From: a virus | Virus record (IMG/VR): IMGVR_UViG_3300007775_000003 | Coordinates: 1-50,805 of that record | Direction: 5' to 3' (one strand) | DNA length: 50,805 nucleotides | Part shown: in pieces, positions 1 to 50,805 of the stretch | How the letters are laid out: every line of letters begins with the position of its first letter | How positions within the stretch are numbered: position 1 is the stretch's first letter | The notes under the pieces: model-generated | Database searches by the model: none | What the model saw: only the letters and a program-made list of their open reading frames with translations | What the model was told of the DNA's origin: nothing | Program-made: the position numbers and the translations under genes

Positions 1-123
1 CAGGCTGACAGCTTCCTGGTCGTCAACGCCGACCTGACCATTACGGTACTGCGCCCCGACGATGTGGATCCGATTGTAGCCGAGGATGATTTTGGCAACG
101 TCATCGGCTGGCGCGTCACACAG
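1..123. repeat. Terminal direct repeat, left copy (circular genome join)
   Basis: Bases 1-123 are identical and co-oriented to 50683-50805. Joining the ends keeps the portal gene in frame (50314-50682 is exactly 123 codons and codon 124 starts at base 1). The overlap sits inside a coding gene with no other landmark, which is what a de Bruijn assembly of a circular or circularly permuted molecule gives. A genuine short terminal repeat is the alternative. Unique length would be 50,682 bp. Confidence 0.95.
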
Positions 124-1287
124 GTGCTGTCACACCCGACCGACCTGGCGCGCAAAATGACGGTGACTGATGAATACACCGCCGAGCGCCGCGTGCATCG
201 GGTGGAAATTGACGGACGGCAGACCGAAGAAACGGTATTCACCAACCTGCTGGGCCGGCTGCCGATTATCCATGTGGCCAACCAGGCCGACGAGGGCCAG
301 ACATTCGGCCACGCCGAGGCGGAGGCGCTGATCGAAGTGCTGCACAGGTACGGTGAGGTGTTTGAGGCGGCCATCGAGGGCAATAAGTTGCAGGGCCGGC
401 CCACACCGGTACTAAGCTTCGAGACCGTGGCTGACCTGGATAAATTCTGGGCGCTCTACGCCCGCACGCAGCACAACACACTGCCCGATGGCAGCACGGA
501 GACGTACCAGGCGCTATCTGTTGACCTGTCGCAACTGCTCACGGTCAGCGGGGCCGAGTTCCAGTATGCCAGCCCCGGCAACTTCGCCGGCGACACCGAG
601 GTACTTCTCGGCCTGATGTTCTACCTGATTTTGGAGCACACCGAGTTACCCGAATTTGTGTTCGGCAATGCCATCGCCAGCAGCAAGGCCAGCGCCGACG
701 CGCAAATGCCGGTTTTTGAGAAATTCATCGAAGGGCGGCGAGGCGAGGTGGCCGGCTGGCTGACCCAGATTGCCGAGATTGCGCTGGGCTATTTGTCGCT
801 GACCGAGCCAGGCGTGACCGCTGAAACGCCGGCGCTGCAATGGCAGAAGTTGACGCAGGATGGGCGGCTCACGCTCGATACGCTCACCTGGGCACTGCAA
901 GCCGGCTTGCTTGATATGCGCACGGCATTGCTGCTCGCGCCGGTCGATGTGGAGGATGTGGACGCCGTGCTGGAACAGGCACAACAGGAGAGCGCAGAGC
1001 GCCAGGCGCAGGCGGTGGAACAGGCCACGGCCATGGCGAAGGTGCAGCCGACGAAGCCGCCACCGGGCAATCAGCAACCGGCGACGCGTGAGATTATGGA
1101 GATGACGCCGGCTCCCACTGTCTACACCAACGGCCACCACGCCGACGCCGAGACGGCCGCCATCGTGGCTGCCGCGGAGCGCATCGTGGCCAACGGCGAC
1201 GCACGCCAGACCAGCGGCAGCGCAATCGAAGTGCTGGCCGGCGGACGTATCATTGACGCAGTGAGGGAGCTGCGCAAATCATTATGA
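1..1287 (+). CDS. Portal protein, C-terminal part (continues from 50314 across the join)
   Basis: Reading frame is open from base 1, so the first in-window start codon (base 64) is not the true start. Joined to 50314-50682 it gives a 551-residue protein, a normal length for a siphovirus portal. Portals form the dodecameric channel at the head vertex through which terminase pumps DNA. The call rests on position (it directly follows the large terminase and precedes protease and capsid genes) plus an acidic, helix-rich C-terminal half with an Ala/Gln-rich tail (about residues 430-480 of the joined protein). Its stop overlaps the next start by 4 nt (ATGA). Confidence 0.8.
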   Translation, partial: QADSFLVVNADLTITVLRPDDVDPIVAEDDFGNVIGWRVTQVLSHPTDLARKMTVTDEYTAERRVHRVEIDGRQTEETVFTNLLGRLPIIHVANQADEGQTFGHAEAEALIEVLHRYGEVFEAAIEGNKLQGRPTPVLSFETVADLDKFWALYARTQHNTLPDGSTETYQALSVDLSQLLTVSGAEFQYASPGNFAGDTEVLLGLMFYLILEHTELPEFVFGNAIASSKASADAQMPVFEKFIEGRRGEVAGWLTQIAEIALGYLSLTEPGVTAETPALQWQKLTQDGRLTLDTLTWALQAGLLDMRTALLLAPVDVEDVDAVLEQAQQESAERQAQAVEQATAMAKVQPTKPPPGNQQPATREIMEMTPAPTVYTNGHHADAETAAIVAAAERIVANGDARQTSGSAIEVLAGGRIIDAVRELRKSL

Positions 1288-3041
1288 CGACTGCCCACCT
1301 AGAGCCAACCCTACAGGATTTACCCGACGGCCCGGGTCCGCTGACCGAGGCCAACGACGGCCAGATCATGCAATGGCGCGCCGCTGATGGGCGTTTTGTG
1401 ATGATTGCGTTACCGCGCCCGTCAACGGTGATGATGAGCGCCGGCGGCAGCGGCAATGCTCCTGCGCCGACTGGCGCGCATGATCACGATGGTACATATG
1501 TTCTACTGGCAGACTACACCGGCAGCAATATCCTAGCCAAGCTGCTGGATGTTGACGGCGACGGTAGTGGATTGGACGCCGACACCCTCGACGGCCATGA
1601 TACGGACTATTTCGCCACAGCCGGCCACACGCACGCAGCGGGTGACGCTGATACGCTGGACGGTCTTGATTCGACGGATTTCGCCCTGGCCGGCCATAAC
1701 CATGATGCAGCCTACGCACCGCTTGTCCACGTTCACGCCGGCGAGGACATCACCAGCGGCACGGTGGCCGAGGCGCGTATCGATGCGGCCATTACTCGTG
1801 ATACAGAGGTGTTCGGCATTGTGTTGGCCGCGGATGGCACAGGCAGCGGGTTGGACGCCGATCTGCTCGACGGCGTCGAAGGCGCAGGCTACGCGCTGGC
1901 CGGCCACGATCACAGCGCCACGTACCAGCCGCTTGACGCCGAACTGGCCGCCATCGCGGGGTTGACCAGTGCCGCCGACCGCGTCCCGTATTTCACGGGG
2001 AGTGGCACCGCGGCTCTGGCAACGCTGACCACATTTGGCCGGTCGTTGATTGACGATGCTGCGGCGAGCGATGCGCGCACCACGCTTGGCTTGGTCATCG
2101 GCACGAACGTGCAGGCGCAGGATGCCGAACTTGCGGCTTTAGCGGGCCTAACCAGTGCGGCGGATCGTCTGCCCTATTTCACCGGCAGCGGCACGGCTTC
2201 GCTTGCCACATTTACGACCGCAGGGCGTAACCTGGTTGACGACGCCGATACGACAGCCCAACGCACCACGTTGGGCCTGGGCACGATTGCGACCGAGGCG
2301 GAGACAAATTATCTACTAGCCAGCGGGGCGCGGGCATTGAGTGGCGATTGGGACATAGGCAGTGGGCGCAAAATCAGCGGCGGCATTTACGCGGCGCGCA
2401 GCGCGTCGGGCTTGCGCCTGGAAGATGACGGCGGGAATTTAGGCATGTTCATTCAGGACGGCGGGCGCAATATCGGCATGGGCACAGCCAGCCCTAGCGG
2501 CGTCACCGGCGGGCAGCTCCTGCACGTCTATGGCGATGGCGTCGCGGGGGAGTTTATCGTGCAGCGCAGCGATGGCGCAACGATTAAGTTTTTGGCTGGT
2601 GCGTCAAGCGGGCGCGTGGGGATAGCGAGTAATCATCCGCTGCAAATAGACACCAATAACACGGAGCGCGTACGGATTGACGAAAATGGACTGGTGGGCA
2701 TCAACGTTACCAGCCCGCAAGGTATTCTCCACGGCCACGACGGGACAGGCGGCTCCCTGTTTGTGACCAAGACGGCAATCGCAGGGACGGCGGTAACGAT
2801 AATACCGAATGGGACGGGAGATGTGGTTCGAGGTGTTCGGTTGACAGGTGTATCGTATGCGTCCGATGGAACATTTAATAGTTTTAGTGGCGGAGCCGCC
2901 AACGGGGCGGCGTTTGTGGTCACGGTCCACGGCGGGACAGATGGTTTTACATTTACCGTTGCAGCCAATGGCGAGTTATCCGTTGCACGAACCACTGGCA
3001 GTTTGACGTACGCGATTACACTACATGCCGTTTGGCTCTAG
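1284..3041 (+). CDS. Tail fibre / receptor-binding protein with collar-type repeats
   Basis: 585 residues of low-complexity fibre sequence. Four GH-x-H or H-x-H loops (about residues 112, 136, 150 and 207), each near an SGLDADTLDG-type motif, are typical of metal-binding collar repeats of trimeric tail fibres. Two longer tandem repeats follow (about residues 218-275 and 280-337, each with AELAALAGLTSAADR and PYFTGSGTA). The C-terminal 250 residues are beta-rich and Gly/Ser-rich. The start overlaps the portal stop. A fibre gene between portal and minor head protein is an unusual place; the six following genes probably belong to the same receptor-binding module. Confidence 0.8.
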   Translation: MTTAHLEPTLQDLPDGPGPLTEANDGQIMQWRAADGRFVMIALPRPSTVMMSAGGSGNAPAPTGAHDHDGTYVLLADYTGSNILAKLLDVDGDGSGLDADTLDGHDTDYFATAGHTHAAGDADTLDGLDSTDFALAGHNHDAAYAPLVHVHAGEDITSGTVAEARIDAAITRDTEVFGIVLAADGTGSGLDADLLDGVEGAGYALAGHDHSATYQPLDAELAAIAGLTSAADRVPYFTGSGTAALATLTTFGRSLIDDAAASDARTTLGLVIGTNVQAQDAELAALAGLTSAADRLPYFTGSGTASLATFTTAGRNLVDDADTTAQRTTLGLGTIATEAETNYLLASGARALSGDWDIGSGRKISGGIYAARSASGLRLEDDGGNLGMFIQDGGRNIGMGTASPSGVTGGQLLHVYGDGVAGEFIVQRSDGATIKFLAGASSGRVGIASNHPLQIDTNNTERVRIDENGLVGINVTSPQGILHGHDGTGGSLFVTKTAIAGTAVTIIPNGTGDVVRGVRLTGVSYASDGTFNSFSGGAANGAAFVVTVHGGTDGFTFTVAANGELSVARTTGSLTYAITLHAVWL

Positions 3042-3049
3042 GAGAATCA

Positions 3050-3241
3050 ATGGCTGACGAACTAACCCGCGAAGAACTACAGGCCAAGCTCGCCGTAGCC
3101 GAGCAGGCCGAACTACAAGAGTGCCTGAAGGCACTCCAATCACTGGCCGCCGAGCGCGGCTTCGTGGTCATCGCCATCCCGCAAATTGCGGCGGATGGCC
3201 GGCTGACGGCGCAGTGGGGCGTGCGACGTGCGCAAGGGTAA
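3050..3241 (+). CDS. Small coiled-coil protein of the fibre module
   Basis: 63 residues. ATG at 3050 is preferred because GGAG lies 5 nt upstream; an upstream TTG at 3032 lies within the previous gene. The first 40 residues (LTREELQAKLAVAEQAELQE region) form a predicted amphipathic helix rich in Glu, Ala and Leu, and the end is mixed beta (VVIAIPQIAADGRLTAQWGV). Family not recognised. Lying between a fibre and two paralogous fibre-module genes, it may be a structural or chaperone subunit, which is an inference from position only. Confidence 0.6.
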   Translation: MADELTREELQAKLAVAEQAELQECLKALQSLAAERGFVVIAIPQIAADGRLTAQWGVRRAQG

Positions 3242-3503
3242 AGTGGCTGCCGCCGCGCAGTTGGGCCGGCGTCATACCGGCGAGCCGGTGGGCTATCGTG
3301 TGTTGTGCCTCGACCGCCGGCCATTTGACGGCGACGATAGCGCGCACTTTGACACGGCCAACGTGGCGGAGACGGCTGTACCAGGCTACTACATCGTGTT
3401 GGGCGGCGTAGATGTACCGCTAGCCGGCGGCTACATCGTTTGGGGAGTCGAAGATCGTGTTCTAGCCGAGGCGACTATCGCTCCGGTCATTATAGGAGAC
3501 TAA
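3228..3503 (+). CDS. Fibre-module protein, paralogue of the gene at 4233
   Basis: 91 residues from a GTG at 3228, overlapping the previous gene by 14 nt. Residues 8-85 align without large gaps to residues 9-80 of the protein at 4233: LGRRHTGEPVGYRVLCLDRR against LGRSNAGKKIGYRILNLDRS, then PGYYIVLGGV..GGYIVWG against PGHYMAVGGV..GGYIVWG. The shared unit is beta-rich with a GGYIVWG core. It looks like one strand-rich domain repeated in the fibre/tip module. Function unknown; it could be a virion attachment or trimerisation domain. Confidence 0.65.
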   Translation: MRKGKVAAAAQLGRRHTGEPVGYRVLCLDRRPFDGDDSAHFDTANVAETAVPGYYIVLGGVDVPLAGGYIVWGVEDRVLAEATIAPVIIGD

Positions 3504-3504
3504 C

Positions 3505-3948
3505 ATGGGCACTGCGGTACGAAGTATGTCATTGCCGGCACTGGACGCTAGCGCCGTGGCCGGCCTGGTCACAGACGCCATTGATTTGCTCACGGCAACC
3601 GAGCGGCCACGCGAACACGACCAGTGGATCGCACACTTGGAATTGCACCCCAATGCGGGCACGCCGGTCTGTTACGCGGGCGTGCTGTGGGACTGGCCGC
3701 CGCCGGATGTCGATCCCGATGCGACGCCGGTGCGCGGCGGTGGCGTCACGCTGCCGGATTTTGATGCGACGGCGTTTGAGACGCTCGTCATGACCGCCAT
3801 CGATGCCCTACACGATACCCGTAAGCCGGGAACGGGCACAGTTTGGGTCGCCATCGTCGATCTCACCATCGACGCATTTACGAATGATGTTACGGCAAAG
3901 GCTGTCCTGCTCTGGGACTGGCCGTTAGCGGACGCGATTACGCTTTAG
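3505..3948 (+). CDS. Fibre-module protein with an internal duplication
   Basis: 147 residues made of two tandem copies of one domain of about 65 residues. Copy 1 runs from LPALDASAVAGLVTDAIDLL to AGVLWDWP, and copy 2 from LPDFDATAFETLVMTAIDAL to AVLLWDWP. Each has a Leu-rich helix, a W-(I/V)-A-strand and a terminal LLWDWP motif. Strong ribosome site (TAGGAG) before ATG 3505. No family recognised. Duplication inside the gene together with duplicated neighbours suggests that this segment evolves by tandem duplication, as receptor-binding modules do. Confidence 0.7.
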   Translation: MGTAVRSMSLPALDASAVAGLVTDAIDLLTATERPREHDQWIAHLELHPNAGTPVCYAGVLWDWPPPDVDPDATPVRGGGVTLPDFDATAFETLVMTAIDALHDTRKPGTGTVWVAIVDLTIDAFTNDVTAKAVLLWDWPLADAITL

Positions 3949-3956
3949 GAGGCGAT

Positions 3957-4217
3957 ATGTTTCTGAATCCGATGGATCGTCATGACCGCTACTCGCACGA
4001 TGACGAGTACACCGAGTACGTAGCAGTGGACATTGGCAGCCTGCTCAATTTCGAGCAACTCACCGCACTCATCCAACAAGCCGCCGCCAAGCTGCCAGCC
4101 AGCCAGCAACTGAAAGCCGGTGAGAATTGGGGATACTACATCCAAGTGCATACCAAAGATCGCACGGCTGTGGCGAACATTGTGCGGCCGTATCCATATA
4201 AGACATGGGCATGGTGA
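3957..4217 (+). CDS. Hypothetical protein in fibre module
   Basis: 86 residues, ATG at 3957 with GGAGG 5 nt upstream. Acidic, His/Asp/Tyr-rich N-terminus (residues 1-28), then a helix (FEQLTALIQQAAAKLPAS) and an aromatic, strand-like C-terminus. No membrane segment or signal peptide. Family not recognised. It is co-directional and tightly packed with flanking fibre-module genes, so a virion or fibre-assembly role is likely but unproven. Confidence 0.55.
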   Translation: MFLNPMDRHDRYSHDDEYTEYVAVDIGSLLNFEQLTALIQQAAAKLPASQQLKAGENWGYYIQVHTKDRTAVANIVRPYPYKTWAW

Positions 4218-4232
4218 TAACTTACTAAACTT

Positions 4233-4802
4233 ATGACCCAACGTATACCCGCCGACGCCCGGCTCGGCCGCAGCAACGCCGGCAAGAAGATCGGCTATCG
4301 CATCCTGAATCTTGACCGCTCCTTGTTCGCAGGTTGGGCGGCGGCGCAAGAGACGACCATCCCCGGCCACTACATGGCCGTGGGCGGGGTGGCGGCGCGG
4401 GATGCCGGCGGGTACATCGTTTGGGGCACCGAGAACGAGGATTTTGCGCAAGCGAGTATCGAGCCGGCGCAGCCCGACCTGACGCCGGCCATGTTGGCGA
4501 GGATAGCGGCCTTACTGGATGGTCTCAGCGAACGCATCCTACACGCCGTTTCACTCATCCCCGGCAGTGTGATTGTTGAGACGGACACCGCGCAACTGGA
4601 CGCCGCGATTATGCGCCTAACCGAGATGGCCGAAGCCGCCACGGCCATGCGCCAGGCCGTGGTGATTGCCGAACACATGAGCGGCAACCTGAACCAGTAC
4701 GCGGACACAATGGCGCGAGTCCAGGAGATGGACGCAGCGCAGCGCCGGCGGCTGGTGGTGATTGACGATTTTTTAGAGCAGGTCAAGGAGATAGTGCGCT
4801 GA
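4233..4802 (+). CDS. Fibre-module protein, longer paralogue with helical tail
   Basis: 189 residues. The N-terminal 80 residues are the same domain as the gene at 3228 (LGRSNAGKKIGYRILNLDRS and GGYIVWGTENEDFAQASIEP). The C-terminal 110 residues are a long helical region rich in Ala, Met and Glu (MLARIAALLDGLSERILHAV through ARVQEMDAAQRRRLVVIDDF), a likely coiled coil. A beta domain plus helical stalk fits a fibre-tip or fibre-base protein. The stop overlaps the next ATG (TGATG). Confidence 0.65.
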   Translation: MTQRIPADARLGRSNAGKKIGYRILNLDRSLFAGWAAAQETTIPGHYMAVGGVAARDAGGYIVWGTENEDFAQASIEPAQPDLTPAMLARIAALLDGLSERILHAVSLIPGSVIVETDTAQLDAAIMRLTEMAEAATAMRQAVVIAEHMSGNLNQYADTMARVQEMDAAQRRRLVVIDDFLEQVKEIVR

Positions 4803-5077
4803 TGGCAAAGTTCAAAAAAAAGCCGGTTGTGATTGAGGCGTTTTTGTGGACGGGTGGGCCAGACCAGACCGAAGACCCCGAATGGATTGTTGATGCCATT
4901 AAAAACGGCGTTGTTTATTTTCAGGATGGCGAAAATCCGTACCTAACCATTGAAACGCTTGAGGGCAAAATGCGTGCGAATTCCGGGGAGTGGATCATTA
5001 GAGGGGTGAAGGGTGAAATTTATCCTTGCAAGTCAGACATTTTCGCGGCTACCTACGAGCAGGTAGAGGATAATTGA
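4802..5077 (+). CDS. Phage PGDYG-like small protein
   Basis: 91 residues. The opening KKKPVVIEAFLW and the C-terminal pattern GEWIIRGVKGEIYPCKSDIF.ATYE match a small conserved phage protein found in many siphoviruses and sometimes named for its PGDYG-type signature. Its role is not known. It is translationally coupled on both sides (TGATG junctions). It is usually scattered among structural or accessory genes, so its position carries little information. Confidence 0.7.
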   Translation: MAKFKKKPVVIEAFLWTGGPDQTEDPEWIVDAIKNGVVYFQDGENPYLTIETLEGKMRANSGEWIIRGVKGEIYPCKSDIFAATYEQVEDN

Positions 5078-5361
5078 TGCCAACTGAACGCTACCAACAT
5101 CAGGCATGGGTTGAATCCCAACTGCGCACGCTCGTGGACATCGGGCTTGATTTGGCCGAAGCGGAACGCTCTGTACGCTGGGTGCTGGATCACCTGCCCG
5201 CCGGCGCTGACCCGGCTACGTGGATACCGTCGCCCGGCGAACTGTGGACTGCGCCGGATAGTGACGAGGCGATAGCGGATGCGCGGCAGGCATGGATAGC
5301 CAGCCCGGCGGTGCAGGCGAGATTCAAGCGGCTTTTGGACGCAAGGGCGGAAAATGCCTGA
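5077..5361 (+). CDS. Hypothetical helical protein before minor head gene
   Basis: 94 residues from ATG 5077, which overlaps the previous stop (TGATG) with GAGG upstream; a TTG one codon earlier is less likely. Two helical parts (WVESQLRTLVDIGLDLAEAERSV and DEAIADARQAWIASPAVQAR) flank a Pro-rich centre (HLPAGADPATWIPSPGELW). Family not recognised. It overlaps the minor head gene by 8 nt, so they are probably co-translated; it may be a small head-assembly factor. Confidence 0.6.
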   Translation: MPTERYQHQAWVESQLRTLVDIGLDLAEAERSVRWVLDHLPAGADPATWIPSPGELWTAPDSDEAIADARQAWIASPAVQARFKRLLDARAENA

Positions 5362-6016
5362 CCTGTTACCCGGCTACACATTCTCGCCAAACGTCGCTCG
5401 CTACCGCAGCGCCGCTTCTGGCCGCTTCGTTGCCAGGCGCGACATCGTCAGCCAACTGGATGCGCAAGTGCGGCACGGCGAGCAGAGTCTGGCGAATCTG
5501 ACCGAAGCGCTACACGAGGGCCGGATCAGCCCTAGCGTATGGACGGAGCAGATGCGCACCGAGTTGCGGCAATTGCATAGCCAAAACAGGGCGCTAGGTG
5601 CCGGCGGATGGGACAGGATGACGCAGCGGGACTGGGGCGCTGTAGGCGGCAAGTTGCAAAGTGACTACCGCTATTTGACACATTTCGCTTTAGAAATCCA
5701 AGAGGGCAAAGTCACGCTTCCGCAGGCGCTGAACCGGGCAAACCTGTACGCCGGCAATGCCCGCACACAATTTTGGGCCGCAGAGCGCGAGCGCCGGCCA
5801 CGGCAAGCCGGTATGGTGAGTATCGAACGGCGGGTGTTGGGGGCAGCGGAGCATTGTAACGATTGTGTGGGTTATTATGATCAGGGCTGGACGATGGCCG
5901 GTCAATTGCCGGTGCCTGGCGAAGCGTCCGTATGCCGGACAAACTGCAAATGTATTTTGGCGAATCGGGATGTGCCAGCCGAGGAACTCGGGGAATGGCT
6001 AGGAAGCAAGCGTTAG
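5354..6016 (+). CDS. Minor head / head morphogenesis protein (Mu F / SPP1 gp7-like)
   Basis: 220 residues. The C-terminal part holds the diagnostic block of this family: CNDC..YYDQGW, then PVPGE.SVCRTNCKC (about residues 168-202), with paired Cys as in Mu gpF and SPP1 gp7-type proteins. The N-terminal 150 residues are helical and Arg/Gln-rich. Family members bind the portal or DNA inside the head and act in early assembly and DNA delivery. It sits between portal and protease as expected, apart from the inserted fibre module. Start ATG 5354 overlaps the preceding gene. Confidence 0.75.
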   Translation: MPDLLPGYTFSPNVARYRSAASGRFVARRDIVSQLDAQVRHGEQSLANLTEALHEGRISPSVWTEQMRTELRQLHSQNRALGAGGWDRMTQRDWGAVGGKLQSDYRYLTHFALEIQEGKVTLPQALNRANLYAGNARTQFWAAERERRPRQAGMVSIERRVLGAAEHCNDCVGYYDQGWTMAGQLPVPGEASVCRTNCKCILANRDVPAEELGEWLGSKR

Positions 6017-6025
6017 GAGATCATC

Positions 6026-6190
6026 ATGGTATCGAAGAGCATTACCGCCATTCTGGAACGCCTGGAGAAATTGCAGGCCGCATTGCAACCATTACTGGAC
6101 GCCGCGGCGCGCATGGAGCGTATCGAGGCAAAGCTTGACAAGTTGCTGACCGCGCAAGGGGCGAAGTCGGCAGCTGACAAGAAGGGGTAG
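6026..6190 (+). CDS. Small coiled-coil protein upstream of head protease
   Basis: 54 residues, ATG at 6026 with TTAGGAG upstream, stop 6188-6190. The whole product is one amphipathic helix: ITAILERLEKLQAALQPLL and ARMERIEAKLDKLL show clear heptads of Leu/Ile. The next gene starts 2 nt after the stop. No family assigned. A short coiled coil beside a protease and scaffold could be a head assembly or portal-associated factor; this is inference. Confidence 0.65.
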   Translation: MVSKSITAILERLEKLQAALQPLLDAAARMERIEAKLDKLLTAQGAKSAADKKG

Positions 6191-6192
6191 AC

Positions 6193-7284
6193 ATGGAACG
6201 AGTACAAGAGTTCAAGGGTGCATTCACCGACATCATGGCTATCACGGAACTGCGCGGCAGCTACCCCAACGTGCCGATAGCGCCGGATGTGGACTACGCA
6301 GCCCTGATTGCCGGGGACGATGAACCACAGTTTATTACGTTGCCAATTGCGAAGGTTAACTCAAAGTCGCTGAATAATCGCTATTATGACGAGGCCTTTG
6401 TAATGGAGTTAATGCGCCAAACGGTGGCCAACAAGCCAGCGGGCTTATTTGGCCACCTGAGCGAAACGGAACGTGCGACGGCCTTTAAGCCGGAAGCCGT
6501 TCACTGGGTGGGTGCCCTGAGAGAGGGTGATACCATCTGGGGGAAGGGCTATGTTTCAAAGGACGCTAGAGAGCGTATATTGAAATACAGAGCTTTGAGC
6601 AAGTCCATCGCCACGTCTATCGATGCGCAAGCCGAAGGCACCTGGGACGAGTCCCTAAAAGCGTATCGCATGAAAGCGGACACGTTGAGGCTGGGACAAA
6701 TCGACTTTGCCCCAGCCGACCGGGCCGGCATTCCTGACCTGGCCAGCGTGCCGCACTTAACAACCGAAATGACAGAAGATTCCTCGCAAGAGGAGGAGGT
6801 AATTTTGGATAAGTTACAAATTATCCGCGAGATGACCGTCGAGGATGCGCAATTGCTGCCGGCCACCGTGCGCAACGCCATCCTTGCCGAAGTCAAGCCC
6901 GCGCCGGAGGTGGCACAGGTCGCCGCCATCCGTGAGGCGCTGGGCGTTGACGACAAGGCCGATCCGGTGCAGGCCATTGCAGAGATGCGCCGCACGCAGA
7001 CGGAACAGGCGAAAGTCGCCGTCGCTACGAAGATCACCGAACTGGTGAGCGCCGGCGTCAAGCTCGAAACCATGCGCCCGCTCGTCACCGAGCTGGTCGC
7101 AGCCCGCAATCCCGCCACCGTGGCCGACGCCGAGACGGCCGTCAAGGCCGTGCTGGAAAGCGAGGCGATCAAGGGTCTGCTCGCCACCCACGTGCGCGAG
7201 ACGATGGGGCCGGCACAACGCACGACTGTGCAAGCGCAGAGTAACGGAAACAAGTATTTTGTTATCCCGAAAGTGGAGGCATAA
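6193..7284 (+). CDS. Head maturation protease fused to scaffold
   Basis: 363 residues. The N-terminal 200 carry the pattern of phage prohead serine proteases: SLNNRYY near the start (about 59-65), GLFGH (84-88, candidate catalytic His) and SKSIATS (about 136-142, candidate nucleophile Ser). From about residue 200 the protein turns acidic then helical, rich in Ala, Glu and Val (through about 335), like a delta/scaffold domain. Such proteins guide capsid assembly and are then cleaved. The position directly before cement and capsid genes agrees. Catalytic residues are assigned by pattern only. Confidence 0.75.
   Translation: MERVQEFKGAFTDIMAITELRGSYPNVPIAPDVDYAALIAGDDEPQFITLPIAKVNSKSLNNRYYDEAFVMELMRQTVANKPAGLFGHLSETERATAFKPEAVHWVGALREGDTIWGKGYVSKDARERILKYRALSKSIATSIDAQAEGTWDESLKAYRMKADTLRLGQIDFAPADRAGIPDLASVPHLTTEMTEDSSQEEEVILDKLQIIREMTVEDAQLLPATVRNAILAEVKPAPEVAQVAAIREALGVDDKADPVQAIAEMRRTQTEQAKVAVATKITELVSAGVKLETMRPLVTELVAARNPATVADAETAVKAVLESEAIKGLLATHVRETMGPAQRTTVQAQSNGNKYFVIPKVEA
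6805..7284 (+). CDS. Nested scaffold protein (internal start in the protease gene)
   Basis: Inside the protease gene, in the same frame, a very strong ribosome site AGGAGGAGG (6791-6799) stands 5 nt before a TTG codon at 6805. Starting there gives 160 residues covering exactly the helical scaffold half. A nested scaffold from an in-frame internal start is known from lambda C/Nu3 and relatives. The Glu-rich codons that create the ribosome site (GAG GAG GAG) could also be chance, so a protein-level test is needed. Confidence 0.55.
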   Translation: MDKLQIIREMTVEDAQLLPATVRNAILAEVKPAPEVAQVAAIREALGVDDKADPVQAIAEMRRTQTEQAKVAVATKITELVSAGVKLETMRPLVTELVAARNPATVADAETAVKAVLESEAIKGLLATHVRETMGPAQRTTVQAQSNGNKYFVIPKVEA

Positions 7285-7286
7285 CC

Positions 7287-7748
7287 ATGAGCAAACGACT
7301 TTTCTGGCCACTGCTGGCCATTGTTCTGACAATTGCGTTGCTGGCACCGATGTTGGCTGCGCCAATGCCGAGCGTGCAGGGTGCGCCGGTCGCAGTCGTG
7401 ACGCCAATCACGCAGTACCCGCGTCAGCCCGCGCCGAAGGTGCTGAATTTCTGGGCCAGCCCCACCGGACTGACTGAGGACACTCGTGTCTGCATTAACA
7501 TTGACGGTTACAACACCGTTGATCTGCATTACATTATCGACCAGGGGACGGTCAACACGACCACGCTCAAGCTCCAAATCAGCAACATCGATGGGGCATA
7601 CGTGGATCAGGTGACTGTACTGAGCGCAAACGCGGCGGATACTGCCGACCTGAAGCAGTACCAGTTGTTCGGACGCACCGCCTGTCTGTTTGCGGATGTC
7701 GTGAATAGCAACGCGTGGACTATCACAGCCGTTGGGCTGGCGAAATAG
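7287..7748 (+). CDS. Signal-peptide protein in the capsid gene cluster
   Basis: 153 residues. The N-terminus is a classic signal peptide: Lys-Arg at 3-4, a hydrophobic core FWPLLAIVLTIALLAPMLA, and Ala-x-Ala-like exits near residues 23-33. The mature part is beta-rich, Thr/Val/Asn-rich, with two Cys (VCINIDG and TACLFAD), resembling a small beta-sandwich. Located 2 nt after the protease/scaffold and 9 nt before the cement protein. A secreted product is unexpected among capsid genes; it might coat particles after lysis or act at the cell surface. Family not recognised. Confidence 0.7.
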   Translation: MSKRLFWPLLAIVLTIALLAPMLAAPMPSVQGAPVAVVTPITQYPRQPAPKVLNFWASPTGLTEDTRVCINIDGYNTVDLHYIIDQGTVNTTTLKLQISNIDGAYVDQVTVLSANAADTADLKQYQLFGRTACLFADVVNSNAWTITAVGLAK

Positions 7749-7757
7749 GGGGATACT

Positions 7758-8150
7758 ATGGCTACAACTGTTGCGGGCAGCAATGCCTGGTTTGAGGGAG
7801 ATGGACGTGCCGTCAACGTGGATCTGCTCTACACCGTCGCCAAAGGCAGCGTCATCTATGCGGACACTTGGCTTGGTCTGGCGGGCGAGTCTGGCGACAG
7901 CGGCGACAGTATCGCGCTGATTGCCGATGACCGCGAATATCAGTTCAAAGTGCCGGCTGGCCTGAGTGTGAGCAAGGGCGCGATTGTGTACATCACGGTC
8001 GCCACCGTCACCGGCCATTACCCCGACGACGAGGCTTACACCACGTCCGCCGGGGCCGGCCATTTGGCGTTTTTCAAGGCTACGGCTGCGAAGGATGCCA
8101 ATAATATCGTCACGGGCGTTATGATTGCGCATAACGCGCTGTTGAGCTAG
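7758..8150 (+). CDS. Capsid cement / decoration protein (DUF2190-like)
   Basis: 130 residues. Pattern VDLLYTVAKGSVIYADTWLG followed by a hydrophobic strand repeat, VSKGAIVYITVA and a C-terminal ATAAKDANNIVTGVMI fits the small beta proteins that stabilise HK97-fold capsids (DUF2190/parallel beta-roll type). It lies immediately before the major capsid gene, the usual place for a cement protein. Ribosome site GGGGG/GGATACT upstream of ATG 7758. Family assignment by pattern and position. Confidence 0.65.
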   Translation: MATTVAGSNAWFEGDGRAVNVDLLYTVAKGSVIYADTWLGLAGESGDSGDSIALIADDREYQFKVPAGLSVSKGAIVYITVATVTGHYPDDEAYTTSAGAGHLAFFKATAAKDANNIVTGVMIAHNALLS

Positions 8151-8162
8151 GGAGGGATTATC

Positions 8163-9176
8163 ATGATCAAGATTTACAGTAAGGAGCACCTGGCCAAGCA
8201 GCGCGCGAAAATTGCGTTTCCGCGCGACTTCCGCCTACAAGACCAGGTGCGTGAGATTCGCGACCCGAACGGCGGACGAATCTATGAGTTCATCGGCACC
8301 GACACGTTCGGCGCTGAGTGGAACGAGCGCCGGCGCTTCGAGGTTGACGCCGGGCGTGATGAGGAACCAATCCTCTACACGCCGATCTACGACGAAATCC
8401 GCGACGCATCATTGCCGGAAAACATCAGCGTTTTTCGCATCGGCCCTGGCGGCGTGGTGCTGGAAGAAATCTTCGAGGGTGGCGAGGTCAAGTTTGCCAG
8501 CGTGACCAGTTCGGAAGTCACGGTGCGCATCCGCCATTACGGCGTCGGTATCGAGTATTCAAAGGATTTGGTTACGTACAATCAACTCTGGCGCGTGCCG
8601 ATTATCGAGCGCCAGGCCGGCATTGCCTACAATGCGCTGCTCAATCATGTCCACCTGTCGCCAATTCTCAATTTCGCCTACGGCGCGGGCAATCAAACCG
8701 GCCCGAATCCGAGCGGCGACACCTTGGTCGAAGACTTCATGCTGACGATTGAGGACGCCATCGTGGCGGCCAAAACCGATGCGACCAACCCACGGCGTGG
8801 CCCGTATGTCCTGCTCATTAGCAGCGCGGAGATGTTTATCGTCGAAAAGGCGTTGCAACGGGTTGCGCAGCAAGGGATCGCACGGCAATCCAGCGCAATC
8901 GACATGATCCGCGCTGTCATCGCCTATGATGGTTGGACGGGCACGCGGGGCAGCAAGACGACCACGTACACCGGTGTGACCGCCGGCATGGGCTATCTGA
9001 TCAGCCAGCAGTACCGCGGGATCGACTATCAGTCATACGTGAAGCAGGACTTCGGGCTTGACGGACAGGACAATGACGCCAGCCGGTTCATGTTCCAAAA
9101 TGTGTATGATACCTACTTCGGGCTGTTTGCTGACCCGGAACGAAGCGTCGAAGAGATCACTTTCCCGACCGCCTAG
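8163..9176 (+). CDS. Major capsid protein (HK97 fold expected)
   Basis: 337 residues, GGAGGG before ATG 8163. Position after protease/scaffold and cement, length, and a long charged N-terminal arm (about residues 1-110) followed by mixed alpha/beta core (GGEVKFASVTSSEVTVRIRH; LVEDFMLTIEDAIVAAKTDA; PYVLLISSAEMFIVEKALQR) fit an HK97-type capsid subunit. The IVEKALQ region resembles the A-domain helix seen in related phage capsids. No fold search could be run; the alternative of another structural subunit is unlikely given the context. Confidence 0.8.
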   Translation: MIKIYSKEHLAKQRAKIAFPRDFRLQDQVREIRDPNGGRIYEFIGTDTFGAEWNERRRFEVDAGRDEEPILYTPIYDEIRDASLPENISVFRIGPGGVVLEEIFEGGEVKFASVTSSEVTVRIRHYGVGIEYSKDLVTYNQLWRVPIIERQAGIAYNALLNHVHLSPILNFAYGAGNQTGPNPSGDTLVEDFMLTIEDAIVAAKTDATNPRRGPYVLLISSAEMFIVEKALQRVAQQGIARQSSAIDMIRAVIAYDGWTGTRGSKTTTYTGVTAGMGYLISQQYRGIDYQSYVKQDFGLDGQDNDASRFMFQNVYDTYFGLFADPERSVEEITFPTA

Positions 9177-9179
9177 CCT

Positions 9180-10256
9180 ATGACGATCATTAATGTCTGT
9201 ACTCCTGGATCAATAGACGGCTGTGATAGTTACGGCCTGATCTGCATCCAACTGGCCCGCGGCCTTACTGCGCTGGGCTGCCACGTCAACCTGTTTGCGC
9301 TGGGCGACAATCGTCACCCTAACCAACCGGCGGACGTGGCGGCCATCACGGTGCAGCCCATCCGGGCGGCGCTGGGTGGGATCATGCTGGGCTATCCGGC
9401 CACCTATGCCCGGCATGGCGCGCTAACCCAAATTGGGCCGCGCGTGGCGCTGACCATGTTCGAGAGCAGTCGCCTGCCGGCGGGGTGGGCGGAGACGCTC
9501 AACACGATGGACGCGGTGATTGTGCCGGGCCGGTTTTGCCGCGATGTATTTTTGGATTGTGGAATTACCACTGCAATCCATATTGCGCCGCTGGGCGTCA
9601 ACGAGATCTACCAACCCGCGGCGCGCAACACGGATGGGCCGTGTACGTTCCTGGCCTTCCTGGATCGGGGACTTCGCAAAGGCGGCCTGGTGGCGCTCCA
9701 TGCGTTTGTGCGGGCGTTTGGGGACGATCCAGAATACCGGTTGATTCTCAAATGCCGGACACCGCGTGTTGAGATGCACATCACGAATCCGAATGTTGAG
9801 ATAGTGCAACGGGACATGAGCGAGACGGAGTTATACGAATTGTACCTATCCGCTCATTGCCTGGTATTCCCCACCAAGGGCGAAGGCTTCGGCTTGCCGC
9901 CGCGTGAGTTTGCCGCGACCGGTGGCATCGCACTCGCCACCGGCTGGGGCGGCACGGCTGACGGTATCGAACAGTGGGGCGTGCCAATACCCTACAAACT
10001 CGTGCCGGCAGATTGGCGCGGGGCCAAACGGTTGGAAGGCCAGCCGCTTGGCGAGTGGGCTGAGGTGGATGTTGCGGATGTGGCCGAGGCCATGCGCTAC
10101 GTGGCGCTGGAACGAGAGCAGTTATTACGCCGGGCGTACAGCCAAGCGCCGCGGGTGCGTGCCATGTATGACTGGCGCAAGTTCGCCGGGCAGGCGTTGA
10201 GTACTTACGAGGGGGTGGCCGATGGCGCTCACAGTCGCTACGCAATCGCAAGCTGA
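9180..10256 (+). CDS. GT4-type glycosyltransferase inside the head gene cluster
   Basis: 358 residues with the two-domain GT-B layout. The N-terminal half has the sugar-acceptor domain start MTIINVCTPG. The C-terminal half carries EGFGLPPREFAATGG (from about residue 235), the E-x7-E nucleotide-sugar motif of family GT4, preceded by SAHCLVFPTKG. These enzymes move a sugar from a nucleotide sugar to protein, glycan or lipid. It starts 3 nt after the capsid stop and its end overlaps the next connector gene by 35 nt, so it is expressed with virion proteins. Capsid or tail proteins are plausible acceptors. Confidence 0.8.
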   Translation: MTIINVCTPGSIDGCDSYGLICIQLARGLTALGCHVNLFALGDNRHPNQPADVAAITVQPIRAALGGIMLGYPATYARHGALTQIGPRVALTMFESSRLPAGWAETLNTMDAVIVPGRFCRDVFLDCGITTAIHIAPLGVNEIYQPAARNTDGPCTFLAFLDRGLRKGGLVALHAFVRAFGDDPEYRLILKCRTPRVEMHITNPNVEIVQRDMSETELYELYLSAHCLVFPTKGEGFGLPPREFAATGGIALATGWGGTADGIEQWGVPIPYKLVPADWRGAKRLEGQPLGEWAEVDVADVAEAMRYVALEREQLLRRAYSQAPRVRAMYDWRKFAGQALSTYEGVADGAHSRYAIAS

Positions 10257-10599
10257 CAGATTACGGGCCGATACTAACACTACTACAACCAGTCTGCCGG
10301 ATGCATCGATTGACGACATCTGGACGGAAGCCGGCGAGACATACAGCGGGGTCAGCCTGACCGCCTACACGCGCGTGATTGTCTTTCGGCGCATCCTGGC
10401 TGGGGTAATTCCGCTAAATGACTATCGCCAAAACGAGAGCGAGGAGAAAGCCGGCCAGATGTTTGCCAAAGTCGAAAAGGCGCTCAAATTCTGGCAGGAT
10501 GAACTTGCCGCGGCGGTCGTGTTGGGTGCGGGTAGTGCGGCGCGCTTTGGGCGAACAGCCGGCATACCGGCGCGTGTGAAGGAGTACCCAGGATTATGA
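10222..10599 (+). CDS. Head-tail connector / adaptor protein
   Basis: 125 residues. Small, mostly helical protein placed after the capsid region where gp6/gp15-type adaptors sit. Helices around ASIDDIWTEAGETYSG, AYTRVIVFRRILAGVI and QMFAKVEKALKFWQDELAAAV fit the four-helix adaptor ring that binds the portal. GAGGGGG precedes ATG 10222, which lies inside the end of the glycosyltransferase gene. Assignment is by size, secondary structure and order, not by a sequence motif. Confidence 0.5.
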   Translation: MALTVATQSQADRLRADTNTTTTSLPDASIDDIWTEAGETYSGVSLTAYTRVIVFRRILAGVIPLNDYRQNESEEKAGQMFAKVEKALKFWQDELAAAVVLGAGSAARFGRTAGIPARVKEYPGL

Positions 10600-11063
10600 C
10601 CAGTAGCTTACTAAAAAGCGTACAGGACACACGAAAGCATATCGCAAGGGTGGAAGGCTATTTATCCCTCTGTGCTGATCTGTTACGCGGGCGGGCTGCC
10701 CGCCACGATGCCAGCAAACTACAGGAGCCGGAGCTATCCGGCTATGCTGGGTTATCCGACGCGCTGCAAGGGTTGCAGTACGGCACGCCGGAGCATCGAG
10801 CGGCCTTCGCACCATTCAAGGCGATCATTCAACATCACTATGAGCACAACAGCCATCATCCAGAGTACTGGCCGGATGGCGTCGATGACATGAGTTTGCT
10901 TGATGTAATCGAAATGTTGTGTGACTGGAAAGCGGCTAGCGAACGGGGGAATGGTGATTTTGCCGAGTCTATCAGGGTCAGTATGGAGAGATTCAAAATT
11001 AGCGATCAACTGGCAGCGATTCTCCTCAATACTGCCACAGAGATCGGTTGGGTGAACCCATGA
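10596..11063 (+). CDS. DUF5662-like protein
   Basis: 155 residues. HDASKL (about residue 37), a central FKAIIQHHYEHNSHHPE (about 75-90) and MSLLDVIEMLCDWKAAS (about 99-115) match the DUF5662 family of phage and bacterial proteins. The ordered His/Asp residues look like an HD-type metal site, so a hydrolase is conceivable, but no function is established. It starts 4 nt inside the previous gene and sits among connector genes, which is unusual for an enzyme. Confidence 0.7.
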   Translation: MTSSLLKSVQDTRKHIARVEGYLSLCADLLRGRAARHDASKLQEPELSGYAGLSDALQGLQYGTPEHRAAFAPFKAIIQHHYEHNSHHPEYWPDGVDDMSLLDVIEMLCDWKAASERGNGDFAESIRVSMERFKISDQLAAILLNTATEIGWVNP

Positions 11064-11446
11064 GCATCAGCCTATCTTCCTGGTTCGGCGTCGCCAGCGC
11101 ACTCGCGCCTACCCCGACCGCAACCGAGGCCCAGCGCGCCGCCCTGGCGTGGAAGCGCATTCAGGACAAGCCTGCATCGGTCGCGTTCAAGACCGCGGCC
11201 GGCACAACCCTGGCCGCGCAAACGGTGCGGCTCGAATCCGACAGCAACGCCAGCCAGGCCACGAGCGCCGCCGGTCTTGCGCCGGTGCGGCGTGTGGTGG
11301 TGTTTGGTGTGCGTAATCACGCCACGGTTGCGGACACTAACATGGCGGAGGGTTACAGGTTCGTTTACGGTTCGGATCAGCTAAGAATCGTTGACATAAT
11401 TCTCACGCTGGGTGAGGTTCAGGGGATAGGGGAGGCTACCGGATGA
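11060..11446 (+). CDS. Probable head-closure (stopper) protein
   Basis: 128 residues from ATG 11060, which overlaps the previous stop (ATGA); a TTG at 11048 is less likely. Position between adaptor and tail-completion genes suggests a head-closure knob. The C-terminal strand pattern YRFVYGSDQLRIVDIILTLGEVQGIGEATG fits a small beta-barrel with a loop that plugs the portal, as in gp16-type stoppers. The N-terminal 60 residues are Ala/Thr/Gln-rich. No clear family motif; could also be a minor connector. Confidence 0.45.
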   Translation: MSISLSSWFGVASALAPTPTATEAQRAALAWKRIQDKPASVAFKTAAGTTLAAQTVRLESDSNASQATSAAGLAPVRRVVVFGVRNHATVADTNMAEGYRFVYGSDQLRIVDIILTLGEVQGIGEATG

Positions 11447-12081
11447 CAAAGCGCGCATTTCTCGTACTCGGCCCCGAATCGAGCGGCACGCGGCTGATGA
11501 CTTGCCTGCTCATTTCCGCCGGCTGCTACGGCGACGATGGCCACGAGCAGCGGCTAGATCACGGGTTGCCGGTTGCCGAACCGCTCATTGTCTGGCGGCG
11601 CAGTTTGCCGCACCGCGGAGAATGGCCGGACTTGCGCGCCATAATCCGTAATCTAAAAGGCGCTGGCTATGAGACTACAGCGCTGGTGATGAGCCGCGAT
11701 TGGCACGCGTTGGTGCAAAGTCAACTTGCCGCACCGCACGCATTGGACACGGAGACGGCGCTGGCGCAAATTCGCCAGGCGTATGCGCTAATTTTCTACA
11801 TGTTGCACGTGACCGACACGCCGAGCGAGATTGTGAATCTGGAAGCGCTGATCCAGCGGCCAAACGAAGTGGCCGGCCACTTGATGCAGCGGCTGGGATT
11901 GCCCCAGCCAACGGGCGTTGAGATTTACGACGCTAACGCAAAATACTACAGCGCGCTGCCACTGGTGCGAGACGCGGAGACGGTGCGCCGCGTGATGATG
12001 GAGAAATACGGTTTCGAGCCGACTTCTGAGTTTATTGCGGATTTTGTTAGCTTCGTTGAGGCGATGACAGATGAGTCGTGA
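11443..12081 (+). CDS. Sulfotransferase-like P-loop protein
   Basis: 212 residues. The N-terminus FLVLGPESSGTRLMTCLLISAG (from residue 5) matches the 5'-phosphosulfate-binding loop of sulfotransferases (G-x-x-x-SGT-x-L). A basic stretch and TALVMSRDWHALVQSQ (about 75-90) resemble the 3'-phosphate-binding R..S block. The C-terminal helices and the LEALIQRPNEVAGHLMQRLG segment are typical of the family. Product would move sulfate from PAPS to a sugar or protein. It is encoded among connector genes, close to the glycosyltransferase. A different P-loop kinase is possible. Confidence 0.6.
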   Translation: MTKRAFLVLGPESSGTRLMTCLLISAGCYGDDGHEQRLDHGLPVAEPLIVWRRSLPHRGEWPDLRAIIRNLKGAGYETTALVMSRDWHALVQSQLAAPHALDTETALAQIRQAYALIFYMLHVTDTPSEIVNLEALIQRPNEVAGHLMQRLGLPQPTGVEIYDANAKYYSALPLVRDAETVRRVMMEKYGFEPTSEFIADFVSFVEAMTDES

Positions 12082-12520
12082 ATCGGATGTCGCCACACGC
12101 CTAAATGACGTAACGCTGTTGGCCACGCTGACCGGCGGCATATTCCAATACAGCGCTGTAGGGCTGGAAGGCATCACGCGCGAGACCGCCGCCGCGTTCG
12201 ACGGGTCTGGATGGCTGAAACCCTGTGCGCTGGTCAAGCAACGCGGTTTGATACCCGATGGGATTCTACAGGACGAAATGGTGCAGAAGATCAGCACGCG
12301 CCAGGTGGTGGAGGTTTGGTTCTACGCCGACAGCGGAGCCGGTTACGCCGGCCTTGACACAGCGATGGCGCGGGTGTTTGTACTGCTCTATGGCTACCAG
12401 TTCACCGGTGCGTTTCCGGCGCAACTGGTCAACGTGATTGACCGACAGCGCGATGTCGGCGCACTGACCGGCGCGTGCATGGCGCGACAAGATTGGTTGA
12501 TTGTGAGTATTTTTGGATAA
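12071..12520 (+). CDS. Tail terminator / tail completion protein
   Basis: 149 residues. Opens with helix then LLATLTGGIFQYSAV, followed by PCALVKQRG and VEVWFYADSGAGYAGLDTAMARVFVLLYG, an alpha/beta layout shared by tail-completion proteins (lambda U / SPP1 gp17 type). It directly precedes the tail tube gene, the normal position. Start ATG 12071 overlaps the previous gene by 11 nt. The call is from layout and order. Confidence 0.55.
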   Translation: MSRESDVATRLNDVTLLATLTGGIFQYSAVGLEGITRETAAAFDGSGWLKPCALVKQRGLIPDGILQDEMVQKISTRQVVEVWFYADSGAGYAGLDTAMARVFVLLYGYQFTGAFPAQLVNVIDRQRDVGALTGACMARQDWLIVSIFG

Positions 12521-12532
12521 GGAGTTTATACA

Positions 12533-13084
12533 ATGCCTTTGCAAACGTTCCACAGAGGGTTGCGCGATCTAAAAGTGGCCTCATGGACTTCGCCCGCTTC
12601 GTATGGCACCGCCTACGACGTGCTGGGCGCGCGCGAGATGTCCGTTGAGTTCCAGATGGAGACGGACGAATTGCGCGGGGATGACGTAGTTTTGGATCGG
12701 TACACTCGTTTGGTGGCGGCCACATTCCGCCTTAGCAACGCCGCCGTCGATCTCAATTTGCTCGACATTCTGCTTGGCGGTACGTTGGTATCGAATGCCA
12801 GTTACGAAGACTTCTTTGTCGGTGAGAATGATGACGTGCCCTATGTCGCCATTGCAGGCAGGGTGGTGGGCAGTGGCGGCACGAATGACCTGCATATTTT
12901 CGCGCCCAAATGCAAATTGGCCGGTAACCTGCAATACTCGGCACAGGTGGACACCTACCTGATTCCGCAGGCCCAATTTCAAGCGGTGCATGAAGGCACG
13001 GCCAATGGGATTATTCGCCTGCGCAATTTCACCGCTGCCACCGGCCTCGAGATTCCTCTGCGTACTAGCACCGGAGGACTGTAA
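12533..13084 (+). CDS. Major tail tube protein
   Basis: 183 residues. The segment MSVEFQMETDELRGDDVVLDRYTRL (about residues 35-60) is the signature seen in many siphovirus tube proteins (..ELRGDD..). The rest is a beta-sandwich pattern with NLQYSAQVDTYLIPQAQFQAVH near the end. It forms hexameric rings stacked along the tape measure. AAGGAG precedes ATG 12533; the stop overlaps the next start. Order tube, chaperones, tape measure is standard. Confidence 0.8.
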   Translation: MPLQTFHRGLRDLKVASWTSPASYGTAYDVLGAREMSVEFQMETDELRGDDVVLDRYTRLVAATFRLSNAAVDLNLLDILLGGTLVSNASYEDFFVGENDDVPYVAIAGRVVGSGGTNDLHIFAPKCKLAGNLQYSAQVDTYLIPQAQFQAVHEGTANGIIRLRNFTAATGLEIPLRTSTGGL

Positions 13085-13545
13085 TGGCGGACACCCCTAC
13101 GCCGGGTAACGAGTGGCGCAAGCCGCGCGAGGAAGGTTACGTGATTAAGCTAATCACGTCCGGCAACACTGTGCGCCTGCGTCCGGTGGCGCTCGACATG
13201 CTGATCGCGAGCGGTTCCATCCCCGACATTCTCACGCCGGCGGCGGCAAAAATCCTGTGGGATGGACCAGACGCCGGCCTGATTGCCGCGCGCAGCGAGA
13301 TAGACCACGAGTTTATCGACCTGGTGAACGTGGTTGTGCCGGCCGCCATGCTGTACCCGCGCGTGGTGGACACCCCGCAGGCGGATGACGAAATCTCACT
13401 CGATGATCTCGACTTTAGCGATAAGGTCGCGATCTATCAGCTTGCCATTCAGCCCGCGGCGGTGCTGCGTCGCTTTCGTGACCAACAAGCGACAGATGTG
13501 GAGCTTGTACGTGACGGCCAAGACGACGAGCCAGCGCCCGAGTAG
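13084..13545 (+). CDS. Tail assembly chaperone, first ORF (G-like)
   Basis: 153 residues between tube and tape measure, where the G/GT pair of siphoviruses lies. The layout is an N-terminal strand region (VIKLITSGNTVRLRPVALDML), a helical middle (FIDLVNVVVPAAML) and an acidic end (QADDEISLDDLDFSD, QDDEPAPE). These proteins bind and protect the tape measure during tail assembly. The following ORF is in the +1 frame and overlaps an open stretch from 13334, so a frameshifted longer product is possible. Confidence 0.6.
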   Translation: MADTPTPGNEWRKPREEGYVIKLITSGNTVRLRPVALDMLIASGSIPDILTPAAAKILWDGPDAGLIAARSEIDHEFIDLVNVVVPAAMLYPRVVDTPQADDEISLDDLDFSDKVAIYQLAIQPAAVLRRFRDQQATDVELVRDGQDDEPAPE

Positions 13546-13549
13546 CTTA

Positions 13550-13786
13550 GTGAAAATCCAGGATGATTGGGCGGCGCTGCAATTCGACAATGCGGTGACG
13601 CTGCTAGGACTGGCCATCGAAAACGCGGCGCAGGAACTAGAGAAAGTGGGCGACGACATGAAGCCTAGATACACGATGGCGCAACTACTCGACCAGGGAT
13701 TCCGCCTGCCGGCTAACGCCGAACCGGACGCAGATACAGCTATGTTGCGCGGGGTCGATGGTGTGATATTCGACGAGGTGGGCTAA
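13550..13786 (+). CDS. Tail assembly chaperone, second ORF (T-like)
   Basis: 78 residues from GTG 13550, four nt after the upstream stop. The frame is open back to 13334, so the product could instead be made as an extension of the first chaperone by +1 (or -2) shifting before 13545. Content: QFDNAVTLLGLAIENAAQELEKV (helix), then TMAQLLDQGFRLPAN. GTG 13550 has no good ribosome site, which favours frameshifting. Lambda uses -1; +1 is rarer. No obvious slip site; the CCC GAG just before the stop is one candidate. Confidence 0.5.
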   Translation: MKIQDDWAALQFDNAVTLLGLAIENAAQELEKVGDDMKPRYTMAQLLDQGFRLPANAEPDADTAMLRGVDGVIFDEVG

Positions 13787-14148
13787 TGCCCTTCATATGG
13801 CAACGCCGGCCAGAACAGGCTTTGGGCGAACTGACCGAAGCCTACGTACTAGCCATCCGGCGGGGGGTGCTGGTGCTGGCGGAGCGCTATACCGGCGAAA
13901 TAGAATCATGGATGAAAGACAACGCGCCGTGGACGGACCGCACGGGCGAGGCGCGCCGCACGCTACACAGCGAAGTGCTGGAGATTGCCGATCAGGCCGT
14001 AGTCATCATCCTGGGGCATGGCCAGGATTATGGCGTATTTCTCGAACTAAAATTCGGTGGGCGTGATTCCGTGATATTCCCGGCACTCGATTATTTTCTG
14101 CCACGCATTGGGGCCGACGTGCAAGTCATGTTGAGGGGGATTCGCTAA
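13786..14148 (+). CDS. HK97 gp10-like tail/neck protein
   Basis: 120 residues. The pattern NAPWTDRTGEARRTLH followed by VVIILGHGQDYGVFLE (about residues 43-92) is the signature of the HK97 gp10-like family of neck or tail-completion proteins. It is normally found before the tube gene; here it lies between chaperones and tape measure, a displaced position. One-base overlaps with both neighbours (13786 and 14148) indicate coupled translation. Confidence 0.65.
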   Translation: MPFIWQRRPEQALGELTEAYVLAIRRGVLVLAERYTGEIESWMKDNAPWTDRTGEARRTLHSEVLEIADQAVVIILGHGQDYGVFLELKFGGRDSVIFPALDYFLPRIGADVQVMLRGIR

Positions 14149-16421
14149 TGGGTTTCGGCGCAGTAACAGGCGGATTTGCCGGCGGCACAGAGTTAGGGGC
14201 CGCTCATGGCTCCGTCGTCATCGACCTGGATCAGCTGCGCAGCGCAGCGCAAACAGCGCGCCAACTGGGTCGCCAAATCGAGCAGTCGCTGGGTGGCATT
14301 TCCGCCGGCACACAAAAGGCCGAGGCTGGTATCGGGAGTCTGTCGGCCTCACTCACGCGTCTGGGCGGCGCGTTCGGCATCGTGGGCGGTGCGGCTGCGT
14401 TGGTGGCGATCACGCGCTTTGTCGGACAATCAGACGCGCTGGCTACATCCTACCGGCGGCAGAACGTGGCCGCAGAGAGTTTGGCCGGGTCGCAACAGAA
14501 GTTAAATGCGTTGCTAACAACCTACGACCGTGTAACCGGCGGCGTGATCGGCAAGGCGCAGGCGCTGGCTGATGTGACATCACTCCAGGCGATTGGGTTT
14601 GCCGACACAACGCAGGAGATGGAGCGCTTCGTCACCGCGGCACGCGGGATTAGTATAGCGACCGGGCGCAGCCTGGATTACGTCATCAGCCAATTGCAGC
14701 TTGCCATTGCCAATCAATCGGCGCTGCGGCTTGACCAAATCGGGCTAGGTGTTGACGAGGTTCAAAACAGGGTTGAACAATTAAAAAACTCCGAGACCGG
14801 CCTGACTGACGCGATGGTTTACCAAAACGCCGTTCTGGGCCTCGCTGAGCAGAAGTTTGGGGCGTTGGTAAAATCGGTCGAAGCGCAAGCCACCGGCGCG
14901 GAGAAAGCGCGCAAAGCCTGGCGAGATTTGTCGCTCGTGGTCGGGGAGACATTCGGGCCGGCAGTTTCAGCCGTGCTATCTGGCATTGCGCGCGAGGTCG
15001 ATGGACTGGCGGCCAGCCTGCAACATGTCGCCGCAATTCTGGCCGCCATCCGCGCGGGCGATTTTAACGCGTACATTAAAACATCGATTGATTTTGGCAA
15101 CGCCATCCTGGGGCGTGCCGGGCCGGCCGCAACCCCTGGCGGTGGAACAGGCGGACAAGACCCGATGGTCGAGCAGGACACAAATTTCGCTGCCCGCCGC
15201 GAGGCCAGGATTGACTTTGCGCGCCAGATCCAGGAGATCGAACGCGACGCCAACGAGCAGCGCCTGGACGCCACTCGCAGCTACGAGAGCCAACGTAGCC
15301 AGACCATCTCCGAGTACGAGCGCACCATCGCCCGCGAAGCCGAGGATTTTGGCCGGCAACGCCTGCGCGCGCAGGAGGCTTTCCTACGCCAGATCGGTGA
15401 CATCGAGGAGGCAGGCCGCCGGCGCAATGCAGAGATGGCGGCCGACCTGGTCGAGCGTATCGGGGAACTGACCAGCGACAGCGGCCAACGCATTGCCGAA
15501 GCGCAAGCCGACACCAACAAGCGCATCCAGGAAATCGAAGCCGACTACCAGCGCAACCGCGAGCGCGCCGAACGTGACCACCGCGACCGCCTCTTTGACG
15601 CCGCCGCGCGGTTGGATGCGGTGGCCGTGTTCACCGAGCAGCGCAATTTCAAGCGCCAGCAAGCGGACGCCGACGAAGCGCACCGCGAGCAGATTGACAA
15701 ACTAAACGACCAACTAGCGGAACGCACACAGAAAGAGCAGCAGAATCTAGCCGAACGCATTGCGCAGGAACAGCGCGCCAACGCCAAGCGCCTGGCCGAA
15801 GCGAAAGCGGCCGACGACCAGCGCATTGCCGACATGCGCGAAGAGTTCGCCCGCCGGCTGGCGGAGGAAGACGCTGATCGAGCCATTCGTTTGGCGCGCA
15901 TGGCGGAAGACCACGCCGCCCAACTGGCACAGCAGGCCGCCGCCCAGGCCGAACGCCTGGCGCAGATCGACCGCCACGCCGCCGAGGAACGCAAGGCCGC
16001 CGAGGACGCGCATCTAAAACAGATGCAGGAGCTGGGTGGTGTGGTGGCGAAGGGTTGGCTGCTGATCCAGGAGGCCATCCAGAAAGCTATGCTGAAATCC
16101 TACGACGAGTTCAACAAAGATTTAGCGAAACGCGACAAACGCTTGATGCAGGCTATGTCCGAAGCCGAAGCCGGCCCATCCGGCGGGCTGAATCTTGCCA
16201 ACCTGCCCGGCTACGCCACCGGCGGCTGGGTCAATCGCACGGGCTTGGCCATGGTGCATCAGGGTGAGTACGTGATGAACCGCCAGCAGGCCCAACGCGC
16301 CGGCGGCTCACTCACCATCGGCGCGTTGAACGTCTACGGCACGCCGGGCATGAACGAGCAGGATTTGGCGCGGGCGGTTCGGGGTGAATTGGTTTCTGTG
16401 CTGAGAGGGGTGGCAAATTGA
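14148..16421 (+). CDS. Tape measure protein
   Basis: 757 residues. N-terminal 150 residues are helical with a hydrophobic stretch (LGGAFGIVGGAAALVAITRF, about 65-84). A very long charged coiled coil follows (about residues 350-635, repeated Ala/Glu/Arg/Gln heptads). The C-terminal GYATGGWVNRTGLAMVHQGEYVMN is a common tape-measure ending. The protein sets tail length and is ejected at infection; at about 1.5 angstrom per residue it would fit a tail near 110 nm (estimate). No lysozyme or peptidase domain was seen in it. Confidence 0.85.
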   Translation: MGFGAVTGGFAGGTELGAAHGSVVIDLDQLRSAAQTARQLGRQIEQSLGGISAGTQKAEAGIGSLSASLTRLGGAFGIVGGAAALVAITRFVGQSDALATSYRRQNVAAESLAGSQQKLNALLTTYDRVTGGVIGKAQALADVTSLQAIGFADTTQEMERFVTAARGISIATGRSLDYVISQLQLAIANQSALRLDQIGLGVDEVQNRVEQLKNSETGLTDAMVYQNAVLGLAEQKFGALVKSVEAQATGAEKARKAWRDLSLVVGETFGPAVSAVLSGIAREVDGLAASLQHVAAILAAIRAGDFNAYIKTSIDFGNAILGRAGPAATPGGGTGGQDPMVEQDTNFAARREARIDFARQIQEIERDANEQRLDATRSYESQRSQTISEYERTIAREAEDFGRQRLRAQEAFLRQIGDIEEAGRRRNAEMAADLVERIGELTSDSGQRIAEAQADTNKRIQEIEADYQRNRERAERDHRDRLFDAAARLDAVAVFTEQRNFKRQQADADEAHREQIDKLNDQLAERTQKEQQNLAERIAQEQRANAKRLAEAKAADDQRIADMREEFARRLAEEDADRAIRLARMAEDHAAQLAQQAAAQAERLAQIDRHAAEERKAAEDAHLKQMQELGGVVAKGWLLIQEAIQKAMLKSYDEFNKDLAKRDKRLMQAMSEAEAGPSGGLNLANLPGYATGGWVNRTGLAMVHQGEYVMNRQQAQRAGGSLTIGALNVYGTPGMNEQDLARAVRGELVSVLRGVAN

Positions 16422-16798
16422 GCGACTATCGAGCCTATGTGGGGCATGATGTTGCGCTGAGCTCACTCACCGTTCTTTCGCCGCAACCACACAGCGCCGG
16501 CATCAAAGCGAGCCAACGCACCTACGCGGCGTCGGGCGCGGTCTACGATCAGGGGTTGTATGTTGAGTTGGAGTGGGATTTATTGGGCAAAGTCGCCACC
16601 TACACGACGGTGCTGACCGTCTTCGGCTTGCACAATGTGCTATTTGCAAACGTGACCGTTTACGTGCGCAATCGCATTTTTAGCTACGTGCGCATGAATG
16701 GCGTGGCGGTCCGTCCGCAGCCGGGGCCGGAGGTGGATTGGAACATCTTCCCACGGAACATTAAAATTCTCGTCAAAGATTTGGTGGCGGCGGTATGA
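16418..16798 (+). CDS. Distal tail-type protein
   Basis: 126 residues from TTG 16418, which overlaps the tape measure stop (TTGA) and has GAGAGGGG upstream. Beta-rich: VYDQGLYVELEWDLLGKVATYTTVLTVFGL, then NVTVYVRNRIFSYVRMNGVAVRPQPGPEVDW. Placement right after the tape measure is that of distal tail (Dit) or minor tail proteins, which form the hub ring. No motif is decisive. Confidence 0.5.
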   Translation: MSDYRAYVGHDVALSSLTVLSPQPHSAGIKASQRTYAASGAVYDQGLYVELEWDLLGKVATYTTVLTVFGLHNVLFANVTVYVRNRIFSYVRMNGVAVRPQPGPEVDWNIFPRNIKILVKDLVAAV

Positions 16799-19700
16799 GA
16801 TTATTTTTACTTTTGCCGTCTATTGTTTTCGCCGCTCGCGTCAATGAGCCGGCGGGCGTGCTCTATCCGCTGAATTCCGTTGATTTTGACGGTGTGACCA
16901 CTGGCGCGTACACGGATGTACTCCCTGGCCAGACTGTCATCTTCGGGAGCGCCGCCGGCTTTGACGACTTGGGCCGGCAGCGTGTGCGCAAAGCGCCGAC
17001 CGCCAGCGAACTCTACATTGGGCGGAGTAGTCTAGGCGTTCGCGACGGCGAAGTTAACATTATCGACAACGCCTATATTACCGTGCTGGATGACTACCGC
17101 ATTTGGAGTAAGATCCCGTTTTTCGATACCGATGGCTTACAGTTCAAAGACTCGGATTTGGCCTACGTCGACCAGACCCTTGAGCCGCCGCCGGTGGCCA
17201 ATTGTGGGCCGGGCACGGCCGGCACGATTGACCCGGCGGACGATCTGCTCGACGTTGCTTTTAGCGCCGCCGCCTCGATCGCTGTGGCCGATGGCGCGAC
17301 GATTACCGGCTGGGCCTGGAATCTAGGCGACGGCAATGTGATCGCCGGCGACAGCGACGAAGAAGATGTGACCGCCGAATTCCCCGCCGGCTTCCGCTGG
17401 GTGTCATTGACCGTGCAGGATAGCAACGGCAAAACGCACACGGCGCGCTGTCCAGTGTTGGCAATCGACCCAGACGACGATCCAACTATACGCGCTTTTG
17501 AGATCGAGACCCACCGCATCACGCCGCAGGGTCAACAGCTTGCCGTGCGCGTACGCGAGGACATTAGCCTGGCTAGTTATCCCGACGGCACGCTTGTTCT
17601 ATTGTGGGATAGCGAGCCGGCGGATGAGAGCGACCGTAGCCACATGCAATTTATCGGTTGGATCCAGCAGGAGCCGATTGACCAACAGGCCCAGCGCACG
17701 GGATTTTTGCAGGATGTAACACTAAACTGTGTAGATGTGGCCGGGCGGCTGGCCACCCTGCCCGGTTTCCCGCAGATCATCGAAAATGAAGACGCGCCTG
17801 AAAACTGGTCACAGATGAACGCGCCCAACATCGACAAATATTTGCATTATCTTTTGCACTGGCACAGCACGGCGCTGGAACTAGCAGATTGGACGTGGAG
17901 CGGAACCGGCGACGATTACGAGTTCCAAGCGCTCGCCAGCGACGGACAGAATCTATTTGACCAGGTGGAACAGCGCGCTGGCGCAATTGTGCCCGACCAC
18001 CATCTGACCTGCAACCGGCTGGGCCAGTTGCAAACGGTGGTTGATCCGATGCTCCAGGATACCGCCGACCGCACAGCCACCGAGCAGGCGACCATTACGC
18101 TGGCGGACTGGTCAGCCGTGCGCTACGAACGCACACGCCCCCCGCGCGTCTACTGGCTACGCGGCAGCGCCATCAAGGCGCAGAGCGTGCCGGAGATCGA
18201 AGTATTTTTCTGTGAGTCGCCAGGTCACACGCCGGGCCAGGGTGAGCAGGAGATGACGCACGGCGAGCAACTAGCCATTAGCCAAGCCGACTTGAACACC
18301 GTTACCGGCCACCGCTATGCGCGCATTAACGCGCCACAAAGCAAATTCACGGTGTCGCTGGCGACCGGCGACGATCTGGGCATCGAGCCGGCGGATCTGA
18401 CCTGGGTGCGCTTGGTGGTGGGTGCGGCGCAGCGCACGCCTGGCCAGACGTTTGACCGCCGCGGGCTAGTGGCGGAACTCAACATTCGCTATGACCATCA
18501 GCGGACGGGGCTGGTGAAAACGGTTGAGATGGTATGGGAGCGAGAGACATCTGGCACGCCGGCGGTGACAGTAATACCGAGCGCGGCGGAGCCGGTGCCC
18601 GATGGGGATTGGTGGGTGCCGCCGCCAGTGGAGGAGTGGATTCCGCCGTCATTTGGTGATCCGACCGTCTATTATGGAGTACCGGCTGGATATGTACTAT
18701 GGGATGGCGCACATATTATGCGCACCTGGGATGTACTGGACTCCTCACCAACCTGGGCGCTGATTGATTCCGGCATTTCTGGTAATATCGAAGATTTGCA
18801 ATATGTCCACACCGGCGCGGACACGGTGGGCGGCTGGTTAAAAACTTCTACAGCGATTTTCTGGTGCGCAGATTTACTGGCCACGACGCCAACGTGGACG
18901 AATGTATTGGCGCTATCAACCGTACAGGCTACAGACGCCACACCGGCCAGCGGCGTGGTAACATTTCAGTGTATGTCGCATTATCCCAGCCAACCAGGTA
19001 CGCTCACGGTTGCCACCGGCCCCAACGCGGCTGAAACATTCAATACAACCTATCAACACGGTTATTTTTGGCTTACTGAGGATTATGGCGCGAATTGGAC
19101 GCAGATCGATACGGATTACCTGCTGGAAACATTCACGAGTTCTACGCGTGGTTACTGTCATTCTGCATTGTACGCAATGGACACCTTCCACAGCAGTCCT
19201 GGCACAATTTACTGTGTGCGCGCCACGCCAGTGATCGGCAACCGCTTTGTTCAGGTACTTGTTTCAGAGGACCGCGGGCTGACCTGGGCGAAAGTGCAAA
19301 GCCTTGAACCGGATGGCAATAATCGGCGCGACTTCTCATTACTGCATCCATTCCCGGACGCTGCATCCGCCAGCTACGGAATGCACGGACCAATCAGTGG
19401 TGATACACGACCATTAGGATATGTTTCCACGGATGGTTGGGCCACCAAAACGCAACTCACGCTGCCTAGCGGTTACGGCGGCTTTTCGAGTTTGTGGCGT
19501 TTCAACAAACGCACGTTTGACGATGACCATGTAATGGCCTGGATGCGCAATAGCACGTCTACATTCTATGAGCTAATGGAGTCCTATGACCAGGGAGCGA
19601 CCTGGGCGAGTCTTTTCGACAGCGGCCTGGCAGGACAATCCGTTAGCAACACGGGCAACATTTCTCTGGGCAACTGTGCCGCATACAACACGCCTAACGG

Positions 19701-19914
19701 GTGGCCGGCTGACGTGGCCAGCTGGTTTTTGGTGCGCGCCGTATCACCTGGTGGTTCTACGACTGGCGTCATCCAGTCCACCGTAGATAATTTCGCTACA
19801 TCAGTCGTGAGTCGAGTAGGCAATCTGGCGAGTATCCTGCCGGGCGGATCGTCGGGCTGGACAAATGGACCGGCGAATGGATTCGCCTTGCCGAGAGTTG
19901 GCGTAAACGCATGA
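16795..19914 (+). CDS. Large tail-tip protein with PKD-like and Asp-box domains
   Basis: 1039 residues. A short hydrophobic start MRLFLLLPSIVFAA may be a signal-like segment. Residues about 145-228 read like a PKD/immunoglobulin fold (ITGWAWNLGDGNVIAGD, then RWVSLTVQDSNGKTHTARCPV). Residues 240-620 look like the hub/baseplate part. The C-terminal 400 residues carry three Asp-box motifs (TEDYGANW about 760, SEDRGLTW about 823, SYDQGATW about 929), as in BNR beta-propellers of sialidase and sortilin type. This suggests a glycan-binding or glycan-cleaving tail tip. Confidence 0.7.
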   Translation: MRLFLLLPSIVFAARVNEPAGVLYPLNSVDFDGVTTGAYTDVLPGQTVIFGSAAGFDDLGRQRVRKAPTASELYIGRSSLGVRDGEVNIIDNAYITVLDDYRIWSKIPFFDTDGLQFKDSDLAYVDQTLEPPPVANCGPGTAGTIDPADDLLDVAFSAAASIAVADGATITGWAWNLGDGNVIAGDSDEEDVTAEFPAGFRWVSLTVQDSNGKTHTARCPVLAIDPDDDPTIRAFEIETHRITPQGQQLAVRVREDISLASYPDGTLVLLWDSEPADESDRSHMQFIGWIQQEPIDQQAQRTGFLQDVTLNCVDVAGRLATLPGFPQIIENEDAPENWSQMNAPNIDKYLHYLLHWHSTALELADWTWSGTGDDYEFQALASDGQNLFDQVEQRAGAIVPDHHLTCNRLGQLQTVVDPMLQDTADRTATEQATITLADWSAVRYERTRPPRVYWLRGSAIKAQSVPEIEVFFCESPGHTPGQGEQEMTHGEQLAISQADLNTVTGHRYARINAPQSKFTVSLATGDDLGIEPADLTWVRLVVGAAQRTPGQTFDRRGLVAELNIRYDHQRTGLVKTVEMVWERETSGTPAVTVIPSAAEPVPDGDWWVPPPVEEWIPPSFGDPTVYYGVPAGYVLWDGAHIMRTWDVLDSSPTWALIDSGISGNIEDLQYVHTGADTVGGWLKTSTAIFWCADLLATTPTWTNVLALSTVQATDATPASGVVTFQCMSHYPSQPGTLTVATGPNAAETFNTTYQHGYFWLTEDYGANWTQIDTDYLLETFTSSTRGYCHSALYAMDTFHSSPGTIYCVRATPVIGNRFVQVLVSEDRGLTWAKVQSLEPDGNNRRDFSLLHPFPDAASASYGMHGPISGDTRPLGYVSTDGWATKTQLTLPSGYGGFSSLWRFNKRTFDDDHVMAWMRNSTSTFYELMESYDQGATWASLFDSGLAGQSVSNTGNISLGNCAAYNTPNGWPADVASWFLVRAVSPGGSTTGVIQSTVDNFATSVVSRVGNLASILPGGSSGWTNGPANGFALPRVGVNA

Positions 19915-20732
19915 GTGCAACCAATGACGACATCCGCCGCCTGTTCGACAACGCTTGGCGCGGTAGCGAGCAGCGTTCGTGGATTGCCGGGATCTTAGGT
20001 CGCGTCAACGCGGACGCGACCATCACCGTGGACGTGCCCAACCGCTCCGCGTTTGTGTTCGTCCGCGTCGGCGCGACCGGCCAGCAGACGACCACCATCG
20101 CCCGCGACGCCTACCGAGTGCCACGCCGGGCCAATCTGCCGGTGCGGATGCGCCGCGAGGGCAACCAGTTGGTCGTCTACGATGTAGACACGGTACGGGC
20201 TGAAGCCGCGACCGCCGGCGAGACGGTGACGACCGTCGCCAAACACACACACCGCATCGGCACGGGGCTGGAATACGAAGTCGAAGCCTTGCGCCTGGAG
20301 CCAGGTCGCGTGAGTTGGTACGGCGGGCTGAGCGTGTATGTAGGCGCGTTGCGCTACTACTACAATGGCGCGTGGGATACCTGGCAAGGCGGCGACATCG
20401 ACCTGACCGCCTATGTGCCGGCGGCAAGCGGTGAATGGGCCTGGGTGCTTACGGGCGTCGATCCAACCACCAACACGGCGGTTGCCGCGGCCGGCGTGAG
20501 CCAGATATACGCCACACCGCTGACCATTGATCTGATTGACGCCATTGATTTTGGCGATGCCATCCCCTGCGCGGCGGTGCGCGTACGCAATGACGACACG
20601 GTGCTGAGTGACATCACGCGTTACGTTGATGCCCATGGCTGGTTCAATGGCGCGATTGAGACGGTAGATCGGTTATTGGTGTTTGAGGATGATTTCGTAT
20701 TTTTTGACGAGGAGCCAGTGCTATGGCCGTGA
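19911..20732 (+). CDS. Minor tail / baseplate-like protein
   Basis: 273 residues, start overlapping the previous stop (ATGA). N-terminal helix IRRLFDNAWRGSEQRSWIAGILGRV, then an OB-like strand region (ATITVDVPNRSAFVFVRV) and beta-rich C-terminus with Tyr/Trp-rich loops (GALRYYYNGAWDTWQGGDID). Typical of minor tail proteins that join hub and fibres. Family not recognised. Confidence 0.5.
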   Translation: MSATNDDIRRLFDNAWRGSEQRSWIAGILGRVNADATITVDVPNRSAFVFVRVGATGQQTTTIARDAYRVPRRANLPVRMRREGNQLVVYDVDTVRAEAATAGETVTTVAKHTHRIGTGLEYEVEALRLEPGRVSWYGGLSVYVGALRYYYNGAWDTWQGGDIDLTAYVPAASGEWAWVLTGVDPTTNTAVAAAGVSQIYATPLTIDLIDAIDFGDAIPCAAVRVRNDDTVLSDITRYVDAHGWFNGAIETVDRLLVFEDDFVFFDEEPVLWP

Positions 20733-21115
20733 AACTGAGGGAGAACGCAGTCACCAAACTGGCGACCGTAACCGGCATTGACGCCACGGCAATCGCCGCG
20801 ACAACCCTGTTCGTCGTGCCGGCCGGCAAAACGCTAGTCGTTACACAGGTCGTGATCCGCTGCACAACCTATACGGTGGTCGTCAAAACCACTCAGGCGG
20901 TTGCTTCGTTTGGTGGCAACGCCAGCACCTATGACGACTATCTCAACAGCGTCACCTACACGATAGCTGCGGCGGATGTGGCGATTCACGATAGCGTGCT
21001 AGACGCCGCCGTGCCGGTCTATGCCGCGGGCGCTGCGTTTACGTTGGCAATCGAGACCGGCAGCGACGCGACGGCAGAGGTGTGGGCCGTCGATTTGTTG
21101 GGCTATCTGGTTTGA
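20723..21115 (+). CDS. Terminal structural protein of the late block
   Basis: 130 residues, beginning 10 nt inside the previous gene. Beta-rich, with LFVVPAGKTLVVTQVVIRCTTYTV and SVTYTIAAADVAIHDS. The pattern resembles small jelly-roll-like virion proteins. Last rightward gene before the convergent leftward block. Function unknown; fibre or tail-tip accessory is likely from position. Confidence 0.5.
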   Translation: MAVKLRENAVTKLATVTGIDATAIAATTLFVVPAGKTLVVTQVVIRCTTYTVVVKTTQAVASFGGNASTYDDYLNSVTYTIAAADVAIHDSVLDAAVPVYAAGAAFTLAIETGSDATAEVWAVDLLGYLV

Positions 21116-21127
21116 TCGCCAAACAAA

Positions 21128-21147
21128 CCCCGCCGGGTGAGGGCGGG
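21128..21147 (-). terminator. Rho-independent terminator ending the leftward block
   Basis: CCCGCC at 21129-21134 pairs with GGCGGG at 21142-21147 around a 7-nt loop. Read leftward it is followed by a T-rich tail (TTTGTTTGG). It lies between the convergent genes ending at 21115 and 21169. Only the leftward side has the T tract. Confidence 0.6.
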
Positions 21148-21168
21148 CGTCGTCCATTATCTGAGGCG

Positions 21169-21546
21169 TCACCACTCCCAGTCTCGCATAAACTGCGGTC
21201 TCTCCGGCTCGTGGTATTCGTCCGGTGCAACGATCTTGTACCAGGCGTTGAATGCCTCGACCGTCTGGCGCAGATTGGCCGGCGTGACTGGACGCTCCCA
21301 CACGTCCAGGATGAAGCGATCCATGTCCACTGAGTCGCCGCCGACGAAGACCGGCCAGGTGGACAGTGCCGAGTCTTCTTTCTCCGACAGCGCCGCGGTA
21401 AGCTCCTGCCACCGCTTGCCGCTCTCGCGGTCGGCGGCGGCGAGCAGGACGGTGCGACGCTTATCTGGCGTGAGCGTGTCCATGACATACTCGTATTCTG
21501 CGGCGCTGAGGCCACTGCGTAGTAATTTGGTTCCGTTGCCGGGCAT
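21169..21546 (-). CDS. Hypothetical protein, last gene of leftward block
   Basis: 125 residues, AGGAG 6 nt before its ATG at 21546. Charged, helical (SAAEYEYVMDTLTPDKRRTVLLAA; WQELTAALSEKEDSAL) with an aromatic C-terminus ending WEW. No signal or membrane segment. Family not recognised. It follows a small frameshifted frame and a possible helix-turn-helix gene in one tight run. Confidence 0.6.
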   Translation of the reverse strand: MPGNGTKLLRSGLSAAEYEYVMDTLTPDKRRTVLLAAADRESGKRWQELTAALSEKEDSALSTWPVFVGGDSVDMDRFILDVWERPVTPANLRQTVEAFNAWYKIVAPDEYHEPERPQFMRDWEW

Positions 21547-21555
21547 TTGATCTCC

Positions 21556-21764
21556 TTAATAATAACGAACCAAAATATGGAAAGGTATACCTTTTTGAAT
21601 TGGGCCTTCCCGTCCCCCATCTTCATCGCACGGTCGCACCCATGCGACACGATGATAAAGTTTTACAATCTTGTACAATGGATAACGTTTGTACACACTG
21701 GCGACAATATCACCTATAGCAAGACCGCGCTTGCCCGCCGATACGCCAAATCATAAACCTTCAT
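21556..21764 (-). pseudogene. Small gene with apparent 1-nt frameshift near its start
   Basis: A good start (ATG 21764, GGGAG upstream, 4 nt after the previous stop) gives MKVYD and soon hits a stop. In the shifted frame, coding-looking sequence runs to TAA 21556-21558 (IGDIVASVYKRYPLYKIVKL, then PIQKGIPFHILVRYY). One extra T in the GATTTGG run (complement of 21745-21753) would join the two into about 69 residues. The span of 209 nt is one short of a multiple of three. The stop is followed directly by the next ribosome site. Could be a real mutation or an assembly error. Confidence 0.45.
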
Positions 21765-21768
21765 GATT

Positions 21769-21987
21769 TTATCTCCCGTCTCGCATCAACCACAAAATAA
21801 TTTTCTCCCGGTACAAACCCTTCTTGACCGGTGCGCAAATTTTGCGCATCTTGGCGACGGTTGTTCGATAGCTGGCGGCGATGCTGGCTAGTCTTATGTT
21901 GATCGTAGCCACTTCCCGACAGGTCGCTGGTTCCATGTCTAGAACCATGATTTCCCTGTCGGTTAGTCGCTTCAAAGTTTTCATCAT
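21769..21987 (-). CDS. Small possible helix-turn-helix protein
   Basis: 72 residues. LTDREIMVLDMEPATCREVATINIRLASIAASYRTTVAKMRKIC has the rhythm of a LuxR/sigma region 4-type helix-turn-helix, with the putative recognition helix around SYRTTVAKMRK. C-terminus is basic and ends KIILWLMRDGR. Starts with tandem ATG (21987/21984). Weak evidence for DNA binding; may be a regulator of the local unit. Confidence 0.5.
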   Translation of the reverse strand: MMKTLKRLTDREIMVLDMEPATCREVATINIRLASIAASYRTTVAKMRKICAPVKKGLYREKIILWLMRDGR

Positions 21988-22068
21988 CCTATTTCTCTCG
22001 GCGACTATGGCGCGCGATGCGCCCTGGTTTGGTGTGTTGCCCGGCGGGGGATGCCGGGCTGGGTGGTT

Positions 22069-22422
22069 CTATTTCAGCAGATGACGCACACGCACCGCTG
22101 CCGGTGCGTAGAAAATTTCGTCGGGCAGGCCGGTGGCCGCTTGCGCAAGTTTTGCTAGTTGCTCGTCGTCCAAGTCCGGGCGCTGGCGTTTTGCTTCTGT
22201 GGCATCCGCCAGTGCCCAGCCGATCTCCCGATTGCGAAAATCTGCACCGTTGCCGCGAACGGTGGTGTCACCGTCATTATTGGCTGCGCTGGCTAGTGCC
22301 GCCAATAATGACTCGTGTGTTTCTACAACATCAAACACGTCTGGTTTCCCGTAGGTCACATTTTGATACGCATTTGCCAGGCGTGCGCTGAACTCACAGA
22401 CTTCCCATTTGTTGCTTTTCAT
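22069..22422 (-). CDS. Hypothetical protein, first gene of unit from the 22.5-kb promoter
   Basis: 117 residues, CAGGAG 6 nt before ATG 22422. Helical and acidic; contains WEVCEFSARLANAYQNV, then SLLAALASAANN and a C-terminal LDDEQLAKLAQAATGLPDEIFYAPAA. Family not recognised. It lies about 50 nt downstream of a near-perfect sigma70 promoter (22473-22501), so it should be strongly transcribed when not repressed. Confidence 0.6.
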   Translation of the reverse strand: MKSNKWEVCEFSARLANAYQNVTYGKPDVFDVVETHESLLAALASAANNDGDTTVRGNGADFRNREIGWALADATEAKRQRPDLDDEQLAKLAQAATGLPDEIFYAPAAVRVRHLLK

Positions 22423-22472
22423 CGTCCATTCTCCTGTTTCCCGTGGGCCGCTCCGTGCTGCCCTATGTCACC

Positions 22473-22501
22473 AGTATACACCCGTTTACGCCCAATGTCA
22501 A
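22473..22501 (-). promoter_or_regulatory. Sigma70 promoter, leftward (cassette copy 1)
   Basis: On the minus strand TTGACA (22501-22496), a 17-nt spacer and TATACT (22478-22473). The upstream side carries two dyads and a terminator in the same order and nearly the same spacing as at 28.4 kb. Drives 22069-22422 and the genes after it. Confidence 0.85.
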
Positions 22502-22514
22502 GCCTTTTTGGTGT

Positions 22515-22529
22515 GAGTTTTGAAAACTC
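22515..22529. promoter_or_regulatory. Perfect dyad GAGTTTT-N-AAAACTC, candidate operator
   Basis: 15-nt perfect inverted repeat around one base, 13 nt upstream of the -35 box of the 22.5-kb promoter. An identical dyad lies 13 nt upstream of the -35 box at 28.39 kb. The repeat of both sequence and spacing argues for a protein-binding site (activator or repressor). Confidence 0.7.
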
Positions 22530-22548
22530 GTGAAACCCTTAACATTGT

Positions 22549-22564
22549 GTTCTATTCGTAGAAC
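22549..22564. promoter_or_regulatory. Dyad GTTCTA-N4-TAGAAC, second site of cassette
   Basis: 6-nt arms GTTCTA and TAGAAC around TTCG, touching the T tract of the adjacent terminator. The same arms around ATT occur at 28441-28455. Resembles LexA-like GTTC..GAAC boxes in form, but the binding protein is unknown. Confidence 0.6.
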
Positions 22565-22598
22565 AAAAAAGCCCCGGCCAGCGCAAGCCAGCCGGGGC
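22565..22598 (-). terminator. Rho-independent terminator after 22645 gene
   Basis: GCCCCGGC (22571-22578) pairs with GCCGGGGC (22591-22598); read leftward the stem is followed by six T (22570-22565). It ends the unit containing the FtsK-like gene and insulates the promoter just downstream. Confidence 0.85.
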
Positions 22599-22644
22599 AG
22601 TCAACGTCGTCTGCGTCGCTGTTGGCGGCGTCGGGTGCGCTGTG

Positions 22645-23085
22645 TTATTTGCCTCTCTTTTTTGCCCAAGCCGCGTGACCCTCTTTGCATGTCGGTTCGA
22701 TCCACGGTGTGGGCAGCTTGCCGCCGTACTTTGCCGCCCATGCTTGGTTGCGCGGGTCAATCACGCCGCCCACGATTGCAAGTTTCTGCGTCCGCTCCAT
22801 TAAGTACTCCGCCCAATTCGCTTGAGACGTGCGCACCGCCACCCGCGCCTCTTGCGCCGCCGGTTGGGGCGGTGATCCAACCGTGTGGACGCCCTCGCTG
22901 TAACGTAGAATTTCAACGCCGCGTGGTTCCAGCGCCGTGTAAATGGTGTCACGCGCCGGGGTGCAGTACGCTTTTTGCACTACGAACGTATGCATGCCTG
23001 CCGGTTTTGCCTTCGCTTTGGCGGGACTGCGTCTTGCACCTTGCCGCGCTTTGCTTCTCCACTCTGTACGCCAGTTGCTTGCCAT
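22645..23085 (-). CDS. Hypothetical basic protein
   Basis: 146 residues from ATG 23085, which overlaps the upstream stop (TAATG) with AAGGTGAG before it. A longer frame to 23589 only mirrors the neighbour. Residues 1-30 are strongly basic (WRSKARQGARRSPAKAKAKP), followed by HTFVVQKAYCTPARDTIY. The C-terminal third has W-rich and Lys-rich patterns (QAWAAKYGGKLPTPWIEPTC). The basic N-terminus suggests nucleic-acid or envelope contact. Unknown family, in the FtsK-like gene unit. Confidence 0.6.
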   Translation of the reverse strand: MASNWRTEWRSKARQGARRSPAKAKAKPAGMHTFVVQKAYCTPARDTIYTALEPRGVEILRYSEGVHTVGSPPQPAAQEARVAVRTSQANWAEYLMERTQKLAIVGGVIDPRNQAWAAKYGGKLPTPWIEPTCKEGHAAWAKKRGK

Positions 23086-23645
23086 TAGCTCACCTTTGGT
23101 AGTCTGTACATGGTTGCCTGTTCGCCTTCCAGGGGTAGCGCATATTGCGGCGTATCGTCCGGCTCCACTTCGGCCAGCCGGTTGCGCTGCTCGGCGTCGT
23201 TGGCACGGTAAGCCAGTTCCGCCAGGCGCTTTTCGTACATGGCCCCGATTTTGCCGTAGCTGCTCAAAATGTCCTGCTGCGTCTTGGCGTCGGCGGCGTT
23301 CATTTGGTTGACGCCGCGCACAACCTCCGTCACCGCTCGCGCCTGCTGTGCCCCGCTCATGGCGTGGGCGTGGAGCAGATCCGCGTTGCTCTGGGCGATG
23401 CCGTGGCCGAACCGTACCAACAGCGCCATCGTTGCATGAATGCCGCCGTACAGCACGGCCAGCACAACCAGCACGCCGACGGCCACACCATACCAGCGCG
23501 CCCACTCCTTGCCACCTAGCCAGACGGAAACACCAAAGCCGCCGAAGATGAACACGACGGCCAGAATCGAGAACGCGACAAACGCCCACAGGCGGGCGCT
23601 CTGGTCGGTCGTGCCACTGCGGGTATAGGTTGGTTCGTTGTACAT
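23085..23645 (-). CDS. Two-helix membrane protein with coiled-coil tail
   Basis: 186 residues. Two transmembrane segments (about 21-43 LWAFVAFSILAVVFIFGGFGV and 52-73 GVAVGVLVVLAVLYGGIHATM), then a cytoplasmic-looking helical region (residues 85-160) with many Gln, Asn and Ala residues. It lies directly downstream of the FtsK-like ATPase with 11 nt between. Such pairing suggests a membrane anchor or partner for the motor. Family not recognised. Confidence 0.65.
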   Translation of the reverse strand: MYNEPTYTRSGTTDQSARLWAFVAFSILAVVFIFGGFGVSVWLGGKEWARWYGVAVGVLVVLAVLYGGIHATMALLVRFGHGIAQSNADLLHAHAMSGAQQARAVTEVVRGVNQMNAADAKTQQDILSSYGKIGAMYEKRLAELAYRANDAEQRNRLAEVEPDDTPQYALPLEGEQATMYRLPKVS

Positions 23646-23656
23646 GGCATGGCTCC

Positions 23657-25105
23657 TTATTGCGGCTTCAATGCGCTACTACTACTGTACATAAACGGCG
23701 CTACACGGGCCACAGAAGGGCGCTGAGGCGCTTTGTCGCTAGAAGTAGTAGCGGTAGTAGCGGTTGGCGCTTTCTCTTTATCTAGCACCGCTAACGCCGC
23801 CAACAAGCGCCGCCGGTTAGCGCCGCCGGTGTAAGCGTTGTCGTCACCAGTGAGAAGTCGAATCATATCCGCCTGCGTAGCGTCCGCGGCGTAAGCCTCA
23901 CGGATGGCGGCGGCGTCGATTTCGTCTTGTGTTACCGCTACCGGCGCTACCGGCGCAGTAGCGGCTGGTAGCGGCTTGGTAGTAGCGATGGTAGCGACCT
24001 CTGAACGGTGGCCGTAGTTGCGCCAGATGGCCCGACACAAGCCCATCGGCGTATCAATTAGCGGCGTTTGGTAACGAAACATGGTGCGGTTCAGTCGGTA
24101 AATAAATGAACCATACCCCGGCAACATTTCGGCCCCGCTCGCCTTGACCTGCACCGCCGTGTTGGCGTCGTCCTTGCTGGTCACGCTGCCCACTAGGCGC
24201 ATGAGTAGGTTCGACTTGAGTTGGTCGCCTAGCACATCGGCGGTCGGCTTCTGTGTGCAGATTATCAAATTCATGTTGTTCTCACGACACCGGCGGGCGA
24301 TGTCGGCCAAAAAGAATAGAATCTTGTTTCGTGTGTTCTTGTCTGGATGCTCGGTCAAGCTGGCGGCTTCCTCAATTGCCAGGATGTGCCGTGTGTCCCG
24401 CGAGACAATGCCCCGCTCGCGTTGCTCCATTTCGGCGTAAAATGTCGTGATGGCGTGTACAGCGTCTTCCAGGTCACGCGCCACGGTGCGGACGTGGGGC
24501 AAATTGTCTAGGAACTGTACGCCGTCGCTGTGTTTTGGGTCAACGACCGTGATCGCCAAGTCCGACGGCGAGTTGTGTAGCATAAGCGAAAACAACACCG
24601 ACAGTAGTTGGTTGGTCTTGCCGCTGCCGGTGGAGCCTGCAATCAACCCATGCGGCTGGTCGGGCTTCGCCATATTCCACAAGACCGGCGCGGTGCCATC
24701 GCCGGTGTAGCGCAGGCCACAAAATGCCGTCATCGGTGTACCAGGCCATTGCACCGACGACCAGGACAGCACGTCGCGCTGTGGCCGGCTGATCTCCATC
24801 GTGTGTTCGTAGCGGTCAATGCGCACGGTGGGCATGATCTCCATGCCGCTTTCGTCGGTGCTGGTTATGCCATTCATGCGCCGAAACTGGCGCACATAGG
24901 ACAACGTGTCATCCTGTTGCGCCAACAGCTTGCCGCCGTCAATACCCATCGGCACGCTCAGGTCATAGACGACCGTGGTGGGCGTCAGGTAGTGCGACGG
25001 CAGGCGGCGCGAGGTGCAAGGCACGGACACAGACAGGCCACGCGCCTTGAATAGTTGATTGATGATTGTCGCTTCGCTAACGATTCGTGCCAGGTCGTCT
25101 TGCAT
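23657..25105 (-). CDS. FtsK/SpoIIIE-family DNA translocase-like ATPase
   Basis: 482 residues. ATG 25105 is chosen over a frame extension to 25153 because GAGGAGGTGACA stands before it. Walker A GLIAGSTGSGKTNQ (about residue 155), AITVVDPKHSDGVQFL after it, Walker B-like HILAIEEAAS (about 240), then the sensor block NLIICTQKPTADVLGDQLKSNL and LLMRLVGSV typical of FtsK/TraB motors. The C-terminal 130 residues are Ala/Thr-rich with a small winged-helix-like LTGDDNAYTGGANRRRLLAALAVL. No membrane segment, so it may rely on the neighbouring membrane proteins. Role could be DNA transfer, partition or packaging-like pumping. Confidence 0.8.
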   Translation of the reverse strand: MQDDLARIVSEATIINQLFKARGLSVSVPCTSRRLPSHYLTPTTVVYDLSVPMGIDGGKLLAQQDDTLSYVRQFRRMNGITSTDESGMEIMPTVRIDRYEHTMEISRPQRDVLSWSSVQWPGTPMTAFCGLRYTGDGTAPVLWNMAKPDQPHGLIAGSTGSGKTNQLLSVLFSLMLHNSPSDLAITVVDPKHSDGVQFLDNLPHVRTVARDLEDAVHAITTFYAEMEQRERGIVSRDTRHILAIEEAASLTEHPDKNTRNKILFFLADIARRCRENNMNLIICTQKPTADVLGDQLKSNLLMRLVGSVTSKDDANTAVQVKASGAEMLPGYGSFIYRLNRTMFRYQTPLIDTPMGLCRAIWRNYGHRSEVATIATTKPLPAATAPVAPVAVTQDEIDAAAIREAYAADATQADMIRLLTGDDNAYTGGANRRRLLAALAVLDKEKAPTATTATTSSDKAPQRPSVARVAPFMYSSSSALKPQ

Positions 25106-25107
25106 TG

Positions 25108-25194
25108 TCACCTCCTCATCACATACCACGCCAACAACGGGACGGTCAGCCATGCCAGCGCCACCAGGATTGTGCCGAACGTGTGGTCGGTCAT
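25108..25194 (-). CDS. 28-residue single-span membrane peptide
   Basis: ATG 25194 overlaps the HNH stop (ATGA); stop at 25108, 2 nt before the FtsK-like start region. The product is essentially one transmembrane helix (TFGTILVALAWLTVPLLAWYV) with a basic end MRR. The tight coupling on both sides supports expression. Could be a small partner of the FtsK-like motor. Confidence 0.5.
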   Translation of the reverse strand: MTDHTFGTILVALAWLTVPLLAWYVMRR

Positions 25195-25451
25195 AGCGTC
25201 AATCCACCGTGCGCTTTGCCGTGGCACGCTGCGCACACGGTCGTCAGGTCGAACAGTTCGCGCAACCACGAGCCGCCCCGGTGTGTGTACGAATGGTGGT
25301 GGACTTCTAACCGCTGGGACGTTCCGCACATCCGGCAACGGTTGCCGTCGATGTGGCGGCGCACCCAGCGCAGGATGCGCCAACGCGGTGTGCGGAGATA
25401 CGCACGGTAGGCGATCTGTTCGGGTGAGAGCGGCGAGACGAAGTTGGTCAT
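25191..25451 (-). CDS. HNH endonuclease-like protein
   Basis: 86 residues from ATG 25451 with GAGGCG upstream. CRMCG (about 46-50), LEVHHHSYTHRGG (about 55-67) and DLTTVCAACHGKAH (about 73-86) give the HNH core and two CxxC zinc pairs. Small HNH proteins nick or cut DNA, and some phage ones assist packaging. Here it is sandwiched between the membrane-HTH protein and the FtsK-like ATPase, which may hint at a nick-and-transfer role; this is speculative. Confidence 0.75.
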   Translation of the reverse strand: MTNFVSPLSPEQIAYRAYLRTPRWRILRWVRRHIDGNRCRMCGTSQRLEVHHHSYTHRGGSWLRELFDLTTVCAACHGKAHGGLTL

Positions 25452-26200
25452 GTGTTCGCCTCTGCTTTGCCGTGTCCGTTTAATTGCGCCCGCGCTTCTT
25501 TCAGTCGATTGTTGACGGTACGCTCCGATTTGCCGATTTGACCGGAGATTTGCGAAATCGTGTAGCCGTTTTGCTTCATATTCCACACCTGCAAAACCTC
25601 AGACGGCAGCGCAATCACGGGCGTGTCGTCGGCAACTTCTTGCACTACTGGTTGCGTGATTTTTGCGCTTTTGCGCCCTGTTACGCCATTGCGTTTTTGC
25701 GTGATTTTTGCGTCCTCATTGCGTTCGTGCCACCGTTTCAAGCCAAGCGCCACGAATGCAAACATACTGATTAGTGGCAATCCGGCAAGTACCCAGTGCC
25801 CGCCGGTCTTGATTTCTAGCTGGTAAACGACGGTCATCACAATCGCCAACATGCCTACACTAGCAACCACGGCCACCCCCAGCGGCCACGCATAGCGTTT
25901 GCGGTTACCTAGCAAGCCGTCCCACATATGCAGCGCAACTTCGATGATTGCAAACAGCGCAAGTTCCACCGCCATTGCGAACGCAAATGCTTGCAATTGC
26001 GTGTAACCGAGGCTGTGCTGGCTAATGTTGTAGACGCTCACAGCGTTGGGCAATGGCGCAAGCAACGCCAAAGCACGGGCGGCAATGTCTGCGCCCTTGT
26101 CGCTGGTTTCGGTAGCGATGTACCACAGCATGTGGATCAGCGCGCCGTAGTGACGCTTTAGAAATTTGACGTAAGAAGGATATTCGTTGTTGTCAATCAT
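25448..26200 (-). CDS. Four-span membrane protein with C-terminal helix-turn-helix
   Basis: 250 residues. Hydrophobic segments about 66-90 (LQAFAFAMAVELALFAIIEVAL), 104-126 (WPLGVAVVASVGMLAIVMTVV) and 135-155 (HWVLAGLPLISMFAFVALGL), plus a weaker one near 22-50. A basic linker leads to a helix-turn-helix LQVWNMKQNGYTISQISGQIGKSERTVNNRLKEARAQL (about 204-242). This layout resembles DUF2637/Spd-like membrane proteins that accompany FtsK/TraB motors in actinobacterial plasmids, but I cannot confirm homology. Could be a membrane-bound regulator or a DNA anchor. Confidence 0.65.
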   Translation of the reverse strand: MIDNNEYPSYVKFLKRHYGALIHMLWYIATETSDKGADIAARALALLAPLPNAVSVYNISQHSLGYTQLQAFAFAMAVELALFAIIEVALHMWDGLLGNRKRYAWPLGVAVVASVGMLAIVMTVVYQLEIKTGGHWVLAGLPLISMFAFVALGLKRWHERNEDAKITQKRNGVTGRKSAKITQPVVQEVADDTPVIALPSEVLQVWNMKQNGYTISQISGQIGKSERTVNNRLKEARAQLNGHGKAEANT

Positions 26201-26315
26201 GGCCTCACCTTGTCAGTTTGGCCGGAGGTGCTGCATAATGTTCGCAGCCGCCAGCCGGTCATGTCGGTTGTTGGTCAGCGCGTCGTTGGTGGTTTCGTCA
26301 CTGGCGACGCGCGCG

Positions 26316-26564
26316 CTACTCTACTACTTCCACATTCTCGGCGCGCCAAGCGCACCATTCCGCATGGATGGCAGGCGGCACGCTATAGCGCACCACACGA
26401 AGAACTCCCCAGCCATCACCGGGCCATTCTTCGCCGGTTTCCTCAATCAACCCAGCGGCCACCAATGTCGCCAGTGTCGCCGGGCGGTGGCCCTTGTCCT
26501 GGTTGACGGCCACCTGCTCAAACACTCGCAGTTGCGCCGGGGTCAGGTTGCAGAATCGTTTCAT
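26316..26564 (-). CDS. Small winged-helix-like protein
   Basis: 82 residues, start overlapping the upstream stop. FCNLTPAQLRVFEQVAVNQDKGHRPATLATLVAAGLIEETGEE reads like a helix-turn-helix with a short wing (GWGVLRVVRYSV). It may be a DNA-binding regulator. The 115 nt after it (26201-26315) holds an open stretch of about 36 codons lacking a start, which I do not call. Confidence 0.5.
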   Translation of the reverse strand: MKRFCNLTPAQLRVFEQVAVNQDKGHRPATLATLVAAGLIEETGEEWPGDGWGVLRVVRYSVPPAIHAEWCAWRAENVEVVE

Positions 26565-26779
26565 CCCTCCACCTCCTCATCCGCTGCGTCTTCCAGCGCT
26601 ATGCTATCAAAACCAACCGGCGCATAGCCTTCTGTATTCAACACTTTTTGCGCTTGGTCGCGCGCCGCCTCGGCAACTGCTCGCCTTACTAATTGCTTTA
26701 CTCCAAGCCGCTTGCCGTAGCGGCGTTTAAGTAGCCAAATGGTTCTCCGATCCAATAGGATTGTTGCGGCTTCGTTCAC
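26561..26779 (-). CDS. Small basic helical protein
   Basis: 72 residues from GTG 26779, which overlaps the previous stop (GTGA) and has AGGAGGT upstream; a longer frame lies in the neighbour. The pattern TILLDRRTIWLLKRRYGKRLGVKQLVRRAVAEAARDQ resembles a ribbon-helix-helix-like N-terminus with basic helices, then an acidic tail. Possible DNA-binding protein. Unknown family. Confidence 0.5.
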   Translation of the reverse strand: MNEAATILLDRRTIWLLKRRYGKRLGVKQLVRRAVAEAARDQAQKVLNTEGYAPVGFDSIALEDAADEEVEG

Positions 26780-27018
26780 CCGTCTACCTCCTGCGCTGCG
26801 TGCGCCAACAGGCACTCAAGCTCACTGGCCGTCATGCCACCACGTAGCAGCGCCACGAGCGCACCGTACACAATCGAGCGGCGTTCGTCGGGGTGTAGTT
26901 TGAGTAGCAAATCGGTCAGCGAATTTGCTTGCATGGCCGCTCGTACCCACATGGCACTACGTCCGATGGTCGGCACATCAATCGGGGCCGCTGGGCGGTC
27001 AAGCGTGATCGTAGTCAT
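26776..27018 (-). CDS. Hypothetical protein
   Basis: 80 residues. N-terminal strand-like MTTITLDRPAAPIDVP, then helices (SAMWVRAAMQANSLTDLLLKL and RRSIVYGALVALLRGGMTASELECLLAHA). Overlaps the upstream RHH gene by 20 nt. No recognised family. It belongs to the same unit as flanking small regulators. Confidence 0.5.
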   Translation of the reverse strand: MTTITLDRPAAPIDVPTIGRSAMWVRAAMQANSLTDLLLKLHPDERRSIVYGALVALLRGGMTASELECLLAHAAQEVDG

Positions 27019-27247
27019 TTGTCATCATCTCCATTAGGATGCCTAGCATTTCCTCGATCCGTTCCAGGCGTTCGGCTGTCTGCGCACGGGAGCCGGTACG
27101 CTCGTCGTCTCGTAGCCGGTTCCAGTCAGCCAAAATTTGCCGGATCAGCTCGGACTGATTCCATGCGTGCTCACCCCAAATGCAGGCCGCTCGCTCGATA
27201 ACCTGCAAAGCGTGGGCGTCCAGTCGAATTGTTGTGCGCTTTTCCAT
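26999..27247 (-). CDS. Ribbon-helix-helix protein, CopG-like
   Basis: 82 residues. KRTTIRLDAHALQVIERAACIWGEHAWNQSELIRQILADW matches a ribbon-helix-helix fold: a basic beta strand, a helix, a turn with N, and a second helix. C-terminal coiled coil TAERLERIEEMLGILMEMM may add oligomerisation. First gene after the promoter at 27291-27320, so it may autoregulate the unit down to the FtsK-like gene, as copy-number or transfer regulators do in plasmids. Confidence 0.7.
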   Translation of the reverse strand: MEKRTTIRLDAHALQVIERAACIWGEHAWNQSELIRQILADWNRLRDDERTGSRAQTAERLERIEEMLGILMEMMTNDYDHA

Positions 27248-27290
27248 GAGGCTCCATTAGTTCAGTTGGCATACTTTGTCATACAGGGCC

Positions 27291-27320
27291 AGTATAGCAC
27301 GCCCACACCCCCCCTGTCAA
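27291..27320 (-). promoter_or_regulatory. Sigma70 promoter, leftward
   Basis: TTGACA (27320-27315), 18-nt spacer with seven G, TATACT (27296-27291) on the minus strand. It lies about 45 nt before the RHH gene start and just after the terminator at 27348-27379. It lacks the two dyads seen in the 22.5 and 28.4 kb cassettes. Confidence 0.8.
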
Positions 27321-27347
27321 TTCCCAAAATTTCCGCACGCATGGCAA

Positions 27348-27379
27348 CAAAAAAAGCCCGACGTGGTGAGCGTCGGGCT
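27348..27379 (-). terminator. Rho-independent terminator
   Basis: AGCCCGACG (27355-27363) pairs with CGTCGGGCT (27371-27379); leftward it is followed by seven T. Ends the unit 27391-28273. Confidence 0.85.
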
Positions 27380-27390
27380 GTGTGTGGGGT

Positions 27391-27645
27391 CTACTCCCAC
27401 GCCGGTTTTCCGGCTTTCTTGTGCGCCGCTGCGCCGGTCGGCGTAGGCGTCTCCAGGTATGCAACCCAACTGGCGCGGTCGATATACCAACGCGAGCCGC
27501 GCTTCTCGGCCTGGATCTTGCCGTCGCGACACAGCCGGCCAATCCAGGCCAGTTCCATGCCCCGCCCCAGCAGGCGAGACAGGGCGCGGGCCTCACCTGC
27601 GTCGAGTGTGGGCTGGGCGAGAAGTTCGGTTTTGGTTTTGCTCAT
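27391..27645 (-). CDS. Excisionase-like winged-helix DNA-binding protein
   Basis: 84 residues from ATG 27645 with CAGGAG upstream. LLGRGMELAWIGRLCRDGKIQAEKRGSRWYIDRASWVAYLE matches the MerR/excisionase-type HTH_17 pattern: a short helix, GKI-A-K-G-RWYID, and a closing helix. Members are excisionases or plasmid regulators. No integrase was seen, so a regulatory role is more likely than excision. Confidence 0.7.
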   Translation of the reverse strand: MSKTKTELLAQPTLDAGEARALSRLLGRGMELAWIGRLCRDGKIQAEKRGSRWYIDRASWVAYLETPTPTGAAAHKKAGKPAWE

Positions 27646-27664
27646 AGTGGCTCCTGTGTTAGTG

Positions 27665-27686
27665 GGGGCGGCTTTCACACCGCCCC
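27665..27686. other. GC-rich hairpin before ribosome site (leader hairpin A)
   Basis: GGGGCGG and CCGCCCC around an 8-nt loop, between the stop of the 27694 gene and the start at 27645. Reading leftward it is followed by CCACTAACACAGGAG, close to CCACTAGCACGGAGG after hairpin B. Confidence 0.65.
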
Positions 27687-27693
27687 TGGTTGG

Positions 27694-28032
27694 TTACTTT
27701 ATCAGCCCGACTTGCTTCGCCATCTTGCGGCTGTACTCGCTTAGATCTACACGCATACAAATTAGCCGCACTTCTTCCCGCCATCCCCTCTCAAATTCCG
27801 GGTAACACTCTTCCGGTAAATCCTGATTTTCACGAGCGGCCCGACGCCCCGCTTCAAAAATCTTTTCGTCAATTTCCTTGCGGGCTTCTTTTAGGCTAGA
27901 GCAACTTCCATTTCGCGTCGCCTGAATATACCAACGGCCAAAATAACCAGGGCTAATGCTATCATTACGACCGATTGAATATCCACAGTAGTAATACCCA
28001 CCTGCACACTTAGTCATTTTCGCTTTCATCAT
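27694..28032 (-). CDS. Hypothetical Cys/Tyr-rich protein
   Basis: 112 residues, GGAGGATAGG before tandem ATG (28032). N-terminal half is Tyr/Gly/Cys-rich (CAGGYYYCGYSIGRND, FGRWYIQATRNGSC) like a small beta or zinc fold, followed by a charged helical part (SLKEARKEIDEKIFEAGRRA). Unknown family. In the 28.39-kb promoter unit. Confidence 0.6.
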   Translation of the reverse strand: MMKAKMTKCAGGYYYCGYSIGRNDSISPGYFGRWYIQATRNGSCSSLKEARKEIDEKIFEAGRRAARENQDLPEECYPEFERGWREEVRLICMRVDLSEYSRKMAKQVGLIK

Positions 28033-28050
28033 CCTATCCTCCGTGCTAGT

Positions 28051-28070
28051 GGGGCTAGTCGCCTAGCCCC
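28051..28070. other. GC-rich hairpin before ribosome site (leader hairpin B)
   Basis: GGGGCTAG and CTAGCCCC, perfect 8-bp stem, TCGC loop. Lies between the stop at 28079 and the start at 28032; leftward followed by CACTAGCACGGAGG. Confidence 0.7.
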
Positions 28071-28078
28071 TGGGTTTG

Positions 28079-28273
28079 TCACGCAAACATAAACCGTAAC
28101 TCGTCTTCGTCAATCCCGTGTTCCGCCGCCCAGGTCGCATTCTCTGCGACAATTTGGGCGTTGCGGCGCTCAATTTCTTCCTGCTTGCGCTGCTCGGCTG
28201 CGAACCATGCTGCCTGAAACTTCGGTTGGAATTTGCCGCCGTTGGTCTTGCGTGTGGTATAATTAGTGTTCAT
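28079..28273 (-). CDS. Small charged helical protein
   Basis: 64 residues. TRKTNGGKFQPKFQAAWFAAEQRKQEEIERRNAQI is basic then helical, followed by acidic GIDEDELRFMFA. First gene of the unit from the promoter at 28366-28394. Ribosome site AAGGAC upstream of ATG 28273. No recognised family. Confidence 0.55.
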   Translation of the reverse strand: MNTNYTTRKTNGGKFQPKFQAAWFAAEQRKQEEIERRNAQIVAENATWAAEHGIDEDELRFMFA

Positions 28274-28296
28274 TAGTTTGATGTCCTTAGAAGTGG

Positions 28297-28333
28297 GGCC
28301 GGAGGTGTTAGCTCACCTATCGGCCTTTTTTTT
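28297..28333 (+). terminator. Rightward terminator in the leader of a leftward unit (hairpin C)
   Basis: GGCCG-g-AGGTG pairs with CACCT-at-CGGCC around TTAGCT and, read rightward, is followed by eight T (28326-28333). There is no rightward gene before it. Read leftward it is a leader hairpin before the 28273 start, like hairpins A and B. It may stop antisense transcription or serve as an RNA element. Confidence 0.65.
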
Positions 28334-28365
28334 GTTGGTTGGCTCGTTTGTTTCCCTATGTCCTA

Positions 28366-28394
28366 AGTATAGCAGAAATCGATACACTTGTCAA
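28366..28394 (-). promoter_or_regulatory. Sigma70 promoter, leftward (cassette copy 2)
   Basis: TTGACA (28394-28389), 17-nt spacer, TATACT (28371-28366) on the minus strand. Drives 28273 and following genes. Upstream are the same two dyads and a terminator as at 22.5 kb. Confidence 0.85.
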
Positions 28395-28407
28395 GTGTTT
28401 TTGTCAC

Positions 28408-28422
28408 GAGTTTTCAAAACTC
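28408..28422. promoter_or_regulatory. Perfect dyad GAGTTTT-N-AAAACTC, candidate operator
   Basis: Same site as 22515-22529; flanking C/G extend it to a 17-nt palindrome here. 13 nt upstream of the -35 box, exactly as in copy 1. A half-preserved relative lies at 38888-38899. Confidence 0.7.
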
Positions 28423-28440
28423 GCAAAACTGTAAGCTTTT

Positions 28441-28455
28441 GTTCTAATTTAGAAC
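28441..28455. promoter_or_regulatory. Dyad GTTCTA-N3-TAGAAC
   Basis: Second dyad of the cassette, arms identical to 22549-22564, central spacing one base shorter. Sits between terminator and the first dyad. Confidence 0.6.
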
Positions 28456-28463
28456 ATACAACC

Positions 28464-28497
28464 AAAAAAGCCGCCCTGGTTTTGCGCCAGGGCGGCT
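28464..28497 (-). terminator. Rho-independent terminator
   Basis: 11-bp stem AGCCGCCCTGG (28469-28479) / CCAGGGCGGCT (28487-28497); leftward followed by a T tract. Ends the unit that includes 28584-30711. Confidence 0.9.
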
Positions 28498-28583
28498 CGT
28501 GTTCGCCCGTGGCAGCACGGGCACACTCATCATCTTTGCAGCCTAATTTGATTCGATGCCGACGGCCACGGTTGCCCGTGTGT

Positions 28584-28742
28584 CTATGTCATCGCCCTGG
28601 TGGGCGTTGGCAACAGTATCCAACTCCGCGTCGGGATGTAGTCAAACGCGTTGGCCTCATATTTCTGTTCGTCCAAAATGGCCTGTTCGATTTCGGTCAA
28701 TTCGGCGCTGCCATTCAGCGCCATGAGAGCGTTGTTACTCAT
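28584..28742 (-). CDS. Small acidic hypothetical protein
   Basis: 52 residues from ATG 28742. Leader CAGGAGATCCAAAACACATGAG is almost the same as that of the next upstream gene (28772-29023), which supports this start over a longer frame. Helical, acidic (SAELTEIEQAILDEQKYEANAF). Unknown role. Confidence 0.55.
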   Translation of the reverse strand: MSNNALMALNGSAELTEIEQAILDEQKYEANAFDYIPTRSWILLPTPTRAMT

Positions 28743-28771
28743 GTGTTTTGGATCTCCTGATTGAATGAAAA

Positions 28772-29023
28772 TTATACAAATCGCATCATGTCGTCTGCGG
28801 CTCGTTCCATGCGCACCACCTGAGTAAAGGTGAGATTGCCGAACGTCCAACAATAGTTCGTTTGGTGCCACTCACGAGCATCCATGTGAGTGGTCATCTG
28901 TCGCTGACCTTTTGTCGTTTTCAGGTCGATACCATGTACGGACTGAGCATGGTCGAAAAATTCGACCATCGTAAATTCTGGTTCATCCTGGCATGTCTGG
29001 CATGTACATACGTTGATGCTCAT
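28772..29023 (-). CDS. Possible small zinc-finger protein
   Basis: 83 residues. CTCQTCQDEPEFTMVEFFDHAQSVHG gives C-x-C-x2-C and H-x4-H, a possible C2H2-like zinc site near the N-terminus. C-terminal half is Met/Arg-rich (VVRMERAADDMMRFV). Leader matches the downstream gene. May bind nucleic acid or protein; unproven. Confidence 0.6.
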   Translation of the reverse strand: MSINVCTCQTCQDEPEFTMVEFFDHAQSVHGIDLKTTKGQRQMTTHMDAREWHQTNYCWTFGNLTFTQVVRMERAADDMMRFV

Positions 29024-29066
29024 GTGGTTTGGATCTCCTGTCGAAAAAGTGAATCGAAATAACGGA

Positions 29067-29246
29067 CTACCTGCGCAGCACCTCGTCAGTTCGCAGCCAT
29101 CGCGGCATCACCGGACGGGGGAACGGCGGCGGGGCTGCTGCCCCCGGCGGCTCTAGCATCCCGGCATCATACATAAGCCAGGCTAGTTGCTGCCAGCGGT
29201 GGCGATGATACCACCACAGGCGGCAAAGTTTTTTGAGTAGGTTCAC
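29067..29246 (-). CDS. Small Trp/Pro-rich protein
   Basis: 59 residues from GTG 29246 that overlaps the upstream stop (GTGA), stop at 29067-29069. N-terminal half is basic and Trp/His-rich (LCRLWWYHRHRWQQLAWLMY), middle is Pro-rich (PPGAAAPPPFPRPVMP). Too short for usual length cutoffs but frame and coupling are good. Could interact with membrane or nucleic acid. Confidence 0.55.
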   Translation of the reverse strand: MNLLKKLCRLWWYHRHRWQQLAWLMYDAGMLEPPGAAAPPPFPRPVMPRWLRTDEVLRR

Positions 29247-29461
29247 TTTCTTACCGCCTTTTTCGCTACGTCCACAAGCGTGTCATGCTGCGCTACTCCC
29301 TGCACCAGCCCCGGCGGGATGATGCCCAGCGCCCGACACGTCGCAAGGTTGGCGGCGTCCAGATTGGCGATGGCGAGGTCTGCGAGTGCGTCCGCTGTGG
29401 CCGTCGTGACGACAAGCTGGCCGTCTATGGTGTGGCCGGTGGCGATTAGGTGCTTGGTCAT
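29243..29461 (-). CDS. Hypothetical protein
   Basis: 72 residues. Strand-like start HLIATGHTIDGQLVVTTATADALADLAIANLDAANL then a helical, Gln/Val-rich end VAQHDTLVDVAKKAVRK. Start overlaps the upstream stop (ATGA). No recognised family. Confidence 0.55.
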   Translation of the reverse strand: MTKHLIATGHTIDGQLVVTTATADALADLAIANLDAANLATCRALGIIPPGLVQGVAQHDTLVDVAKKAVRK

Positions 29462-29679
29462 GCCAACACCCCCTGCGCTACCAAATACTCACTAGCCTCG
29501 GCCCACGCCTCGGCGCGGTTTGCCTGGTGCCAACCGGCACGCTTCGCCTGTGTCCACATCGGGTTGAGCGCGGCTCCGGCCACGTATGCACGATAGCCCG
29601 CCAAGCGTTCGGCGGCGGCATCTGTGGGGGCGATGAAGCTAGGCGCTTTTGATTGTTTTTGCAATTGTACGACTGTCAT
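29458..29679 (-). CDS. Hypothetical helical protein
   Basis: 73 residues from ATG 29679, AAGGAG upstream. Contains FIAPTDAAAERLAGYRAYVAGAAL, then WTQAKRAGWHQANRAEAWAEASEYL. Ala/Trp-rich helices. Unknown function. Preceded by a perfect 12-bp hairpin. Confidence 0.55.
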   Translation of the reverse strand: MTVVQLQKQSKAPSFIAPTDAAAERLAGYRAYVAGAALNPMWTQAKRAGWHQANRAEAWAEASEYLVAQGVLA

Positions 29680-29720
29680 GATAAAATCTCCTTGCTTAAC
29701 AAACCTCATTCTTCCGACGC

Positions 29721-29750
29721 CCGGCTCATTGGCCCTAACCAATGAGCCGG
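29721..29750. other. Perfect 12-bp intergenic hairpin (leader hairpin D)
   Basis: CCGGCTCATTGG pairs with CCAATGAGCCGG around CCCTAA, between the stop at 29758 and the start at 29679. No T tract on either side, so it is not a standard terminator. Confidence 0.75.
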
Positions 29751-29757
29751 TTCGCGT

Positions 29758-30306
29758 TTATCGCTTGCGTTCTGCCAAGATGGCGGGCAATTCAGCCGTC
29801 AGGCGTTCACGCATGGCGGCAGTAATGGCGGTTAGCTCGCCCTTCAGCATACCTTCCATCTTCGAGGTAACTACCGCATTGCACGCCCATTTCCAGCGCG
29901 ACTGGCCTGAATAGCTCGTTGCATCCCCGCTGCTGTCAACCTTTTCCTCCAGGAATTTCGCCGCCTTCTCTCGCAGCAGGTCGCGCACGGTCGTTATTTC
30001 GCCGGTCGGCTCGCCCCATTCATCTGTTGGCTGAACCTTGCCGGCCAATGCTTCTGTTACGATGGCAGACAATTGGCGGTCAATTTCGTGCTTGATGCTG
30101 TTGCGTACATCCTTCTGGATTTCGTGGCGCAAATTTTGGAACAACTCACGCGCCGTTGCCTGTACAATGTCGGAACGGATGCCGATACAGATAGCCTCCA
30201 TGTCCAAACTGACATTTACGGCGCTGGGATACTTCGGCGCTTCGTCCGACACTTCGGTCGTACCTGGTGCAAAATCCTGTTCGTCAAAATCGGGTTCGTC
30301 GTACAT
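29758..30306 (-). CDS. Hypothetical acidic, helical protein
   Basis: 182 residues. N-terminal 30 residues very acidic (MYDEPDFDEQDFAPGTTEVSDE), then long helices (ICIGIRSDIVQATARELFQNL; TVRDLLREKAAKFLEEKV; MLKGELTAITAAMRERLTAEL). Looks like a soluble coiled-coil or scaffold-like protein. AGGAG upstream of ATG 30306. Unknown family. Confidence 0.6.
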   Translation of the reverse strand: MYDEPDFDEQDFAPGTTEVSDEAPKYPSAVNVSLDMEAICIGIRSDIVQATARELFQNLRHEIQKDVRNSIKHEIDRQLSAIVTEALAGKVQPTDEWGEPTGEITTVRDLLREKAAKFLEEKVDSSGDATSYSGQSRWKWACNAVVTSKMEGMLKGELTAITAAMRERLTAELPAILAERKR

Positions 30307-30351
30307 TGTGATTCTCCTATTGAATGAATGTTGGTTGAATGCCGGTTCGCG

Positions 30352-30561
30352 TTACGCCGCCAGTTTCGCCCGCAACCGCGCTTGGTCGGCGCGCGCCTGC
30401 ATGTGCTCCGATTGCCCAGCCACGTAGCCGTCGCGCTCGGCGTCGGTGGCGCAGCGGCTGTATGGCTGATTGGTCGCGTACAGGCGGCGGCCATATTTGC
30501 GCGCCTCAACCGTCGTCAGCGCGCCCAGGGCGTCTGCGAATTGACCTAGTGTTGTGATCAT
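30352..30561 (-). CDS. Small helical protein
   Basis: 69 residues. LGQFADALGALTTVEARKYGRRLYATNQPYSRCATDAERDGYV then a basic helix QARADQARLRAKLAA. Starts with ATG 30561 a few nt after the small Lys/Ala-rich frame. Unknown function. Confidence 0.55.
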   Translation of the reverse strand: MITTLGQFADALGALTTVEARKYGRRLYATNQPYSRCATDAERDGYVAGQSEHMQARADQARLRAKLAA

Positions 30562-30564
30562 GTC

Positions 30565-30711
30565 CTATTTCCCCTTCTTGGCTTCTTCGACCGCTTTCTC
30601 GGCGGCCTTGACCAAATTTCGGTGATCTTCAACGGTCGCGGGTTTCTCCGCGGCCTTGTCCAGTTTGCCCTGGACATCCTTGTCGTCGGTCTTGGTATCG
30701 AAGTAAATTAT
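30565..30711 (-). CDS. Lys/Ala-rich small ORF with no standard start
   Basis: Stop TAG at 30565-30567; the frame reads TDDKDVQGKLDKAAEKPATV and ends LVKAAEKAVEEAKKGK, which looks coding. The only possible starts after the upstream in-frame stop (30715-30717) are ATA 30711 or ATT 30708, with AAAGGA about 10-12 nt before. First frame after the PL-like promoter. If made, about 47-48 residues, basic helical. Rare ATT starts are known (infC). Confidence 0.4.
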   Translation of the reverse strand: MIYFDTKTDDKDVQGKLDKAAEKPATVEDHRNLVKAAEKAVEEAKKGK

Positions 30712-30793
30712 TGTCTATTGTCCTTTCGCTTGGCCCCGTTTTGCGTGACTACACCGGGCGGGGCTTCGTTTTGTTTGCGGTCGGGGTGATTTA

Positions 30794-30809
30794 TTTCCCT
30801 ACGGTCAAT
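30794..30809. promoter_or_regulatory. Operator O1 (TTTCCC-N3-GGTCAAT)
   Basis: One of four copies around the switch genes (30794, 30854, 31643 reverse, 31704). Overlaps the -10 of the leftward promoter, so repressor binding would block it. Confidence 0.75.
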
Positions 30810-30836
30810 CTTAGCATTGGTTCCGCCGGATGTCAA
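30808..30836 (-). promoter_or_regulatory. PL-like promoter, leftward
   Basis: TTGACA (30836-30831), 17-nt spacer, TAAGAT (30813-30808), minus strand. Operator O1 overlaps the -10 box and O2 lies upstream. Would drive 30711 to 28584. Confidence 0.85.
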
Positions 30837-30853
30837 GCGTTTTTAGTACCAAT

Positions 30854-30869
30854 TTTCCCTACGGTCAAT
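30854..30869. promoter_or_regulatory. Operator O2 (TTTCCC-N3-GGTCAAT)
   Basis: Exact copy of O1, 60 nt away; extended by AATTTTAAGGTT, a tail also found (inverted) beside O3. Confidence 0.75.
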
Positions 30870-30888
30870 AATTTTAAGGTTAAAAAAA

Positions 30889-30914
30889 TTCCACCCGCAT
30901 TTTTGCAGGTGGAA
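30889..30914 (-). terminator. Terminator of the repressor gene
   Basis: TTCCACC (30889-30895) pairs with GGTGGAA (30908-30914); leftward followed by seven T. It lies after the repressor stop at 31006. Confidence 0.8.
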
Positions 30915-30930
30915 AAAGAAGGATTTACGG

Positions 30931-30982
30931 ATTCCTGACGATTATTATTGTATACTCCGCTCTGCAATCAATCGTTAGGAAT
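30931..30982. promoter_or_regulatory. 13-nt inverted repeat around a TATACT box
   Basis: ATTCCTGACGATT (30931-30943) and AATCGTTAGGAAT (30970-30982), one mismatch, 26-nt centre containing TATACT (30951-30956). Immediately upstream of the rightward ORF at 30988. Could be a regulated promoter; no good -35 box is present. Confidence 0.5.
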
Positions 30983-30987
30983 CAAAA

Positions 30988-31188
30988 ATGAAAAATAACG
31001 CAGACTCATTCCGCCAACTCACGCCAGAGCAGCGGGCGGCTATACTGAGTAGCCTCCGCGACATTGCCGCCGACATCGTTACTGAGGACATGCAACGTCG
31101 TGCCGTCACCAGCGGGTACTTCGCCGGGCGGCATCAAACGACGTTCGATCTGCCGGGCCACGTTCGCACCCGCAACCTCGCCAATTAG
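30988..31188 (+). CDS. Possible ORF antisense to the repressor 3' end
   Basis: 66 residues, TTAGGA 8 nt before ATG 30988. Content (SFRQLTPEQRAAILSSLRDIAADIV) looks like a natural helical protein. It overlaps the repressor coding region on the other strand from 31006. Either this is real and small, or a shadow of the repressor; the ribosome site and dyad tip it to possible. Confidence 0.35.
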   Translation: MKNNADSFRQLTPEQRAAILSSLRDIAADIVTEDMQRRAVTSGYFAGRHQTTFDLPGHVRTRNLAN

Positions 31189-31605
31189 TTTGATTAGCGC
31201 ATTATATTCTTGATTTTCCGCCTCGAATTTCGAGCGGATTGATTGCGCCTGCGCCAAGACGACTGCACGATATTTTGGCGGTAGATCATCGACCAGGCGC
31301 GCCACCTCGTCTGCCTCTTGCGAAAAATAGACCGGTTCATCCTCTTTCCTCCTGTATGGGTTCTCCGCGCCCTGGCTAGGCACAAGCCAATCGATGGATA
31401 CGTCAAGCTCGCGCGCCAGGGCGATGAGCGTCTCCATGGATGGGTTTTTTTGATCGTGTTCGATTTTCGACAGCATGGCCGGCGAAATTTTCGCACGGCT
31501 CGCCAACTCTTTGCTTTGCCAGCCCTTGATCCTATCCCTGGCGAAACGCACCCGCTGACCCGTAGTCGTCAAAAAATCCTCGATATTCGACATGACCGCA
31601 ATCAT
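31006..31605 (-). CDS. XRE-family repressor (CI-like)
   Basis: 199 residues from ATG 31605 (AGGAG 7 nt upstream) rather than a longer frame from 31632. Residues about 19-70 form an XRE helix-turn-helix (VRFARDRIKGWQSKELASRAKISPAMLSKIEHDQKNPSMETLIALARELDVSIDWL). The C-terminal region is helical; no LexA-like autocleavage Ser-Lys block is evident. Divergent from the Cro-like gene, with four operators in the neighbourhood. The repressor of a temperate switch is the best reading. Confidence 0.8.
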   Translation of the reverse strand: MIAVMSNIEDFLTTTGQRVRFARDRIKGWQSKELASRAKISPAMLSKIEHDQKNPSMETLIALARELDVSIDWLVPSQGAENPYRRKEDEPVYFSQEADEVARLVDDLPPKYRAVVLAQAQSIRSKFEAENQEYNALIKLIGEVAGANVARQIERRLMPPGEVPAGDGTTLHVLSNDVGGNVAEATQYSRPLLWRELAE

Positions 31606-31642
31606 AATCCACTCCTGATAAAAGTTGACCAACCTTAAAATT

Positions 31643-31658
31643 ATCGACCGCGGGGAAA
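31643..31658. promoter_or_regulatory. Operator O3 (inverted copy, TTTCCC-N3-GGTCGAT)
   Basis: Reverse orientation; one base off consensus (GGTCGAT). Just upstream of the repressor start; may sit in a PRM-like promoter (TTAAGA-18-GATAAT on minus strand). Confidence 0.65.
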
Positions 31659-31675
31659 TTTGCTCTTAAAAATGC

Positions 31676-31704
31676 TTGACATTGAGGCTTGCATGGTGTA
31701 AGAT
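31676..31704 (+). promoter_or_regulatory. PR-like promoter, rightward
   Basis: TTGACA (31676-31681), 17-nt spacer, TAAGAT (31699-31704). Same boxes as the leftward promoter at 30836. O4 begins at the last base of the -10 box. Confidence 0.85.
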
Positions 31705-31719
31705 TTCCCGTAGGTCAAT
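31704..31719. promoter_or_regulatory. Operator O4 (TTTCCC-N3-GGTCAAT)
   Basis: Fourth copy, abutting the -10 of the rightward promoter. Confidence 0.75.
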
Positions 31720-31742
31720 TATTTTCACACGGGGGGGTCATC

Positions 31743-31955
31743 ATGGCAATCGGGCATCGAATCAGAACGCTTCGCGAAGAGCGCAACTTGAAACAATACG
31801 AACTGGCCGAACGGATTCGAGCCAGCGGACAAAAAATCTCGATCAGTTTCTTGTCGAAGATCGAGACCGGACAAAAAAATCCGTCGATCCACGTCGCCAC
31901 GGCTATCGCCGCCGCGTTGGCTGTGACTCTGGACGACATTGTATCGGTCAATTAG
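31743..31955 (+). CDS. Cro-like XRE regulator
   Basis: 70 residues, one XRE helix-turn-helix (IRTLREERNLKQYELAERIRASGQKISISFLSKIETGQKNPSIHVATAIAAAL) and little else, like Cro. First rightward gene from the operator-controlled promoter. Its recognition segment SFLSKIETGQKNPS parallels the repressor's AMLSKIEHDQKNPS, so both likely bind the same operators. Confidence 0.8.
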   Translation: MAIGHRIRTLREERNLKQYELAERIRASGQKISISFLSKIETGQKNPSIHVATAIAAALAVTLDDIVSVN

Positions 31956-32340
31956 CCACCAGGACGCCCACGCGCGTAGCCTGCCAGGCGGAGCAAGGCC
32001 GCCGGTGGTGTTTGCAGTTGCTTCCTCCTTGTGTTTTGTGTGGGTGTGCCGTTCCGTAGCCACGCGGACAAGGTTGTGCAAGCCAACCTGCGGCAACTTG
32101 CTCCGGTGTTCGTTTTCATTGATCTTGCTGTCAGCTTATCTCGGACGGCACCGGGGCAAAAATTGACCGCCAGGGGGTGAAGCCTGACGGCCGGGGTGAT
32201 GAATAGAGGTTGTGTGGGTGGGATATAGGCGGCTCCTCAAAGTTTCTGCATTGTTAACCATTGCCGCCCACAAAATAGCACTACATCGCCGCCCCGTCAA
32301 GCAATTTCGATAAATTTTGACCAACGTAAGGTAAACCGTA
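31956..32340. other. Gene-poor stretch after cro-like gene
   Basis: 385 nt without a confident gene. A 44-codon frame from GTG 32046 to TGA 32180 (VVQANLRQLAPVFVFIDLAV region) looks partly coding but has no ribosome site; a competing frame from GTG 32008 is Cys-rich. A leftward promoter-like pair lies at 32272-32300. Confidence 0.5.
32272..32300 (-). promoter_or_regulatory. Possible PRE-like leftward promoter
   Basis: TTGACG (32300-32295), 17-nt spacer, TATTTT (32277-32272). Faces the cro-like gene and, beyond it, the repressor. In lambda, PRE occupies the same relation. Sequence support is moderate. Confidence 0.4.
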
Positions 32341-32631
32341 ATGTCAGAGGGTCAAGCATTATTTTATTTATTTGTAGCCTCAGTGCCTTACGCCGGTCTG
32401 GTCGCCCTTTTTCGCTGGCAGCTTCCCGGCCACAAAATCACCCCGTTCTTTGTCGTTGGCGGCAACCTGCTGATTATCGCCTTCGCATTTCCAATCATCG
32501 GTCAAGATAGCGCAATTTTCCTGTTCAAGCTGAACGCGGTCGCGGCTGTGGGCGTCTGCGTTGAATACTACGTTTCGGCCTGGTGCATGGAACAACGTAA
32601 GCGCCGACGACAGCAGGAGAATAAGTTTTGA
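32341..32631 (+). CDS. Three-span membrane protein
   Basis: 96 residues with hydrophobic segments about 6-24 (ALFYLFVASVPYAGLVALF), 33-52 (ITPFFVVGGNLLIIAFAFPI) and 60-80 (FLFKLNAVAAVGVCVEYYV), then a basic tail (QRKRRRQQENKF). Size and topology are compatible with a holin or a superinfection-exclusion protein. Family unknown. AAGGT upstream of ATG. Confidence 0.6.
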   Translation: MSEGQALFYLFVASVPYAGLVALFRWQLPGHKITPFFVVGGNLLIIAFAFPIIGQDSAIFLFKLNAVAAVGVCVEYYVSAWCMEQRKRRRQQENKF

Positions 32632-32927
32632 CACGGCCACAGCGACAATCTGACTATAGGCCGCTAGTTGGCGGGCAGAAGTGGAATGAACTGGTGGCGG
32701 ATTTGCTGCGCACCGAGCATGAGGAAAAAGACAACCTGATGGCGCAGCAGGAAGCCATTTTAGAACTGTTCAAATTGGCGAGCAATAAAACGACGCAACA
32801 ATTTTTGTTTGAACTGAGTACGGCACAAACCCGCCTGATTGCGTCGAAGCTGCGCCGTATCGAATCACTGTACACGTTGCTGGCAATGCGCGAGCGGCCA
32901 GCGGATGACGACAAAGGCGCAACGTAG
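32628..32927 (+). CDS. Hypothetical helical protein
   Basis: 99 residues from TTG 32628 (TTGA overlap, AGGAG 9 nt upstream). Coiled-coil pattern in the middle (WNELVADLLRTEHEEKDNLMAQQEAILELFKLA) and a basic helix (TQQFLFELSTAQTRLIASKLRRIESLYTLL). Coupled to the membrane gene. Unknown function. Confidence 0.55.
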   Translation: MTRPQRQSDYRPLVGGQKWNELVADLLRTEHEEKDNLMAQQEAILELFKLASNKTTQQFLFELSTAQTRLIASKLRRIESLYTLLAMRERPADDDKGAT

Positions 32928-32942
32928 CGCCGGGGGGCAGTG

Positions 32943-33689
32943 ATGGCGACATGGCAAGTGATGAGTTACGGGGGCGGAATCCAGTCCGTCGCCATGATTG
33001 CGCTCGTGCTACAGGGCAGACTGCCCCGGCCCGACCGCATCCTGATTGCAGACACCGGGCGCGAGAAGAAAAGCACCTGGGACTACCTGAACGAAGTGGT
33101 GCAGTCTGCGCTGGCGACGGTGGGGCTGCACGTCGAGATTGCGCCACACTCGCTGGCGACGGTTGACTTGCACGCTGGCAATGGTGATCTGCTCATCCCG
33201 GTTTACACAGCTACCGGCAAGCTGCCCACGTTCTGCTCGAACGAATGGAAGGAGCGCGTCATCCAACGCTATCTGCGGGCGGCTGGCTGCGAGGCGTGCG
33301 AATGCTGGATTGGCTACAGCCTCGACGAACAGGAGCGCGCCAAGCGCGCGGACGATCTACAGTGGTATACGCGGCGTTATCCCCTGCTCGAACTCGGGTT
33401 AACTCGCGCTGATTGCCATGTGATTATCAAAGAGGCCGGCTGGCCTCTCCCATACAAATCCGCCTGCTGGATGTGCCCAAATATGGATGATGAGGGTTGG
33501 CGGGAAATGAAGTTACATTATCCCGGCGACTTCCAAAAAGCAGTCGCGCTAGAATCTGAAATTCGAGAATGGGACGACGACGTATGGCTACATGAATCCC
33601 GCCAACCGATTGGGGATGTGATTTTCCAGCCGGGGCGCAAGCGTTCACGGGCTGGAAAATACCAATGCAGTTTCGGATGTTTTGTGTAG
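32943..33689 (+). CDS. PAPS reductase-like PP-loop enzyme
   Basis: 248 residues from ATG 32943 (a GTG one codon earlier is possible). MSYGGGIQSVAM (about 7-18) is the PP-loop; ILIADTGREKKSTWDYLNEV follows, as in PAPS reductase/ATP sulfurylase-type ATPases. Cysteine pairs C-x-x-C-x-C (about 118-123) and CWMC (about 176-179) may bind metal or Fe-S. Phage members of this fold are linked to tRNA or DNA sulfur chemistry or unknown reactions. Near DNA methyltransferases here, so nucleic-acid modification is a fair guess. Confidence 0.7.
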   Translation: MATWQVMSYGGGIQSVAMIALVLQGRLPRPDRILIADTGREKKSTWDYLNEVVQSALATVGLHVEIAPHSLATVDLHAGNGDLLIPVYTATGKLPTFCSNEWKERVIQRYLRAAGCEACECWIGYSLDEQERAKRADDLQWYTRRYPLLELGLTRADCHVIIKEAGWPLPYKSACWMCPNMDDEGWREMKLHYPGDFQKAVALESEIREWDDDVWLHESRQPIGDVIFQPGRKRSRAGKYQCSFGCFV

Positions 33690-33718
33690 GCGCACCGCAG
33701 CGCCGGGAGGGGGCAGTG

Positions 33719-33928
33719 ATGGCGACAAATCGAATACCGATCAGTGAAACGATGCGCAATGCGTTTAAGCAGCGTGACGAACCACGCCCCAAAACGCTAT
33801 GCGCCAATTGCGTGTACGCCCTACGCCCGTGGGGAGTGTGTGACGATCTGCACGCGCCCCTGGTGCGGATTGCTGACGGGCGGCATCTGATCGTCAGATG
33901 CGACGGGCAGATGCCGGTGAAGCCGTGA
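33719..33928 (+). CDS. Small Cys-containing protein
   Basis: 69 residues from ATG 33719, which shares a leader (GGGGGCAGTGATGGCGACA) with the PP-loop gene. Motif CANCVYALRPWGVC, then GRHLIVRCDGQMP. The next gene has a related block (CPDALSPWGV, GRVLVYCADG). Two CxxC-like pairs could bind zinc. Unknown role. Confidence 0.55.
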   Translation: MATNRIPISETMRNAFKQRDEPRPKTLCANCVYALRPWGVCDDLHAPLVRIADGRHLIVRCDGQMPVKP

Positions 33929-34167
33929 CTCGCCTAATCATTGCCGGTCTATTCCTCCTGCTGCTCTGCCTACTCAGTAGCAGTACGAACGCTCGCGAGT
34001 CCAATATCGTCACCCAGGAGCGCGTCGCCATTTGCCCGGACGCACTCAGCCCCTGGGGCGTCCGGGTGGAGTTCAAGTCGGGGCGAGTGCTGGTCTATTG
34101 CGCGGACGGCATTTACACGCCGGAGCAGGTGCAGACGGGGCGGCTGTGGGATGAGGGGACGAGATAA
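33925..34167 (+). CDS. Secreted/lipid-exposed small protein related to previous gene
   Basis: 80 residues from GTG 33925 overlapping the previous stop (GTGA). Signal peptide-like start (RLIIAGLFLLLLCLLSSSTNA). Mature part carries CPDALSPWGVRVEF.SGRVLVYCADGIYTPEQ, similar to the preceding cytoplasmic protein. A pair with and without a signal peptide is notable. Unknown function. Confidence 0.6.
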   Translation: MTRLIIAGLFLLLLCLLSSSTNARESNIVTQERVAICPDALSPWGVRVEFKSGRVLVYCADGIYTPEQVQTGRLWDEGTR

Positions 34168-34207
34168 TTATCGTATCTGATAAGTTTAAATTATCAGATA
34201 CGATAAT
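34167..34207. repeat. Perfect 17-bp AT-rich inverted repeat
   Basis: Arms 34167-34183 and 34191-34207, loop GTTTAAA. It begins at the last base of the previous stop codon. AT-rich, no T tract of usual length. Could be a terminator, a regulatory site for the methyltransferase genes that follow, or a cruciform. Confidence 0.85.
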
Positions 34208-34253
34208 ATGCCATGTACAGGGTTTGTACAATGACAGTTAGAGGATTTGTAGA

Positions 34254-34844
34254 ATGACCAACATCGTGACCGGCGACAACTATCCGAAAAAATATGGCGT
34301 AATCATTGCTGATCCACCGTGGAACTATAACAACGCTAGATGTCGTGGTGCAGCCGAAAACATATATTCAACTATGACGGTTGACGACATTTGCGCCCTA
34401 CCAGTTGAGTCATTAGCCGCTGACGACTGCGTTTTGCTTGAGTGGTGTACATGGCCCCAAATGCAAGAGGGTTTGCGAGTTATGGAGGCGTGGGGGTTCA
34501 CCTATACAACCGGATTCCCCTGGGTAAAGGTGACGGACGTAAGCAAAACATTGTGGGACGAATTGACTATCGATGTTCCATACGGCATCGGGTTCTGGGC
34601 GCGTGGCTGTACTGAGTTCGTCCTAATCGGCAAGCGGGGCAACCCAAAGCCGCCACCTAATGGTTTTATCGGGTTGTTGTCTCCTAACCTGCACCATAGC
34701 CGCAAGCCTGACAGTGTCCACCATTACGCTATGTCAATGCCTGGGCCATATTTGGAGCTTTTCGCACGCCGCTCATTCCCTGGATTTGACGTGTGGGGCA
34801 ACCAGATAGAGAGCGCTCCATTGTTTGCAGAGATGACGCAATGA
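34254..34844 (+). CDS. MT-A70 family DNA N6-adenine methyltransferase
   Basis: 196 residues. DPPW (about 20-23) is the catalytic motif of MT-A70 enzymes; VIIADPPWNYNN, then LPVESLAADDCVLLEWCTWP, TTGFPWVKV, LIGKRGNPKP and a closing ELFARRSFPGFDVWGNQIE match the family. Transfers methyl from SAM to adenine N6. Likely protects phage DNA from host restriction or marks it. No paired endonuclease seen next to it. Confidence 0.85.
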   Translation: MTNIVTGDNYPKKYGVIIADPPWNYNNARCRGAAENIYSTMTVDDICALPVESLAADDCVLLEWCTWPQMQEGLRVMEAWGFTYTTGFPWVKVTDVSKTLWDELTIDVPYGIGFWARGCTEFVLIGKRGNPKPPPNGFIGLLSPNLHHSRKPDSVHHYAMSMPGPYLELFARRSFPGFDVWGNQIESAPLFAEMTQ

Positions 34845-35061
34845 CCACCTACCTAATCCCCGCCCGCACCCGCCGCATCCCCGGCGACTCGCACGCCTGC
34901 CACATCGAGCAGGATGGCGCTGCGCTGTGTGGGGCGGTGCTAGGCGAGCCGTACCGGGAAAGTCAGTTCAGTTCAGTTATGCTTACAACGTCTGCAAGGC
35001 CTGTGAGCGTGCGCAGGCGTCGCCACAAATGGCGCTATTGACGGAGGCAACCACATGCTAG
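34841..35061 (+). pseudogene. Zinc-ribbon-like gene put out of frame by a 5-bp repeat
   Basis: ATG 34841 overlaps the previous stop. As written the frame ends at 35041 (66 residues). After three tandem CAGTT units (34964-34978), the shifted frame reads NVCKACERAQASPQMALLTEAT, which aligns with CPACEDADESPQMVLIAEAT of the next gene. With two units instead of three the whole gene would be in frame, 71 residues, ending at TAG 35059-35061 and overlapping the next ATG. Suggests slippage, possibly reversible. Confidence 0.75.
34964..34978 (+). repeat. Tandem pentanucleotide CAGTT x3
   Basis: Three exact CAGTT units inside the zinc-ribbon-like gene. Copy number controls its reading frame (2 units in frame, 3 out). 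Confidence 0.9.
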
Positions 35062-35336
35062 TCCTAATCGCATCGCAAGAGCACGGGATGCTTGCCCACG
35101 ACGACGGCATCACACAGGCCGACATCGACCGGCTGCGCTGGCTGATTCCCGACGCCGCCGACAACGCCGCCAGCCGCTTCTCGGCGCACATCAACGACAA
35201 CGGGCGACCACGGTGTGGCGCTGTGTTGCCTTACCCGTACCTGGCTAGCAGGTGGCGCGCCGGGTGGTATCCATGCCCAGCGTGCGAGGATGCCGACGAA
35301 AGCCCGCAGATGGTGTTGATTGCGGAGGCCACATGA
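35055..35336 (+). CDS. Zinc-ribbon-like small protein (intact paralogue)
   Basis: 93 residues. RCGAVLPYPYLASRW, then CPACEDADESPQM, give a C-x-G... and C-x-x-C arrangement, matching the frame-shifted gene before it (LCGAVLGEPYRESQF). Start overlaps the restored stop of that gene. N-terminal half is helical and acidic. Unknown function; located between two methyltransferase genes. Confidence 0.7.
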   Translation: MLVLIASQEHGMLAHDDGITQADIDRLRWLIPDAADNAASRFSAHINDNGRPRCGAVLPYPYLASRWRAGWYPCPACEDADESPQMVLIAEAT

Positions 35337-35989
35337 CGATGATTCAGCAAGCACAACTGTTTGAGACTAGCAACCATATACCCAACCGCAACCGGGAATG
35401 GTTCTTGTCGGTTGGGTATGACCAGGACGAAATCTTGCGCTCGATTTCCATCCTGCACAATGCCGGCAATCCGTTTGAGTGCGACCCGACCTATAGCAAG
35501 GGCGTGTTCTACCGTAACTTTCCTGAGCCACGGTTGAAGTTTGATTTGGTGCCGCAATTGCCAGAGGTTCGCCAGGCGGATTGTCGGGCGCTACCGTTGG
35601 CTGGTGCTTCGGTGCAAAGCATTATGTTTGACCCGCCGTTCGTGATGAGCGGAGATACCCACAAAGAGATTAAGACCGGGAAAATAATGGATCGCTTTAG
35701 CTGCTTTCAGAACTACAAAGAGCTAACGGCGCTATACTATCCGGCCATTTTTGAGATGTATCGTATCTTAAAGCCGGGTGGATTATTGGTCTTTAAGTGT
35801 CAAGATAGCGTTTCATCTGGACAGCAATATATGACCCATATTGACACAACCACATGGGCGCAGGAGGCCGGATTTTATGCTAAGGATTTATTTATTCTTA
35901 TCAACTCAAATTTGCTCATGGGGCCATTCTGGAAGAACCAACAGCACGCCCGCAAAGCGCACAGTTATTTCCTGGTATTCCGCAAATGA
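35333..35989 (+). CDS. Second DNA methyltransferase (DPPF type)
   Basis: 218 residues from ATG 35333 overlapping the previous stop (ATGA). SIMFDPPFVMSG (about 95-106) is the catalytic block of N4-cytosine/N6-adenine methyltransferases; MYRILKPGGLLVFKCQD and a helical insert follow as in class I SAM enzymes. The order of motifs suggests catalytic motif before the second half. Specificity unknown. Works with the MT-A70 gene upstream to give two modification activities. Confidence 0.75.
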   Translation: MTMIQQAQLFETSNHIPNRNREWFLSVGYDQDEILRSISILHNAGNPFECDPTYSKGVFYRNFPEPRLKFDLVPQLPEVRQADCRALPLAGASVQSIMFDPPFVMSGDTHKEIKTGKIMDRFSCFQNYKELTALYYPAIFEMYRILKPGGLLVFKCQDSVSSGQQYMTHIDTTTWAQEAGFYAKDLFILINSNLLMGPFWKNQQHARKAHSYFLVFRK

Positions 35990-36078
35990 ACCACATCGAC
36001 CCAACGCTATTCGTTGCGTTCCTGGTTGCGCTGGCCCTCGTGCTGGCGGTGCCGGTTGGGAGGGGGCCGTGGATGTGA
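35986..36078 (+). CDS. 30-residue membrane peptide
   Basis: ATG 35986 overlaps the methyltransferase stop (ATGA). One hydrophobic helix (LFVAFLVALALVLAVPV). Overlaps the next tiny ORF. Small paired membrane peptides could be holin-like or regulators of a membrane protein. Confidence is limited by size. Confidence 0.45.
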   Translation: MNHIDPTLFVAFLVALALVLAVPVGRGPWM

Positions 36079-36179
36079 TTACCGCTACCGTCCTGCTGTG
36101 GACGTTGGGCGTCCTGGTGTGGGCGCTGGCTGAGTATGTAGAGGGGTTGCCGAAACGAGCGAAATTCAAGAAAAAATGA
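36075..36179 (+). CDS. 34-residue membrane peptide
   Basis: GTG 36075 overlaps the previous stop (GTGA). One hydrophobic helix (VLLWTLGVLVWALAEYV) followed by a very basic tail (KRAKFKKK). Next gene's ribosome site (GAGGAG) is just after the stop. Topology is like a pinholin or spanin-type small protein, unproven. Confidence 0.45.
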   Translation: MITATVLLWTLGVLVWALAEYVEGLPKRAKFKKK

Positions 36180-36186
36180 GGAGCAT

Positions 36187-38328
36187 ATGAGACCAGGAAT
36201 CAATGAAAACCTAGTTAGCAAACGGTACGCGCAGGGCGATGAAAAAACATGGGCGGATATTTGCCGACGTGTTGCCCATCATGCCGGGGCAAACAGCGGA
36301 CGTGAGCAGGAGTATTTTGACGCCATCAACAGTGGGTTATTTTTCCCGTCCCGTATGACCTACATGGGAACAGACTACCCATTTGCGTCATCATGTTTTG
36401 TGTTTCCGGTTGAGGATAGTTTGGCCGGCATTATGAAAACATTGTCGGACGCCTGCCAGGTGCAAAAATATGGCGGCGGAACTGGCTATAATTTTAGCCA
36501 TTTGCGGCCCAAAGGCGACCTCATCAACACGTCCAAAGGCGAGGCATCCGGCCCGGTTTCGTTTATGAAGCTATTCCATAACGCGATGGAGGTCGTCCAT
36601 CGAGCGGGGAAAAAACACGCCGCGCAGATGGGGATTTTGAATTGTGACCATCCCGATATTTTCGAGTTCATCCACTGCAAGGATGTTGAGGGGGCGCTGT
36701 GGACGTTCAACATTTCGGTTGGGATCAGCGACGCATTTTTTGCCGCGGTCGATAAAAACGATGAGTGGGAACTCCGTTTTGGTGGCCGCGTCTACCGCAC
36801 TATCCAGGCGCGGGATCTGTGGAAGGCCATCGTCCAACACGCCTGGGGCAATGGTGACCCCGGCGTTATCTTTTTGGATACCGTCAACCGGCACAACCGT
36901 TACCCTGAGAAAATCGAAGCATCCAATCCATGCGGTGAGCAAATGTTGCCGCCATACGTTTCGTGCAACCTCGGCAGCATCGACCTGTCCTGCTTTGTGG
37001 CCGATGGGCAAATTGATTGGGACGCGCTAGAAGCCACCACGCGCACCGGCGTCCGTTTTTTGGACGATTCAATCAGCCAAGCATTTTGGCCGGTTGCGGA
37101 AGTGGCAGCCAAAACGCAGCGTTACAAAAACATTGGGCTGGGCGTGATGGGCTGGGCCGATATGCTGATTTTGCTCGGTATCCAATACGATTCTGACGAA
37201 GCCGTGCATTTGGCTGACACAGTTATGCAGTGCATCAACGACGCCGCCGACAGAGAATCAATCGCCATCGGAAACGGTACGCGCAAAAACACCACCGTTA
37301 CCAGCATTGCCCCGACCGGCTCCATTTCCATGCTGGCCGGTTGTTCATCTGGCATCGAGCCGGTGTTTGGCATTGTCACTACCAAAAACACCTACGTTGG
37401 CAGTCAGACCAACGCTCATTGGATTTTTGAGCAAATCGCTCGCGAGCGTGGATTTTATAGTGACGCCATTCTGGCCGAAATCGCCCGAACTGGCAGCGTG
37501 CAACAGGCGGATGGCGTGCCCGATGACGTGAAGACGCTATTCAAGACCGCCAACGAGATCGGCTGGCAGTGGCACGTCAAACACCAGGCCGCATTTCAGG
37601 TCCACACCGACAACGCAGTGTCGAAAACTATCAACCTTGCCAACAGCGCCACGGTGCAGGATGTGGCCGCGGCCTACCGTATGGCGTTTGAGACTGGCTG
37701 CAAATCTACCACTGTCTACCGCGATGGCTCGCGCCAGGTGCAGGTACTCGATTCCAAAACGACAACCCGCGAGATATGCCCGAACTGCAACGCCATTTTG
37801 TTTATGAGCGATGGCGAGAAAGTTTGTGTTAGCTGTGGCTACAAGCCTAGCGCTCCCACAGCCCCCACCAAACGCCCGCGCCCATCTCGGCTTCGCGGCA
37901 CCACCTATCGCAAAGAGACGCCGTTGGGCCGTGCCTACATTACCGTCAACAGCGACGACCACGGCGAACCGTTAGAGGTCTTCTTGAACGTGGGCAAGGC
38001 CGGCAGCGAGACCAGCGCCGTCAGCGAGGCTATCGGGCGGCTCATCAGCCTGACGTTGCGGATGCCGGCAGTGGTTGCCCCGGGGGAGCGTCTACGCTGG
38101 ATTGTGGACGAACTGGCCGGTATCGGTGGCGGGCGTCCACTGGGCTTTGGCCCTAGCCGCGTGCGCAGCCTGCCCGATGGCATTGCGCAGGTGTTAACCG
38201 AACACATGGGCGGGGAGCCAACGCAAGCCGCGCCGCTGGGTGACATTTGCCCCGACTGCGGCGAGGCGACTTTACTCAACGTCGAAGGGTGTCGCAAGTG
38301 CGCGGCGTGTGGATATAGCGAGTGCTAG
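36187..38328 (+). CDS. nrdJ: Class II (B12-dependent) ribonucleotide reductase
   Basis: 713 residues, GAGGAG before ATG 36187. Reduces ribonucleotides with adenosylcobalamin. SSCF (Cys near 69), NPCGE (about 247-251) and the GTGYNFSHLRPKG and ISMLAGCSSGIEP blocks fit class II NrdJ. After the barrel come a zinc ribbon (CPNC about 531, CVSC about 547), a TSCPD-like domain (about 575-680) and a second zinc ribbon at the end (CPDC..CAAC). The zinc-ribbon C-terminus is common in NrdJ. Supplies dNTPs for phage DNA synthesis. Confidence 0.9.
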   Translation: MRPGINENLVSKRYAQGDEKTWADICRRVAHHAGANSGREQEYFDAINSGLFFPSRMTYMGTDYPFASSCFVFPVEDSLAGIMKTLSDACQVQKYGGGTGYNFSHLRPKGDLINTSKGEASGPVSFMKLFHNAMEVVHRAGKKHAAQMGILNCDHPDIFEFIHCKDVEGALWTFNISVGISDAFFAAVDKNDEWELRFGGRVYRTIQARDLWKAIVQHAWGNGDPGVIFLDTVNRHNRYPEKIEASNPCGEQMLPPYVSCNLGSIDLSCFVADGQIDWDALEATTRTGVRFLDDSISQAFWPVAEVAAKTQRYKNIGLGVMGWADMLILLGIQYDSDEAVHLADTVMQCINDAADRESIAIGNGTRKNTTVTSIAPTGSISMLAGCSSGIEPVFGIVTTKNTYVGSQTNAHWIFEQIARERGFYSDAILAEIARTGSVQQADGVPDDVKTLFKTANEIGWQWHVKHQAAFQVHTDNAVSKTINLANSATVQDVAAAYRMAFETGCKSTTVYRDGSRQVQVLDSKTTTREICPNCNAILFMSDGEKVCVSCGYKPSAPTAPTKRPRPSRLRGTTYRKETPLGRAYITVNSDDHGEPLEVFLNVGKAGSETSAVSEAIGRLISLTLRMPAVVAPGERLRWIVDELAGIGGGRPLGFGPSRVRSLPDGIAQVLTEHMGGEPTQAAPLGDICPDCGEATLLNVEGCRKCAACGYSEC

Positions 38329-38332
38329 CAAC

Positions 38333-38566
38333 ATGCGCAGACACGGTGCGAAAAATGGCGGACAGGACATTAACGAAATAATGTTCTATCCGCCGAACAT
38401 TGTCTACATCCACGTGCGCGACCGCGTCCCAACGCACAATCGCCCCGTGAACGTGGTGCTGCCAGGTGGCCAGCGCGCCATCGCATACCGCAGCCAGGTC
38501 AACCACGTTTGGCTGCTACACGACAGATCGACGGTCGTGTGGCCGGTGTGGTGGTATGAGGACTAG
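38333..38566 (+). CDS. Small hypothetical protein after RNR
   Basis: 77 residues from ATG 38333. Strand-like NIVYIHVRDRVPTHNRPVNVVLPGGQRAIAYRSQVNHVWLLHD with a Trp-rich end (VVWPVWWYED). Weak ribosome site; stop lies 4 nt before the end of the convergent RHH gene. Unknown function. Confidence 0.5.
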   Translation: MRRHGAKNGGQDINEIMFYPPNIVYIHVRDRVPTHNRPVNVVLPGGQRAIAYRSQVNHVWLLHDRSTVVWPVWWYED

Positions 38567-38570
38567 GGGG

Positions 38571-38765
38571 CTAGGCGGTGGGCGCGCGGTGGTGTGCATC
38601 CGGTTGCTCGGTGCATCGTTGATCCTTTATAGCCATATGAACAATTTGAGCATTAAACGAGCGGTGATTTCGTTTCGCCTGTTCGTTCAGCCACTCATAG
38701 ATGCTTTCTGGAATCCGAACAGTTGTCGCCTTTAGTTTTTCGTCTGATACAACTTTTGCGGTCAT
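38571..38765 (-). CDS. Arc/MNT-type ribbon-helix-helix repressor
   Basis: 64 residues from ATG 38765 (AGGAG upstream), not the longer frame from 38819. LKATTVRIPESIYEWLNEQAKRNHRSFNAQIVHMA is an Arc-type ribbon-helix-helix. It faces away from the replication block, and its upstream region holds a perfect inverted repeat over the rightward promoter. Best read as the repressor of the recombination/replication operon. Confidence 0.8.
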   Translation of the reverse strand: MTAKVVSDEKLKATTVRIPESIYEWLNEQAKRNHRSFNAQIVHMAIKDQRCTEQPDAHHRAPTA

Positions 38766-38810
38766 GTTTTCTCCTGCGTTGATTTTGTAAGCAAATTCTA
38801 TGTGATTGCA

Positions 38811-38854
38811 TATTGACATCTATCTAACTATGTGCTATCATATCGATGTCAATA
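38811..38854. promoter_or_regulatory. 10-nt inverted repeat across the replication-operon promoter
   Basis: TATTGACATC (38811-38820) and GATGTCAATA (38845-38854). The left arm contains the -35 box and the -10 box lies between the arms. A likely binding site for the ribbon-helix-helix repressor. Confidence 0.75.
38813..38841 (+). promoter_or_regulatory. Sigma70 promoter for recombination/replication genes
   Basis: TTGACA (38813-38818), 17-nt spacer, TATCAT (38836-38841). Rightward; leads to 39087 and on to 45687. Confidence 0.8.
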
Positions 38855-38883
38855 CAATACCACATCGCAAAGAAGTTTGTCAA
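38854..38883 (-). promoter_or_regulatory. Divergent promoter for the RHH repressor
   Basis: TTGACA (38883-38878), 18-nt spacer, TATTGT (38859-38854), minus strand, so its transcript crosses the inverted repeat. A degenerate GAGTTTTGAAAA (38888-38899) and a hairpin (CCCGGCG 38908-38914 / CGCCGGG 38928-38934) lie upstream, echoing the 22.5- and 28.4-kb cassettes but with other spacing. Confidence 0.55.
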
Positions 38884-39086
38884 GTACGAGTTTTGAAAAA
38901 GCAACGCCCCGGCGCAACCGTCAAGCCCGCCGGGCCATCAAAGGGAGGTGATGCAGTCTCAACTAAAACGACAAGCGACCTCGGCAAAGGTCGCTCATTG
39001 GCACAGCAAATTATTTTTCAACTGTAGTCTACCACAATCAAACATGATTGTGTGTATGAATTTCGTATCAAATAGGAGCTTTCACA

Positions 39087-39782
39087 ATGACAATCTCTAA
39101 TGACCCGTTGGCCGCCGCGGTTGAATCTGCCGAGCGTGGTAGTTTCTTCTACGGACAAATTCAGGTGCAAGGCTCGTTTGTGAAGTTGCAGAAGGGCATT
39201 GGCAAATCCGCATGGATCGAAGGCCAAGACGACCTCAAAGATCGTCGCACTGAGATCACCTTTACGATCAACCCGCTTGATCAAACTGGATTCACGCAGT
39301 TGATTACCCGCTCCATGCTGGCCGAATCCGCCGAGTTTAGCAAAATCGTGTGGCCGTCGTTGCGGGATGCGTGCAGCGTGGCAAACCTGCCCGACATTGA
39401 TGGTAAGTTTGTCAAAACTGAATCCGTCAAATCTGGCCGCACTTGGAACGACCGGAAAACCGGCGAGCCACGCGAAGGCACTACCCTTAAATTTCATTCC
39501 ATCTATGACACTGAAGCGTTTTGTGTGGCTGGCTACGAAGCCGATGGCTATACGTCAAAGACGACCACAACCGAGGCTGACCCCGCTGGTGACATCGATA
39601 TGACACCCAACGCCGACAACCCTGAGCGCGAAGCCGCCAAGCAATTTTTGGTTGCGCTGGTCAAACAAGCCAATGGCAACAAAGATGCGCTTGGCACCAT
39701 GTTGGCGACCATGCCGATGATTACGAAGTATTTCTCGGTTGACGGCCCCGAAGTGGCGGAACTGATGAAGGTGGCCGCATGA
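39087..39782 (+). CDS. Probable DNA-metabolism protein before nuclease/recombinase
   Basis: 231 residues, AGGAG before ATG 39087. First gene of the recombination/replication unit. Pattern FFYGQIQVQGSFVKLQKGIG, then TEITFTINPLDQTGFTQLITR and GEPREGTTLKFHSIYDTEAF, is mixed alpha/beta; the C-terminal 60 residues are helical with a hydrophobic end. Could be a single-strand binding protein or annealase cofactor; no motif is decisive. Confidence 0.5.
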   Translation: MTISNDPLAAAVESAERGSFFYGQIQVQGSFVKLQKGIGKSAWIEGQDDLKDRRTEITFTINPLDQTGFTQLITRSMLAESAEFSKIVWPSLRDACSVANLPDIDGKFVKTESVKSGRTWNDRKTGEPREGTTLKFHSIYDTEAFCVAGYEADGYTSKTTTTEADPAGDIDMTPNADNPEREAAKQFLVALVKQANGNKDALGTMLATMPMITKYFSVDGPEVAELMKVAA

Positions 39783-39988
39783 CAATCAAACAGATGACCC
39801 CACTTACAGCGGAAACTATCTTTTTTGATTTTACTAAAATCAAAAAACTGCCAGACGATGAAGATGACCGATTCCTTACCGTTTTGGCCCGTCATCCTGA
39901 TATGCACTGTCTGCGCTTGAGTTTATGTTTTTCCGCCATGCTTGTCGACAACGAAGCCGCCGACACGTTGCGCTTTGATTTTGAGTAA
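39779..39988 (+). CDS. Small acidic protein
   Basis: 69 residues, start overlapping the previous stop. Alternating strand/acidic pattern (IFFDFTKIKKLPDDEDDRFLTVL, then MHCLRLSLCFSAMLVDN). Unknown family; co-translated with recombination genes. Confidence 0.5.
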   Translation: MTIKQMTPLTAETIFFDFTKIKKLPDDEDDRFLTVLARHPDMHCLRLSLCFSAMLVDNEAADTLRFDFE

Positions 39989-39993
39989 ATAAT

Positions 39994-40023
39994 ACAACCC
40001 GGCTGGGTGACTGGCCGGGTTGT
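39994..40023. other. 10-bp hairpin before ribosome site (leader hairpin on + strand)
   Basis: ACAACCCGGC (39994-40003) pairs with GCCGGGTTGT (40014-40023); GGAGG follows 8 nt later. No T tract. Same kind of placement as hairpins A, B and D. Confidence 0.7.
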
Positions 40024-40039
40024 GTCAATTGGAGGCGTG

Positions 40040-40783
40040 ATGATTAGGGCGATACTCGTTGACTCAAGAGAACCGACCTGGGTACAAAATTTACAGTTCG
40101 GTGGCGCTATGAAGCTAGTCACAGCACTAGACCACGGCGATGCGCTGATTACCACAGCAGCGGGCGATCTGGTCTGTGTGGAGCGCAAGACACCGACCGA
40201 CTTACTCGGCAGTATCAAAGATGGCCGTGTGTTTGCACAAGCCGCCGGGATGCGGGTACTAACACGATTTGCTTACCTAGTCGTGACTGGCATCCTAACC
40301 GACACAATGGCCGGGCTGGTGGTTGCAGACGACCGCCCGACCGGCTGGAAGTGGGCCAGCGTGCAAGGCGCGTTGTTGGAGGTGCAGGAGCTTGGTGTGC
40401 AGATTATCACATGCCGGAATGATGGCGAGTACGAAGGCACACTTTGCAGTTTGGCTAGCCGGGAGCGGAACCGTGAAAAAGTTCTTAAGCCGACAACACA
40501 CCCGCGCATCATGTCGCCCGGCGAGGTGTTGCTTTGCAGCTTGCCAGGCATCGGTTTTGAGCGTGCGCAGATTCTGCTGCGCGAATTTGAAAATCAACCC
40601 GCCGCGGCTTTGGCTTGGCTTACCTGGCATCGCTGGCCGATGGAGCAGCCAATCGCCGGAATTAGCACAGGCACAAAGACAAAAGTCCGCGAGGCGCTTG
40701 GTCTCGCGGATTGGGCAGTTATCGACGTTGTGAAAGACGAAGCATACAAGGAGCCGACAAATGGGCAAACCGATGAATCCTGA
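40040..40783 (+). CDS. ERCC4/XPF-type nuclease with helix-hairpin-helix end
   Basis: 247 residues from ATG 40040 (GGAGGCG upstream). [10 protein letters not shown] (about 4-13) and [18 protein letters not shown] (about 40-57) hold the ERK-type catalytic block of XPF/Mus81 nucleases. [20 protein letters not shown] (about 165-185) is a helix-hairpin-helix-like DNA-binding end. Cuts branched DNA; in phages such enzymes work with annealases in recombination. RecT-like gene lies two genes on. Confidence 0.8.
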
Positions 40784-41306
40784 AAAGTTCTGGTCTAAAG
40801 TTGATAAATCAAATAGTTGTTGGCTATGGACTGGAGCAGTAGGAAAATCGGGTTACGGAGTCGTTGGGTATCAATATAAGAACTGGCTCGCGCATCGACT
40901 TGCGTGGTTTTTTGCTACGGAAAACATCCCTACTGATTTGTTTGTATGCCATGAATGCGACAACAAATTGTGTGTCAATCCAGATCATCTTTGGTTGGGC
41001 ACCCCTCAAGATAATAGTCGGGATATGGTAAACAAAGGACGGAGCGCCAAAGGTGAAATCAGTAGTGCTCGTTTACACCCTGAAAGTTTACTGAGGGGCG
41101 ATCATCATTGGTCTATCAGGCACCCTGAATGGACACGCAAAGGTACACAGCATCATAAGGCAAAGCTAACCGAAGCAACAGTCATTATGATCCGTCAACG
41201 TGTGAAATCTGGTGAAATCGTAAAATCAGTTGCACAAGAACTGAATTTACATATTTCATCAATTTACTTGATTGTCAATCGAAAAACCTGGACACATATA
41301 AAGTGA
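40761..41306 (+). CDS. HNH homing endonuclease inserted in recombination genes
   Basis: 181 residues. [21 protein letters not shown] (about 61-82) is the HNH core with zinc-type Cys/His; C-terminal NUMOD-like helix-turn-helix ([43 protein letters not shown]). AT-richer and differently biased than neighbours. Free-standing homing endonucleases move between phages. Overlaps the nuclease 3' end by 23 nt without breaking it. Confidence 0.85.
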
Positions 41307-41317
41307 GGATGACAGAG

Positions 41318-42106
41318 ATGAGTACAGAAATTACACGACAACAGAGGTTAACACCAGATGTATGGGCAACAATCGAAAAGGTTGCTCCTACCATGCAAAA
41401 ATCACGCTTGTTTGGTGTTGCAACACAAGAACAAGCAGCGGCCATCATGCTAAAGGGCTACGAATTAGGATTGGGAATGGCTGCATCGTTTGAGTTCATC
41501 AACATTATCAGCGACAAGCCAGCGCTAACGCCGCGTGGAGCACTGGCTCTAATCATACAGTCGGGAGAATGTGAGGGGTTGAAAATTGACGACCAAACCG
41601 ACAAAGCAGGCGTCCCTACAGCCTGCTCAGTAACAATGAGACGGCGCGGCGGTATTGAGTATACGGCCACTTTTACCATGAAAGACGCCGAACGCGCCGA
41701 CTTGGTCAAAGCAGGTGGCGGTTGGGCTAAATACCCATCGAACATGATGAGATGGCGCGCAGTAGGATTTTGCGCCGATGTAGTATTCCCTGACATTACT
41801 GGCGGCATGAAACGCTCAGATGAATTTGGCGCAGACATCACACCAGAGGGCGATGTAATCGAGGGTCAATGGACGGTTGCGCCGATGGCATCGAACGGCA
41901 GCGCTAAGACGGCCACCCCGCCCGCCGATACGCCCGCCGTCATGCTCAACACCCTGATCAATCGCCACGGTGCCGACGCCGTGCTGGCAGCGTGTGGCAA
42001 TGTATTGCCTGACACTGTGGAGGGTATCGCGGCGCTGACTGAAAAACTCAAGATTGAAATCCTGCCATCATTGGATAATGTCGAGGAGGTCAACCCCAAC
42101 CCATGA
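41318..42106 (+). CDS. RecT-like single-strand annealing protein
   Basis: 262 residues from ATG 41318; GAGG 9 nt upstream supports it over earlier starts (41303, 41309). ATQEQAAAIMLKGYELGLGM, SDKPALTPRGALALI and TFTMKDAERADLVKAGGGWAKYP, then RAVGFCADVVFPDITGGM, match phage RecT-type annealases. Promotes strand annealing in recombination and repair. C-terminal 70 residues variable and acidic. Confidence 0.7.
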   Translation: MSTEITRQQRLTPDVWATIEKVAPTMQKSRLFGVATQEQAAAIMLKGYELGLGMAASFEFINIISDKPALTPRGALALIIQSGECEGLKIDDQTDKAGVPTACSVTMRRRGGIEYTATFTMKDAERADLVKAGGGWAKYPSNMMRWRAVGFCADVVFPDITGGMKRSDEFGADITPEGDVIEGQWTVAPMASNGSAKTATPPADTPAVMLNTLINRHGADAVLAACGNVLPDTVEGIAALTEKLKIEILPSLDNVEEVNPNP

Positions 42107-42696
42107 GTGAGATAAAATTGTTTGAAGTGCGCTACATCGGGCGGGCTAAAACCAGGCCCGATGGCTCACAGACGGCACTCGGCTGGTGCGGCAAATCGTG
42201 GTCCGTGGTCTTCCCAAAGCCGGTGCTGTATGACTGGTTCGGTGTGACCACACGGCCAGGCGAGGCCGGCAGCTTATACAACGTGTTAGGTGTCCCGGCA
42301 ACGGCCACAATGGACGATGTGAAGACCGCCTACCGCCGCATGGCGAAACAATGGCATCCTGACCGGTGCAAAGAGCCAGACGCCAAGCGGCAGTTTATCG
42401 CCATCCAGCGGGCTTATGAGGTGTTGGGCGGCAAGCGCCGCGCCAAGTACGATGCAGGGCTGGCATTGCAAGCTAGTTTGACCAGCACACGAGCCGCCCA
42501 GGTGGCCGAAAATGATTACGGTTATCGCTCGCCGCTGCGCTGTGGAAACATCCTGGTGCAAGGACAGCGCGACCGTGGCCGGTTTATTGTCGAGAAAATT
42601 CTGCAATGGGGCGATATTTTCAATAACCGCGGCCAAACATTGGTCGCCAGTTGGACATACGGACAGGACGCACCAACGGAGGAATGGACAACATGA
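42103..42696 (+). CDS. J-domain (DnaJ-like) protein
   Basis: 197 residues, start overlapping the previous stop. YNVLGVPATATMDDVKTAYRRMAKQWHPDRC (about 58-90) with the HPD motif at about 85-87 is a J domain that stimulates Hsp70. The N-terminal 55 residues and C-terminal 70 residues (LRCGNILVQGQRDRGRFIVE) are private. No DnaK-like gene here, so the host Hsp70 would be the partner. Lies between RecT-like and VWA genes. Confidence 0.85.
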   Translation: MSEIKLFEVRYIGRAKTRPDGSQTALGWCGKSWSVVFPKPVLYDWFGVTTRPGEAGSLYNVLGVPATATMDDVKTAYRRMAKQWHPDRCKEPDAKRQFIAIQRAYEVLGGKRRAKYDAGLALQASLTSTRAAQVAENDYGYRSPLRCGNILVQGQRDRGRFIVEKILQWGDIFNNRGQTLVASWTYGQDAPTEEWTT

Positions 42697-43268
42697 GGCA
42701 CACCCTAACACAGTATGCGGAGCCGGTCGCCGGAAGCTTGGCGGACGTGGCCCGCAACGCTCACACAAGCCTAGCGGAATCATTCATCAATGCGGATGCG
42801 ATCTGCATTGTGGACGTATCCGGCAGCATGGACGCCCGCGACGGACGCGACAATATGACCCGCTATGAAGTGGCTTGTGACGAACTGGCCGCGCTACAGC
42901 AGACCCTACCGGGCAAGATTGCGGTCTTAGCATTCAGTAATCAAACGGTCTTTTGCCCCAACGGCGTGCCCCTCAACATGGGTGGAAGCACCGACCTAGC
43001 CGGGGCGCTCACCTTCGCCAAAGTAGCCGACGTTCCCGACATGCGATTCATCGTCATCAGTGACGGTGAGCCAGACGACCAAAGCGCCGCCCTTCGTGTA
43101 GCCAAGAGATACACCCAGCGGATTGACGTGATTTATGTCGGCTCGGAGGTCTCGCCACGCGGGCGCGACTTTTTAACACAACTGGCAAAAGCCAGCGGCG
43201 GGCAGGCGGTGACGGCGGATCGGGTGACGGCGTTGAGCGATAAAGTGCAATTACTCCTAGCGGCATAG
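42693..43268 (+). CDS. VWA-domain protein
   Basis: 191 residues from ATG 42693 (overlap with previous stop, GGAGGA upstream). DVSGSMD (about 40-46) is a MIDAS DxSxS, with GSTDL (about 94-98) and ISDGEPDD (about 117) completing the VWA metal site. VWA proteins usually pair with AAA ATPases; here partners are a J protein and a primase-helicase. Function in replication or chaperoning unknown. Confidence 0.85.
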   Translation: MRHTLTQYAEPVAGSLADVARNAHTSLAESFINADAICIVDVSGSMDARDGRDNMTRYEVACDELAALQQTLPGKIAVLAFSNQTVFCPNGVPLNMGGSTDLAGALTFAKVADVPDMRFIVISDGEPDDQSAALRVAKRYTQRIDVIYVGSEVSPRGRDFLTQLAKASGGQAVTADRVTALSDKVQLLLAA

Positions 43269-43275
43269 GTGGATC

Positions 43276-45687
43276 ATGGCAGTTGACCCGCGGTTTTACG
43301 ATCTCGTTGCTCACCTGTGGCGCAATGGCGTCGCCGGGTATTATTGGACCCCGGATACTGACGAAGGCAAACTTTCCTTTTGGTTTCCGGCTGGCCGGCC
43401 CAAAGAAGTATCGTCGCTGTGGAAATCTATCAACGTCTATTTCGGCGTGCATCCGTCTAGCGTCGAGCGCGGCCACAGAGAGCGGGCGCTAATTGAGCAT
43501 ATCGCCGTGGTCAACTGCCTGTTTGCCGAGTTTGATTTGGCACCGGGGCAGACGCCCGAACACTTGCTACAGTCAATCATGCAGATTGATACACCGCCCA
43601 GCGTGGTTGTGTTTTCCGGCGGCGGCTATCATTGCTACTGGCTACTCGCACAGACCTACCACATTGACGACGACATTGCCCGCAAACGGATTATTGAGAT
43701 TCAGTACGCTTGGGCGGACTTCGTAGGCAGCGACGGCGCGGCTAAAGATTTGGCGCGGGTACTGCGCGTGCCAGGCACTTACAACCGCAAGCCTGAGTAC
43801 GGCCCCAAATTCCCACAGGTTGAAATTGTACGTTTCGATCTGGATGCCACCTATGAGCTTGACGAACTAGCCAGCCAGGTTGAAACAATCATCGAGCTAA
43901 ATCGAACTCGTAAAATTGCCGCCGCTAACGTTGATGTGGTGCCGGTCGATTTTGACGATCAAACCATACTAGAACGCATGTGGCAGAAAGACGCCGCGTC
44001 AGTCTCTCTATGGGGCGGCGATTTGTCTGCCTACAATGATGACCACAGCAGCGCAGATCTGGCGCTATGTAGCAAACTTGCGTTCTGGTTCGGGCGTGAT
44101 CCGGTACGCATTGATCGGGTGTTTCGCCGCTCGGCATTGTATCGGGACAAATGGCTACGCGAGGACTACCGCAACAATACCATTGATAAAGCAATAGCTG
44201 GCACTGTAAACACGTACACGGTTGGCAGCGCCAACCTCGGAGGCGCTGCCGACTTGGCGGCACAGGCAAACGGCCACAAAGGGGCGCAAACTACCGCGGG
44301 GGGTACAGTGCAGGGCAATACAGCAACACCTACCCCAACAAGCTATTTGTTAAATCAAGGCGCTCACGACGAGGGCAACGCTCAATGTGTTCACGAACGA
44401 TATCAAAGTCGTTTTTTGTATAGCGATTCGTTTGGCTGGATGCAATTTACCGGCACGCACTGGATGATCAGCCGCGCTGAATCAGTAGTTGAGCGGGCGA
44501 TTACCGAAACATTGATCGCCCGTATGCAGGAAGCCATTAGAGTTGATGTAAATAGATACGCCGGTTTGATTCGACAAACCGTGCCGAACAGCGCAAAGGT
44601 CAAAGGCGCAAAAGCTCAATTGAGCAGCCTGGTCAGCGTCAGTGAAGATCAATTCGATATTGAACCAGATTTTCTTAACTGCCCAAACGGTTTGGTCAAT
44701 CTGAAAACCGGCCAAATATCACCACACTCCCCCGCACAGCGGTTTATGCACTGTACAGCCGTGCCATACAACCCGAAAGCCGACCAAAGTTTTTGGGTTG
44801 ACTGGCTTACCGATGCCGTCGGCAGTGCGGATGTTGCATTTTGGCTGAAACTGGCTATTGGCTATTCGCTCACGGGTCACACACGGGAGGAAGTGCTTTT
44901 TTATCTCTTTGGGCCACCTCGCAGCGGCAAGGGGACATTCACAGAGACAATGTTGGCGTTACTGGGTTCTCCATTAGCAAAAGAAATTAACTTCGCTACA
45001 TTCACAGCGCAGCGCAGTGGCGACAGTCAGAATTTTGACCTTGCACCGCTCAAGCCTTGCCGGTTCCTGGCTGCCAGCGAGTCAAATACCTATGAGCGAT
45101 TCAACGAAGCGAAAGTAAAGGCGCTTACGGGTGGCAACGAAATCTATTGCGCCTATAAACACAAGACACACTTTAACTATCGACCTCAATTCAAAATATG
45201 GTTGTCATCGAATCAGCCGGTCAACGCAGACCCTGACGATGATGCCGCATGGGGGCGTATTCGGGTCGTTGAATTTCCACACTCTCACCAGGGGCAAGAG
45301 GACAAAGAATTAAAAGCCCGAATGCGTTCGCGAGAAGTGCTTGAAGGTGTTTTGGCCTGGGCTATCGAAGGCGCAAAATTTTGGAATCTCCTGGGCAAAA
45401 ACGGACTGCCCGAACTAGATGCGGGAGCGAAAACCAAACACGCCCAGCGATCTGAACTAGACAACGTGCAAGCATGGATTGATGAAAAGTGCGAGCTTGG
45501 CAGCCATCACTTCGCCGCCAACGCGTCGCTGTATCCTAATTATTCCGAATGGTGCAAGACCAACGGCGTGACCGCCAAACAACAGAAGGCGTTTTCGCAG
45601 AGCCTGAAACGAAAAGGCTTGCATGACAAGGTAGTCAAACTGCATGGAAAGACCGTGAGAGGCTATGAGGGCATCAAAGTTAACTAA
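43276..45687 (+). CDS. RepB-type primase / SF3 (D5-like) helicase
   Basis: 803 residues. N-terminal RepB-like primase: FAEFDLAPGQ, VVFSGGGYHCYWLL and RVLRVPGTYNRK (to about 180). C-terminal D5_N then SF3 helicase: FGPPRSGKGTF (Walker A, about 545-555), the KPCRFLAASESN region, and WLSSNQPVNADPDDDAAWGRIRV (sensor, about 640-665). Type used by P4-like phages and plasmids to open and prime their origin. An iteron cluster lies immediately downstream. Key replication protein here. Confidence 0.85.
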   Translation: MAVDPRFYDLVAHLWRNGVAGYYWTPDTDEGKLSFWFPAGRPKEVSSLWKSINVYFGVHPSSVERGHRERALIEHIAVVNCLFAEFDLAPGQTPEHLLQSIMQIDTPPSVVVFSGGGYHCYWLLAQTYHIDDDIARKRIIEIQYAWADFVGSDGAAKDLARVLRVPGTYNRKPEYGPKFPQVEIVRFDLDATYELDELASQVETIIELNRTRKIAAANVDVVPVDFDDQTILERMWQKDAASVSLWGGDLSAYNDDHSSADLALCSKLAFWFGRDPVRIDRVFRRSALYRDKWLREDYRNNTIDKAIAGTVNTYTVGSANLGGAADLAAQANGHKGAQTTAGGTVQGNTATPTPTSYLLNQGAHDEGNAQCVHERYQSRFLYSDSFGWMQFTGTHWMISRAESVVERAITETLIARMQEAIRVDVNRYAGLIRQTVPNSAKVKGAKAQLSSLVSVSEDQFDIEPDFLNCPNGLVNLKTGQISPHSPAQRFMHCTAVPYNPKADQSFWVDWLTDAVGSADVAFWLKLAIGYSLTGHTREEVLFYLFGPPRSGKGTFTETMLALLGSPLAKEINFATFTAQRSGDSQNFDLAPLKPCRFLAASESNTYERFNEAKVKALTGGNEIYCAYKHKTHFNYRPQFKIWLSSNQPVNADPDDDAAWGRIRVVEFPHSHQGQEDKELKARMRSREVLEGVLAWAIEGAKFWNLLGKNGLPELDAGAKTKHAQRSELDNVQAWIDEKCELGSHHFAANASLYPNYSEWCKTNGVTAKQQKAFSQSLKRKGLHDKVVKLHGKTVRGYEGIKVN

Positions 45688-45711
45688 TTTCAGAAATAAG
45701 TTGAAAACAGT

Positions 45712-45893
45712 GTAACTTTGCGTAACCTGTAACCAGAGGCCAAAATACACCTGTAGAACCGGTTACACGTAGTGTAACCGTAACTCGAAATAGTTACAGG
45801 TTACGCAAAGTTACGGCCATTTTACCTTATTTTCAATATTTAATCTCATATAGGAATATATTGAATTACACGTAACTATCTGTAACCTGTAAC
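45712..45893. other. Candidate replication origin: iterons with AT-rich core
   Basis: Three 22-nt units of form GTAAC-N5-GTAACCTGTAAC: 45712-45733, its exact inverted copy 45793-45814, and a third at 45872-45893. Between the first two is a further dyad GGTTACAC-gta-GTGTAACC. Between the second and third is an AT-rich stretch (about 45815-45871). Lies just after the primase-helicase. The rest of 45688-46072 holds no confident gene except a small frame before 46073. Confidence 0.8.
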
Positions 45894-45969
45894 TATAGGT
45901 GTAATTAGCATGTCTATACGAAAAAGCAACGAAAATAAGTCCTTACAATTTTCTTAACGGGGGGGATAT

Positions 45970-46076
45970 GTGAAAGTTCGACTAATTCCAGAAAATGCGC
46001 GGCGGCGGAACGACAGGCGGCGAAGTATGAGGTGTATCGGCTGACGGCGCAATGGTGGAGGATGGTGAGGCAATGA
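45970..46076 (+). pseudogene. Possible small gene split by frameshift
   Basis: From GTG 45970 the frame reads KVRLIPENA then turns Arg-rich; a second frame reads ERQAAKYEVYRLTAQWWRMVRQ and ends at TGA overlapping the next ATG (46073). A one-base change in the GCGGCGGCGG run would join them. Weak but coupled to the next gene. Confidence 0.35.
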
Positions 46077-46321
46077 ACAGAACCACACAGATACAGCCAG
46101 GTCAGACGCTAACAATCGTCTGCGAGGACAACGGTCTAAGTCGGGAATGCGAACGGTTGCGCGCTGAACTCGCCACCCCCGGCTACACCGTTCGCTGGAC
46201 CGGGCAATGCTGGCTTGCGCGCCACAGCGACAACCCGACCCTGAGTGCGGGGGCCATGACGCCAGAGGCGGCGGTCGCGGATCTGCGGATGGCGATGGAG
46301 GCGAAAAACGACGATAATTGA
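46073..46321 (+). CDS. Small hypothetical protein
   Basis: 82 residues from ATG 46073 (longer frame from 46052 not needed; GAGG upstream). QTLTIVCEDNGLSRECERLRAELATPGYTVRWTGQCWLARHSDNP then a helical acidic end (PEAAVADLRMAMEAKNDD). Unknown family. Confidence 0.55.
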   Translation: MNRTTQIQPGQTLTIVCEDNGLSRECERLRAELATPGYTVRWTGQCWLARHSDNPTLSAGAMTPEAAVADLRMAMEAKNDDN

Positions 46322-46338
46322 TAATTTTATATTCGTTA

Positions 46339-46367
46339 TTGATTTTTTTGTAAAGTTGGTGTAGACT
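46339..46367 (+). promoter_or_regulatory. Promoter of a monocistronic unit
   Basis: TTGATT (46339-46344), 17-nt spacer, TAGACT (46362-46367). 12 nt before the next start. Confidence 0.6.
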
Positions 46368-46379
46368 AGGCGGTGAGGG

Positions 46380-46601
46380 ATGGATGATCGACAGCCAGAC
46401 GCATTATTGCTGGCCATTCTGATGAGGTTGCGGGCCGAATGGCCCGAACTTATTGACCGATACGCCGAACCTGGCGGCTTCAAGATAATTATTCATGTCG
46501 CGGCAAAGCGAGAGCAGGCGCGCATCGAATGGCCACCGCCGATCAGCCAGGTAGAAGCAAAAAATAATCAAGGCGCGCAAAGCGAAAGCAGGGCGCATTG
46601 A
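46380..46601 (+). CDS. Small protein in its own transcription unit
   Basis: 73 residues. DDRQPDALLLAILMRLRAEWPELIDRYAEPGGFKIIIHV, then a basic region (AAKREQARIEW) and Gln/Glu-rich end. Own promoter at 46339 and terminator at 46591-46643. A short highly expressed unit between origin and late genes could be a regulator. Unknown family. Confidence 0.6.
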   Translation: MDDRQPDALLLAILMRLRAEWPELIDRYAEPGGFKIIIHVAAKREQARIEWPPPISQVEAKNNQGAQSESRAH

Positions 46602-46643
46602 TGTTGGGATTTTTCCAATGTCAGTGCGCCCTTTTCATTTTTC
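46591..46643 (+). terminator. Strong rightward terminator
   Basis: GGGCGCA (46591-46597) pairs with TGCGCCC (46625-46631), inner TTGG/CCAA also pair; followed by TTTTCATTTTT. Starts within the last codons of the 46380 gene. Confidence 0.75.
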
Positions 46644-46678
46644 GGACGGACCGCCGTGTGCAACCACGGCAGCCCTAA

Positions 46679-46700
46679 CCGGCGGGGACGAATCCGCCGG
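46679..46700. other. Hairpin in the gap before late genes
   Basis: CCGGCGG (46679-46685) / CCGCCGG (46694-46700); a smaller GCCGTG/CACGGC hairpin precedes it (46653-46670). A weak late-promoter candidate lies after it (TTGGTT 46718, 17 nt, TATTTT 46741-46746). Otherwise 46602-46850 holds no gene. Confidence 0.5.
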
Positions 46701-46803
46701 CTGTGTAAATTGTAGCATTGGTTGGCCCTCATTGCTATCGTATTTTTGTGTGACTACTGGACGTTTTGTGGCAAAACTGACGACTCGCTGACGACGCCGG
46801 ACG

Positions 46804-46841
46804 CCTGAATTTGGACGGAGCCGGGCAACCGGCAATTCAGG
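46804..46841 (+). promoter_or_regulatory. Nested stem-loop masking a ribosome site
   Basis: Outer stem CCTGAATT (46804-46811) / AATTCAGG (46834-46841), inner stem GCCGG / CCGGC closing a GCAA (GNRA) tetraloop, eight unpaired bases on the 5' side. The 3' outer arm includes AGG of the ribosome site for ATG 46851. A translational control element is plausible. Confidence 0.6.
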
Positions 46842-46850
46842 ATTTTGCAG

Positions 46851-47051
46851 ATGAATGAATTTTTTCCGTGGATTGCCGGCGCGGTGCTACTGGCTACGAT
46901 CCAAACCGGCGGCGGGACCGGCATCGGGCGCGATGTAGAAGCGGGTCGCGATTTTGTTGGCCATGACCAAATCATCCACGCTGATCGCGGGGAGTGGAGG
47001 CGCTATGTTGATGACAAAATGCGCCAAAACCAGGATGACATTATGGATTAG
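46851..47051 (+). CDS. Single-span membrane protein (possible upstream half of a split gene)
   Basis: 66 residues. One hydrophobic segment near the start (FFPWIAGAVLLATIQ), then polar DVEAGRDFVGHDQII and helical WRRYVDDKMRQNQDDIMD. ATG 46851 preferred over TTG 46845. Stop TAG 47049-47051 is followed in the same frame by 57 more open codons. Could be an independent small protein or half of one membrane protein. Confidence 0.55.
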   Translation: MNEFFPWIAGAVLLATIQTGGGTGIGRDVEAGRDFVGHDQIIHADRGEWRRYVDDKMRQNQDDIMD

Positions 47052-47078
47052 AGGAGAGCGCAAAATCACCAATGGATA

Positions 47079-47225
47079 GTGCTAGCGCTCATGGCGGTAA
47101 TTTTTTTGTTTGCACTCACCATCTCGTCTGGTGTGATTGTGAGACAATTTGATTTGCTGGGTACGCAAATTGAACGTCAGTTTGATCGTATCGACCGGCG
47201 CTTGGATGGAGTGCGCACACCCTAA
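47079..47225 (+). CDS. Holin-like small membrane protein in frame with the previous stop
   Basis: 48 residues from GTG 47079 (or ATG 47091). One strong hydrophobic helix (LALMAVIFLFALTISSGVIV) then an amphipathic helix (LLGTQIERQFDRIDRRLDGV). No ribosome site before either start. The frame is the direct continuation of the previous gene through TAG 47049. Holin-like topology; stop overlaps next start (TAATG). Confidence 0.5.
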   Translation: MLALMAVIFLFALTISSGVIVRQFDLLGTQIERQFDRIDRRLDGVRTP

Positions 47226-48676
47226 TGGCCATAATCGAAGCAACGCCAATCAACCTGCAAGCCAAGCTCGACGCCGCCACCCCCGGCGATGTGGTTGCTC
47301 TACGCGGTGGTGAATACCCCGGCGAGTATGCTATCCGTCGCCCCGGCCTGACGTTACAGTCTGTGCCTGGCGCGCCCAGCGGGCACCCGCCCGTCTTCGT
47401 CGGTCCGGCCAAACCCGTCAGCGGTGACAAACCGGCTTGGCTGCTCATCTACCCCAGCGCCGCCAATACAACCCTGAGCGGCTTGACATTCGCCCGCGAA
47501 GGCGACATTACGAAAGCCAAAGCCTATAACGATTTCGGCGTCATCATCGAAGCGCCGGGCGTAACGGTGCAGGATTGCCGCATCAGTGGTATGACGAAGG
47601 GTATCCATGTCAAAGGCCCAAAAAGCACCGGCGTCACTATCCGCAATAACGTCATTGGTCCTACCTACCAGAGCAATATCGTCGTTGGCACATCTTACGG
47701 TGTGGTGCGTGCCTTGCTAATCGCCTACAACCTGCTGGAGCGCTCGTATATCGAAGATGGTATCCAGTTCATGCAGAATTTCGACCTGTCTGACGACGCA
47801 AAAGCGGCGGACGTGTCGAACCTGGGCACCATCATCTACCAGAACACTATCCGCGATCATGGTGAAAACGCCATCGACCTGAAGGGCGCGGGGTTGGTGG
47901 TCATCGACGGCAACGTTATCACGCGCATCGCGGGGAGCAACAACGGGCCGTTGGACGGCTGGAATCACAATGCCAACCAGAGCATTGGCAAGGGCGCGCA
48001 TGCATCTAGCGGCTATGTGCTAATCCGCAATAACGACATTCAGGACAATTGCAGCGGCATCCGCTCGCAGCCTGGATGGAAGATTGTCCACAACCTGATT
48101 GCCAATAACAACTATTCGTCAGACGGAACGATTTGGGCCGGCTATGGCATCGGTAACCAAAACGGTGGCGGGCGGCTGGCCATCGTCAACAATCTGGTTT
48201 ACGGCCACGGCGGTAGCGACCTGATCAATATGCCGGCCAACGCCGATGTACGCGGCAACCGGGTCGATGCCGGGCCGGGTGTTCCGCTCACTACCACGCG
48301 GCAAGGCGGCGGCGGGCGCGATTTACCCGTCATTGACGCCAGTTACTTCACGGACTGGCTTGGCCGTAAGGACCTGCCGGCGGAGGTAATTTTCGTCGGC
48401 GACGAGCGTTACGAGGTGACCGGCGTCAACTACGCGACTAACACGGTGCAGCTAGATCGCACCGCGGCTTGGACGGAAGGTGCGCCGGTGTGCTGGGGCA
48501 GTCCGCTGCCGGTGGCTGGCATCCAACCACATTGGCAAGCGCCGCCCGTGGTGGACCCGCCGGTCCCGGAACTTGAGATGGTGCGCTTGCTGCTTGAGTC
48601 GCAAATGACGCCGGCCGACGCCGCACAGTTGCGCGCTCTGCTGGCCGGGAAAGCGTATACGGTGAGTTTGACATAA
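47225..48676 (+). CDS. Right-handed beta-helix spike / polysaccharide lyase-like
   Basis: 483 residues. Repeated strand-turn patterns typical of parallel beta-helix proteins (GVTVQDCRISGMTKGIHVKG, TGVTIRNNVIG, YVLIRNNDIQDNCSGIRSQ, WKIVHNLIANNN, LAIVNNLVYGHGG). N-terminal VVALRGGEYPGEYAIRRPGLTLQSV starts the helix, and a C-terminal beta/helix tail follows (from about 370). Probably a depolymerase or surface spike. Located just before terminase, apart from the fibre module. Confidence 0.75.
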   Translation: MAIIEATPINLQAKLDAATPGDVVALRGGEYPGEYAIRRPGLTLQSVPGAPSGHPPVFVGPAKPVSGDKPAWLLIYPSAANTTLSGLTFAREGDITKAKAYNDFGVIIEAPGVTVQDCRISGMTKGIHVKGPKSTGVTIRNNVIGPTYQSNIVVGTSYGVVRALLIAYNLLERSYIEDGIQFMQNFDLSDDAKAADVSNLGTIIYQNTIRDHGENAIDLKGAGLVVIDGNVITRIAGSNNGPLDGWNHNANQSIGKGAHASSGYVLIRNNDIQDNCSGIRSQPGWKIVHNLIANNNYSSDGTIWAGYGIGNQNGGGRLAIVNNLVYGHGGSDLINMPANADVRGNRVDAGPGVPLTTTRQGGGGRDLPVIDASYFTDWLGRKDLPAEVIFVGDERYEVTGVNYATNTVQLDRTAAWTEGAPVCWGSPLPVAGIQPHWQAPPVVDPPVPELEMVRLLLESQMTPADAAQLRALLAGKAYTVSLT

Positions 48677-49077
48677 TGGCAGGTAGACCCAGCAAGCTGA
48701 CACCAGAGTTACAGGCGGAGATTGTCAAGCTACTCAGCGAAGGAAACTTTGTTGAGACGGTTTGCGATTACGTTGGCTTGAGCAAAAACACGTTTTACGA
48801 TTGGGTACGGCGCGGAGAAAGAGGATGGCAATCCGACATCGAGCCGGTTAATTTTGTGGAATTTTCGGACGCCATAAAAAAAGCAATGGCCGAAGTCGAA
48901 AAAAGTACGTTGATCGAACTGCGCGCCGGCCCACTAAACTGGCAGGCCAAAGCATGGTGGCTAGAGCGTCGCCATCCCGACAAATGGGGCAATCGGCAGA
49001 AAGTTGACCTTACGCATAAAGTTGTGGCGGTGAATTGGGGCGATGGCAAAACAGACGACAACAACGATACAAATTAA
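48676..49077 (+). CDS. terS: Terminase small subunit
   Basis: 133 residues. MAGRPSKLTPELQAEIVKLLSEG.FVETVCDYVGLSKNTFYDWVRRGERG is the helix-turn-helix of terminase small subunits; AWWLERRHPDKWG (about 94-106) is a frequent TerS motif. Binds the packaging site and the large subunit. Overlaps TerL by 35 nt. Start overlaps the spike stop. Confidence 0.85.
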   Translation: MAGRPSKLTPELQAEIVKLLSEGNFVETVCDYVGLSKNTFYDWVRRGERGWQSDIEPVNFVEFSDAIKKAMAEVEKSTLIELRAGPLNWQAKAWWLERRHPDKWGNRQKVDLTHKVVAVNWGDGKTDDNNDTN

Positions 49078-50317
49078 CGCCCGCCCCCATCCGGGACAAG
49101 CGGAAGTGCATAAACACCCGGCGCGTTTTAAAGTTTTGGCCGCGGGAAGACGTTGGGGAAAAACTCGACTGGGCGTCAACGAATGCTTAGACGTGGCTGC
49201 GCGGGGTGGCCGTGCCTGGTGGGTTGCTCCAACCTACAAAATGACTGAGGTGGGCTGGCGTCCGCTGCGTCAACTCAGTATGCAGATTGGAGCGCAAGTC
49301 TCGAAGGTTGACCGCCAGGTCATTCTACCGGGCGGCGGCGAAGTAACAGTGCGCAGCGCAGACAATCCCGACACGCTCCGCGGCGAAGGGTTGGACTTCG
49401 TGGTGATTGACGAGTGCGCCTTTGCGGTAGAGGAAGTTTGGACGGAAGCGTTACGTCCGGCACTCAGCGACCGGCAAGGCAAAGCGATGTTTTTCAGCAC
49501 GCCGGCCGGCCGTAATTGGTTTTGGCGGCTGTGGCAGCGTGGGCTTGGCGACGATCCAGAATGGCAATCGTGGCAACTGCCCACTAGCGGCAATCCGTAC
49601 ATTCCCGCTAGTGAGATTGAAGCCGCCAGGCAATCATTACCGGAACTGACATTTGAGCAAGAATATCTCGCACAATTCCTAGAAGGCGAAGGAATTGTTT
49701 TCAGGAATATCGCCAACTGCACCAAAGCGCCGGCCACTACCCCAGAAGCGCACGCTGGCCACCGCATTGTCGCCGGCTTGGACTGGGCCAAACAAAATGA
49801 TTTTACCTGCACCAGTATCGGCTGTGTAGATTGCAAAATAGAAATTGCGCGCGACCGGTTCAACAAAATCGACTACACGTTTCAGCGCGACCGGCTAAAG
49901 GCGCTCTACGAACTGTGGGGGGTTGATGAAATACTGGCCGAATCCAACAGTATTGGCGAGCCGAACCGCGAGATGCTTCAGCGGGACGGATTGCCGGTGA
50001 TCGCATTTGAGACGACCGCCAGCAGCAAGCCGCCGCTCATTGAGAATTTGGCGCTGAGCTTCGAGCGTGCCGAGTGGCAATTCCAAGCCGATCCGATATG
50101 GACGGCGGAGCTTGAAGCCTATGAGCGCAAGGTGAGCGCCATTACCGGCCGCAGTCAGTACAGCGCGCCGGAAGGCTTGCATGATGACACGGTGATCGCC
50201 CGTGCATTGGCCCGCTGGCAAGCCAACCAGGGCATTACCGCTATGCGCCAGGCGAGCGTGTATCAGGTGCGACCCGGGGCCGGCACGCGCACCGCCGTGC
50301 GGAGGATAGCCGCATGA
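49043..50317 (+). CDS. terL: Terminase large subunit
   Basis: 424 residues. Walker A AAGRRWGKTR (about 32-41), Walker B FVVIDECA (about 118-125), C motif near FFSTPAG (about 150), nuclease acids at GLDWAKQND (about 246-254) and HDDTVIA (about 380). ATP-driven motor and headful or site-specific nuclease of DNA packaging. Stop overlaps portal start (ATGA). Confidence 0.95.
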   Translation: MAKQTTTTIQINARPHPGQAEVHKHPARFKVLAAGRRWGKTRLGVNECLDVAARGGRAWWVAPTYKMTEVGWRPLRQLSMQIGAQVSKVDRQVILPGGGEVTVRSADNPDTLRGEGLDFVVIDECAFAVEEVWTEALRPALSDRQGKAMFFSTPAGRNWFWRLWQRGLGDDPEWQSWQLPTSGNPYIPASEIEAARQSLPELTFEQEYLAQFLEGEGIVFRNIANCTKAPATTPEAHAGHRIVAGLDWAKQNDFTCTSIGCVDCKIEIARDRFNKIDYTFQRDRLKALYELWGVDEILAESNSIGEPNREMLQRDGLPVIAFETTASSKPPLIENLALSFERAEWQFQADPIWTAELEAYERKVSAITGRSQYSAPEGLHDDTVIARALARWQANQGITAMRQASVYQVRPGAGTRTAVRRIAA

Positions 50318-50805
50318 TCACACAGCCAAACATCATCCGCCGCATAGTGGGCCGTGTACGCGAGTTCTTCACCACGTCCAGCAACGTGGTGAGTCGCACC
50401 GTGCGGTCAACGGTGATGACCATGCGCCGGTCTATGTTCCGCCCCACCAACGATTGGGGGCGTGTGGACTATGATTGGTATCGACGAGCCTACTACTGCC
50501 AGGTGCGTGGGCTGGAAATCAGCGGGCTTTTTATCAAGCCGCTAGTTAGCAAAATTAGCGCCTGGACGCTTGGCCGGCCACCGGAGTGGAAATGCGAGAG
50601 CGAGACCAGCCAGGAGGCACTCGACAACTGGTGGTCAACACGCCACGCCGACATTCTCAAAGCGTTTCGGTCTGCGCTCAAACAGGCTGACAGCTTCCTG
50701 GTCGTCAACGCCGACCTGACCATTACGGTACTGCGCCCCGACGATGTGGATCCGATTGTAGCCGAGGATGATTTTGGCAACGTCATCGGCTGGCGCGTCA
50801 CACAG
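50314..50805 (+). CDS. Portal protein, N-terminal part (continues at base 1)
   Basis: ATG 50314 overlaps the TerL stop; the frame is open to the window end. Residues 1-60 basic (RIVGRVREFF, RSTVMTMRRSMF), then DWYRRAYYCQVRGLEISGLFIKPLVSKISAWTLGRPPEW. Together with 1-1287 it gives a 551-residue portal. Confidence 0.85.
   Translation, partial: MITQPNIIRRIVGRVREFFTTSSNVVSRTVRSTVMTMRRSMFRPTNDWGRVDYDWYRRAYYCQVRGLEISGLFIKPLVSKISAWTLGRPPEWKCESETSQEALDNWWSTRHADILKAFRSALKQADSFLVVNADLTITVLRPDDVDPIVAEDDFGNVIGWRVTQ
50683..50805. repeat. Terminal direct repeat, right copy
   Basis: Identical to bases 1-123; see left copy. Marks the point where the circular sequence was opened, inside the portal gene. Confidence 0.95.

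Follow-up and report, generated by a model that had tools for sequence, protein, structure and literature searches.

A predicted operon joining an FtsK-type motor to membrane proteins in a tailed phage

The motor operon and its products

We analysed a stretch of 50,805 bases (hereafter the window) that makes up the complete virus record IMGVR_UViG_3300007775_000003 and carries a 123-base end repeat. Positions 27320 to 22571, on the minus strand, form a single predicted transcription unit in which the gene for an RHH-type regulator is followed by three small genes, a gene for a four-span membrane protein with a C-terminal helix-turn-helix (HTH), an HNH gene, the gene for a 28-aa peptide, an FtsK-type ATPase gene, a gene for a two-span protein and one for a basic protein. 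The unit opens with a sigma-70-type promoter (TTGACA-18-TATACT, 27291..27320) that has 11 of 12 matches and a TG before the second hexamer, and closes with an intrinsic terminator (22571..22598) whose 12-pair stem contains 10 G-C pairs and precedes a TTTTTT tail. An equivalent promoter lies in the sister phage described below (L002 9122-9151). Of the sigma-70-type promoters in this region, the best three are those at 28394, 27320 and 22501, all of them minus-strand; strong terminators are found at 28498, 27379 and 22598. A first-pass annotation had drawn the module from 23085 to 28273. Its anatomy held, but one edge did not: given the promoter at 27320 and the terminators at 27379 and 22598, the module runs from 27320 to 22571, and 27391-28273 falls outside it as a separate unit behind the terminator at 27379-27355.

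A perfect palindrome, GAGTTTTNAAAACTC, occurs at 22515-22529 and at 28408-28422, immediately 5' of promoters of the form TTGACA-17-TATACT, with a weaker copy at 38888-38902. Two related copies are found in the sister phage (L007:3940-4120 and L007:5150-5345). This palindrome is possibly a shared operator for leftward promoters; it was not found at the promoter of the motor operon.

The first gene of the operon (26999..27247, minus strand, as are all genes of the unit) encodes an 82-aa RHH-type protein. Taken alone, its Pfam match is weak (RHH_1, E 0.16); conservation with the product of the sister's first gene (32 of 77 residues identical, Z about 10) nevertheless fits the RHH regulator proposed earlier. 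Overlapping it is the gene for an 80-aa protein (26776..27018) with a homologue at L002:9456-9659 (local Z 6.1, a score reached by 0 of 1000 shuffles). The two small genes that follow, one with a GTG start that overlaps the preceding gene (26561..26779) and one encoding 82 aa (26316..26564), were called from sequence, and no homologue of either was found.

The 250-aa protein encoded at 25448..26200 has four peaks in its hydropathy profile and, around residues 204-243, an HTH like that of sigma-70 region 4, in line with the four spans and C-terminal HTH of the first-pass annotation. An AlphaFold2 model of this protein was unreliable (pLDDT 56), and its Foldseek result was disregarded. The HNH gene (likely open reading frame 25191..25451, 86 aa) matches several PHROG HNH families (best 2.2e-9) and reaches 21.2 bits against PF01844, just under the cut-off of 21.4. 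The 28-residue span noticed earlier is a real open reading frame (25108..25194) encoding a one-span membrane peptide immediately before the motor gene. Predicted ATGA frame overlaps link the four-span/HTH gene to the HNH gene, and the HNH gene to that of the peptide. Beyond the motor gene lies the gene for a two-span membrane protein of 186 aa with a long tail (23085..23645); both of its hydropathy peaks (residues 21-39 and 58-76) are strong, and neither Pfam nor PHROG gave it a confident family. The last gene (22645..23085) encodes a small basic protein of 146 aa with weak local similarity to L002:12567-12929, at a score reached by 6 of 1000 shuffles.

The motor gene itself (23657..25105) starts with the ATG at 25105, preceded by a strong ribosome-binding site, GAGGAGG. 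Its 482-aa product had been taken for an FtsK/SpoIIIE-like ATPase without membrane segments, and our searches agree: it scores 65.1 bits against PF01580 (FtsK_SpoIIIE; E 8.5e-18, curated cut-off 24 bits), belongs to PHROG family phrog_1358 (8.6e-43) and has no transmembrane span by hydropathy. It departs from the architecture of cellular FtsK in lacking N-terminal spans, and Pfam finds no C-terminal gamma winged helix. An AlphaFold2 model built on an alignment of 46 phage proteins (pLDDT 76.5) matched the FtsK alpha/beta motor 6t8b in Foldseek at 3e-23 over about 400 columns; next came the pCW3 plasmid's coupling protein, TcpA (6o1w, 1.4e-18). Residues 393-444 were modelled as helices at low confidence. 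Judged by this model, then, the protein has a true FtsK alpha/beta motor fold of the non-packaging kind and is not a terminase. The other phage FtsKs found are about 25-34% identical to it, and in an FtsK tree the motors of the window and of the sister sit on very long branches with no supported placement.

A motor of this kind could also be the ATPase of a membrane-located system that keeps out other phages or plasmids. PADLOC reports similarity of the motor to mad8 (48 bits; 27 for the sister's motor) and to SspH, and the membrane proteins, the HTH and the accessory-gene position would suit exclusion or anti-phage defence. These matches lie at the level of the FtsK/HerA superfamily, however, and the motor is the only member of the operon to match a defence ATPase family; we regard such a function as improbable.

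Genome type and signs of a possible episomal state

The window carries the genes of a tailed phage, among them terminase (49043-50317), portal, capsid, tail fibre, ribonucleotide reductase and RecT, together with a primase/helicase that bears a D5 domain and a cI-like repressor gene. Relatives of its tail and capsid point to hosts that are unrelated to one another. A glycosyltransferase gene (9180-10256) lies immediately after the capsid gene. Near the terminase gene, 47225-48676 encodes a protein that is 70% identical in the sister (48617-50056), where a second, diverged copy is present at 53933-54475; Pfam and PHROG gave no match for it. A 125-aa protein (21169-21546; L002:15981-16358) is 84% identical between the window and the sister, much more than is usual across the genome; no family was found for it.

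Contigs more than 99.9% identical to the window occur in other samples (L101/G003, 33.3 kb, and L100, 7.1 kb). The longer of these ends at window positions 21217 and 38592, and the accessory region is thus missing from it. A near-identical contig from another sample crosses the junction of the window, and the genome is therefore circular or circularly permuted, which in turn makes an episomal state plausible. The absence of an integrase, claimed in the first-pass annotation, stands: no protein of the window matches PF00589 (tyrosine) or PF00239 (serine), and none was found in the sister or in a third comparison phage. Nor did any Xer/dif-type site for integrase-free integration score above shuffles. 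Set against the description of a phage-plasmid, the window thus shows phage genes and no integrase, and a ParA-type partition protein was not found in it. The iteron origin claimed earlier survives in part. Just behind the primase/helicase gene, 45680-45910 is rich in GTAAC/GTTAC, with 12 of the 75 sites of the whole genome falling within 231 bp, and on this sequence pattern it is a candidate replication origin; the sites do not form a tandem iteron array.

A lytic genome with terminal redundancy would show such an end repeat as well. The motor might also be one for lytic growth, sorting or resolving concatemers, aiding packaging or pulling in the incoming DNA. FtsK genes occur in many phage contigs, and the PHROG family of the motor is shared with the FtsK of phage AP-20-A, for which a role in concatemer handling and packaging has been proposed (PMC13299392). 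Against this, the motor gene belongs to a leftward operon that also encodes membrane partners; it lies well away from terminase and portal, and the operon has a near-consensus promoter of its own. We consider a lytic role unlikely, and less likely than one in maintenance.

Conservation in a sister phage and among phage FtsK loci

The most informative comparison was with a sister phage, IMGVR_UViG_3300037755_000523, whose 59.7-kb record also has an end repeat. Its first gene (RHH) and second small gene are homologous to those of the window. The four-span/HTH protein is 63% identical between the two phages, and the changes in its 238 codons fall at first, second and third positions in 76, 52 and 125 cases, third positions changing most. 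In the sister, the gene for this protein precedes one for a 26-aa one-span peptide (L002:10714-10794), which starts at the four-span/HTH stop codon; the gene for an FtsK-type ATPase comes next. The one-span peptides of the two phages thus stand at the same place, with a weak sequence similarity whose score was reached by 6 of 500 and by 13-38 of 1000 shuffles.

The motors themselves are hardly related, at about 24% identity. That of the sister scores 24.6 bits against PF01580 (cut-off 24), retrieves nothing but TcpA from the PDB by sequence, and carries two N-terminal spans of its own, whereas the window motor has none. In both loci, therefore, the membrane-HTH protein and the one-span peptide have an FtsK-type neighbour, even though one motor has been swapped for another. 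The sister lacks the HNH gene, and nothing in it was recognised as corresponding to the two-span protein of the window. That this protein substitutes for the two spans of the sister motor is only suggestive; the idea that it is a detached copy of that motor's N-terminus was rejected, the two sharing no sequence similarity.

Phages are mosaic, and the genes of the operon could be unrelated accessory genes that are neighbours by chance, as the missing HNH gene and the unrecognised two-span homologue in the sister might imply. Against this, three genes keep their order although the motor has been exchanged, and overlapping frames occur in both phages; we find a chance assembly very improbable. 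The same pattern answers the objection foreseen in the first-pass annotation, that an ordinary packaging or host FtsK stands among unrelated neighbours: the membrane-HTH neighbour is conserved, though the nearest solved fold is that of an FtsK motor.

The membrane-HTH protein was seen in these two genomes only, by searches that reach close relatives and in some cases consisted of a few short peptide patterns; GTDB contigs (searched with two such patterns), plasmids and phage records yielded no relatives. We also surveyed the neighbours of phage FtsK genes at 35 distinct loci, counting only motors of 350 aa or more. Membrane proteins were not clearly enriched near the motor (7 of 136 near genes against 9 of 337 far ones). 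An open reading frame with one or two spans that ends at the motor start was found at 6 of 53 phage FtsK loci and at 3 of 137 control genes (p 0.015), although three of the six form one related group; the related Bacillus-type group is included in the count. A Priestia plasmid and Bacillus phage 268TH007 have this arrangement as well.

Possible functions and known systems

The retention of a membrane partner across a change of motor, and the ATGA overlaps with it, speak for a DNA motor coupled to the membrane, and the arrangement lends good support to motor-driven handling of DNA there. Our preferred reading, to which we give somewhat less than an even chance, is that the operon encodes a membrane-coupled dsDNA motor that works, within the host cell, on the genome of the phage itself. 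The four-span protein would sit in the cytoplasmic membrane, its cytoplasmic HTH tail holding phage DNA there; the one-span peptide, joined in the window by the two-span protein, would dock the otherwise soluble ATPase at the same place; and the ATPase, presumably as a hexamer, would pump dsDNA. Autoregulation of the operon by the RHH protein is probable. The motor fold, gene order, predicted coupled frames, spans, HTH and kept order of the trio with the motor exchanged were computed; complex formation, the DNA substrate, timing and purpose we infer. The likeliest use would be maintenance, in the sense of moving or segregating an unintegrated phage genome. Three points lead us to rank it highest: the lack of any integrase match, the presence of a cI-like repressor gene, and a near-consensus promoter that serves the operon at a distance from the packaging genes.

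Transfer or partition of DNA by the motor, as the first-pass annotation had imagined, is possible. That annotation likened the set to the TraB/Spd modules of actinobacterial plasmids, and what it saw, an FtsK motor encoded alongside membrane proteins and DNA-binding regulators where no integrase was detected, holds true; the TraB/Spd identity does not. The motor reaches 25 bits against the NCBIfam TraB model (cut-off 800), below its scores for host FtsK (63) and EssC (60), and Pfam finds in it no C-terminal winged helix-turn-helix of the TraB type; the TraB of Streptomyces phage YDN12, used as a positive control, shows one. The four-span protein has no Pfam match to DUF2637, and its hhalign alignment to the SpdB of pIJ101 has a probability of 0.4%. 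A search for clt-like direct repeats gave a few clusters of 7-8-mers and no 9-mer cluster, the best (25660-25712) lying inside the membrane-HTH coding sequence. True TraB homologues do occur in Streptomyces phages, at about 43-46% identity to pIJ101 TraB; in YDN12, TP1604, BabyGotBac and others (L105) they lie near the genome end and are mostly annotated as FtsK-like only.

The motor might nonetheless push phage dsDNA into a neighbouring cell in the manner of TraB, with the membrane proteins as Spd-like partners. A single FtsK motor beside a membrane DNA-binding protein recalls pSVH1, where TraB has an interaction partner in SpdB2, a membrane protein able to bind DNA; spd genes in general vary widely, often without any sequence relationship (PMC4170104). 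DNA donation by an FtsK/HerA motor also exists outside actinobacteria, in the membrane-associated TdtA of Thermus (PMC5365140), and the sister motor is nearest to TcpA. Set against the failed TraB, DUF2637, winged-helix and clt comparisons, and against the lack of relaxase and T4SS domains by Pfam in the proteins scanned (a set that leaves aside small late genes), these parallels leave cell-to-cell spread distinctly unlikely.

The preferred reading of a membrane-coupled motor acting within the host has a bolder extension, which we think doubtful: an episomal tailed phage that spreads or segregates its dsDNA by a membrane-docked FtsK pump of its own, with the HTH membrane protein as receptor and an exchangeable motor, would amount to a transfer or partition system not of the TraB kind. 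Many phage contigs carry FtsK-type motors to which no function has been assigned. The conserved membrane-HTH partner and the one-span peptide, which persist across a change of motor, offer a concrete candidate complex. Through it, phages that do not integrate might hold their DNA, segregate it or spread it.

Among known systems, the TraB/Spd sets of Streptomyces plasmids, together with the TraB homologues of phages YDN12 and TP1604, share with the window an FtsK motor and, in concept, a membrane DNA-binding partner; in YDN12 no Spd is annotated near the TraB-type gene. TcpA of pCW3 resembles the window motor in fold, and the sister motor in its two N-terminal spans as well as by sequence. It differs from the window in that the motor here is without spans and no relaxase or T4SS domain accompanies it among the proteins scanned, though a T4SS might be supplied by the host or by a helper element. 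The PHROG 1358 FtsK/SpoIIIE-like protein of AP-20-A (p011) is alike in motor family and phage setting, and the part of its description that is available reports no membrane-HTH partner (PMC13299392). Bacillus phages and Priestia plasmids have pairs of FtsK and Replic_Relax without an HTH membrane protein, and Replic_Relax in turn was not found in the window; the likeness lies in a soluble FtsK, whose gene in these pairs comes directly after a small two-span gene and overlaps it.
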